Positions 1-41,065 of a stretch of 41,065 nucleotides of DNA are shown in pieces (the first letter of the stretch is position 1; every line of letters starts with the position of its first letter). Source of the stretch: Rikenellaceae bacterium DTU001. Lineage in GTDB: Bacteria > Bacteroidota > Bacteroidia > Bacteroidales > DTU049. Position numbers and translations under genes: made by a program. The notes beneath the pieces are model-generated. The model was not told the origin of the DNA and made no database searches. It was given only the letters and a program-made list of their open reading frames with translations. The stretch lies in the NCBI GenBank assembly GCA_001512885.1, contig LFSZ01000040.1:1-41065 (forward strand). The letters run 5' to 3'.

Positions 1-395
1 GCAAGTTCAGTCTTAACAGCAGGTGGTGCTAGTACATATAGTTGGTCAAACAGTTTAGGCACAGGAAGTTCCAAAACAGTATCACCGACCAGCACAACGA
101 CATACACAGTAACAGGAACAAGTGCAGAAGGCTGTACCAATACAGCAACAGTTACTGTAACAGTCAATCCTACACCGGCAGTGACAGCCTCAGCGTCACC
201 ATCTACAATATGTTCAGGTTCATCATCCACGTTAACTGCAGGTGGAGCAAACACTTACAGTTGGTCAGGAGGTCTAGGCACAGGAAGTTCCAAAACAGTA
301 TCACCGACCAGTACGACAACATACACAGTAACAGGAACAAGTGCAGAAGGCTGTACCAATACAGCAACAGTTACTGTAACAGTCAACCCATTGCC
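1..395 (+). repeat. Near-identical tandem repeat, period 219 bp (73 codons), two copies visible
   Basis: Offsetting the sequence by 219 bases aligns positions 12-167 with 231-386. Positions 102-167 and 321-386 are identical over 66 bases, and 57-92 and 276-311 are also identical. The copies encode one beta-domain repeat each. Later repeats of the same family (about 660-890, 895-1110, 1113-1320) are much more diverged. The window begins inside this array, so the true copy number is unknown. Confidence 0.9.
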
Positions 396-2070
396 GACGG
401 CATATGATGTGACAGGAGGAGGATCATATTGTTCAGGAGGCACAGGAGTACCGGTAGGATTATTAGGCTCAGAAAGTGGAGTAAATTATCAATTACAATT
501 AAATGGCAGCGATGTTGGTACATCAGTATCAGGTACGGGCAGTGCAATAAGTTTTGGCAATCAGACAGTGGCAGGTACATATACAGTAGTTGCGACAAAT
601 GCTACTACATCATGCGTTAATAATATGACGGGGAGTGTAACTGTCACCATAGATCCATTGCCAACGATTGCAGCAACAGCCTCACCATCATCGATATGTT
701 TAGGTAATAGCTCAGTATTAACTGCAAGTTCAAATATTACAGGGACAACATATAGCTGGAGTGGTACTTTAGGAGTTGGCTCTACCAAGACTGTAACACC
801 AACCAGTACAACATCTTATACTGTAACAGGAACAAGTACAGCAGGATGTGCCGGAACGGCGACAGTGAGTGTAACAGTAAATGCTTTGCCTGATATTAGC
901 ATTGATGCGTCTGAAAGTACAATATGTAATGGACAAACTTCAGTATTAACAGCCAGTGGTGCAGATTTCTATAGTTGGTCTCATAATTTAGGTACAGGTT
1001 TATCAAAGACAGTTTCACCAACTTCTACCACTACATATACTGTTACTGGATCCTATGCTAATGGGTGTTCAAGTACAGCTACTATTCAAATAACCGTAAA
1101 TCCTATTCCAGTTATTATAATTAATGCTTCTAATAATTCAATATGTTTCGGTGATAGTAGCATATTAACTGTTATAGGTGATGCTACGCAATATTCGTGG
1201 TCACATAATTTGGGTACTAGCGAAAGTGTTATTATTAAACCTATATCTATCACTACATATTCTGTAATTGGTACTAATGAATATGGGTGTACAAATAGTG
1301 CAAACATTACTATAACAGTACTTCCTAATGCTGATGCTACTATTAAACCAGTAACACCACTATGTGATAATTTATCTACAATCACATTAAATGCTACAGA
1401 CTCAGGCGGTGTATGGAGTGGAAACGGTATAATCAATCAAGTATTAGGAACTTTCAGTCCTAGTTTAGCTGGAGCAGGTACTCATATTATTACGTATATG
1501 ATCATGGGTCAATGTGGAGATACAGCAACTACAGAAGTTATAGTTTATGAATCACCTACAGCTATCGCTTATGCTACTGATGAAACTTGTATAGATGCTA
1601 ATGATGGTATTGCTTGGGTTATAACTACAGGTGGTACTGCGCCATATACTTATCTATGGAGTAATAATTATATATTGGATACCATTACAAATTTAGCACC
1701 TGGTGAGTATTATGTCACAGTAAGAGATTTTCATAATTGTTTTGATACAGATACAGTTATAATCAAAGAGGGCACAGAAGATTGTTATATCACGCATGTG
1801 TATGTACCTAATATATTTTCGCCTAATGATAAGGGAAATCCTGAAAATGAATATTTAAGGGTATATGGTAAAGGTATTAAAACTATAGATTTTACAATAT
1901 TTGATAGATGGGGAAATGAAGTATTTCATACTACATCAATGGAAGGTAAATGGGATGGTACTTATAAAGGTGAACCGGCATTAGTAGGTGATTACACTTA
2001 TATTTTGAAAGTTAAATACTTTAATAAACCTGACGAAATTCTGAGGGGACATGTATATCTAGTTCGTTAA
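1..2070 (+). CDS. Large secreted repeat protein with T9SS type B (gliding-associated) C-terminal domain, 5' partial
   Basis: The reading frame is open from base 1, so the start lies outside the window; the first in-frame GTG at 181 is internal to a repeat and is not a real start. The visible 689 residues are a chain of Ig/PKD-like beta domains of about 70 residues, with recurring YSWS...LGTG...T-V-P-T-S-T-T-Y-T-V-TG and GC-(T/S)-TATVTVTVNP signatures. Two further domain types follow (about 1321-1557 and a SprB-like unit at about 1560-1770). The last ~90 residues (YVPNIFSPN, FDRWGNEVF, W-G-Y-G-less WDGTYKGEP, GDYTYILKV) match the CHU_C/TIGR04131 sorting domain, which directs T9SS export to the cell surface. 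It is probably a surface adhesin or matrix protein; the ligand cannot be inferred. The first two visible repeats are nearly identical in DNA, which indicates recent duplication. Confidence 0.9.
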   Translation, partial: ASSVLTAGGASTYSWSNSLGTGSSKTVSPTSTTTYTVTGTSAEGCTNTATVTVTVNPTPAVTASASPSTICSGSSSTLTAGGANTYSWSGGLGTGSSKTVSPTSTTTYTVTGTSAEGCTNTATVTVTVNPLPTAYDVTGGGSYCSGGTGVPVGLLGSESGVNYQLQLNGSDVGTSVSGTGSAISFGNQTVAGTYTVVATNATTSCVNNMTGSVTVTIDPLPTIAATASPSSICLGNSSVLTASSNITGTTYSWSGTLGVGSTKTVTPTSTTSYTVTGTSTAGCAGTATVSVTVNALPDISIDASESTICNGQTSVLTASGADFYSWSHNLGTGLSKTVSPTSTTTYTVTGSYANGCSSTATIQITVNPIPVIIINASNNSICFGDSSILTVIGDATQYSWSHNLGTSESVIIKPISITTYSVIGTNEYGCTNSANITITVLPNADATIKPVTPLCDNLSTITLNATDSGGVWSGNGIINQVLGTFSPSLAGAGTHIITYMIMGQCGDTATTEVIVYESPTAIAYATDETCIDANDGIAWVITTGGTAPYTYLWSNNYILDTITNLAPGEYYVTVRDFHNCFDTDTVIIKEGTEDCYITHVYVPNIFSPNDKGNPENEYLRVYGKGIKTIDFTIFDRWGNEVFHTTSMEGKWDGTYKGEPALVGDYTYILKVKYFNKPDEILRGHVYLVR

Positions 2071-2207
2071 ATTTCTTAAAATTAATATTTTACAAAATAT
2101 TAGTAATTCTAAATCTTCATTGTGTAGATTTTAATGTAAATTCTAATATCAGTATAATATATTAAGATTTGCATCTAAATTTTAGTTATTGTTGAGAAAT
2201 TTATTTG

Positions 2208-2215
2208 TAATTTTG
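2208..2215 (+). promoter_or_regulatory. Bacteroidota -7 element (TAATTTTG) upstream of the TPR gene
   Basis: TAATTTTG fits TAnnTTTG, with a TTG 16 bases upstream (2189-2191). It lies 18 bases before the ATG at 2234 and downstream of the alternative TTG start at 2189, which argues against that longer start. Confidence 0.5.
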
Positions 2216-2233
2216 TTTATATTAAATAAAAAA

Positions 2234-4060
2234 ATGAAAGCAAATAAAACTGTATTAACTTTTATTTCAACTTTTTTATTAGTTTTATTTACAAATGCAC
2301 AAAACATTTATAATGATGAGGCTTTGGCATTAGAATTTTTTCAAAGGGGTGACTATGAAAATGCTGTTGATATTTATGAACGGCTCTACTATAGACAAGG
2401 GAATACTTACATTTATGACAATTATTTAGCTAGCCTTATCAAGCTTAATAAATTTAAAGATGCAGAAAAATTAATTCAAAATCAATTAAAAAACAATCCT
2501 AGCGCTAGATTTTATATTGATTTATTAGAAGTTTATGATTTACAAAATGATAGTAAAAAATTTCAAAAAGTATGGAATGAAATGCTAAGTATAGCTAGTA
2601 ATAATGAAACTATATATTTAGATTTGGCATCAGCCTGTGATTTTAAAAATAGAACTAAATGGGCTATAAATATTTTAGAAACAGGAGTTAAAATATTACC
2701 ACTATCCCATCAAATCAATGAAAGCTTGGCTATAAAATACATGAAAATAAAAGATTATAAAAAAAACTCTATTCATATTACTAATTTAATAAGAAACTTC
2801 TCAAATGACAAAGATTGGCTAATAAAGGTATTATCTTCCATTCTACATGAGGATCATAATGATGATTTCTCACCAATACTAAAAGATATATTATTGGGTT
2901 TTATAAACTCTAATCCCAAAAGTCAATTATATAATGAACTTTTGATATGGTATTATGAGCAAATGGGAGCTTATGATGCAGCTATTAATCAAGCACTAGC
3001 TTTCGAAAAAAGAATTAATGGCGAAGGAGAAATGATTTTTGATATTGCAAATGAATTATTAGAGATCGGCGGAACCGAATATGCTATTAATGCATTTGAA
3101 AAATTAATATTGCAATTTCCAAATTCTCCTTTTTCACATAAAGCACAACTTTTATTATTAAATGAAAAAATGAAGCTAATACTAGCTTCTGCTAATATTA
3201 AATCTATTAATGCTAATAATATTAAAGATGAAATCGAAATATTTTTATCTCAATATCCTGAATATCGTTACCATCCTGATTTTATGATCAATTATTCAAA
3301 AATTTTATGTTTTTATTTACATAATTGCGAAAAAGCATTGAATGATTTACAAGATTTACTTAAAAGATTCCCAGTTAAAAATTTTGTACAAGCTAGTGTG
3401 AAATTTGCTATTGCAGATTTATATTTAGCAATGGATAATCCCTGGGACGCTATATTACTATATGGACAGGTAGAAAAAGATTTTAAGGAAGATACTATCG
3501 GTTATTATGCCAAATTTTATAAAGCATATATTTATTATTTAATGGGTGATATACTATTTGCAAAAGCTCAATTCGATGTACTCAAAGGATCTACAACTAA
3601 ATTTATAGCAAATGATGCTATACAGATGAGTGTTTTTATCCAAGAAAATATTGGTTTAGATAGCTCGTTAGTACCATTACAATATTTTGCGAAAGCTGAA
3701 TATATGGAATATATTCATAACTATGAACGTGCCATTAATTATCTAGATACAATTTTACTTACTTCTCCCAGTCATCCTATTATCGATGATGTTTTTTATA
3801 AAAAAGCACAGATTTATGAGAAATCATCTCTATATGATAAAGCTATAGTAGAATTGAATAAAATCATTGATAATTATTATTATGAAGTTTTAGCGGATGA
3901 TGCATTGTATAGACTGGCTTTAATATATGCAGATGTTTATCAAAATTATGAAAAATCAAAAGAACTTCTTTTACAACTAATTACCGATTTTCCTATAAGT
4001 ATATATGTCGATATGGCAAGAATGAAATTGAATAAAATGAAAAATTTAGATTCTTTATAA
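2234..4060 (+). CDS. Exported tetratricopeptide-repeat (TPR) protein
   Basis: I chose ATG 2234 (608 aa) because it opens with a signal peptide, MKANKTVLTFISTFLLVLFTNAQ; an in-frame TTG at 2189 would lie upstream of the likely promoter. The mature protein is almost entirely alpha-helical repeats. TPR-like pairs such as ALEFFQRGDYENAVDIYERL (near residue 30), KAQIYEKSSLYDKAIVELNKI and ALYRLALIYADVYQNYEKSKELL (last ~90 residues) are clear; the middle is more diverged. Such proteins usually act in the periplasm as scaffolds or in outer-membrane protein assembly. The C-terminal repeats resemble YbgF/BamD-type TPRs, but no specific partner can be named. It precedes ksgA by 185 bases and looks separately transcribed. 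Confidence 0.8.
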   Translation: MKANKTVLTFISTFLLVLFTNAQNIYNDEALALEFFQRGDYENAVDIYERLYYRQGNTYIYDNYLASLIKLNKFKDAEKLIQNQLKNNPSARFYIDLLEVYDLQNDSKKFQKVWNEMLSIASNNETIYLDLASACDFKNRTKWAINILETGVKILPLSHQINESLAIKYMKIKDYKKNSIHITNLIRNFSNDKDWLIKVLSSILHEDHNDDFSPILKDILLGFINSNPKSQLYNELLIWYYEQMGAYDAAINQALAFEKRINGEGEMIFDIANELLEIGGTEYAINAFEKLILQFPNSPFSHKAQLLLLNEKMKLILASANIKSINANNIKDEIEIFLSQYPEYRYHPDFMINYSKILCFYLHNCEKALNDLQDLLKRFPVKNFVQASVKFAIADLYLAMDNPWDAILLYGQVEKDFKEDTIGYYAKFYKAYIYYLMGDILFAKAQFDVLKGSTTKFIANDAIQMSVFIQENIGLDSSLVPLQYFAKAEYMEYIHNYERAINYLDTILLTSPSHPIIDDVFYKKAQIYEKSSLYDKAIVELNKIIDNYYYEVLADDALYRLALIYADVYQNYEKSKELLLQLITDFPISIYVDMARMKLNKMKNLDSL

Positions 4061-4139
4061 TTTATCTATAAAATGTTTGAATTATAAATTCTCAGAAGAT
4101 TAATATGATGTTCCATTATTAATCAAAGATTATTAAGAA

Positions 4140-4176
4140 TTGAAGGGACGTACTGTATGTAATACATCCCAACTCA
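4140..4176. repeat. Imperfect hairpin (REP-like) between the TPR gene and ksgA
   Basis: GGGACGTA at 4145-4152 pairs with TACATCCC at 4163-4170 with one mismatch, around a further partly self-complementary centre. TTGA at 4140-4143 and TCAA at 4173-4176 could extend the stem past a bulge. There is no T-run after it, so it is not an obvious terminator. It is GC-richer than its surroundings. Confidence 0.5.
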
Positions 4177-4245
4177 ATAAATTGTATAGTTCAGCCAATA
4201 ACTAACTTCTACAAAATTTATAAATTTGTTTAAAAAAAAATTCAA

Positions 4246-5031
4246 ATGCTTAAAAATGGTAATTTTCATTATAAAAAATCAATGGGACAGCATTTTCTAA
4301 AAAATCCTGAAATAGCTAGACATATTGTAGATTCATTACAACTAACCACTGCTGATGATGTAGTTTTCGAAATTGGTCCTGGTAGTGGAATACTTACACA
4401 ATTTTTAATTGATAAATTTCCTTTATTAAAATTAATAGAACTCGACAGAGAAGCTATATCATTGCTAAAAGAAAATTTTCAAAATATTGATAAAAAAATA
4501 ATAAGAGGAAATATATTGAAAATAGAATTATTAGACTATGCAAATCGTTTTTCTATCATAGGTAATATGCCATACAATATTTCTGGTCCTTTACTTTTTA
4601 ATGCTTTAAAATATAGTGAACACTTAATAGAATGGGTAGGTATGTTACAATTAGAGGTGGTACAGAGGATTTTAGCACGTCCTAAAACAAAAGAATACGG
4701 TAAATTGAGTGTGTTATTACAAGCATATTTTGATATAAAACAAATAATGCGTTTATCACCAGCTTCATTTTATCCACCACCTAAAGTATCTTCTGCAGTT
4801 ATCAGAATGATACCCAAACATACTACAAATATACCCAAAACTAATTATGATGATTTTGTAAAGATCGTTAAATTAAGTTTTACTCATAGAAGAAAAACTT
4901 TAAGGAATAATTTGCTAGAGACTTTAGATAAAGAAATATTAAAAGATGATTTTTTTAACAAAAGACCTGAAGAGTTAAGCTGGCAAGAATATGATGATAT
5001 GATACAGCATTTTTTATATAAAAATAACTAA
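4246..5031 (+). CDS. rsmA (ksgA): 16S rRNA (adenine(1518)-N(6)/adenine(1519)-N(6))-dimethyltransferase
   Basis: This 261-aa protein has the length and layout of RsmA/KsgA, which dimethylates two adjacent adenines in the 3'-terminal hairpin of 16S rRNA using S-adenosylmethionine, late in small-subunit assembly. The N-terminal KKSMGQHFLKN motif, the SAM-binding loop EIGPGSGILT (residues 42-51) and the catalytic NMPYNIS motif (about 107-113, family NxPY) are all present. The C-terminal helical domain contains SFTHRRKTLRNNL, typical of the family. ATG 4246 is the natural start just ahead of the conserved motif. No Shine-Dalgarno is visible. Confidence 0.97.
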   Translation: MLKNGNFHYKKSMGQHFLKNPEIARHIVDSLQLTTADDVVFEIGPGSGILTQFLIDKFPLLKLIELDREAISLLKENFQNIDKKIIRGNILKIELLDYANRFSIIGNMPYNISGPLLFNALKYSEHLIEWVGMLQLEVVQRILARPKTKEYGKLSVLLQAYFDIKQIMRLSPASFYPPPKVSSAVIRMIPKHTTNIPKTNYDDFVKIVKLSFTHRRKTLRNNLLETLDKEILKDDFFNKRPEELSWQEYDDMIQHFLYKNN

Positions 5032-5233
5032 AAACTTTCTAAATCAAATAACTTTGAATAAATGAAATTAAATATTCAAAATAGTTTTACAGTATTTTTG
5101 GCAGTCTAATATTAGGTTTAGAATAAATTTCAATACTTCAAATTCAAAACAAATAACATTATAATTTGTTTCACATTTATATTGATAAAATGAAAAAATT
5201 AATCACAATGACATAGAAGTAAATATTAATTAC

Positions 5234-5854
5234 TCATTCTGTTTCATTGGCAACCTCATCGGTTTCAGCAAGTTCTTCAGTGTCAGTATCCTCTTCGATT
5301 TGAGTAATAATAGTACGAATAAATATTATTTTAGCAATCATTAAATGAGGAGGTTTTAATATTTGATAATCATCATTGCTGATATCTCTGACACGTATAC
5401 TGTCACCTATATCTAATTTAGTAATATTAATAGGAATATAAGAAGGCATTTTGCTAGGAATAGCTTTAACTGGTAATTTTTTCAATTTAATATCTAATTT
5501 GCCACCGCGCTTTATGCCAATAGAGTCTCCTTCAAATTTTACAGGTACATTCATAGTTATAGGCTTATCATCTTTGATTTCTACAAAATCGATATGTATT
5601 ATCCTATCAGTGACTGGATGAAACTGTATCTCTTGTATTATACAGCGATGAATTTTACCATTAACATCAATATCTAGCATTAATGGTTCGAGGGATGAAA
5701 TTAAGGAGAGCATTTTTATTTCTTCTACATAAAAGAATAATTGTTTTTCGCCACCATACATTACGCAAGGCACAAAGCCTTTTTTACGCAATTGTTTTGC
5801 ATCTTTCTTCCCTACGCTCTCTCTCGGAGAGCCACTAATAGAAAGCACTTTCAT
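5234..5854 (-). CDS. rplY: 50S ribosomal protein L25 (general stress protein Ctc type)
   Basis: At 206 aa this is the long bacterial form of L25: an N-terminal 5S-rRNA-binding domain (SGSPRESVGKKDAKQLRKKGFVPCVMYGG, residues about 6-34) followed by the TL5/CTC beta domain (KFEGDSIGIKRGGKLDIKL, about 108-126). The last ~25 residues form an acidic tail rich in Glu and Asp, common in Bacteroidota L25. It sits 34 bases downstream of prs on the same strand, and the prs-rplY pair is common in bacteria. Co-transcription is likely. ATG at 5852-5854 is well placed. Confidence 0.95.
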   Translation of the reverse strand: MKVLSISGSPRESVGKKDAKQLRKKGFVPCVMYGGEKQLFFYVEEIKMLSLISSLEPLMLDIDVNGKIHRCIIQEIQFHPVTDRIIHIDFVEIKDDKPITMNVPVKFEGDSIGIKRGGKLDIKLKKLPVKAIPSKMPSYIPINITKLDIGDSIRVRDISNDDYQILKPPHLMIAKIIFIRTIITQIEEDTDTEELAETDEVANETE

Positions 5855-5888
5855 AATTTTTTATTTTTATTTGTTTAACATATTTTAT

Positions 5889-6833
5889 TTATAAGAAAGG
5901 ATTGAAATCAAAAAAAGAACTGATAGATTCACATTGAATATTTCTTTTGATAACCTCAGCAAACAATTTTGCTACTGATAGGACTGTTATTTTTTCAGAT
6001 GATTTTTTTAGTGGAATAGTATCAGTTACTATTAGTTGATCTATCACGCTGTCTTCTATTTTTTCCACTGCATTATTACTTAATAATGCATGAGTACAAA
6101 CTGCTTTGATAGATAAAGCCCCCTTTTGTTTCATCAAATTTGCAGCTCTTATGAGTGATCCGGCGGTATCCACTATATCATCAAAAATAATAACATTTTT
6201 ATTTTTTACATCACCTATCAATACCATGTCAGCTATCTGATTAGCTTTTTCTCTTTGTTTATAACATATAGCCATATCGCAATTAAAAGCCTTAGCATAT
6301 ATGTTAGCCCTTTTAGTACCACCTGTATCAGGTGAAGTAACTACAATATTTTGTATATTAAGATTTTTTATATAATCATAAAATATACTAGAAGCAAATA
6401 GATGATCTACAGGAATATTAAAAAAACCTTGTATTTGATCAGCATGTAAATCCATGGTAATTATATGAGTGGCTCCAGCTGCTTCTAACAAATCTGCGAT
6501 TAGTTTTGAACCAATAGCTACACGTGGCTTATCTTTTCTGTCTTGTCTAGCAAAACCGAAATAAGGTATAACAGCATAGATATGCTTGGCAGAAGCCCTT
6601 CTGGCAGCATCTATCATTAATAAAAGTTCAAATAAATTGTCTACGGGTGGAAAAGTAGATTGAACTATAAAAACTTCTTTACCTCTTATTGTTTCGTCAA
6701 AGCTTACTTGAAATTCGCCATCTGCAAATTTTGTATATGTAGTCTTGCCAATGGGAATACCATAATTATTTGCAATACTTTCTGCTAAAACACGTGATGC
6801 AGTACCACTATAAATACCAACCTTAGGTTCCAC
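5889..6833 (-). CDS. prs: Ribose-phosphate pyrophosphokinase (PRPP synthetase)
   Basis: The enzyme makes 5-phosphoribosyl-1-diphosphate from ribose-5-phosphate and ATP for nucleotide, His, Trp and NAD synthesis. Seen: the FADGEFQVSFDETIRG segment, the VQSTFPPVDNLFELLLMIDAARRASA block, the YFGFARQDRK flexible-loop region, DLHADQIQGFF, and the PRPP-binding loop VIIFDDIVDTAGSL. The frame also opens at TTG 6848, but that codon overlaps a TATCTTTG -7 element (6846-6853) and should not be in the mRNA. GTG 6833 gives 314 aa (MEPKVGIYSG...), close to the usual ~312. The resulting 5' leader would be only a few bases. A recO terminator lies just upstream. Confidence 0.95.
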   Translation of the reverse strand: MEPKVGIYSGTASRVLAESIANNYGIPIGKTTYTKFADGEFQVSFDETIRGKEVFIVQSTFPPVDNLFELLLMIDAARRASAKHIYAVIPYFGFARQDRKDKPRVAIGSKLIADLLEAAGATHIITMDLHADQIQGFFNIPVDHLFASSIFYDYIKNLNIQNIVVTSPDTGGTKRANIYAKAFNCDMAICYKQREKANQIADMVLIGDVKNKNVIIFDDIVDTAGSLIRAANLMKQKGALSIKAVCTHALLSNNAVEKIEDSVIDQLIVTDTIPLKKSSEKITVLSVAKLFAEVIKRNIQCESISSFFDFNPFL

Positions 6834-6845
6834 AATACTTTTTTG

Positions 6846-6853
6846 CAAAGATA
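6846..6853 (-). promoter_or_regulatory. -7 element TATCTTTG for prs(-rplY)
   Basis: The minus strand reads TATCTTTGCA, an exact TAnnTTTG match with the frequent GCA continuation. It places transcription initiation at about 6840, which leaves GTG 6833 as the first plausible prs start. No convincing -33 TTTG was seen at the right distance. Confidence 0.6.
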
Positions 6854-6903
6854 CAAAAAAAAATTATTATTCTAAATTAATTTTATAATTTTAATTTATT
6901 AAA

Positions 6904-6933
6904 TAAAAAAAACACCATAATAAATTAGGTGTT
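6904..6933 (-). terminator. Rho-independent terminator after recO
   Basis: On the minus strand AACACC (6933-6928) pairs with GGTGTT (6916-6911) across an 11-base loop and is followed directly by six T. It lies 28 bases after the recO stop and separates porZ-recO from prs-rplY. Confidence 0.8.
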
Positions 6934-6961
6934 GTCAGTTGTCTGTAGTAAGTTACTATAC

Positions 6962-7636
6962 TTATCTATAAAAAACCTCTCTCATCACTTTTAGGCTTTT
7001 CAGATCACTGTTTAAAATCTCCTGAGCTCGTAAATAAGAGATAGTCAAGTTTAATAAATGATATGGTGTTGCAGGCAGAGTTATATTATCATTAGATGAA
7101 TTTAATGGATGAAGATATAAATATTCTAAAAAATTTAACAGTGATTCATAATGTGGCATAGCATCTAAAAAGCTATAATTTTTTTTACTAAGGATCCCCA
7201 TGTAATTTAGTATGTAAGCCATAAAAGAAAGCAAAAAAGAATTTGGTATTTTTTCCCAGTTATTAAGTTTATTTACAAAATCCAATACAATATCATATAA
7301 TTGAGTATCATAAAGATCTATTGGGGTTATTTTCATAATTATTTCAGCCATAAAACTAGCAATCGCAGAGTGTAATAGGTGATCAGCTACCATATGAGGA
7401 AAATTTTCTATAGTTATATCAATTACTTTGTACAAATGTTCACGTGAGGGCTTGTCATTATAAGTAATTTCGACATTGATTAATGGTGTTTTTATAAATT
7501 CATAAGATTTATTTTTAGGAGTAATAGATGCTAAATAAAAAGAAAATCTACCAGTCGGTGTAAGTGAATGGATAATATAAGCTTTTCGAGTATGTTGTAC
7601 AAGATTCAGAATAAAAGCTTTAGTTGTTTGATTCAT
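6962..7636 (-). CDS. recO: DNA repair protein RecO (diverged)
   Basis: RecO mediates loading of RecA onto SSB-coated DNA in the RecFOR pathway and anneals strands. The 224-aa protein starts like RecO (TTKAFILNLVQHTRKAYIIHSLTPTGRFSFYL, an OB-fold beginning) and continues with a helical C-terminal half (NNWEKIPNSFLLSFMAYILNYMGIL) matching the RecO C-terminal domain. No Cys-based zinc site is visible, as in many RecO proteins. Sequence conservation is low, so the call rests on fold-like pattern, length and context. It begins two bases after porZ, so the two are almost certainly one transcript, a pairing I recall from other Bacteroidota. Confidence 0.75.
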   Translation of the reverse strand: MNQTTKAFILNLVQHTRKAYIIHSLTPTGRFSFYLASITPKNKSYEFIKTPLINVEITYNDKPSREHLYKVIDITIENFPHMVADHLLHSAIASFMAEIIMKITPIDLYDTQLYDIVLDFVNKLNNWEKIPNSFLLSFMAYILNYMGILSKKNYSFLDAMPHYESLLNFLEYLYLHPLNSSNDNITLPATPYHLLNLTISYLRAQEILNSDLKSLKVMREVFYR

Positions 7637-7638
7637 TA

Positions 7639-9987
7639 TTATTCAATAAAAAATTTACCAGTTCCCTTGATAGAGCCATCATCATTACTTGCCCACACTA
7701 TGTAAACCCCTCTTTTAGCTTTATTATTATATACATCTATGCCATTCCAGGTGGCTCTCCCCCCCATAGATTTTGTTTTATAAACTACTTTACCATATGA
7801 GTCAGTAATAGTCACATAACTATCTTCTGGTAATCCATCAATAGTAATATACCCATTTATATCTGCTGGTACTGGATTGGGGAATATTTTTAATTCTTCA
7901 ATATATGTATATGGCTCTATAGCATCACTATGAAATGATACTAAACCTAACTCTGTAGCTGCAAAAACCTCACCTGTAATAGGATCTATCGCTAGGCTCA
8001 TTACTCTATTGCTCAGAAGAGGAGAATTTTCAGAAGTGAAATGATATATTTCTTTATCACCATTTGGAGAAAAGACAAAAATACCAGCATTATCAGTAGC
8101 AATCCATTTTCTATTAGCTCCATCTATTTTAATATCATTTACCCTTTCAGAGATAAGCATTGGCATAGCAAATCCACCTACTTCTAAAATTATTTGCGAA
8201 GCATCAAAAGGGTTTTGAGTAAAAAAGTTTTGTGTATTATAAATAACAGCAACACCTTCACTAGTTGCTAACCATAATTGATTTTTTTTGTCTAAGGCTG
8301 CAGCATATACTAAACTACTGGGCAATTTGCCTTGACCAGCTTGGGTAGTCAATAGCATAGATCTATCATCTGAGTAGTTATCTATTGTTCCATTATATTT
8401 AAAAACTAATACACCACCGCCACCTCTAGGAAAAGGGACATAAATATTTTTATTATTTTCATCTATAATCATCGCACCAGGATTATAATTACTAATAGAT
8501 ATACTAATAGGCAATCTAATCATTTGACCATTTCTTTTAAAAACTGTAAATTCATTAGCACCTGATACCAAAATCCATAGATTGCCATCGGAGTCAAAAT
8601 CCATAGTGCTTATTCTACAAAAACCAGTTATACCTGCTGTCGAAGGCAAAACTGAATTGGTATCATTGTAAATTTTAACTTGATCATTTTTGATTTCTAC
8701 TAATCCATAACCATAGGTAGCAATGAATAAATGATCGGGATCCATAGGATCTGTTAATGCTTTTATAGCATCTCGCACTTCATTTAATTTAGGAGTGTTA
8801 TCTCCATTGTATGAAAGCCATTGTTCATTTTTAAATACCTCTACATTTACATGACGCCAGAGATTGCCAAAAGATTGATCATAACCCCCAGAAGATGATA
8901 AAATCGCACCATTGCTGTGTGAAACGTTAAAACTAATATTAGTTGAAGGGCCTAAGGGAGTAATTATTTTATTATTCCATGTATCATTCCAATTATATAA
9001 TAAACCTACATTTTTATCTCCTATTAATAAATGTTTATTGTCCTCTGTATAAGTAGCATCTAAGGGCATAGGAGCATAATTAGTTGGATAATATTGATAA
9101 ATTTTATATTTAAAATTCCATAAGCTATCATAGATGAATACTGCACCTTCAGCTAAAATAATAAATTTATTATTATCATATTTCAACTTATTAATATTAA
9201 AATTCAAAGTATCTAATACAGTATCCCATAATCCATCATGATATCTTAATATATGATCATTACAGCCACTATCTATCACCATATATAAATCATCTTTTAG
9301 GGCATCAGCAAAAATTATATTATTATTGTCAGAATAAAAGATGGACCAATTAGAAAAATCATTGAGATTACTACCATCTATCGGAGCATTAATAATAAAA
9401 TTATCAAATAAAGAAAAAACTGTGTCCTTGAAAATAAAAGTAGTTTTTATTTTTTTATTTTGATAATATTGCGAAAGATAATAAGTATTTCTAAACTCAA
9501 ATTTTTTCAAATCATAAACTACGATGCCGAAATCAGTTGAAAAGTAAGCTTCGTCGCCATTGATGTAAATATGATTAATAGTTTTAGAACCAATGATAGG
9601 TTTCAAAAAAATATCAGGTACATTACGTACTTTTTCTGTCTTATAATTAAAAATATCTATATTTCCGTTTTCATATCCCAAAATAATGAGCGAGTGTATT
9701 TTATCAATAGCAAAAGCAGATAATTTAATATCAGATAATTTATTTAATCTACTAAAAATATTAATTTCATTAGTATTGAAATCATAATTATATAAATAAT
9801 ATGGATTGCAAGCCCAATATAATGAGCCTGTATTAGCAACAGCAAAAACATTATTAAATGGTAAATGATATCGCCATGCACCTATAGGTACCCCTTTCGA
9901 ATTTAAATTAAGAAAAAAATTAAGAAAAATTATAAGTATAACTAAATGTTTATTTTTTGTTAAATTAAAAAACTTGTATTGGAACAT
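7639..9987 (-). CDS. porZ: T9SS anionic-LPS delivery/attachment protein PorZ (beta-propeller protein)
   Basis: PorZ is a surface component of the T9SS attachment complex (with PorU, PorV, PorQ) that presents anionic LPS for linkage to cargo. The 782-aa protein has an N-terminal hydrophobic segment (VILIIFLNFFLNLNSKG), then the typical PorZ opening: GAWRYHLPFNNVFAVA, the NKLSDIKLSAFAIDK block and GYENGNIDIFN (residues about 36-115). Propeller blades follow, with WILVSGANEFTVF, LWLATSEGVAVIYN and KWIATDNAGIFVFSPNG late in the chain. The last ~80 residues (LKIFPNPVPADINGYITIDGLPEDSYVTITD, GVYIVWASNDDG) form a T9SS type A-like C-terminal domain, as PorZ retains in other species. It is first in an operon with recO. 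Confidence 0.85.
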   Translation of the reverse strand: MFQYKFFNLTKNKHLVILIIFLNFFLNLNSKGVPIGAWRYHLPFNNVFAVANTGSLYWACNPYYLYNYDFNTNEINIFSRLNKLSDIKLSAFAIDKIHSLIILGYENGNIDIFNYKTEKVRNVPDIFLKPIIGSKTINHIYINGDEAYFSTDFGIVVYDLKKFEFRNTYYLSQYYQNKKIKTTFIFKDTVFSLFDNFIINAPIDGSNLNDFSNWSIFYSDNNNIIFADALKDDLYMVIDSGCNDHILRYHDGLWDTVLDTLNFNINKLKYDNNKFIILAEGAVFIYDSLWNFKYKIYQYYPTNYAPMPLDATYTEDNKHLLIGDKNVGLLYNWNDTWNNKIITPLGPSTNISFNVSHSNGAILSSSGGYDQSFGNLWRHVNVEVFKNEQWLSYNGDNTPKLNEVRDAIKALTDPMDPDHLFIATYGYGLVEIKNDQVKIYNDTNSVLPSTAGITGFCRISTMDFDSDGNLWILVSGANEFTVFKRNGQMIRLPISISISNYNPGAMIIDENNKNIYVPFPRGGGGVLVFKYNGTIDNYSDDRSMLLTTQAGQGKLPSSLVYAAALDKKNQLWLATSEGVAVIYNTQNFFTQNPFDASQIILEVGGFAMPMLISERVNDIKIDGANRKWIATDNAGIFVFSPNGDKEIYHFTSENSPLLSNRVMSLAIDPITGEVFAATELGLVSFHSDAIEPYTYIEELKIFPNPVPADINGYITIDGLPEDSYVTITDSYGKVVYKTKSMGGRATWNGIDVYNNKAKRGVYIVWASNDDGSIKGTGKFFIE

Positions 9988-10004
9988 ATAAAATTAAAAT
10001 TTTT

Positions 10005-10012
10005 CAAAATTA
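10005..10012 (-). promoter_or_regulatory. -7 element TAATTTTG for porZ-recO
   Basis: The minus strand reads TAATTTTG 18 bases before the porZ ATG, with a TTG 16 bases upstream (10031-10029). The spacing matches that of the TPR-gene promoter at 2208-2215. Confidence 0.5.
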
Positions 10013-10190
10013 ATCAAGTTTTCATAAACAACGTGGTGAAACTTTACAAATATATATATTTTTTTAATAAATATGTTGTTACTTAAAAAATTATAATCTT
10101 AGTATTTTTCATTATTTCAAGATTGTTTTTTATCGAATTTAATGTGAATAGAGTTTTGGAAAAAAAGGAATCGAAAAAAGTCCAGAAACA

Positions 10191-11273
10191 AATCATTGTT
10201 TTACTTGAGGTAGTTTATCTATACTTTGTATTCACCAGCCGCCAATACTCATCCCACGCCCATCTGTCCGAGGATGCAAGGTTTAAAAGCCGACCAATGT
10301 CTGATTCTACCTCACTTGTCAAGTATTTATGTGTGATTACAAACCACATCAGATAGCTCTGTAAGTATTTTGTAGCCACACCTCTAAATCGCCGCAACCA
10401 AACCTTGAAATCATCTATATGCTTATCGACAACCTGTACACTGTAAACACCACGTCTAATCTGCGTTTTGTTTACAACAACTTTTTTACTTTTGGTCCCC
10501 TTCACAGCTTTTTTGAATTCCTTCTTTTGCTTCACACATATTAAGTTGCTATCTGTCACTCTATGCGATAGCTCTTCCCTTATCTGACTATTGGTTACTT
10601 TTTTGCGTCCTACGTGTTTGAATAGTAAATTACCTTCTCTGTCTGTCATTACCAGCACAGCTACTTTGGGATGTTTCTTTTTCTTTGCTTTTTTGTATTC
10701 TTTTCGGTTTCTGTATTTGCGACCTTTTTCTGAATATTTCATTAGCAGCTCATCAGCTTCTACAATGCCTGAGAAGCTGATACCACCCTGTAATGATTTG
10801 ATCGCTGCTAGTATCTTGTGTCGCCAATTGAAACTTGTTCTCAGACTTATGCCTACCTCCGATGCGCAAGCTCTTAGACTTTTGCCTTCTAGCATGCATT
10901 TTAGGTATTCGAGCATTTTATCAGCTTTTCGCATGCGATATACGAAGGTTCTAGCTGTTTCGCGGTATTGTCGGCCACAATCTTTGCATTTGTACACTTG
11001 TTTGCCATCACGCACTCCTGCTTTTATCACATTTTCGCTTTCGCATCTAGGACAGATGGGGGCTGTGCTTTGTATTTTTAGCTTCTGATAATCTACGGCT
11101 GTGTAGTTGTTTTCTAATAAAAATTGATATAGATTATCTAGGAATCTACGTTTCTGCTCTTTGGGTAGAGCTTGATAATCTAATAGATTAAAATTATCCA
11201 TAATTATTTTTTTGTAAAATTAAATAAAAATTATTTAATGGTCATATAAAATACGTAAAGTAAAACAATAATT
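10191..11273 (-). mobile_element. IS1595-family insertion sequence
   Basis: A single transposase gene is flanked by imperfect terminal inverted repeats. Left 10191-10206 reads AATCATTGTTTTACTT; the complement of right 11258-11273 reads AATTATTGTTTTACTT (15 of 16 match). Similarity continues inward to about 28 bases with roughly 24 matches and overlaps the transposase stop codon on the left. Weak pairing (GAAA at 10185-10188 with TTTC at 11276-11279) could extend the ends outward. I could not find a convincing 8-bp target duplication, so the exact ends are uncertain and the insertion may be old. The element is visibly less AT-rich than its neighbours. Confidence 0.75.
10215..11201 (-). CDS. 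IS1595-family (ISXO2-like) transposase
   Basis: The 328-aa product has the family's layout: an N-terminal helical region, a zinc ribbon CPRCESENVIKAG...YKCKDCGRQY (about residues 50-80), a helix-turn-helix-like stretch (CMLEGKSLRACASEVGISLRT), and the DDE/DDN-type core beginning GIVEADELLMKYSEKGRK (first Asp), then VAVLVMTDREGNLLF and SHRVTDSNLICV (second Asp). The end VWLRRFRGVATKYLQSYLMWFVITHKYL is characteristic. At the position where relatives usually have NN-x-H, this copy has VDKHIDDFK, so the third catalytic residue is uncertain. The frame is intact. Codon use is richer in G and C than in flanking genes, consistent with recent arrival. Confidence 0.92.
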   Translation of the reverse strand: MDNFNLLDYQALPKEQKRRFLDNLYQFLLENNYTAVDYQKLKIQSTAPICPRCESENVIKAGVRDGKQVYKCKDCGRQYRETARTFVYRMRKADKMLEYLKCMLEGKSLRACASEVGISLRTSFNWRHKILAAIKSLQGGISFSGIVEADELLMKYSEKGRKYRNRKEYKKAKKKKHPKVAVLVMTDREGNLLFKHVGRKKVTNSQIREELSHRVTDSNLICVKQKKEFKKAVKGTKSKKVVVNKTQIRRGVYSVQVVDKHIDDFKVWLRRFRGVATKYLQSYLMWFVITHKYLTSEVESDIGRLLNLASSDRWAWDEYWRLVNTKYR

Positions 11274-11462
11274 AATTTCAAGAACCTTTAATATCATTGC
11301 AATATTACCATTAGAAAAAAATTATTAAAATAATGATATCAAGAAAATTTATTTCATTTATAATTAAAACAGCTTGTCAATGTCTCTAATCTTATCTAGT
11401 TTTGTTAAATTTATTATTATGGAGAAATTTTTAAATTAAAATTTGTAACAATGGTGCTTTTT

Positions 11463-12365
11463 TTATTTTAAAAATTTAATCTTAATACCAAAGGAACAAG
11501 ATAAAGTAAAACTACTGATCACAGGATCATGTGATGGTATATATAAATAATGCGGATTTATTTCAAAAAACAAAGATATTTCATCTAAATTTTTATCTTC
11601 ATTTCCTAAACCTAAATTAATTCTAATGGGCAACCCAAATTTTAAATAAAAAAGATTTTTTATATTATCATCATATATTGTTTCTAATGATTCATACTTT
11701 TTAATTATTTCACTTTGTGCAAATAATGAATCTTCTGGTAAAAAAAACATGTATTTATCATATAAATACCTGTTCATATACGCATGTCTATTTATAGTAA
11801 GTCCTAATCCTATGTATGGTGCTAGATGTATTTGATATCTTTTGCCAGTAAAAAACATATAATTATAACCAAAATCAAAATCTAATAAATTAAATGAATA
11901 ATTATAATCATCAGAAATCACATGTGTAGAGTCAAAAAATAAATCTTGTCCTGAATGTACATTAATAAAAGTATCTATTGGATGTCTTTCTAGTACAATC
12001 AGTGAATGTCTAAAGTTTACATTTTGGTGAAAATTTATTCCAAATAAAAATTCCCTATTATTTTTTATTTGCATTTTAGGCAATTGAAAACCTAATAAAA
12101 ATTTAATATTCGAACCATCTGTTTTTTTATTTATATAGCTAGTCCAGTAATTATTTGCGTCATAATAATAATCATTAATAGCATCAATATTTTTAAAATA
12201 TTGAATATATGGTGGCCAAGAGGTTGGAGTTTCAAAATTAGTAATATTAAAATATCCAAAACTAAAATCAATACTAGACAATCTCCATTTTACTTTTATG
12301 CTATCTTGAGAAAAACATAAAAATGAAATAAATGTAAAAACAAATAATAATCTAATTTTTTTCAT
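11463..12365 (-). CDS. Unrecognised exported protein, possibly an outer-membrane beta-barrel
   Basis: I do not recognise a family. ATG 12365 gives 300 aa starting with a clear signal peptide (MKKIRLLFVFTFISFLCFSQ); a longer frame from TTG 12419 would add residues before it. The mature part is rich in Tyr, Phe and Asn with alternating hydrophobic/polar stretches (SIDFSFGYFNITNFE, LLDFDFGYNYMFF, HLAPYIGLGLTINRHAY, FYLKFGLPIRINLGLG) and ends in strand-like segments (SSFTLSCSFGIKIKFLK). This suggests a beta-barrel or beta-rich outer-membrane protein. A TATTTTTG element (12424-12417, minus strand) lies about 50 bases upstream. It has no operon partner, and the insertion sequence lies downstream. 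Confidence 0.65.
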   Translation of the reverse strand: MKKIRLLFVFTFISFLCFSQDSIKVKWRLSSIDFSFGYFNITNFETPTSWPPYIQYFKNIDAINDYYYDANNYWTSYINKKTDGSNIKFLLGFQLPKMQIKNNREFLFGINFHQNVNFRHSLIVLERHPIDTFINVHSGQDLFFDSTHVISDDYNYSFNLLDFDFGYNYMFFTGKRYQIHLAPYIGLGLTINRHAYMNRYLYDKYMFFLPEDSLFAQSEIIKKYESLETIYDDNIKNLFYLKFGLPIRINLGLGNEDKNLDEISLFFEINPHYLYIPSHDPVISSFTLSCSFGIKIKFLK

Positions 12366-12665
12366 AAAAATATTTTTTATGTTTAATAATAAAAAAAGAA
12401 TAAAACAATTTTGATACAAAAATATTAAAATTATTATAATTTTAATATTTTATTTATTGATCAATTGGTGATTATTTATATCAGCAAATAAGTAAAATTT
12501 AATTCCAAACAAGAATTAATGATATTATTTTTTAAGAGGGAAAAAGAGATTATGTTTCTGATATTTTTATGATAGATATTTTAAAAAAAATTTAGCCATA
12601 TGTCGATTTTTATAATTATAAATTTTAAATATTTTATTTATCTTTGCACTCACTTTAATTAAATC
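12366..12665. other. Divergent intergenic region, 300 bp
   Basis: This very AT-rich spacer lies between the exported-protein gene (minus) and waaA (plus). I see candidate -7 elements facing each way (12417-12424 minus; 12639-12646 plus) and no gene, hairpin terminator or repeat. Confidence 0.6.
12639..12646 (+). promoter_or_regulatory. -7 element TATCTTTG for waaA
   Basis: TATCTTTGCA is an exact TAnnTTTG match, 19 bases before the waaA ATG at 12666. A -33 TTTG is not obvious. Confidence 0.6.
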
Positions 12666-13937
12666 ATGATTATTAGATTTTTGTATACTATTGGCATTTA
12701 TATTTATGGTTTTATAATAAATTTAGGTGCTTTATTGGGTCATAAAAAAGCAAAATTGTGGGTAAAGGGCAGGAAATATCAAAAAGATATTTATAAAAAA
12801 CTCTCACCTACCGATAGATGGATTTGGGTGCACGTATCATCATTAGGAGAATTTGAGCAAGCTAGAACAGTCATTGATGGCTTACATATCAAATATTCTG
12901 AACATAAAATATTACTAACTTTTTTCTCCCCTTCTGGTTATGAAATTAGAAAAAATTACCCTAATGTAGATTTAGTTTTATATCTTCCATTAGATGTGCC
13001 ACGTAATATTAAAAGATTTATCTCTACTTTTTTACCTGAATTGGCAATTTTTGTAAAATATGATTTTTGGTTTAATTATTTATATTATTTGAAAAGGAAT
13101 GATATTCCTACAATATTAATATCTGCTAATTTTAGACCTAATCAATATTTTTTTAAATGGTATGGTGCATACATGAGACGTTATCTCAAATATTTTGATC
13201 ATATATTTGTGCAAAATAATGTATCTAAATTATTATTAGAAAAATATATGATACTAAATGTAACAGTAGCTGGCGACACAAGATTTGATAGAGTATATGA
13301 AATCGCTAATAATCCATTGTATATACCAAATATAGAAACTTTTATTGATAATAGATTTGTATATATCGCTGGTAGTAGCTGGCCAGAAGATGAAAAATAT
13401 ATACTACATGCTATAAATAAATATCCTGAATGGTGTTATATCATAGCTCCACACGAAGTACATGAAGATAGAATAAGGAAACTAAAAAGTTCTTTTAATG
13501 ATGATTGTATTACTTATTCGCAGTTAAAATCAGAAAATTCAAATTTTAATGACGTAAAAAATAAAAATATCCTAATCATAGATATTATAGGGTTACTTTC
13601 ACATATTTATAAATATGCTAATATTGTACATATAGGTAATGGCTTTGGTAGTGGTATACATAATATTTTAGAAGCTGCTATTTATGGTAAACCTATAATT
13701 TTTGGTCCAAATTATAAAAAATTTCAAGAGGCTATAGATTTAATAAATTTACGTGGTGCTTTTAGTTTTTCAAATAAAGAAGAATATTTTGATATTTTAA
13801 ATATATTGTATAATGATAAAATAATTTATAATAATGCTTGTGAAGTGAGTAGAGAATATGTGAAATCCAATATAGGAGCTACTAAAATAATTTTAAATTA
13901 TATAGATGAAAAAATAAAAAATTATTGGCAAATTTAG
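12666..13937 (+). CDS. waaA (kdtA): 3-deoxy-D-manno-octulosonic acid (Kdo) transferase
   Basis: WaaA transfers Kdo from CMP-Kdo to the lipid A precursor at the cytoplasmic face of the inner membrane. The 423-aa protein has the N-terminal membrane anchor (residues about 3-22), the WVHVSSLGEFEQA motif with the catalytic Glu at about 62, the FVKYDFWFNYLYYLKR segment, FVQNNVSKLLLEKY, VAGDTRFDRV, and the C-terminal GT-B donor site HIGNGFGSGIHNILEAAIYGKPIIFGPNY. Length is normal for the family (about 410-430). It is likely the first gene of a run continuing with fhs 40 bases downstream. Confidence 0.95.
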   Translation: MIIRFLYTIGIYIYGFIINLGALLGHKKAKLWVKGRKYQKDIYKKLSPTDRWIWVHVSSLGEFEQARTVIDGLHIKYSEHKILLTFFSPSGYEIRKNYPNVDLVLYLPLDVPRNIKRFISTFLPELAIFVKYDFWFNYLYYLKRNDIPTILISANFRPNQYFFKWYGAYMRRYLKYFDHIFVQNNVSKLLLEKYMILNVTVAGDTRFDRVYEIANNPLYIPNIETFIDNRFVYIAGSSWPEDEKYILHAINKYPEWCYIIAPHEVHEDRIRKLKSSFNDDCITYSQLKSENSNFNDVKNKNILIIDIIGLLSHIYKYANIVHIGNGFGSGIHNILEAAIYGKPIIFGPNYKKFQEAIDLINLRGAFSFSNKEEYFDILNILYNDKIIYNNACEVSREYVKSNIGATKIILNYIDEKIKNYWQI

Positions 13938-13977
13938 AAAATTTATAGAAATAAACATAAAAAAATATTAATATATT

Positions 13978-15612
13978 ATGAAACAGATAACAGAAATAGC
14001 CGAGAATTTAGGAATTCAAGCTGATCAATTAGAACTTTATGGAAAATTTAAAGCGAAGCTTCCAATTAATCTCATAAATGAAGAGAAAGTCAAGCAATCA
14101 AAATTAGTATTAGTAACTGCGATCACGCCTACTCCCGCAGGTGAAGGCAAGACTACAACTTCTATAAGCTTATCTATGGCTTTAAATAAAATTGGGAAAA
14201 AATCTGTTGTAGCTCTGAGGGAACCTTCATTAGGGCCAGTATTTGGAATAAAAGGTGGAGCCACTGGAGGAGGATTGTCCCAAGTATTACCTACAGATGA
14301 TATAAATTTACTTTTCACAGGTGATATACCTGCAATAGAAAGAGCTAATAATCTTTTGTCTGCATTAATAGATAATAATCTTCAAAGTAAAAATAGAAAT
14401 TTGAATTTAGATTCTAGAACTATTCATTGGAATAGAGTGATGGATATGAATGATAGAGCTTTGAGAGATATTGTTATCGGATTAGGTGGCATCTCTAATG
14501 GCATACCAAGAGAATCATCTTTTGAAATCACTGCTGCTAGTGAAGTCATGGCTATACTAGGTATGACAGATAGCATTAGTGACCTTAAAGAAAGATTAGG
14601 CAATATATTTGTCGGATTAACTTGGGATAAAAAACCAATTTTTGCAAGAGATTTGAATGCGCAAGGAGCAATGGCCGCTTTATTAAAAGATGCTATAAAT
14701 CCTAATTTAGTGCAAACCACAGAAGGCACGCCAGCTATCATACATTGTGGCCCTTTTGCTAATATAGCTCAAGGTACTAATAGTATTTTAGCAACAAAAA
14801 TGGCAATGACTTATAGCGATGTTGTAATTACTGAAGCTGGATTTGGTTCTGATTTGGGAGCAGAAAAATTCTTTGATATAAAATGTCAGAGATTTGGTTT
14901 GATGCCTAATGCTGTCGTTATAGTGGTTACTATTAGGGCTTTAAAATATCACGGTGGTGCTTCAAAAGATGAATTATTTATTCCTAATGTAGATTTAGTA
15001 AAAAAAGGATTAGAAAATTTGGATAAACATATTGAAAATATGATGATGTTTAACTTTAAACCTATTATAGCTCTTAATAAATTTGATACAGACTCAGAAG
15101 CTGAAATAGATATAGTAAGGCAACATTGCAAAGAATATGGTGTTTTGATGTCAATTAATGAAGGTTTTAATAAGGGTAGTGAAGGTGCTATAGATCTAGC
15201 TGAAAAAGTAATAGAGAGTACTAGCTATTGTCCAAATTGTTTCAAACCCATTTATACTTATGATTTATCTATTGAAGATAAAATAAATACTATATGTAAA
15301 AATATTTATGGTGCTAAAGATGTGGAATATTCTCTAAAAGCTCGTAAAGATCTTGAACTAATTAAAATGTTAAATTTAGAAAATTCCCCTGTGTGTATTG
15401 CTAAAACTCAATATTCATTATCAGATAATCCTAATCTGAGAGGTAGACCTAAAGATTTTATTTTAAACATAAGAGAAATAGAAATATCTACTGGCGCTGG
15501 TTTTGTAGTCCCTATTGCAGGTGCCATTATGCGTATGCCAGGACTACCTGAGCAACCATCTGCCGAAAAAATAGATATCGACATTGATGGCAAAATACAT
15601 GGCATCAGCTAA
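13978..15612 (+). CDS. fhs: Formate--tetrahydrofolate ligase
   Basis: The enzyme uses ATP to join formate to tetrahydrofolate, giving 10-formyl-THF for purine and other one-carbon reactions. The 544-aa protein matches the family throughout: the P-loop PTPAGEGKT (residues 51-59), EPSLGPVFGIKGGATGGG, NNLLSALIDN, TWDKKPIFARDLNAQGAMA, CGPFANIAQGTNS, EAGFGSDLGAEKFFDIKC, and the C-terminal GAGFVVPIAGAIMRMPGLPEQPSAE. purN, which uses 10-formyl-THF, lies about 3.2 kb away on the other strand but is not linked in an operon. A 10-bp AT-only inverted repeat (15618-15627/15636-15645) follows the stop. Confidence 0.97.
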   Translation: MKQITEIAENLGIQADQLELYGKFKAKLPINLINEEKVKQSKLVLVTAITPTPAGEGKTTTSISLSMALNKIGKKSVVALREPSLGPVFGIKGGATGGGLSQVLPTDDINLLFTGDIPAIERANNLLSALIDNNLQSKNRNLNLDSRTIHWNRVMDMNDRALRDIVIGLGGISNGIPRESSFEITAASEVMAILGMTDSISDLKERLGNIFVGLTWDKKPIFARDLNAQGAMAALLKDAINPNLVQTTEGTPAIIHCGPFANIAQGTNSILATKMAMTYSDVVITEAGFGSDLGAEKFFDIKCQRFGLMPNAVVIVVTIRALKYHGGASKDELFIPNVDLVKKGLENLDKHIENMMMFNFKPIIALNKFDTDSEAEIDIVRQHCKEYGVLMSINEGFNKGSEGAIDLAEKVIESTSYCPNCFKPIYTYDLSIEDKINTICKNIYGAKDVEYSLKARKDLELIKMLNLENSPVCIAKTQYSLSDNPNLRGRPKDFILNIREIEISTGAGFVVPIAGAIMRMPGLPEQPSAEKIDIDIDGKIHGIS

Positions 15613-15643
15613 ATTATATTTTTATAAATAGCCGATTATAAAA

Positions 15644-16234
15644 ATGAATATTTATAGAATAACACAGGATAATGACACTCTTATTATTTCTTATTCTCCT
15701 AAAGAAAAATTGTATCGGATATACTTCAATGATGATAAAATAGGTGATATATCAAAGGAATCAATGAAAAATGGTGTCGATTTAGACTTAGAAAATAAAA
15801 AAATAAAGCTTAGCCTTAATGGAAAATATTCTAATAGACCTTTTATTATATACAATGATAAAATTTATTCTGGTGAGCAAGAAGCCAAGAAAAGATATAA
15901 GATCAATTTGAGTTTTTTTTTGCTTTGGTTTATTCTAGAGCTCATAGGAGCTATTTGGAGTTATGTTAATTATAATACTGTGTCTTTCTATATTATTTTT
16001 ATTTTAGTTAGTAGTTTGGTTGGTATTTTTATATGTTTTTATTTAAAAAAAAATATTAGTCATAAAGTATATTTAATCATACCACTAATATTCGCTATGC
16101 AGATAGTTACTAATATATCTGTAAATATGATACTTACTGTTTTTGATCTTATATTTATTAGTGTTTTTTTATATTGTATATGGGAATATTCGTTTACTAA
16201 AAATTTTTCTAAATTTGTACTAAAAAAATCATAG
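15644..16234 (+). CDS. Unrecognised membrane protein with soluble N-terminus and four predicted transmembrane helices
   Basis: No family is recognised. The 196-aa protein has a charged, beta-like N-terminal part (residues 1-85, e.g. KLYRIYFNDDKIGDIS and KIKLSLNGKY) and then four hydrophobic segments at about 86-107, 112-133, 141-161 and 162-183, ending in a short basic tail. It starts 31 bases after fhs and is followed four bases later by a zinc-ribbon gene, so the three are probably co-transcribed. Its ATG (15644) sits at the 3' edge of an AT-only inverted repeat (arms 15618-15627 and 15636-15645), which could weakly fold over the start; this is inference. Confidence 0.7.
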   Translation: MNIYRITQDNDTLIISYSPKEKLYRIYFNDDKIGDISKESMKNGVDLDLENKKIKLSLNGKYSNRPFIIYNDKIYSGEQEAKKRYKINLSFFLLWFILELIGAIWSYVNYNTVSFYIIFILVSSLVGIFICFYLKKNISHKVYLIIPLIFAMQIVTNISVNMILTVFDLIFISVFLYCIWEYSFTKNFSKFVLKKS

Positions 16235-16238
16235 TACC

Positions 16239-16613
16239 ATGACAGAGAGATGTTGTCTAGAATGCGGAGAACCATTAGTAGGTCGTTCAGATAAAAAATT
16301 TTGTGATGATCAATGTCGTAATGCTTATAATAATAGATTAAATAGAGATTCTATAAATATTTATAGAAAAATTAATAACAAATTAAGAAAAAATAGAAGG
16401 ATTATATCCGAACTCAATAAAACTGGTAAAACAAAAATAAAAATTGAAGCATTAAGAAAAAAAGGTTTTGATTTTAAATATCATACACATATTTTGAACA
16501 CTGCTAAAGGTACAACTTATTTTTTTTGCTATGATATGGGGTATCTGATTATAGATAATGAATATGCTCTTTTAGTTTATGATAAAGAAATAAAAGAAGA
16601 TGATAATAAATAA
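16239..16613 (+). CDS. Small zinc-ribbon protein, unknown function
   Basis: The 124-aa product begins MTERCCLECGEPLVGRSDKKFC-DDQC, with Cys at positions 5, 6, 9, 22 and 26: a Cys-x2-Cys...Cys-x3-Cys zinc-ribbon knuckle resembling DUF2116-like small proteins of Bacteroidota. A basic helical stretch follows (YRKINNKLRKNRRIISELNK, about 41-60) and then a beta-rich end (HTHILNTAKGTTYFFCYDMGYLIIDNEYALLVY). Such proteins are annotated as hypothetical; nucleic-acid binding is plausible from the zinc knuckle and basic helix but unproven. It follows the membrane-protein gene by four bases. Confidence 0.75.
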   Translation: MTERCCLECGEPLVGRSDKKFCDDQCRNAYNNRLNRDSINIYRKINNKLRKNRRIISELNKTGKTKIKIEALRKKGFDFKYHTHILNTAKGTTYFFCYDMGYLIIDNEYALLVYDKEIKEDDNK

Positions 16614-16708
16614 TTAATTTTAATTGAACATCTTTTTTTTTAATTAGCAATCAATAATCTAGGATTTACCTTTTTCAATAATTTAATTTCAAATAAAAAT
16701 TTTAATCT

Positions 16709-16716
16709 TATTTTTG
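16709..16716 (+). promoter_or_regulatory. -7 element TATTTTTG for the kinase-like/deaminase fusion
   Basis: TATTTTTG (TAnnTTTG) ends nine bases before ATG 16725, implying a leader of only about four bases and therefore no room for a ribosome-binding site or 5' UTR regulator. Confidence 0.5.
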
Positions 16717-16724
16717 TAAAAAAA

Positions 16725-17816
16725 ATGATAGTAATAGGCCTAACAGGTACAATAGGGGCAGGTAAGGATACAGTGGTAGATTATCTGATTAAAAATGAAA
16801 ATTTTGAGCATTTTAGTGTTCGTAAATTTTTGATTAAAGAACTTAAAATACGGAAAATTCCAGTTAATAGAGATACTATGAGACAATTAGCTAATGAACT
16901 TAGAGAAAAAAATGGTGCATCATATATTGTAGAAAAATTATACTCAGAAGCTATAAAAACAAAAAAAAATGCGATAATAGAAAGTATACGTACGGTAGGT
17001 GAAGTAGAAGCATTGAAAAAAAATGATAATTTTTTTTTAATAGCTATCGATGCTGATCCTAAAATAAGATACGAACGTATTCGTCAGCGAGGGTCAGAGA
17101 CAGATGATATAGATTATGCTACCTTCATTGCACAAGAAAATGAAGAAATGAAAAATGAAGATCCTAATAAGCAAAATATAAGTAAATGCATAGAATTAGC
17201 TGATTATTACATAGAAAACAATGGGACCTTTCAGCAATTATATGATCAGGTGGATGCCATAATGAAAGAAATAAAGGAAAAAATTGAAAGTAAAGAAAAA
17301 GGATACATTTACCAAAGACCTAGCTGGGATGAATATTTTATCGAAATCATGAATACTGTAGCTACAAGGGCTACATGTGATAGAGGTAGAGCTGGTTGCG
17401 TGATAGTAAAAGATAAACGTATTTTAGTAACTGGCTATGTAGGTGCTCCCAGTGGGTTGCCACATTGTGATGAAGTTGGTCATTTATTCAGAAAGATTAT
17501 TCACGAAGATGGTTCTATCACCCAACATTGTGTGAGGACCGTACATGCCGAACAAAATGCTATTGCACAAGCAGCACGCTTTGGTATTTCTTTAGAAGGA
17601 TCTACTTTATACGTCAGAATGACCCCATGTCGCTCATGTGCAATGTTGATCATAAATAGTGGCATCAAACGCGTTGTCTGTGAATACAGGTATCATGCAG
17701 GCAAAGATAGTGAAGACCTTTTTAAAGAAGCAAATATAGAAATTTATTTTATAAATGATGAAATATTATCATATGAAAATCAAATAATTAATAAAAAAAA
17801 TGAAGTTAATGATTAA
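16725..17816 (+). CDS. P-loop kinase-like domain fused to a deoxycytidylate (dCMP) deaminase
   Basis: The 363-aa protein has two domains. Residues 1 to about 195 form a P-loop nucleotide-kinase-like (dephospho-CoA-kinase-related) domain: Walker A GTIGAGKD (8-15, Lys14), IIESIRTVGEVEALKK, FFLIAIDADPKIRYERIRQRG, and AQENEEMKNEDPNKQNISKCIELADYYIENNGTF. Residues about 200-350 are a dCMP deaminase: RPSWDEYFIEIM, GCVIVKDKRILVTGYVGAPSGLPHC, the zinc/proton-shuttle site H274-A-E276 and zinc ligands P-C302-RS-C305. All expected deaminase ligands are present. Deaminating dCMP to dUMP feeds dTMP synthesis. The same domain order (kinase-like then deaminase) occurs in AvcD/DcdV phage-defence deaminases, which are longer (about 530 aa), and in the yeast dCMP deaminase. 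Whether this one is metabolic or defensive cannot be told from sequence alone. Confidence 0.88.
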   Translation: MIVIGLTGTIGAGKDTVVDYLIKNENFEHFSVRKFLIKELKIRKIPVNRDTMRQLANELREKNGASYIVEKLYSEAIKTKKNAIIESIRTVGEVEALKKNDNFFLIAIDADPKIRYERIRQRGSETDDIDYATFIAQENEEMKNEDPNKQNISKCIELADYYIENNGTFQQLYDQVDAIMKEIKEKIESKEKGYIYQRPSWDEYFIEIMNTVATRATCDRGRAGCVIVKDKRILVTGYVGAPSGLPHCDEVGHLFRKIIHEDGSITQHCVRTVHAEQNAIAQAARFGISLEGSTLYVRMTPCRSCAMLIINSGIKRVVCEYRYHAGKDSEDLFKEANIEIYFINDEILSYENQIINKKNEVND

Positions 17817-17882
17817 ATACATAAAATATAAATCTTTATAAAAAAATTTATTATTTAAATATTGCTGATCACCATAAATCTA

Positions 17883-18806
17883 TTATGATTTATATTTATT
17901 TTTGATAAAATTTACATTCTTCATTAATACGGAATCATTTAAAAGGTATAAAGGAAATTTTGAGATCCCTGTTCCCCAATTTTTTAATTCTTGTTTTTCT
18001 TGTTCATCAAATAAAAAATCTTTAATCGGTGTTATCTGAGGATTATTATTATAAGGACATTTTTTTTGGCAAATATCACAACCATAAATATATGGTACAA
18101 GTTTTTTTACTTGGTGCAAACTATTATTATCACTTTTTTCTATTGTAAGATAAGAAATACATTGACTTGCATTCAATACTTTAGGTGATATCAATGCTTG
18201 AGTTGGGCAAGCTTTAAGGCAATTAGTGCAATTACCACATTTATTTTTTAATGGATTTTTTAATGCATCTGGAGGTGCTTTTAGTGAAGTGAAAATATGA
18301 ACTATGAATACAAAGCTACCATATTTTTCATTTATCAATAAAGTATTTTTACCTATAAATCCCAAACCTGCTTTCCAAGCCCAATATTTATCAATAACAG
18401 GTGCTGAATCCACAAAAATTCTAGGTCTGAAATTAGCGTCTAATTGTTTTAAAAAATTTACTACTGGTATAGATATTGATTTTGCAAGAGTATGATAATC
18501 TTTTTTAGTAACATAAATGCTAATCTTTTCTGCCCACTCAGCAGGAAATATTTGATAATATGGTAAGAGAAAAGTGATAATACTTTGAGTGCCAGGATAC
18601 AGTGTAGTAGGGGAGAAACGTTTTTCTAAATTCCTTTCTAAATACTTCATATCCCCATTATAATGAGATTGTAAATATGCTAAAAAATTTCCTTTAACAA
18701 TTTCAGGCACTTCATCAGATTCGCTAATGCCAACTTCACTTATAGATTGTTTAATAAAAATTTGTTTTATTTTTTGCCATTCATGATCAGTAAGATAATT
18801 AGACAT
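17883..18806 (-). CDS. queG: Epoxyqueuosine reductase
   Basis: QueG carries out the last step of queuosine synthesis, reducing epoxyqueuosine in tRNA with a cobalamin cofactor and two [4Fe-4S] clusters. Seen: FVDSAPVIDKYWAWKAGLGFIGKN (residues 132-154), the ferredoxin-like motif C190-GN-C193-TN-C196-LKA-C200-P, C216, and C243-DI-C246-QKK-C250-P. ATG 18806 is preferred (307 aa); the frame also opens at TTG 18812, two codons earlier. Length is at the short end because the C-terminal HEAT-like extension of some QueG proteins is absent. It is the third gene of the PEBP-purN-queG run (31 bases from purN). Confidence 0.95.
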   Translation of the reverse strand: MSNYLTDHEWQKIKQIFIKQSISEVGISESDEVPEIVKGNFLAYLQSHYNGDMKYLERNLEKRFSPTTLYPGTQSIITFLLPYYQIFPAEWAEKISIYVTKKDYHTLAKSISIPVVNFLKQLDANFRPRIFVDSAPVIDKYWAWKAGLGFIGKNTLLINEKYGSFVFIVHIFTSLKAPPDALKNPLKNKCGNCTNCLKACPTQALISPKVLNASQCISYLTIEKSDNNSLHQVKKLVPYIYGCDICQKKCPYNNNPQITPIKDFLFDEQEKQELKNWGTGISKFPLYLLNDSVLMKNVNFIKNKYKS

Positions 18807-18837
18807 TTTCAATAAATTAAATTGGTTTTGTTAAAAT

Positions 18838-19416
18838 TTAAGTAAATAATTCATTTATGTATTTTTCGATAACTATAGGATAATATTCATACTCCAATTT
18901 GTGAATTTTTTCAGCCAATGTATCAGGAGTATCTGTTGAGTCGATAGAAATGGTTTTTTGAAAAATTATATGTCCCTCATCATAGTTTTCGTTTACCAAA
19001 TGAATACTAATACCCGATGTTTTTTCATTATTAGCTATTACATTTTCATGTACCTTAGAACCATACATGCCTTTACCACCATATTTTGGTAAAAGGGCAG
19101 GGTGTATGTTTAATATTTTATCAGGATATTTTTTTATTAAATCTGCTGGTATAGCCCTTAAATAGCCAGCTAAAATGATTATATTTATATTGAAAGTTTC
19201 ACAAAGCCTAATTAAAAAACTTCCGTCACTAGCTAAAATATTATCTATTACCACTATCGGAACATTAAAATTTATAAATCTATCAATAACTCCAGCTCGC
19301 CTATTATTAGTTAATAAAAGGCTAACAAAAATATTTTGATTACCATCAAAATAATGATAAATATTTTCAGCATTACTACCATTACCAGAAGCAAAAATTG
19401 CAAGATTTACATGCAT
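18838..19416 (-). CDS. purN: Phosphoribosylglycinamide (GAR) formyltransferase
   Basis: PurN transfers the formyl group of 10-formyl-THF to GAR, the third step of purine synthesis. The 192-aa protein has the N-terminal phosphate-binding loop FASGNGSNAENI (residues 8-19), ILAGYLRAIPADLI (81-94), the catalytic block ILNIHPALLPKYGGKGMYG (101-119, including N103 and H105), and VNENYDEGHIIFQKT with the conserved Asp. It is a complete, normal-length enzyme. It lies 21 bases after the PEBP gene. Confidence 0.96.
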   Translation of the reverse strand: MHVNLAIFASGNGSNAENIYHYFDGNQNIFVSLLLTNNRRAGVIDRFINFNVPIVVIDNILASDGSFLIRLCETFNINIIILAGYLRAIPADLIKKYPDKILNIHPALLPKYGGKGMYGSKVHENVIANNEKTSGISIHLVNENYDEGHIIFQKTISIDSTDTPDTLAEKIHKLEYEYYPIVIEKYINELFT

Positions 19417-19437
19417 ATTAATAATTTTTGAGTTTAT

Positions 19438-19983
19438 TTAGTTTCTACTATACTTGCCCATTATTTGTCCTTGAGCTATTATGTGGCCTTCTATTTCTTT
19501 TAAAAGTTCAGCTTTTTTTTTGCCAGGTTCTAAATTTAACATAGTATCTAATGCATAGAGCTTAAAATAATATCTATGAGTGCCACTCGGCGGACAAGGA
19601 CCTCCATAGCCATATTTACGAAAATCATTGACTCCATGTTTAGCTCCACTAGGCAATATTTTTTCGGGTAGTATGTTTTCTGGTAATTCTTTAATCATAG
19701 GTGGAATGTCGTAAAGCACCCAATGAACAAAAGTCCCCATAGGAGCATCTGGGTCATCACATATCAGAGCTAAAGACTTGGTGCCCTCTGGTATATTTTC
19801 CCATGAAATCTGAGGCGATACATTAGCACCATCACAAGTATATTTACTTGGTATCATGCCCCCATCAATAAATGACTTGCTTTTTACTATTATCTCTTTT
19901 GACATAAGTGATTTATTTTTACATTGGTTTGAGCTGAAAATAATGCAAAAAATTATTAATGATATTGAAATTGCATTTTTCAT
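19438..19983 (-). CDS. YbhB/YbcL-family (PEBP, Raf-kinase-inhibitor-like) exported protein
   Basis: The 181-aa protein has an N-terminal signal (MKNAISISLIIFCIIFSSNQC) with a Cys at 21 that may be lipidated, though the preceding residues are a poor lipobox. The rest is a bacterial phosphatidylethanolamine-binding-protein fold: SFIDGGMIPSKYTCDGANVSPQISW, LALICDDPDAPMGTFVHWVLYDIP (the DPDAP and HW motifs of the ligand pocket), GAKHGVNDFRKYGYGGPCPPSGTHRYYFKLYALD and the C-terminal EGHIIAQGQIMGKY. The natural ligand of these bacterial proteins is not established. It is the first gene of a run with purN and queG, and no functional link is evident. Confidence 0.92.
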   Translation of the reverse strand: MKNAISISLIIFCIIFSSNQCKNKSLMSKEIIVKSKSFIDGGMIPSKYTCDGANVSPQISWENIPEGTKSLALICDDPDAPMGTFVHWVLYDIPPMIKELPENILPEKILPSGAKHGVNDFRKYGYGGPCPPSGTHRYYFKLYALDTMLNLEPGKKKAELLKEIEGHIIAQGQIMGKYSRN

Positions 19984-20002
19984 TATTTCAGATTTATTAT
20001 TA

Positions 20003-20010
20003 CAAATTTA
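20003..20010 (-). promoter_or_regulatory. Promoter (TTTG-N20-TAAATTTG) for PEBP-purN-queG
   Basis: The minus strand reads TAAATTTG at 20010-20003 with TTTG (20034-20031) 20 bases upstream, a good match to the Bacteroidota -33/-7 pair. It lies 19 bases before ATG 19983. Confidence 0.7.
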
Positions 20011-20243
20011 CAGATTTTTTTTTAATTTGTCAAAAGCTTTTAATTATGAAAAAATTATAATAAACCTTTGTTAATTAACAATACAAAAAATGATTTAAAC
20101 AAAAATTCTAAATTTAAAATTACTCCATTCTGTGATATATTTCTATAAATAAGAGTTAAGTGATATTTTTTTCATAGTGTAAACAAATCACAATAATTAA
20201 AATATTAGTATCAAAATTTTAATATTGTTTATTATGTATCAAT

Positions 20244-20972
20244 TTACAATACATAAATAGTTGCTTTTTTGTTTATTAGCTTATCGTATGCTATTTTAGA
20301 AGCTTCCTTTTCTGCACGTTTTATATTTGGAGCTATATATTCACTTATTAGTTTGTTATTTATTAAAATTTTTATCTTAAAATTATTATTTTGCAATTTT
20401 TCAGAGAAAAATTCTAAATTAAGTTTATTTTTTTGGCAATATTCTAATAATCGGCTTTTATAATTATTTTCTTCACTAATTATTTTTTCAATATCAATAA
20501 TTTTATCTTTTATAAGAGAAATAAAAAACTTATAACAAAAATCATAACCTTTATCAAGGAATATAGCTCCAATGAATGATTCTAGAGTATTCCCCAACCA
20601 GTTATTTGGGGGAGTTTTGTGTTGTGTAGGCAAAAATTTCTCAACTATTTCTATGAGATTTGTTTCTTTAGCAATTTTACAAAGATTTTCAGTATTTACA
20701 ATTCGTGAACGTATCTCAGTGAGAAAACCTTCATCTTTATGTGGAAATTTATGAAATAAATATTGTGCTACTATTAAATCTAAAACAGCATCACCTAAAA
20801 ATTCTAATCTTTCATTAGATATTCTTTCTCCATTAAAGGTAGCTTCTACAAAACGTGGAGTTATAGCTAAATAGTATAAATATAAATTTTGAGGCGAAAA
20901 ACCTAGAATAGACTTAATTAATTTTTTTAAATATTTTAATCTACTACTATTATTTTCTTTATCAGATTTCAC
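20244..20972 (-). CDS. rnc: Ribonuclease III
   Basis: RNase III cleaves double-stranded RNA in rRNA maturation and mRNA turnover. The 242-aa protein has the signature ERLEFLGDAVLDLIVAQYLF (residues 54-73; E57 and D61 catalytic), the later acidic segment NTLESFIGAIFLDKGYD, and a C-terminal double-stranded-RNA-binding domain (SRLLEYCQKNKLNLEFFSEK, then RAEKEASKIAYDKLINKK). The start is a GTG (20972-20970) two bases after the fabF stop, which suggests translational coupling; the nearby ATG is out of frame. The acpP-fabF-rnc order is widely conserved in bacteria. Confidence 0.95.
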   Translation of the reverse strand: MKSDKENNSSRLKYLKKLIKSILGFSPQNLYLYYLAITPRFVEATFNGERISNERLEFLGDAVLDLIVAQYLFHKFPHKDEGFLTEIRSRIVNTENLCKIAKETNLIEIVEKFLPTQHKTPPNNWLGNTLESFIGAIFLDKGYDFCYKFFISLIKDKIIDIEKIISEENNYKSRLLEYCQKNKLNLEFFSEKLQNNNFKIKILINNKLISEYIAPNIKRAEKEASKIAYDKLINKKATIYVL

Positions 20973-20974
20973 AT

Positions 20975-22225
20975 TTATTCAGAATATTTACCAAATAGCA
21001 GAGATACATTATGTCCCCCAAAGCCAAAAGTATTACTAATAGCATAATGGACGATACGTTCTTTTTTATGATTAAAAGTAAAATCTAATTTAGGTATGTC
21101 TGGATCATCAGTGAAATGATTGATAGTAGGCGGCACAGCATCATTTTGAATGCTTAAGATAGTAGCCAGAGCTTCTATAGCACCAGCCGCACCTAATAAA
21201 TGTCCATGCATAGATTTTGTAGAGTTAATAGAAATATTTTGAGCATGATCACCAAATACACTAACGATAGCTTTAGCTTCGGCTATATCTCCTGCTGGAG
21301 TGGCGGTACCATGAGTATTGATATGATCTATTTTTTCTTTTTCGATACTAGCATCTTGAAGAGTGAAACTCATAGCATGTTTAGCGCCTTCGCCTTCGGG
21401 ATGTGGTGCTGTGATATGGTAAGCATCTGCACTAAGTCCAAAACCTAAAATTTCGGCATAAATTTTAGCACCGCGTTTTTTAGCATGTTCTAGATCTTCT
21501 ATTATGAGACCTGCAGCACCTTCGCCCATAACGAATCCATCACGATCTTTATCAAATGGTCTAGAAGCAGTTTTAGGATCATCATTCCTGACGGAAATAG
21601 CATTCATAGAATTAAATCCACCCATTCCGGGCTCAGTAATTGCAGCTTCACAACCACCAGTCACTATTACATCGGCATACCCATGACGAATTAATAATAC
21701 TGCATCTACTATAGCATTGGCAGAAGAGGCACAAGCTGAAACTGTAGCATAATTAGGTCCTTTGAATCCATGTATCATACTAATATGTCCTGCTGTGATA
21801 TCTATAATCATTTTAGGAACAAAAAAAGGATTGAAACGTGGTGTACCATCTCCTTCTACAAAATTTTTTACCTCCTGAAAAAAGGTTATAATTCCACCAA
21901 TACCACTACTCCATATTACACCCACGCGATAAGGATCTAAGTTATCTATTTTGATATTAGCATCCTGAATGGCTTGGTTAGCTGCTACTATGCCATAAGT
22001 AGTGACTAGATCATATTTACGTAATTCTTTTCTATCAAAATAATTAGCTGGATCGAAGTTTTTTACTTCACAAGCAAACTTTGTTTTAAATTTAGATGCA
22101 TCAAAGTGAGTAATGAAGTCGGCACCACTTATTCCTTCAAGTAATGAATTCCAAAATTCATTTACATTATTACCCAAAGGAGTAATAGCACCGACTCCTG
22201 TTATGACTACACGTCTACGCTCCAT
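20975..22225 (-). CDS. fabF: 3-oxoacyl-[acyl-carrier-protein] synthase II
   Basis: FabF condenses malonyl-ACP with acyl-ACP in fatty-acid elongation. The 416-aa protein shows the N-terminal RRRVVITGVGAITPLGNN, the nucleophile TVSACASSAN (C165), the Cys-His-His triad His residues in INTHGTATPAGD and STKSMHGHLLGAAGA, and the C-terminal SNTFGFGGHNVSLLF. It is complete and of normal length. It lies 13 bases after acpP and two bases before rnc on the same strand. Confidence 0.98.
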   Translation of the reverse strand: MERRRVVITGVGAITPLGNNVNEFWNSLLEGISGADFITHFDASKFKTKFACEVKNFDPANYFDRKELRKYDLVTTYGIVAANQAIQDANIKIDNLDPYRVGVIWSSGIGGIITFFQEVKNFVEGDGTPRFNPFFVPKMIIDITAGHISMIHGFKGPNYATVSACASSANAIVDAVLLIRHGYADVIVTGGCEAAITEPGMGGFNSMNAISVRNDDPKTASRPFDKDRDGFVMGEGAAGLIIEDLEHAKKRGAKIYAEILGFGLSADAYHITAPHPEGEGAKHAMSFTLQDASIEKEKIDHINTHGTATPAGDIAEAKAIVSVFGDHAQNISINSTKSMHGHLLGAAGAIEALATILSIQNDAVPPTINHFTDDPDIPKLDFTFNHKKERIVHYAISNTFGFGGHNVSLLFGKYSE

Positions 22226-22238
22226 TACTTTAAGATTT

Positions 22239-22478
22239 TTACTTTTGTATGTGTTGATTTATGTATTCGATAGCTTCTCCGACTGTAGTAATTTTTTCAG
22301 CGTCTTCATCTGGTATGCTAAGATTAAATTCTTTTTCGAATTCCATAATCAACTCAACAGTGTCTAATGAATCTGCACCTAAATCATTAGTAAAACTTGC
22401 TTCTGGTGTTACTTCATTTTCACTAACACCTAATTTGTCTACGATAATAGCTTTTACTTTTTCTTCAATTTGACTCAT
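22239..22478 (-). CDS. acpP: Acyl carrier protein
   Basis: This small acidic protein (79 aa) carries fatty-acid intermediates on a 4'-phosphopantetheine arm. The attachment motif [10 protein letters not shown] is present with Ser37 as the modified residue, preceded by [11 protein letters not shown] and followed by [16 protein letters not shown]. It is the first gene of acpP-fabF-rnc. A TATTTTTG element (22513-22506, minus) lies 27 bases upstream of its ATG. Confidence 0.98.
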
Positions 22479-22505
22479 AGTTTTATTTTTTTAAATTTGG
22501 TTTGG

Positions 22506-22513
22506 CAAAAATA
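22506..22513 (-). promoter_or_regulatory. -7 element TATTTTTG for acpP-fabF-rnc
   Basis: The minus strand reads TATTTTTG upstream of acpP. It is part of a divergent promoter region shared with the secreted-protein gene at 22634. Confidence 0.55.
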
Positions 22514-22558
22514 ATTAATTTTTTTTAATTGAAAAATTAAAATTTTTTTTAAAATTAA

Positions 22559-22589
22559 TTTGTTTAATTGAAAAAAATATGTAAATTTG
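22559..22589 (+). promoter_or_regulatory. Complete Bacteroidota promoter (TTTG-N19-TAAATTTG)
   Basis: TTTG at 22559-22562 is followed after 19 bases by TAAATTTG at 22582-22589, the best full -33/-7 match in the window. The leader that follows contains TTAACCCTTAACCCC (22602-22616), a C-rich stretch unusual in this AT-rich sequence, before ATG 22634. Confidence 0.75.
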
Positions 22590-22633
22590 TAAAAAATAAA
22601 TTATTAACCCTTAACCCCTAAAAATCAAATGTT

Positions 22634-23593
22634 ATGAAAAAGTTTACAATTTTATTAGGTTTAATGTTTGTAGCAAGTATATCTTTTGTATTTGCACAAA
22701 ACGAAAAAGTCAAAAATCTCGGATTTCCTACGGAAGTCCAAAATTCTTTATCTGAAACAGCAATAAAATCTATCACAGGTATAATGGATGGTGGATTTGA
22801 AACAAATGTTAATGATTTTGACTTGGAGTTTCCAGGTTGGACACAACATGATGTAGATGGTAGTTCGACTTATGGATTTAGTGGCATCTCTTTCACAAAT
22901 GCTTATTATACAGGTTCATTTATAGCATTTAATCCTGCAAATACAAATCCATCTATGGCAGATCAGCCAGCAATTCAGCCACATAGTGGTAATCGTTTTG
23001 GTGCATGTTTTGCAGCAACAACCCCACCTAACAATGATTGGTTGATAACACCACAAACAAATGTTTTAAGTTCAGGTGCTAATGTTAAGTTTTGGGTAAA
23101 ATCATACACCGCTGATTATGGATTAGAGCGCTATGCTGTGTGGGTTTCAACGACAACAACAGACATTTCGGCTTTTACAAAAATATCTGAAGGAAATTAT
23201 CTTACAGCACCGGCTACGTGGGAAGAAAAAACTTTTGATCTATCAGATTATGCAGGTCAGCAAGTTTATATTGGGATACAATGTGTTTCAAGTGATGCTT
23301 TTATCTTTATGATTGACGATATTGTTGTTAGTGATGGATTTGTTAGTATCAATGATATAGAAATTAATGATATTAACATATATCCAAATCCTGCATCTGA
23401 TTTTGTCACTGTTTCAAATGCAGAAAATGCTGAGATAACTATTATAAACATGCTGGGACAGGTTGTTACTTCTCAATTTGCTAATAGCAGTTGTGAAATT
23501 GTTAATATTTCAAATTTAACTAATGGAACTTATATTATACGTGTAGAAAATGACAATAAAGTAATTACCAAAAAACTAAATGTATTTAGATAA
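22634..23593 (+). CDS. Secreted protein with choice-of-anchor J/cleaved-adhesin-like domain and T9SS type A sorting domain
   Basis: The 319-aa protein opens with a signal peptide (MKKFTILLGLMFVASISFVFAQ). Residues about 50-235 form a jellyroll domain typical of cleaved-adhesin/choice-of-anchor J proteins: GGFETNVNDFDLEFPGWTQ, GACFAATTPPNNDWLITPQ, GANVKFWVKSYT, YAVWVSTTT, WEEKTFDLSDYAGQQVYIGIQC and FIFMIDDIVVSDG. The last ~75 residues (INDINIYPNPASDFVTVSN, ITIINMLGQVVT, NISNLTNGTYIIRVEND) are a Por_Secre_tail T9SS type A sorting domain, so it is exported to the surface or released. The strong promoter and a strong terminator suggest an abundant single-gene transcript. Confidence 0.92.
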   Translation: MKKFTILLGLMFVASISFVFAQNEKVKNLGFPTEVQNSLSETAIKSITGIMDGGFETNVNDFDLEFPGWTQHDVDGSSTYGFSGISFTNAYYTGSFIAFNPANTNPSMADQPAIQPHSGNRFGACFAATTPPNNDWLITPQTNVLSSGANVKFWVKSYTADYGLERYAVWVSTTTTDISAFTKISEGNYLTAPATWEEKTFDLSDYAGQQVYIGIQCVSSDAFIFMIDDIVVSDGFVSINDIEINDINIYPNPASDFVTVSNAENAEITIINMLGQVVTSQFANSSCEIVNISNLTNGTYIIRVENDNKVITKKLNVFR

Positions 23594-23615
23594 AAAAAGT
23601 ATTTCTTAATACATA

Positions 23616-23649
23616 TAAAAAAGCCCTGAAATATTTCAGGGCTTTTTTT
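23616..23649 (+). terminator. Rho-independent terminator after the secreted adhesin-like gene
   Basis: GCCCTGAAAT (23623-23632) and its exact complement ATTTCAGGGC (23633-23642) form a 20-base perfect palindrome flanked by an A-run and followed by seven T. It starts about 25 bases after the stop codon. Confidence 0.92.
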
Positions 23650-24248
23650 AATAAATAGTGATTAAATAATAAATGATATATAAACAAATATTAATTTATT
23701 TTGTTTATATATAAAAAACAAAGTATGCTGTATGCTAAATAATAATGTATAGTTGATTAGATTATGTATAGATATTAAACGAAGCAGGAGATATATAAAA
23801 AATAATTTATGTTAAAATTAATATTTGTTTAGCTCCTGACGACGCTATATTTAACAACCTTCCAGTATCTTTGATCAATTTTTTTAGTAGATATTTATGC
23901 GTTTCAACATACTGCATTATATAGCTTTGCAAGTACTTAAGAAACAATTTTGCGCATAATGATAATATTATTTTAACCAATAAAGATTTAAACAAAAATT
24001 AAGTAAATAAACCAATCACGCTACACACCATATATGCTACTCTCTAATTTATAAAACTGCATTAATAATATTATATTTTAAATAATATATGTTTAGAATA
24101 ATTGAAAAATTTTTAGTTTTATGTCATATTGTCATTATTTTATTTTAAAAAACATATTATATGTTTTAATTTATTAAATTTATAAAAATGTTTGAATAAT
24201 ATTAATGAAATTTTATCATTATTTTTAATTTGGATTAAAAATTGCTAA
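23650..24248. other. 600-bp AT-rich intergenic region holding only the transposase relic
   Basis: Between the terminator at 23616-23649 and the clpB promoter I see the transposase fragment (23837-23940) and otherwise very AT-rich DNA without a supported gene. CAGGAG (23785-23790) and CTCCTG (23833-23838) are complementary but too short and far apart to call a structure. Confidence 0.65.
23837..23940 (-). pseudogene. Relic of an IS1595-type transposase (C-terminal fragment)
   Basis: A short minus-strand frame (open at 23807-23995) contains KYLQSYIMQYVETHKYL and, after a diverged stretch, DTGRLLNIASS. This aligns with the C-terminus of the intact transposase at 10215-11201 (KYLQSYLMWFVITHKYL ... 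DIGRLLNLASS) with about 22 of 34 residues identical and no gap. Nothing of the zinc ribbon or catalytic core is present. The divergence means it descends from a related element, not a recent copy of the intact one. Confidence 0.8.
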
Positions 24249-24256
24249 TATATTTG
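24249..24256 (+). promoter_or_regulatory. -7 element TATATTTG for clpB
   Basis: TATATTTG (TAnnTTTG) lies 22 bases before ATG 24279, with the Shine-Dalgarno between. I see no CIRCE-type operator or other heat-shock element. Confidence 0.5.
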
Positions 24257-24265
24257 TAGTAAAAT

Positions 24266-24271
24266 AGGAGG
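24266..24271 (+). promoter_or_regulatory. Canonical Shine-Dalgarno (AGGAGG) of clpB
   Basis: AGGAGG lies seven bases before ATG 24279. It is the only full Shine-Dalgarno I could find ahead of any gene start in this window, and it fixes the clpB start. Confidence 0.85.
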
Positions 24272-24278
24272 AATAATT

Positions 24279-26888
24279 ATGAATTTAAATAATTTCACAG
24301 TAAAGGCACAAGGAATTATACAAGATGCCTTTCAAATAGCTTTTGAAAAGAAACACCAAGTAGTAGAAGATGTGCATCTTTTATATTCTTTGCTAAAAAA
24401 TGATGAGGATATTATCCCATATTTATTGAAGAAAATAGGTATTAACCCTTCACAAGTAATGCAACGTGTAGAAGAGGAGATAAATAAAATACCTCGAGTA
24501 GAAGGTGGCGAACAATATATGTCTAGTACCGCAACAAAGACATTACAACAAGCTATTTCTGAACAAAAACAAATGGGTGATGATTTTGTAGCTGTAGAAC
24601 ACATCTTGTTGGGTTTGTTAGAAAGTAATGGAAGTGCTGAACGTATATTAAAAAGTCTAGGAGCTAATCGTAGAGACCTTTTGACAGCTATTCAAGACTT
24701 AAGAAAAGGTACTAAAGTAACTACTCAAAGTGGTGACGAAAATTATAATGCTTTAAATAAATATGCTCGTAATCTTAATGAAATGGCTACCAAAGGGAAA
24801 TTGGATCCAGTAATAGGTAGAGATGAGGAGATAAGGAGGATATTACAAATACTTAATCGTAGAACTAAAAACAATCCCATTCTAATAGGTGAAGCCGGAG
24901 TAGGTAAAACTGCAATAGTCGAAGGATTAGCTTATAGAATAGTAAATGGGGATGTACCAGATAATCTGAAAGACAAAGTTGTGTATTCATTAGATTTAGG
25001 GGCTTTAATAGCAGGAGCCAAGTATCAAGGCGAATTTGAGGAACGTCTCAAAGCTGTTATAAAAGAAGTAGTAGAAAGTGATGGTAAAGTTATTTTATTT
25101 ATTGATGAAATACATACTTTAGTAGGTGCTGGAGCTACTCAAGGAGCTATGGATGCTGCTAATATTCTTAAACCAGCTCTAGCCCGCGGTGAATTACGTG
25201 CTATAGGTGCCACTACACTTAACGAATATCAAAAATATTTCGAAAAAGATAAAGCATTGGAACGTAGATTTCAACCAGTATTTGTAGATGAACCATCACC
25301 AGAGGATAGCATTAGTATATTAAGAGGGTTAAAAGAAAGGTATGAAAATCATCATCAAGTGCGTATAAGAGATGAAGCTATTGTAGCAGCAGTTGAGCTT
25401 TCACATCGTTATATCTCAGATAGACATCTACCAGATAAAGCTATAGATTTGATTGATGAGGCTGCAGCTCGTATTAGGCTCGAAATGAATTCTATGCCTG
25501 AAGAGATGGATGAGCTAAGCAGACGTATTAGGCAATTAGAAATAGAGCGGGAAGCTATTAAACGAGAAAACGAACCTGAAAAACTAAAAGCTATTGATGA
25601 AGAATTAGCTGAACTTAATGAGCAATATTCAGTCCTAAAGACTAAATGGCTGCAAGAAAAAGAAATCATAGAACAAATACAGCAGTATAAGCAAAAGATA
25701 GAAAATCTCAAATTAGAAGCTGAGCAAGCTGAACGAAATGCCGATTATGGTCGAGTAGCTGAGATCAGGTATGGTCTTTTGAGAGAAGCTGAAGAAAAAA
25801 TAAAAGAACTCGAAGACAAACTCAAAGAAGTGCAAGGTGATAAACCATTGATTTCTTTAGAAGTTAATGCAGAGCATATTGCTGACATTGTAGCTAAATG
25901 GACTGGTATACCTGTAACTCGATTAATGCAAAGCGAAAAAGAAAAATTATTAAATTTAGAAAATGAGTTGCACAAAAGAGTAATAGGTCAAGATCATGCT
26001 ATCGAGGCAGTAGCTAATGCTATTAGAAGAAGTCGTAGTGGGCTTAGCGATCCTAAAAAGCCTATTGGATCATTTCTATTTTTAGGATCCACTGGAGTTG
26101 GTAAAACAGAACTATCTAGGGCTCTAGCTGAATTATTATTTAATGATGAAAATAATATGATCAGAATAGATATGTCAGAATACCAAGAACCACACAGTAT
26201 TTCTAGATTGATAGGAGCTCCACCAGGGTATGTTGGTTATGAAGAAAGTGGGCAACTAACAGAAGCTGTACGCAGAAAGCCTTATAGTGTTATTCTATTA
26301 GATGAAATAGAAAAAGCTCATCGTGATGTTTTCAATATTCTTTTGCAAGTATTAGAAGATGGTAGATTGACTGATAATAAGGGTAGAGTTGTTAATTTTA
26401 AAAATACTATTATTATCATGACTTCTAATCTGGGTGCTGATATCATAAGAGAAAACTTTGATAATATGCTTCCTGGTGAAGAAGAAAAAACATTCGAAAG
26501 AACACAATTTCAAATATTAGAATTGTTGCGTAAAACTATTAGACCTGAATTTTTAAATAGAATTGATGAGGTTATTGTTTTTAAACCATTAAATAAAGAA
26601 GAAATAAAAGAAATTGTAAAATTACAACTTAACAAAGTAGGAGAAATGTTAGCTAATAACGGATATACTTTTACATATACCGAAGACGCAGTAGAACATA
26701 TCGCTGAAGAAGGTTACGACCCTCTAATGGGCGCTAGACCTATTAAAAGAGTGATACAAAAACGCGTAATAGACGAACTCTCTAAAATGATAATTGCCGA
26801 AAAAATAAAATCTGATCAACCCATAGTACTAGATGTAATAGATGGAGCTTATGTCTTTTACAATAAAACCTCAAAACTTGAAGAATAA
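24279..26888 (+). CDS. clpB: ATP-dependent disaggregase chaperone ClpB
   Basis: ClpB is a hexameric AAA+ machine that rescues aggregated proteins with DnaK. The 869-aa protein has the double Clp_N domain (residues about 1-145), first AAA+ module with Walker A GEAGVGKT (204-211) and pore loop GAKYQGEFEERLKAV, a long coiled-coil middle domain (about 410-530, rich in Glu/Lys/Arg), and a second AAA+ module with Walker A GSTGVGKT (603-610), GAPPGYVGYEESGQLTEAVRRKPYSVILLDEIEKAH, and the C-terminal D2-small domain (GYDPLMGARPIKRVIQKRV). The long middle domain distinguishes ClpB from ClpC and ClpA. It is a single gene with its own promoter and a strong Shine-Dalgarno. Confidence 0.97.
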   Translation: MNLNNFTVKAQGIIQDAFQIAFEKKHQVVEDVHLLYSLLKNDEDIIPYLLKKIGINPSQVMQRVEEEINKIPRVEGGEQYMSSTATKTLQQAISEQKQMGDDFVAVEHILLGLLESNGSAERILKSLGANRRDLLTAIQDLRKGTKVTTQSGDENYNALNKYARNLNEMATKGKLDPVIGRDEEIRRILQILNRRTKNNPILIGEAGVGKTAIVEGLAYRIVNGDVPDNLKDKVVYSLDLGALIAGAKYQGEFEERLKAVIKEVVESDGKVILFIDEIHTLVGAGATQGAMDAANILKPALARGELRAIGATTLNEYQKYFEKDKALERRFQPVFVDEPSPEDSISILRGLKERYENHHQVRIRDEAIVAAVELSHRYISDRHLPDKAIDLIDEAAARIRLEMNSMPEEMDELSRRIRQLEIEREAIKRENEPEKLKAIDEELAELNEQYSVLKTKWLQEKEIIEQIQQYKQKIENLKLEAEQAERNADYGRVAEIRYGLLREAEEKIKELEDKLKEVQGDKPLISLEVNAEHIADIVAKWTGIPVTRLMQSEKEKLLNLENELHKRVIGQDHAIEAVANAIRRSRSGLSDPKKPIGSFLFLGSTGVGKTELSRALAELLFNDENNMIRIDMSEYQEPHSISRLIGAPPGYVGYEESGQLTEAVRRKPYSVILLDEIEKAHRDVFNILLQVLEDGRLTDNKGRVVNFKNTIIIMTSNLGADIIRENFDNMLPGEEEKTFERTQFQILELLRKTIRPEFLNRIDEVIVFKPLNKEEIKEIVKLQLNKVGEMLANNGYTFTYTEDAVEHIAEEGYDPLMGARPIKRVIQKRVIDELSKMIIAEKIKSDQPIVLDVIDGAYVFYNKTSKLEE

Positions 26889-26946
26889 TTAATATTAATT
26901 TGAAAATAAAATAAGTTATAAAAATTATTAATTAAAAAAATTTTTA

Positions 26947-26954
26947 TAACTTTG
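26947..26954 (+). promoter_or_regulatory. -7 element TAACTTTG for rpmH
   Basis: TAACTTTGCA is an exact TAnnTTTG match with the frequent GCA continuation, 20 bases before the rpmH ATG. Confidence 0.65.
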
Positions 26955-26973
26955 CATTTCAAATAGTTGAAAT

Positions 26974-27135
26974 ATGAAAAGAACATATCAACCATCTAGA
27001 AAGAAACGTAGAAATAAACACGGATTTAGAAAAAGAATGTCTACCAAAGAAGGTAAAAAAATATTAGCACGTCGTAGGCAAAAAGGACGTAACAAGCTTA
27101 CAGTTTCTGATGAATTTAAAGGTAAGAAAAAATAA
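26974..27135 (+). CDS. rpmH: 50S ribosomal protein L34
   Basis: A 53-aa basic protein beginning [19 protein letters not shown] and continuing [24 protein letters not shown] matches L34 almost perfectly, with a short lysine-rich C-terminal extension (SDEFKGKKK). It has its own promoter and a terminator 20 bases after the stop. The gene usually next to rpmH in bacteria, rnpA (RNase P protein), is not here. Confidence 0.98.
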
Positions 27136-27153
27136 ATATATTAATTGTATAAT

Positions 27154-27190
27154 AAACAAAGACCTATTAATAGGTCTTTGTTTTGTTTTT
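27154..27190 (+). terminator. Rho-independent terminator after rpmH
   Basis: Positions 27154-27183 are a perfect 30-base palindrome (arm includes CAAAGACCTA, centre TTAA), followed by TGTTTTTT. It ends just before the ATG of the next gene at 27195, so that gene's leader is very short or reads through the hairpin. Confidence 0.92.
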
Positions 27191-27194
27191 TACA

Positions 27195-28184
27195 ATGGAA
27201 AAGCTCATAGAATCTATTAAAAAGCAAGAAAGCATAGAAATACCTTATGGTAAGCTTATTCTTATTTATAATGAAGCAAAAGTTCATTATGATTCGATGT
27301 TAATTTATCCACCTTATTTCTCTATTCAATTTTTACCCAATGAAGGATTAAACCCAACTGATTTTGATATTCCCAAGTCTACAGAATGGGGGAGTTTCGC
27401 TAATATAAATGATGAAATCAAATTTATACCTGATGCTGAATTGATAGAAATTTTAAATGCTCCTTTTTATGGACTGCAACCTGCTCCAATAAAAATACAA
27501 AAAACTTTTAGGAATGAAATAGAATTTAAAGAAACTCTGTTACAAGAACAAAAAATCGTAAAAGAAAAAAAAGTAAAAAAGAAAAAAACAAAAGTAAATT
27601 CTGATAAACCAAAAGATACGAAAGTAAAAGCTGATATAGATAAAAAGGAAAAGAAACAACCAAAAAAACAAAAACTAATTATTGATAATATTGATAATAT
27701 TGAAAATGATGATGAGTCACGTAAGCCTATTACTGAAAAAAAGAAAGGCAAAAAAAATCTTGTCCCTCTTTTGATAATTATTTTACTGATTTTATCTGGT
27801 GGAGGCTATTATTATTATGAAAATTATTTATCAATAAAAAATAATGATTTTGAATTATTATTAGATAAAAAATTAGACTATGCTATACTCTCAGAATCAT
27901 TGATAGAATTATTGAATACCCAGCTCAAAAATGATACATTAAGATATTTTTTGATAGTAGCTAGTGAAAAAAATAAAAAAGTAGCTCAAAAAGAAAGTGC
28001 TCATTATAGCTCTATGGGATTCTCGCCTTTTATTTTATATGATAGTTTAGTAAAAAGATATCGTGTAGCTTTAGATTCATTTAATTGCAGAGATACAATT
28101 TTGATGAAAACTAAATTAGACGAAATAAAAGCTAGATATAGAAAAGATGCGTGGATTCTAAAAAAACGTATTGGTGATGGCTAG
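27195..28184 (+). CDS. Membrane protein with N-terminal HU-like (CCDC81-type) domain and C-terminal SPOR domain
   Basis: ATG 27195 gives 329 aa; the frame also opens at TTG 27183, but that lies inside the terminator palindrome. Residues about 1-80 resemble the bacterial HU-CCDC81 domain (IEIPYGKLILIYNEAKVHYDSMLIYPPYFSIQF...GLNPTDF). A long lysine-rich, low-complexity linker (about 110-185) leads to one transmembrane helix (NLVPLLIIILLILSGGGYYYY) and a C-terminal SPOR domain (YFLIVASEKNKKVAQKESAHYSSMGFSPFIL...YRVALDSF...DAWILKK). SPOR domains bind denuded peptidoglycan glycan strands at division sites. The basic linker would be cytoplasmic, but no division role is shown by context. The end overlaps trmB by eight bases. 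Confidence 0.8.
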   Translation: MEKLIESIKKQESIEIPYGKLILIYNEAKVHYDSMLIYPPYFSIQFLPNEGLNPTDFDIPKSTEWGSFANINDEIKFIPDAELIEILNAPFYGLQPAPIKIQKTFRNEIEFKETLLQEQKIVKEKKVKKKKTKVNSDKPKDTKVKADIDKKEKKQPKKQKLIIDNIDNIENDDESRKPITEKKKGKKNLVPLLIIILLILSGGGYYYYENYLSIKNNDFELLLDKKLDYAILSESLIELLNTQLKNDTLRYFLIVASEKNKKVAQKESAHYSSMGFSPFILYDSLVKRYRVALDSFNCRDTILMKTKLDEIKARYRKDAWILKKRIGDG

Positions 28185-28839
28185 AAAAAAGCTGCAACGC
28201 TTCGAAGATATTAAATCTTTTTCATTTTATTTAGAAACCGGATATTTCACATTGCAGAAGCAAGCTTTTCCTCTAAAAGGTAAATGGAGAAAGGATTTTT
28301 TTAAAAATTATAACCCATTAATAGTTGAATTAGCTTGTGGTAAAGCTGAATATACTGTAGAGATGGCTCAGCATTTCCCAAATAAAAATTTCATTGGTGT
28401 AGACATTAAAGGTGATAGAATGTGGGTAGGGGCTAATAAAGTTAAAGAGCTTGAATTAAAAAATGTTGCTTTTTTGCGTGTACCTATTGGACTAATAGAA
28501 CACTGCTTTGATGAAAATGAAGTTGATGAAATTTGGATTATTTTTCCAGATCCACAACCCAAGAGTCGTGTAAGTAAACGCCTCACCTCCCCTCGTTTTA
28601 TTAATAGATATTTAAAAATTCTAAAACCTCGTGGACTCATTCATTTAAAAACTGATGATGATGATCTTTTCAATTATACACTAGAAATAATCAAAAATTT
28701 TAATTTTAAACTTATTGATTGCAACTATGATATTTACAAAGAAAGGGGCGATGATATTATAACTCAAATACAAACATTTTACGAACAAATATGGCTATCA
28801 CAAGGCAAAACAATTAAATATTTAGCATTTCAAATTTAA
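28177..28839 (+). CDS. trmB: tRNA (guanine-N(7)-)-methyltransferase
   Basis: TrmB forms m7G at position 46 of tRNAs with SAM. The start chosen is ATG 28177 (220 aa); TTG 28171 and GTG 28174 also lie in frame. It overlaps the preceding stop by eight bases, so the genes are translationally coupled. Seen: the SAM loop VELACGKAEYTVEMAQHFPNKNFIGVDIKGDRMW, the catalytic/tRNA-binding WIIFPDPQPKSRVSKRLTSPRFINRYLKIL, and HLKTDDDDLFNYTLE; all are hallmark TrmB blocks. Length is normal. Confidence 0.96.
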   Translation: MARKKLQRFEDIKSFSFYLETGYFTLQKQAFPLKGKWRKDFFKNYNPLIVELACGKAEYTVEMAQHFPNKNFIGVDIKGDRMWVGANKVKELELKNVAFLRVPIGLIEHCFDENEVDEIWIIFPDPQPKSRVSKRLTSPRFINRYLKILKPRGLIHLKTDDDDLFNYTLEIIKNFNFKLIDCNYDIYKERGDDIITQIQTFYEQIWLSQGKTIKYLAFQI

Positions 28840-28851
28840 TATTTTTTTGTT

Positions 28852-29196
28852 ATGAGTAATGACTTAGAAGAGTTATATATGAAAATATGGGAATTGGTTG
28901 CTAGTATACCATATGGCAGGGTAACTACTTATGGAGCTATAGCTACTACGATAGGAAGCAAAGCCTCGGCTCGCTTTGTAGGTATTGCTCTTTCTCGTTG
29001 TTATTTAGCTCCTTTTTACGTGCCTGCTCACCGTGTAGTCAATCGTAATGGACTCCTTACTGGCCGCCATCATTTTCCTGGTAATCAAATGCAAGAACTT
29101 TTAGAAAATGAAAATGTTGTAATTATTGATAATCAAGTAGTAAATTTTAAAGAATTATTTTGGAATCCAATGATAGAATCAAGTGATAAAATTTAG
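28852..29196 (+). CDS. Alkyltransferase-like (ATL/MGMT-family) DNA-binding protein without the alkyl-acceptor cysteine
   Basis: The 114-aa protein is the DNA-binding half of O6-alkylguanine-DNA alkyltransferase: IWELVASIPYGRVTTYGAIATTIGSKASARFVGIAL (helix-turn-helix and arginine finger) and VPAHRVVNRNGLLTGRHHF. The active site PCHRV of true alkyltransferases is PAHRV here, so it cannot accept alkyl groups itself. ATL proteins are known to bind alkylated guanine and channel it to nucleotide excision repair; that role is inferred here. It is co-directional with trmB, 12 bases downstream. Confidence 0.92.
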   Translation: MSNDLEELYMKIWELVASIPYGRVTTYGAIATTIGSKASARFVGIALSRCYLAPFYVPAHRVVNRNGLLTGRHHFPGNQMQELLENENVVIIDNQVVNFKELFWNPMIESSDKI

Positions 29197-29249
29197 ACAT
29201 CTTTAGCAAAAAACTAAAAAACGAAGATTTTGAGAATTTTTAATTTGTC

Positions 29250-29292
29250 ATATATTTGTTAAAAATAATAATTTAACAAATATATATTTTTT
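29250..29292. terminator. Terminator-like hairpin between convergent ATL and valS genes
   Basis: A perfect 14-bp stem (29250-29263 with 29272-29285) with an eight-base loop is followed on the plus strand by ATTTTTTAG. The stem is AT-only except for one G-C pair, so it is weak. It overlaps the end of valS and could serve plus-strand transcripts; minus-strand use is less clear. Confidence 0.6.
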
Positions 29293-31912
29293 AGTTCTCA
29301 TATTTTTTCAAAAGTTTTTTTAAACTTTCTATTTTTTTTATAGTATCTTGCTGTTTTTTCTTTTCGTTTTCTATCACTTTATCGGGAGCTTTCTTTAAAA
29401 AATTTTCATTCTTTAGCTTTTTATTAACATTGGCTAAAAAACCTTTATAGTAATCTAATTCCTTTAAAATTTTTTCTTTTTCTTCTTCTATATTTGTTTC
29501 AGTTATAGGAATAGATATAGTAATAGTACGCACCAATGCTTCGGCTGTATTTTTTAATTGTTTATTTTTATTTATAGATTTTACTTGTGCCATTTTTAGT
29601 ATTAATTCTTCATAATCTTTTATCACTTTATCATATTCAGTGTCATTATAATAAACTTCTATATCTTCTTTTGTTATATTATATTGAGCTTTTAGAGAGC
29701 GAACAGTAGAAATGAATTCAAAAATAAAATTAATATCATTTATAATATTTTCATCATAACTATCAGCTGTTGGCCATGGTGTTAGCATTATAGTATCATC
29801 TATATTATAATTATCTTGTAATAAATGCCATATTTCTTCGGTAATAAAAGGCATAAAAGGATGAAGTAATTGCATTAAAGTTTTGAAAAAATTTATTGTA
29901 CTATTATAAGTATTAGCATCCACTGGTTCACCATAATTTGGTTTGATCAATTCTAAATACCAAGAGCAAAAGTAGTCCCATATTGTTTTATAAACTGATT
30001 TTAACGCATCAGATATCCTGTATTCGTCGAAATAATGATTTATTTCTATAATTGAGGCTTTTAATTGTTCATTAAACCAAGAAATACTTTTTACATTAAT
30101 AGTATCTGTAGGTTTTACTGGATCGATTTTCCACATTTTTACTAGGCGCAGAGCATTCCATATTTTATTAGCAAAATTTCTCCCTTGTTCGCAAAGAGCT
30201 TCATCGAAAAGTAAATCATTACCTAAGGGACTAGAAAACAGCATTCCCATTCTTACGCCATCTGCTCCATATTTATCAATCAAATCTAATGGATCGGGAC
30301 TATTACCGAGAGATTTAGACATTTTGCGTCCTAATTTATCTCGTACTATACCTGTAAAATATACATTATAAAAAGGCACTTGTTTGCGATATTCGAGTCC
30401 AGCCATTATCATTCTAGCTACCCAAAAAAATAGAATCTCAGGAGCTGTTACCAAATCATTAGTAGGATAATAATAATTAATGTCCTCATTATTTGGTTGC
30501 AGAATTCCATTAAATACTGCTATTGGCCATATCCAACTGGAGAACCAAGTATCTAGTACATCATCATCTTGATGTAATTCAATTTTTTTGAGATTAGGAT
30601 TTTTCTTTAATGCCAAAGTATAAGCTTCTTCCTCATTATGAGCTACTACAAATTCACCATTTGGCAAATACCATACTGGAATACGATGTCCCCACCAAAG
30701 CTGACGAGATATGCACCAATCCTTTATATTTTTCATCCAATGGCGGTAAGTATTAATAAATTTATCTGGATAAAATTTTATAGTACCATCTAATACTACC
30801 TGCATTGCAGGTTTTGATAACTCTTCGACTTTTAGAAACCACTGTAAACTAAGCCGTGGTTCTATTGGCACATCAGTTCTTTCACTATATGCTACATTAT
30901 TTTCATAGTCTTCTATTTTAGTTAAATTACCTTCCTTTTCTAAAAGTGGTATTATATTTTCCCGAGCTTCGAATCTATCTTGACCTATTAAAAATTTTGC
31001 ATTTTCGTTTAAACGAGCATCAGGAGTGAAAATATCTATAATTTCTAAATTATGTTTTTTTCCTATTTCATAATCATTTAAATCGTGAGCTGGGGTAACC
31101 TTTAGACAGCCTGTGCCAAATTCTGGATCGACGTATTGATCTGCTATTATAGGAATTTCTCTTTTTACTAATGGCACATACACATATTTGCCAATTAGAT
31201 GTTTATATCTATCATCATTAGGATTGACTGCTACGGCTGTATCTGCCAGTATAGTTTCTGGACGTGTTGTAGCTATTGTCAGATACCCACTATCATCAGT
31301 GAGAAAGTATTTTACATAATAAAGTTTGCTATTAGTTTTTTTGTAAATTACTTCCTCATCAGAAAGAGCAGTTAGAGCCAATGGGTCCCAATTTACCATT
31401 CTGTGACTGCGGTAAATAAGGCCTTTGTTGTATAAGTCTACAAATACATGTATTACACTTTTGTAATAGTGGTCATCCATTGTAAAGGTAGTTCTGTCCC
31501 AATCACATGAAGCACCTAATTTTTTTAATTGTTCCAGTATTATCCCACCATGTTTTTCTTTCCATTCCCAGGCATATTTCATAAATTCATCACGAGTGAG
31601 CGAATGCTTATCTATACCTTTAGATTTTAGATTAGCCACTATGCGGGCCTCTGTAGCTATAGATGCGTGATCTGTGCCTGGTACCCAACAAGCATTATAG
31701 CCTAGCATCCTTGCACGGCGTATCAAAATATCTTGCAAAGTATTGTTTAATACATGTCCCATATGCAAGATACCAGTGATATTTGGTGGTGGTATTACAA
31801 TAGTATATGGTTCCTTTTCATTTGGTTCTGAATGAAAATATTTTTTTTCGAGCCATATTTTATACCATTTATTTTCTACTATATCTGCTTTGTAATGTTG
31901 AGCAAGTTTCAT
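29291..31912 (-). CDS. valS: Valyl-tRNA synthetase
   Basis: This class I synthetase charges tRNA-Val. ATG 31912 gives 873 aa; the TTG at 31939 lies upstream of the -7 element and is rejected. Motifs: PPPNITGILHMGH (HIGH-type signature at 50-53), the editing-domain segments WDPLALTALSDEEV and TIATTRPETILADTAVAV, VTPAHDLNDYEIGKKHNL, ISRQLWWGHRIPVWY, DDVLDTWFSSWIWP, KMSKS in GRKMSKSLGNSPDPL, and a C-terminal coiled-coil arm (EEEKEKILKELDYYKGFLANVNKKL...KKLLKKYEN) that contacts tRNA. It is complete and of family length, with divergent promoter spacing from the gene at 32043. Confidence 0.98.
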   Translation of the reverse strand: MKLAQHYKADIVENKWYKIWLEKKYFHSEPNEKEPYTIVIPPPNITGILHMGHVLNNTLQDILIRRARMLGYNACWVPGTDHASIATEARIVANLKSKGIDKHSLTRDEFMKYAWEWKEKHGGIILEQLKKLGASCDWDRTTFTMDDHYYKSVIHVFVDLYNKGLIYRSHRMVNWDPLALTALSDEEVIYKKTNSKLYYVKYFLTDDSGYLTIATTRPETILADTAVAVNPNDDRYKHLIGKYVYVPLVKREIPIIADQYVDPEFGTGCLKVTPAHDLNDYEIGKKHNLEIIDIFTPDARLNENAKFLIGQDRFEARENIIPLLEKEGNLTKIEDYENNVAYSERTDVPIEPRLSLQWFLKVEELSKPAMQVVLDGTIKFYPDKFINTYRHWMKNIKDWCISRQLWWGHRIPVWYLPNGEFVVAHNEEEAYTLALKKNPNLKKIELHQDDDVLDTWFSSWIWPIAVFNGILQPNNEDINYYYPTNDLVTAPEILFFWVARMIMAGLEYRKQVPFYNVYFTGIVRDKLGRKMSKSLGNSPDPLDLIDKYGADGVRMGMLFSSPLGNDLLFDEALCEQGRNFANKIWNALRLVKMWKIDPVKPTDTINVKSISWFNEQLKASIIEINHYFDEYRISDALKSVYKTIWDYFCSWYLELIKPNYGEPVDANTYNSTINFFKTLMQLLHPFMPFITEEIWHLLQDNYNIDDTIMLTPWPTADSYDENIINDINFIFEFISTVRSLKAQYNITKEDIEVYYNDTEYDKVIKDYEELILKMAQVKSINKNKQLKNTAEALVRTITISIPITETNIEEEKEKILKELDYYKGFLANVNKKLKNENFLKKAPDKVIENEKKKQQDTIKKIESLKKLLKKYEN

Positions 31913-31928
31913 AAAATTAGATTTTATG

Positions 31929-31936
31929 CAAAAATA
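31929..31936 (-). promoter_or_regulatory. -7 element TATTTTTG for valS
   Basis: The minus strand reads TATTTTTGCA 17 bases before the valS ATG at 31912, which supports that start over the upstream TTG. No T-box-like leader fits in this space. Confidence 0.55.
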
Positions 31937-32029
31937 CAAGGAAAAATTGAATTTGTTTTAAAAAAATAACTTACTAATTGTCTCTTTATAAATTCATTTT
32001 ATAATTAAGCAAAATAATAAAAAATTATT

Positions 32030-32037
32030 TAATTTTG
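32030..32037 (+). promoter_or_regulatory. -7 element TAATTTTG immediately before the start codon of the 32043 gene
   Basis: TAATTTTG ends five bases before ATG 32043, so transcription would start at or within a base or two of the ATG. This implies a leaderless mRNA. Confidence 0.55.
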
Positions 32038-32042
32038 TAGAT

Positions 32043-32807
32043 ATGAAATTAAAATATGTTATTTTTTTAATTTTGATAATAGTATCTACCTCTACCCTTG
32101 TAGCTCAAGAGCAAATAGCCATTGGTAGTGGTTTCGAAAGAGGTGTGCTATTAAAGCAGTATCTTAGTTTTGGGGTAAATATACACTCTCAAGGTTGGGG
32201 GATATCTATGGATATAGGTAAAAATGCTAATATTTATAATAATTATGGGTTGCTTGTAGAATTTGTAGACGTACATTCTTTTAAAGAAATTAAACTTCGA
32301 AGAGAAGGAATATTAAATGCAAAATCATTTGTATATGGTAAATTAAATTATATTTATTTTTTGCGTACAGGCTTTAAATCTGCATCTACCTTGAATTCTA
32401 AACCTTATTGGGGTGGAGTATCAGTAGGCAAATTTTATTCTATTGGTTTTAATAGTTGTTTTACTAAACCTGTGTATTTACAAATACAAAAATACAGTTC
32501 ATATTATGATTGGGAAATAGTAGAAGAGAGATATCAACCAGAAAAACATGATTTGAACGATATATTGGGAAGGGGAAGTTTTTTTTCTGGTTTCAACAAA
32601 ATAAAATATTACCCCGGTATATATTTACAAGGTGGATTTTCATTTGATTTTGGTGATACCCAGGATAAAATTAGGCGCTTAGACATAGGTGCTTCTTTAG
32701 ATTTATTTATAAAAGAAGTACCTATAATGGCATACGAAAATAATACTTTTTATTTTATAACGTTTTTTTTAAAATATAATATTGGTAAAAATTATAATGC
32801 TAAATGA
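32043..32807 (+). CDS. Unrecognised exported protein, beta-rich, possibly outer membrane
   Basis: No family is recognised. The 254-aa protein starts with a signal peptide (MKLKYVIFLILIIVSTSTLVAQ) and continues with alternating, aromatic-rich segments (LKQYLSFGVNIHSQGWGISMDIGKN, NYGLLVEFVDVHSF, FVYGKLNYIYFLRTGF, GIYLQGGFSFDFGD, RLDIGASLDLFIKEV) and a final strand YFITFFLKYNIGKNYNAK, consistent with an outer-membrane beta-barrel of about eight to twelve strands. Its TGA overlaps the lipA ATG (ATGA at 32804-32807), so the two are translationally coupled, although no functional link to lipoate is evident. Confidence 0.75.
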   Translation: MKLKYVIFLILIIVSTSTLVAQEQIAIGSGFERGVLLKQYLSFGVNIHSQGWGISMDIGKNANIYNNYGLLVEFVDVHSFKEIKLRREGILNAKSFVYGKLNYIYFLRTGFKSASTLNSKPYWGGVSVGKFYSIGFNSCFTKPVYLQIQKYSSYYDWEIVEERYQPEKHDLNDILGRGSFFSGFNKIKYYPGIYLQGGFSFDFGDTQDKIRRLDIGASLDLFIKEVPIMAYENNTFYFITFFLKYNIGKNYNAK

Positions 32808-33661
32808 GTGAAAAAGGAATAAAAAGAAAACCAGATTGGCTAAAAGTAGACAGAACGCCAGTAGATGCTTATGCAAATTTGCATTTAGCTCTGAGTAGAA
32901 AAAATCTACACACTATTTGTGAAAGTGGTATGTGCCCAAATAAGGCTGAATGCTGGACACAAGGGACAGCTACATTTATGATTTTGGGAGATATATGCAC
33001 TAGAAATTGTAAGTTTTGTGCTGTGAATACTGGAAAACCACTTTCGCCAGATGTAGATGAACCTTATAAAATTTTAGAAGTAGTAAAACTATTAAACTTA
33101 AAACATGTTGTTCTTACATCAGTTACACGAGATGATTTGCCTGACCAGGGTGCTGAGCATTGGGCCAAATGCATCAAATTATTAAAAGATGCTAATTTTA
33201 CTGTAGAAGCATTGGTCCCAGATTTTGATGGCGATGCTACATTAATAAAAGAACTAGCTATGGCAAAACCAGATATTTTTTCTCATAATTTAGAAACCGT
33301 TCGTAGTCTAACTAGTCATGTACGTACTCGAGCTACTTATGAAACTAGTTTAAAAACTTTGGATATAGCAAATTCTTTTGGCATGCTAACAAAATCTGGC
33401 ATTATGGTAGGATTGGGAGAAAAATTTGATGAAGTGATAGAGGTAATGGATGATTTATTAAAAGTTAATTGCAAGATCATAACTATTGGACAATATTTAC
33501 AACCTTCTAAAAATAATTTTCCAGTAGCAGAATATATAAAACCAGAAATATTTGATGAATATAAAAATATAGCATTAAAAAAAGGGTTTGATTACGTAGA
33601 GTCTGCACCATTAGTGAGATCATCTTATCATTCCGAAAAAATATTAATAAAAAAATATTAA
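32804..33661 (+). CDS. lipA: Lipoyl synthase (radical SAM)
   Basis: LipA inserts two sulfurs into octanoyl groups on lipoyl domains of 2-oxoacid dehydrogenases and the glycine cleavage system. The 285-aa protein has both cluster motifs: C39-x4-C44-x5-C50 for the auxiliary cluster and C65-x3-C69-x2-C72 for the radical-SAM cluster, plus VVLTSVTRDDLPDQGAEHW, DIFSHNLETVRSLTSHVR, KSGIMVGLGEKFDEV, TIGQYLQPSKNNFPV, and the C-terminal SAPLVRSSYHSEK serine motif. It is complete. Its ATG overlaps the upstream stop. Confidence 0.98.
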   Translation: MSEKGIKRKPDWLKVDRTPVDAYANLHLALSRKNLHTICESGMCPNKAECWTQGTATFMILGDICTRNCKFCAVNTGKPLSPDVDEPYKILEVVKLLNLKHVVLTSVTRDDLPDQGAEHWAKCIKLLKDANFTVEALVPDFDGDATLIKELAMAKPDIFSHNLETVRSLTSHVRTRATYETSLKTLDIANSFGMLTKSGIMVGLGEKFDEVIEVMDDLLKVNCKIITIGQYLQPSKNNFPVAEYIKPEIFDEYKNIALKKGFDYVESAPLVRSSYHSEKILIKKY

Positions 33662-33749
33662 TTTTGAAAAAAAATTTTGTTTTATATAAATAATTATTAT
33701 TAATTTGGCTGAAAATTTCATAAGAGTTTAATATTTAAAAAATATATTT

Positions 33750-36428
33750 ATGCGAAGACTCAAATTTTTATTAAGTGCAATGTTAGTTATAGCATTATTT
33801 ATAAGTGGTAATGCCCAGCAAAACAACGTGAAAAATAATCAGAAAAACACGCCATTAAAATCTCAGGGACTACAGTGGGTAAATGTAGGACCTACTAATC
33901 TAGGTGGACGTACTAGAGCTGTAATGGTTGACAAAAATAATTCTTCTATAGTTTATGCTGCAGGAGTTTCTGGTGGTTTATGGAAGAGTACCTCTGGCGG
34001 TACTTCGTGGTCACCTGTTAACAATACTGAAAATATGTTTATATCATCTTTGATTCAAGACAAAGATGGATATATTTATTTAGGTACAGGTGAATATTTT
34101 GCAAGCCCTCTAGGAGATAATAACGGTGGCTCTGGATTTAGAGGCAATGGCATATACAAAAGTACCGAGCCCAATGGTAGTGAATTTCAGTTACTATCAG
34201 CTACACAAGCTACAAATGTATCATCACCATTTTTATTTATTAATCAAATGGCAGTTAATCTGACAACTAATAGAATTTTTGCTGCAACACATAGAGGTTT
34301 ACAAGTATCTGATGATGGTGGCGTAAGTTGGTACAATCCTATCTCTGGTACTTTAGCAACTCAAAATTGTTATGATGTAGAGGTAGCTAATGATGGTACT
34401 GTTTATGTAGCTATGTCTAGATATATTTATAAATCATTAAATGGTGATAATGCTTCTTTTGAACAATTAGCCAATCCGTGGGGCACAAACGTTGCTCGTA
34501 TTGAGATAGCAGTGATGCCTACTAATTCATCTATTATATATGCAGTAATCATAAATAATAATGATGGTAATTTAAATGGTGCATATAGATCGATTGATGG
34601 GGGTGCCAATTGGGAATTAATCGGTCCTGGGGGCAGTACAACATTTTACCCTTTCAATCAACAAGGAACATATGCTTGTGCTTTAGCAGTGGATCCACAT
34701 GATCAAGATCATATATTAATGGGTGGCATTGATTTATGGGAATATTATTATGGAGGGAATTGGGAAAAAATATCTTTGTATTATTTAGATGAAACAAGTG
34801 TTTTGTACTTACATTCTCATCAACACAAAATTGTTTTTGATCCAAATAATCCAGATGTAATCTATATAGGCAATGATGGAGGTGTGTTTAAAGGTGTAAG
34901 AGATGCTACTTATGATATCTTTACTTTTACTAATGCTAATAGAAAATATGTAACTTCTCAATTTTTTACTATTGGATGTAATTCTTATAATCAACTGATG
35001 GGCGGTACTTATAATAATGGAACGGTATTATTGCCTCGTCAAACAACAGATTCTACTAAAGCTACTAAATACTTATATGGTACTGGTGGCTACGTAGCTA
35101 TGTCTAACCTTGATAGAAAAATGATTATAGGTTCTTATCCTTATGGTGAGCTATATAGATCTAATGAGTTTGGTGGTAATAGTCAAACATTTTATTCAAG
35201 TGGAGTTACAGCTTATATTAAAAGTATTGGTGGTCCTGAGGCCCCTGGCTCTGATGGTTTTTCTTCTTATTTAGCTCCTATACTTTTAAAAGAAGGCTAT
35301 GACTTTAATACAACTGATAGTATTACTTTTATTAATAAAAATGATACTACTTTGCACATTGGTGATGAAATTATGGTTCAAAACCCCGTTAGTGGACTTT
35401 ATATTTCAGATACTCTAACTATCGAGTTAGAACCTGGTGATTCAATAAAAGTACAAGATTATCTTTTTGCTAATTTATTTGTTGGGTTAAGGGGTTCAGT
35501 TTGGATGACTAGAGGACTTCATGATTATTCTGCACCACCTCCATGGTATAAAATAGCAAGTATCCCAAACAATGAATATCCACAATGTATGGCTTTGAGT
35601 GAGGATGGTGATTACTTATTTTTTGGTACTACTAATGGCAAAGTTTATAGAGTGTCTAATTTACGTCAAGCAAAAGATAGCTTATCAGCTGATGATCGTA
35701 GTGTATATTGTGTAGTAGCTTGTGATCAAATTTATAGCATTTCTAATAGACCAATAACTTCTATTTCAGTAAATCCTAATGATCCCAATAAAGTATTAAT
35801 TACATGTGGTGGTTATGGTAATGCTATTTATGTTTATTATTCTATTAATGCACTAACTGATAATCCAACTTTTAATAATAAAACTGGGAATTTACCTAAA
35901 AATCCTGTATACTCTTCGTTGATAGTAAAAGAAAATCCTAATGTTATTTTATTAGGTACAGAGTATGGTATATATACTACTGATAATATAACTATATCAT
36001 CTCCTAATTGGACTAAAGACAACGAAGGAATGGGAAATGTACCAGTATATATGTTGACACAACAAAATTTTTATACTTATAACACGCCTAATTATGGTGT
36101 TATATATGCTGCTACGCATGGTAGAGGTATATTTGCTAATTACAAATATCGAATAGTCTCTATTGATGATTATAACAATAATCTAAGTAGCTTCTATGTG
36201 TATCCTAACCCAACTACTGATTTTATTTATATCATAAATCAAGATTTTAATGACCCTTTTGCTATATATATTTATAATATGAATGGACAACTGGTTTTTG
36301 CAAAATTGGTATCAGAAGATATTAATAGTACTATTCAAATACCTGTCAGTTCTTTGAATAGCGGTACATATATTATAAGATGCGAAGGCAATAATAAAGT
36401 TTATAGTTCTAAATTTATAAAAGAATAA
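33750..36428 (+). CDS. Secreted sortilin/BNR-type beta-propeller protein with T9SS type A sorting domain
   Basis: The 892-aa protein has a signal peptide (MRRLKFLLSAMLVIALFISGNAQ), then repeated propeller blades of the BNR/VPS10-like kind: GVSGGLWKSTSGGTSWSPV, GIYKSTEPNGSEFQLL, RGLQVSDDGGVSWYNP, GAYRSIDGGANWELIG, YIGNDGGVFKGVRD and GTEYGIYTTDNITISSPNW. The final ~80 residues (SSFYVYPNPTTDFIYII, IYIYNMNGQLVFAK, PVSSLNSGTYIIRCEGNNKVYSSKF) are a Por_Secre_tail T9SS sorting domain. Proteins like this are often annotated as glycosyl-hydrolase-like, but no catalytic site is evident and the substrate is unknown. The next cargo gene starts 12 bases downstream, so the two likely form one unit. Confidence 0.9.
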   Translation: MRRLKFLLSAMLVIALFISGNAQQNNVKNNQKNTPLKSQGLQWVNVGPTNLGGRTRAVMVDKNNSSIVYAAGVSGGLWKSTSGGTSWSPVNNTENMFISSLIQDKDGYIYLGTGEYFASPLGDNNGGSGFRGNGIYKSTEPNGSEFQLLSATQATNVSSPFLFINQMAVNLTTNRIFAATHRGLQVSDDGGVSWYNPISGTLATQNCYDVEVANDGTVYVAMSRYIYKSLNGDNASFEQLANPWGTNVARIEIAVMPTNSSIIYAVIINNNDGNLNGAYRSIDGGANWELIGPGGSTTFYPFNQQGTYACALAVDPHDQDHILMGGIDLWEYYYGGNWEKISLYYLDETSVLYLHSHQHKIVFDPNNPDVIYIGNDGGVFKGVRDATYDIFTFTNANRKYVTSQFFTIGCNSYNQLMGGTYNNGTVLLPRQTTDSTKATKYLYGTGGYVAMSNLDRKMIIGSYPYGELYRSNEFGGNSQTFYSSGVTAYIKSIGGPEAPGSDGFSSYLAPILLKEGYDFNTTDSITFINKNDTTLHIGDEIMVQNPVSGLYISDTLTIELEPGDSIKVQDYLFANLFVGLRGSVWMTRGLHDYSAPPPWYKIASIPNNEYPQCMALSEDGDYLFFGTTNGKVYRVSNLRQAKDSLSADDRSVYCVVACDQIYSISNRPITSISVNPNDPNKVLITCGGYGNAIYVYYSINALTDNPTFNNKTGNLPKNPVYSSLIVKENPNVILLGTEYGIYTTDNITISSPNWTKDNEGMGNVPVYMLTQQNFYTYNTPNYGVIYAATHGRGIFANYKYRIVSIDDYNNNLSSFYVYPNPTTDFIYIINQDFNDPFAIYIYNMNGQLVFAKLVSEDINSTIQIPVSSLNSGTYIIRCEGNNKVYSSKFIKE

Positions 36429-36440
36429 AAATATATAATT

Positions 36441-37961
36441 ATGAGAAAAATTTTAGTTTTTGGATTGTTATTCCTGGGAATTTTAGTTAATATTGCAGCA
36501 CAGGATAAAATTGCTGCTCCTACATTAGTTTCACCAGCTGATAGTTCAAATATAGATGTAGAAGTTATTTTAGACTGGTCTAGCGTTAGCGGTGCAGTGT
36601 CTTATAAGTTGGAAATAGATACTTCAAATAATTTTAGTTCTCCATTAAAACAGACAATTGAAACTACATACTCGGCACATACAGTAAAAGATTTGTTATA
36701 TGGTACTACTTATTATTGGCGTGTAAGTGCTAAAAATGTTAATAATCTGTATTCTAGCCCGAGTGAAGTTTGGAATTTTACTACTAAAGCTTCAGTTACT
36801 TTAACTATTCCTGCAGATAATTCTAAAAAATTACCTGTAAAATTTACTTTTAGGTGGAATGCTATAAAAGGTTCTAAATATTTATTTCAATTAGATACTA
36901 CATCAGATTTTAATAGTTTATTAAAGAAAGAGTATAGTGAATTGAATATTGATACTATTGATTTATTTCAATTAAACTATGGTCAAAATTATTATTGGAG
37001 AGTAAAAGCGTACCATGACTATGATAGTTCAGAATGGTCTGATGTTAGATTTTTTACAACTAAAGGGGATGTAATAGCTAAATATCCTACTGATAACTTT
37101 GAAGGGTTTATTCCTGGTGATAGTATAATTTTTCATACTATTTTTGGAAGTCAATATGGAGAATTAATAATATCAGAAGATAGCAGTTTTGACGTTCAAT
37201 TTTATTACATATTTGATAGCACTAAAATAGCTAGAATAAAAGTAAGTAATAATCCGCCTAAGTATGATACATTGACTAAAGTAGCAACAGGAGACTTGAA
37301 ATTTAACCAAGATTGCTATTGGAAGGCAAGACTATTTCATGCAAAAGATACATCTGATTGGAGCGACGTATACCATTTCAAAACTATTGATACACTTGGT
37401 TTGCTTTTACCAAGTAATGGAGCTCAAGATATAAATCCATCCAGTGATTCACTTTCATGGTCCAGTATATATGCAGCTGATGAATATATAATTTATTATG
37501 ATACATTAAGTAATTTATCTACTAGTAAAACTGTATCTATTAACTCTCAAGATACCTTATATAATCGAAAAGATAAATTTGTTTATTATTTACGAAATCT
37601 AAATCTAAAATATAATAAAACATATTATTGGGCTATCAAAGCTAAGCACGTTAGAGATGAATTAATGTCTGATACATGGTCATTTGAAACTATTGATAAT
37701 ACTAGCATAAATAATTACCAAAGTTCTAATTTCACTATATTGCCAAATCCAGCTAGTGATTATGTAAAAGTTAATTTTAATTCTGAACAAACTGGTGCAA
37801 TAGTAATCAAAAATATCTTAGGGCAAGAAGTATATAGAGAAAAAATAAACAAAGCTGTATATACTACAATACCAATAAGTAGTTTGGATAATGGTATTTA
37901 TATAATAGAATTTAATGGTATTGATGTATATTTTGCTAAGAAATTGGTTGTAAAGCATTAA
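36441..37961 (+). CDS. Secreted fibronectin-type-III-repeat protein with T9SS type A sorting domain
   Basis: The 506-aa protein has a signal peptide (MRKILVFGLLFLGILVNIAA) followed by four FN3-like repeats of about 90-105 residues, each with a recurring opening such as PTLVSPADSSNIDVEVILDW and ending in a YYWRV/YWAIKAK...W-F-TT/TI strand pair (residues about 18-117, 118-210, 211-315, 316-415). The last ~75 residues (NFTILPNPASDYVKVNF, IVIKNILGQEVYRE, PISSLDNGIYIIEFNG) are a T9SS type A sorting domain. The repeats are diverged from one another. It shares a transcript-like arrangement with the propeller cargo gene and probably works with it at the surface. Confidence 0.9.
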   Translation: MRKILVFGLLFLGILVNIAAQDKIAAPTLVSPADSSNIDVEVILDWSSVSGAVSYKLEIDTSNNFSSPLKQTIETTYSAHTVKDLLYGTTYYWRVSAKNVNNLYSSPSEVWNFTTKASVTLTIPADNSKKLPVKFTFRWNAIKGSKYLFQLDTTSDFNSLLKKEYSELNIDTIDLFQLNYGQNYYWRVKAYHDYDSSEWSDVRFFTTKGDVIAKYPTDNFEGFIPGDSIIFHTIFGSQYGELIISEDSSFDVQFYYIFDSTKIARIKVSNNPPKYDTLTKVATGDLKFNQDCYWKARLFHAKDTSDWSDVYHFKTIDTLGLLLPSNGAQDINPSSDSLSWSSIYAADEYIIYYDTLSNLSTSKTVSINSQDTLYNRKDKFVYYLRNLNLKYNKTYYWAIKAKHVRDELMSDTWSFETIDNTSINNYQSSNFTILPNPASDYVKVNFNSEQTGAIVIKNILGQEVYREKINKAVYTTIPISSLDNGIYIIEFNGIDVYFAKKLVVKH

Positions 37962-38118
37962 TTAGATCTGTACTTTTTAGCAAGATTTATTATCTAAATC
38001 AAAATAAATACAACTGAGCAAAAGATTTATTTAAAGTTAATTGTGCAAAAATTAACAAATTAAAAAAATAGATGTTACTTTTTTTAGAAGTTGATTAATA
38101 ATGTCGTTCTATAACGTT

Positions 38119-38146
38119 TTATATAGGTAAAGTTATATAGGTAAAG
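38119..38146 (+). repeat. Two-copy 14-bp tandem repeat
   Basis: TTATATAGGTAAAG occurs twice back to back (38119-38132 and 38133-38146). It abuts the left 13-bp inverted repeat arm. Confidence 0.9.
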
Positions 38147-38221
38147 ATCAAAAAAAAGTGTAATTTTACAAAAATGAATTTGTCAATAGTGGTTTATTTA
38201 TTATTAGACAGTTAAATATCA

Positions 38222-38323
38222 ACCACAAAGTTCTCAAAGAATGCACAAAGAGAAGGATGGAATTAAAAGGCCTACAAATGGTAATTTGTGGATTTTGTGT
38301 AATAACTTGGTGTTCTTTGTGGT
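38222..38323. repeat. Inner imperfect inverted repeat with CACAAAG words
   Basis: ACCACAAAG at 38222-38230 is exactly complementary to CTTTGTGGT at 38315-38323, and pairing continues inward with mismatches (TTCTCAAAG against CTTGGTGTT). Further CACAAAG and TTTGTGG words lie between, giving a folded, palindromic unit of about 100 bp. The text has the look of a dispersed intergenic repeat; that is an inference. Confidence 0.55.
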
Positions 38324-38591
38324 AAAATAAACAACCTAAATAATTAAAAAATAGTTATTTTTTTGTAACAATCTAAAATGTTTTTACCCACAACAAACGT
38401 TATAGAAGTAATGATGTTTTACTAAAATTATGTTAATTAATTATTAAATAAATTCTAATATCAATGTAAAGAAAACAATGAAGGAATTTGGAGAGTGTAA
38501 AAAGTAGAGAAAGTGGAGTTGAGCATGTAAGAGGTGTAGGAGTTTACGAGTTAAGTGAGTTGTAAATTTTTATAAAAATTGTTTTGGGTAT

Positions 38592-39647
38592 TTATTTAGT
38601 TTGTAATAATTTATTATATATTTGCTCCAATTTAGATTTATTAACGTCGATTGTTGCTTTTTTTTCAATAATATTACGATTAATTTCCCAAACTTTAATT
38701 GGATTTAATTTTAAGGCTTTTTCTATAAAATTAGAGTTCAAATCATTAACTATCAATCCATTTACATTGTTTTCAATCCATTCATAGTATACAGGTAAGT
38801 CTGACACTATCGGAATGCAACCATAGCTCATAGCTTCTAATAAACTCGTAGGAGTGCCATCAGAGATCGGTATAGAAATGTAGATAAGAGCTTTTTGGTA
38901 ATACTCATTATTCTTATCGGTTGATTGCCAGCCTACAAATTCTATTTGGTTTTGTAATTTTTTTTCTCTAACTATTTTTTCTAATTTATGTCTTTCATTT
39001 CCCTGACCAGCTATTATTAATTTCCATTCTTCGTATTGTTTATCTTTTATAAATTTTTCAAAGGCATTTATTATCAGATCTATCCTGTAAAGTGGAGTTA
39101 GTAATCTATTAGAATAAATGATTTTTGATTTTTTTGGGAAGTATTTAGGAGTAGAATGTAAATTGGTCAAAATTACGAGATGTGCATCTATATTTTGTTT
39201 AGTTAATTTGTTCATTTCTTGTATTACAAATTCTGAGTCAGCAGTCACTATGTCAACATTTTTTAATACATATTTTACTAATTTTTTATAAAAATATCCT
39301 CTGTGAGAAATTAATAAAATATCGCTACCCCATGCAGTCGCTACTATTGGAATTTTTGATTTTTTTGAAGCTAATATTGCTAATAGAGCGGCAGTTGTGA
39401 TCTGCTGAATATGAATAATACTATATTTATTTGTTTTTATTAATTTTTTTAATTTGAAATAAGAAATTATAAATTGAAATGGTTTCTTTATGGAAAAATT
39501 ATATTTGTACAATACAATATTGCGATAATTATATTTTTCATTAATACTATCTGTAACAATATCTATGTGGTCGAAATATGAATTTATTAAATTATAAAAA
39601 TTAAATAAATGTATAGAATTAGAACTGACTACAAGTATTTTTTTCAT
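38592..39647 (-). CDS. Glycosyltransferase family 4 protein
   Basis: The 351-aa protein has the GT-B fold of family GT4: N-terminal MKKILVVSSNSIHLFNFYNLI, IIHIQQITTAALLAILAS, VATAWGSDILLI (acceptor side), then IYSNRLLTPLYRIDLIINAFEKFI, WKLIIAGQGNERHKLEKIVREKKLQNQIEFVGWQ, and the donor-binding E-x7-E block PISDGTPTSLLEAMSYGCIPIVSDLP. It should transfer a sugar from a nucleotide donor to a growing surface glycan; the sugar cannot be told. It starts four bases after the ligase gene, so the two are one operon. Confidence 0.9.
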   Translation of the reverse strand: MKKILVVSSNSIHLFNFYNLINSYFDHIDIVTDSINEKYNYRNIVLYKYNFSIKKPFQFIISYFKLKKLIKTNKYSIIHIQQITTAALLAILASKKSKIPIVATAWGSDILLISHRGYFYKKLVKYVLKNVDIVTADSEFVIQEMNKLTKQNIDAHLVILTNLHSTPKYFPKKSKIIYSNRLLTPLYRIDLIINAFEKFIKDKQYEEWKLIIAGQGNERHKLEKIVREKKLQNQIEFVGWQSTDKNNEYYQKALIYISIPISDGTPTSLLEAMSYGCIPIVSDLPVYYEWIENNVNGLIVNDLNSNFIEKALKLNPIKVWEINRNIIEKKATIDVNKSKLEQIYNKLLQTK

Positions 39648-39651
39648 AAAT

Positions 39652-40917
39652 TTATGTTTCTTTATTATAATCTAATAAATTTGGTTCATATAAATATAAA
39701 AATGTGATAATATAGACAAAAAATATTACACCTGATTGACGTTGTAGAACTGATTCGAATAATCCAAAATAAATCAAGCTAATCAAAACAAATAAGAGTA
39801 AATATTTTTTTTGTTTAATTGCTTTAACTATGAATGTGATTAAAATGCTCAAATAGGCTAATAAGCCTATAATGCCCATTTCTAAAGCTATGCGCAAATA
39901 TTGATTATGAGAATCAAGCAACGGCTCTATAAATGAGTCTAATTCATATTTTTGATAAACATCCCTATATACATCTCCAGCACTTCCTACTCCATATCCT
40001 AATGGATTTTCCTTAAATTTTTCCCAGCTTAATTTCCATAAAATCAATCTTTTTTCATTGCTACTTTCTATAAATTCTTTTGATTGAGTACATTCTTTTG
40101 GATTATTTAAAAATAAAATTGTATTTTCTATTGTTTCTTTGAGATTTATCGTTTTAAATGGTATATATTTTATTGTTATGAATGAAATTAATAAAATAGT
40201 TATAATAAATATTGTTGCTATGAGCGGTTTTAATTTTTTATAAAAATAAAAAATAAGGAAAAATACTATGGAAAATAAAAAAAATAAAATAGCAGCTGTA
40301 GATGATAAAAATATTATTAATAATATAGAAAAAATTATATAACAAATTATCAACCATTTAGGTAATTTTATAAACCTTTTATGTTGTAAATATATTAGCC
40401 CAAATAAGCTTACAATAATGTAAATACTAAAATATGTAGGATGAATGTGTTGTGAAAATCTAGTAGTTAAAAAAGCTTGAAAAAGATGAATATCCCTATA
40501 CATTACAAAAGCTTCAATAAAATTGATAATGCCCCTTATAAATATCAAAATAATAAATGAAATAATCCAAAATGGAATAGAAATCGGTTTATTATATTTA
40601 AATAAAAACAAACTACCAAAGACCAATAGTGAAAGTTTTTTTTCTAATTCGAAGAGTCCTGCTTGTTTATTTGTAGTTTTAAAAAAAAATATTACATATA
40701 ATAAAAAAAATATTACCCATAAAATATTAGCATTCCACTGAAAAGTTAAATCTTTTTTTATTATTCCAAATATTGTAAATAAAATAAATCCTGCCACTCC
40801 TATAGCTGGACGAGATGGATAAATAAATAACATTAATAATGGCAAAATGATAGCTATGTCATAATAACTTTTTGGTGATATCTGATCAAAAAATTTTTTT
40901 GTATTGATTTTTACCAT
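39652..40917 (-). CDS. O-antigen ligase/polymerase-like membrane protein
   Basis: The 421-aa protein is almost entirely hydrophobic helices (about ten to twelve transmembrane segments) with one large periplasmic loop (about residues 255-345). That loop carries KRLILWKLSWEKFKENPLGYGVGSAG and LLDSHNQYLRIALEMGIIGLLAYL, the Wzy_C/WaaL signature containing the catalytic-type His. HPTYFSIYI in an earlier helix is also typical. Such proteins either polymerise O-units or ligate glycan to lipid A-core; sequence alone does not decide. It heads an operon with the GT4 gene. waaA at 12666, the core-Kdo enzyme, is elsewhere in the window. Confidence 0.88.
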   Translation of the reverse strand: MVKINTKKFFDQISPKSYYDIAIILPLLMLFIYPSRPAIGVAGFILFTIFGIIKKDLTFQWNANILWVIFFLLYVIFFFKTTNKQAGLFELEKKLSLLVFGSLFLFKYNKPISIPFWIISFIILIFIRGIINFIEAFVMYRDIHLFQAFLTTRFSQHIHPTYFSIYIIVSLFGLIYLQHKRFIKLPKWLIICYIIFSILLIIFLSSTAAILFFLFSIVFFLIFYFYKKLKPLIATIFIITILLISFITIKYIPFKTINLKETIENTILFLNNPKECTQSKEFIESSNEKRLILWKLSWEKFKENPLGYGVGSAGDVYRDVYQKYELDSFIEPLLDSHNQYLRIALEMGIIGLLAYLSILITFIVKAIKQKKYLLLFVLISLIYFGLFESVLQRQSGVIFFVYIITFLYLYEPNLLDYNKET

Positions 40918-40942
40918 TATTAATCTTAGTTATTATTTTTGA

Positions 40943-40950
40943 CAAAATTA
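40943..40950 (-). promoter_or_regulatory. -7 element TAATTTTG for the ligase-GT4 pair
   Basis: The minus strand reads TAATTTTG 25 bases before ATG 40917. No well-spaced -33 TTTG is apparent. Confidence 0.45.
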
Positions 40951-41051
40951 CAGTTAAAAATTCAATTTTTCATTACATTATAATAAGGGGTAGGTGTGTA
41001 TTTATATTTAATCTGTTAAAATTTATACAGGATTAATATCAGAAAATTTAT

Positions 41052-41059
41052 TAAATTTG
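41052..41059 (+). promoter_or_regulatory. -7 element TAAATTTG pointing out of the window
   Basis: TAAATTTGCA is an exact TAnnTTTG match at the right edge, facing a plus-strand gene that would begin beyond base 41065. It diverges from the polysaccharide operon. Confidence 0.5.
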
Positions 41060-41065
41060 CAAAAA

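Follow-up and report, generated by a model that had tools for sequence, protein, structure and literature searches.

One gene in the window (the whole stretch of 41,065 nucleotides analysed here) encodes a protein in which a P-loop kinase-like domain precedes a deaminase of the dCMP family, and it raises the question of whether such a fusion serves defence against phages or the metabolism of nucleotides. The initial annotation left room for two readings, a compact relative of the AvcD/DcdV defence proteins and a dCMP deaminase with a housekeeping role. We conclude that the gene very probably belongs to housekeeping nucleotide metabolism, and that CMP kinase, which would be expected in Bacteroidales, appears to be absent from roughly one in three of the genomes sampled. 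A literature search did not find a paper on a kinase-deaminase fusion of this kind. In what follows, genomes that carry the kinase-deaminase system are called type B, and those in which an ordinary dCMP deaminase occurs without a kinase half are called type A.

Domains of the fused protein

The open reading frame starts with ATG and yields a product of 363 residues (P0001; Table 1), in which Pfam places AAA_18 at residues 4-142 (49.6 bits, cut-off 29.4) and dCMP_cyt_deam_1 (PF00383) at residues 200-319 (91.8 bits, cut-off 25). Both sites reported in the initial annotation were confirmed in this one protein, namely the Walker A sequence GTIGAGKD at residues 8-15 of the N-terminal kinase-like domain and a complete deaminase site in the C-terminal domain, with H274, E276, C302 and C305 in HAE and PCxxC motifs. 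Ten further fused proteins, with identities of 59-83%, conserve both halves, so the fusion is not a product of chance. The AlphaFold model, built from a 77-row alignment, has a mean pLDDT of 86.5 but a pTM of only 0.55; thus each domain can be trusted, but not their placement relative to one another.

Table 1. Features of the fused gene and its upstream region, in window coordinates
Feature	Position	Strand	Basis
TATTTTTG, candidate Bacteroidota -7 element, 8 nt before ATG	16709..16716	+	seen in sequence
Fused NMP-kinase-like / dCMP-family deaminase gene	16725..17816	+	ORF, Pfam domains, AlphaFold model
Kinase half, residues 1-185; proposed (d)CMP kinase with an adenylate-kinase-related / UPF0200-like fold	16725..17279	+	VIA-align, hmmsearch to 3lw7
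Walker A GTIGAGKD, residues 8-15	16746..16769	+	pattern GxxGxGKx[ST]
R89...E93, NMP-binding-like motif (ESIRxxxE)	16989..17003	+	conserved in kinase rows
Deaminase half, residues 198-345	17316..17759	+	Pfam PF00383 at 200-319; VIA-align
A223 (AGC; mostly S in orthologues); V or I (VGA/IGA) in almost all the rest of the family; matches T4 Val24 by motif	17391..17393	+	motif comparison
V239 (GYVG); Asn in almost all the rest of the family, including AvcD; matches T4 Asn40 by motif	17439..17441	+	motif comparison
Zinc site H274-A-E276 ... P-C302-x-x-C305	17544..17639	+	invariant in fused set and all type-B rows

The kinase half of the predicted model superposes on the Sulfolobus adenylate-kinase-related protein 3lw7 (VIA-align Z 21.4, rmsd 1.9 over 167 residues, 25% identity), which it also matches by hmmsearch (E 2.4e-11), and the UMP/CMP kinase 2ukd was also among the Foldseek matches to a first structural model. 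The Walker A pattern is intact in all 58 kinase-bearing rows of the type-B alignment, and E86, S87, R89 and E93 are invariant across 22 kinase rows. Together, the intact Walker A motif and the predicted fold point to a P-loop NMP kinase. The arginine followed after three residues by glutamate is common to the kinase half, the AMP-bound archaeal structure 3lw7/SSO1041 and the AvcD sequences, and therefore does not fix base specificity. Proteins of the UPF0200, or adenylate-kinase-related, group (SSO1041, 3lw7, 3h0k) resemble the kinase half in fold and in an ESIRxxxE-like motif, but they are archaeal and stand-alone, the solved entry being without a deaminase partner, and we know of no function for them. 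The bacterial cytidylate kinase profile (PF02224, Cmk) has no match in the window's genome, and the kinase half scores far under the cut-off of the archaeal (d)CMP kinase model TIGR02173 (24.7 against 102.1 bits); although the reaction proposed below is that of Cmk, the kinase half represents a different subfamily of P-loop NMP kinases. Among viral contigs, the kinase profile gave 46 pattern matches and no relatives, and a phage search gave one distant match, a Moorella phage deoxynucleoside monophosphate kinase (26%). The top viral fold match, which may concern either half of the fusion, is BFVD G8DGT5, a protein of 328 residues with 180 aligned columns, 39% identity and rmsd 1.6.

In the same predicted model, the deaminase half superposes on the Streptococcus mutans dCMP deaminase structures 2hvw and 5c2o (VIA-align Z 21.9 and 21.5, rmsd 1.4), and the ComEB / dCMP deaminase family as a whole (these entries, T4 1vq2 and human DCTD 2w4l) shares its fold at Z 18-22 and has the full zinc site. 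The HxE...PCxxC site and the modelled fold argue for membership of this family; the score against the ComEB equivalog model, 116.6 bits, does not reach the cut-off of 219.45. The fusion is set apart from the family by its constant kinase partner and by its pocket. Read by motif, all 105 sequences of type-B deaminases show [SA]GC and GYVG, whereas the other dCMP-family deaminases read, AvcD included, have with few exceptions [VI]GA and an asparagine at the GYNG position; the split is broken by the divergent paired gene of L125, which reads VGA/GYNG, and by one phage gene with GYAG. In T4 dCMP deaminase, Val24 and Asn40 contact the dC moiety, and dCDP is preferred by some bacterial 'dCMP deaminases' (PMC12697855). 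The equivalent residues in type B, matched by motif and not by structure, are A/S223 and V239, so that the type-B substrate may differ; judged from these motifs, the altered pocket weakens the assignment to dCMP. The contig of L125 (JAQTRH010000027.1), on which the kinase adjoins the divergent GYNG-type deaminase, is binned as Candidatus Nanoarchaeia; it is probably misbinned, and the pair may be an intermediate form.

Relationship to the AvcD/DcdV defence proteins

We consider it very improbable that the gene encodes a compact AvcD/DcdV-type anti-phage dCTP/dCMP deaminase. The likeness proposed in the initial annotation holds only as distant homology of both halves: the order of the domains is identical, the PADLOC dCTPase profile (PDLC02373) matches the fusion colinearly over both domains (residues 2-318, E 4.4e-48), and the kinase half aligns at 23% identity with an anti-phage dCTP deaminase of E. 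coli. Membership of the group does not hold, as the fusion scores 118.5 bits against the 400-bit cut-off of NCBIfam NF041025, which two control proteins clear (L165, 446.3; L189, 503.9). The Walker A motif that is intact throughout the type-B kinases is degenerate in all eight AvcD proteins, which lack GxGK[ST] and read GRTGSGC, GQLGTNLQ, GAVGTELT and similar. The AvcD proteins that we fetched have 501-627 residues, in agreement with the figure of about 530 given earlier, and they differ from the fusion further in keeping the asparagine of GYN/GWN and in being sporadic, a true AvcD scoring above the cut-off in just one of 295 Bacteroidales genomes.

In a tree of deaminase domains the fusion protein falls outside the AvcD branch (support 98/93) and within a type-B branch (95/82); because the tree is unrooted, however, a grouping of type B with AvcD as neighbours is not rejected (p-AU 0.48). 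It is possible that AvcD descended from a metabolic kinase-deaminase pair of the type-B kind. The ten neighbours of the window gene include none with a PADLOC match; those identified are housekeeping genes, coding for a Kdo transferase, a formate-THF ligase (by reading), QueG and a formyl transferase. No Rfam match was found in 15000-19500, the 111-nt intergenic gap upstream of the gene (16614-16724) included, although Rfam may hold no model of AvcI. The octamer TATTTTTG in this gap matches the Bacteroidota -7 consensus TAnnTTTG and, as read from the sequence, would fit a near-leaderless transcript. The PADLOC dCTPase model itself calls for caution, because an ordinary Bacteroidales dCMP deaminase scores 114 bits against 163 for the fusion, and calls made at a low threshold would be false positives.

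Occurrence of the pair and of cytidylate kinase

The window's genome is a 1.9-Mb Bacteroidales MAG (98% complete). Its PF00383 matches, named from their sequences, are the fusion, TadA, a guanine-deaminase-like protein, RibD and a cytidine deaminase, the last recognized by CAE and PCGxC motifs. None of these PF00383 matches is a second dCMP-type deaminase, unfused or otherwise; this favours the housekeeping side of the initial annotation. Within the window's own family, of which 12 or so genomes were sampled, only G298, a MAG of 71% completeness, is without the gene, and another member (G296) has the deaminase half only, at a contig end. The expectation that orthologues would hold the same locus across the order was thus borne out as to presence throughout the family and failed as to synteny, as none of the genes beside the window gene keeps its place across Bacteroidales. 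Such constancy in a family is a further point against a defence role.

Among the 295 Bacteroidales genomes in our sample, 98 carry the system. It is fused in 20 and divided between two open reading frames in 74; in the other four, all MAGs of 70-92% completeness, one half was found. A further genome (G580), with a far weaker match at 1e-30 and with cytidylate kinase present, was left out of the 98. Relatives with names come nearly all from Bacteroidales MAGs, including Rikenellaceae bacterium DTU049 and Lentimicrobiaceae. The split genes are often neighbours, with the kinase first as in the fusion and overlaps of 4-14 nt, and sometimes lie on different contigs. The 20 fusions are spread over 11 families, and six families (f54, f64, f83, f100, f135 and f156) contain both fused and split members, which indicates that fusion or fission has recurred. 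Outside Bacteroidales, the kinase profile found nothing comparable. The best match there (E 4.8e-16) belongs to a pair in another Bacteroidota lineage (G180; L186 995-2037), in which distant kinase and dCMP deaminase genes overlap by 4 nt in the order seen in the fusion; this pair is unlike type B in the weakness of that match and in that its genome retains cmk.

CMP kinase is nearly universal in bacteria. We found that PF02224 is present in none of the 98 genomes with the system and in 179 of the 197 without it; at a completeness of at least 95% the counts are 0/58 and 131/134 respectively (P about 2e-56 for cmk against the system by Fisher's exact test, which treats genomes as independent, as they are not). 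Among 71 near-complete genomes, all 33 of type A have PF02224 (E 1e-61 to 1e-71) and all 38 of type B are without a real match, as are eight additional genomes of the window's family, which also do not have cmk; outside Bacteroidales, cmk was found in 66 of 68 genomes. None of the sampled families mixes the two states, among genomes in which either cmk or the pair was found. The correlation is complete, yet a single ancestral replacement may explain it; an attempt to count transitions on an adenylate-kinase tree was defeated by paralogy and by support that was too weak.

Three Bacteroidales genomes, G403 (98% complete), G395 (1.2 Mb, 99%) and G356 (95%), have neither cmk nor the pair at the thresholds used, and G271, a near-complete Bacteroidota genome, is without PF02224 at 1e-15 and without the type-B kinase. 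Other candidates for the missing kinase were rejected. Thymidylate kinase (PF02223) shows no split between types A and B and is present in the window's genome, where PF13189 has only a partial match of 52 residues, being sporadic elsewhere. Adenylate kinase is present in 71 of 71 near-complete genomes; its duplicated form fails as a CMP kinase, as the tandem occurs in some type-B genomes and one of type A, and the window's genome has a single copy. These tandem proteins, with two adenylate kinase domains in one open reading frame of about 390-400 residues, are found in many type-B genomes (among them G301, G303, G326, G333, G340, G346, G390, G438, G423, G498, G574 and G383) and in the type-A genome G337, and their second domain forms a separate branch in the adenylate-kinase tree.

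Proposed function and genomic surroundings

An apparently intact NMP kinase is found exactly where the CMP/dCMP kinase is gone, with a dCMP-type deaminase as its constant partner, and this is most simply explained by a (d)CMP kinase that has been joined to a dCMP deaminase. From this pattern of presence and absence and from the fold, we lean towards the kinase half being a replacement (d)CMP kinase, bacterial CMP kinases having both CMP and dCMP as substrates (PMC3603445). The N-terminal half would act as an active NMP kinase in place of the absent enzyme, converting CMP and dCMP reversibly to CDP and dCDP, and the C-terminal half would deaminate the same cytosine nucleotide or one closely related to it, the most likely reaction being that of dCMP to dUMP, which feeds thymidylate synthesis. 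The fusion, or the overlapping neighbour genes, would then hold both competing uses of dCMP in a single unit. We infer what each half takes as its substrate, and likewise any coupling of the two. Against a replacement stand the genome that has cmk beside its distant pair (G180) and the one without either cmk or the type-B kinase (G271); moreover, cmk is dispensable in some species, with a growth defect (PMC3603445), so that its loss does not by itself call for a substitute. Should the kinase half be the replacement, it would fill a gap in the metabolic models of many bacteria from gut, rumen and sediment, assign a function to a P-loop family that is without one here, and provide the AvcD/DcdV defence architecture with a metabolic counterpart whose kinase is intact.

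It is instead conceivable, although we think it unlikely, that the deaminase half makes good the loss of cmk by turning CMP (dCMP) into UMP (dUMP), which would re-enter through UMP kinase and CTP synthase, and that the kinase half phosphorylates something else. The absence of cmk and the type-B-specific changes at the T4 Val24 and Asn40 positions are consistent with this; we know, however, of no activity on cytosine ribonucleotides in the dCMP deaminase family, and a kinase half that is itself NMP-kinase-like, with intact catalytic motifs, would be the simpler replacement. We hold it to be similarly improbable that an ordinary dCMP deaminase is coupled to a kinase-like partner with the regulatory role of a nucleotide sensor, the CMP kinase role falling to an unrelated, unrecognised gene. 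Yeast dCMP deaminase has a kinase-like N-terminus and the corresponding domain of AvcD is degenerate, both of which would suit a sensor, but the Walker A motif and the putative substrate arginines of type B are invariant, although catalytic residues would matter less to a pure sensor, and in 74 genomes the kinase half is a free protein, sometimes encoded far from the deaminase gene. Beyond a replacement (d)CMP kinase lies a broader claim, namely that one repeatedly fused module has replaced both the near-universal CMP kinase and the ordinary dCMP deaminase in a large set of Bacteroidales families, so that the two reactions of cytosine monophosphates would pass through this one unit, with a re-shaped deaminase pocket for a substrate new to the enzyme family (CMP or a (d)CDP); this we advance only tentatively, and rather doubt.

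Just upstream of the window gene lie an open reading frame for a membrane-like protein (15644-16234) and one for a short protein that begins with a Cys-rich, zinc-ribbon-like stretch (16239-16613), both without a Pfam match. An IS1595-type transposase gene is found at 10215-11201 on the minus strand, with relatives near the orthologue in L066/L085 (DTU049) and L067. In the flanks of orthologues, PurE recurs (23 loci in the cluster), as does a LOG-family gene (18 loci), LOG enzymes having nucleoside monophosphates as substrates; L134 5453-5959 and L164 5394-5996 are PurE / LOG-family examples directly upstream of the kinase.
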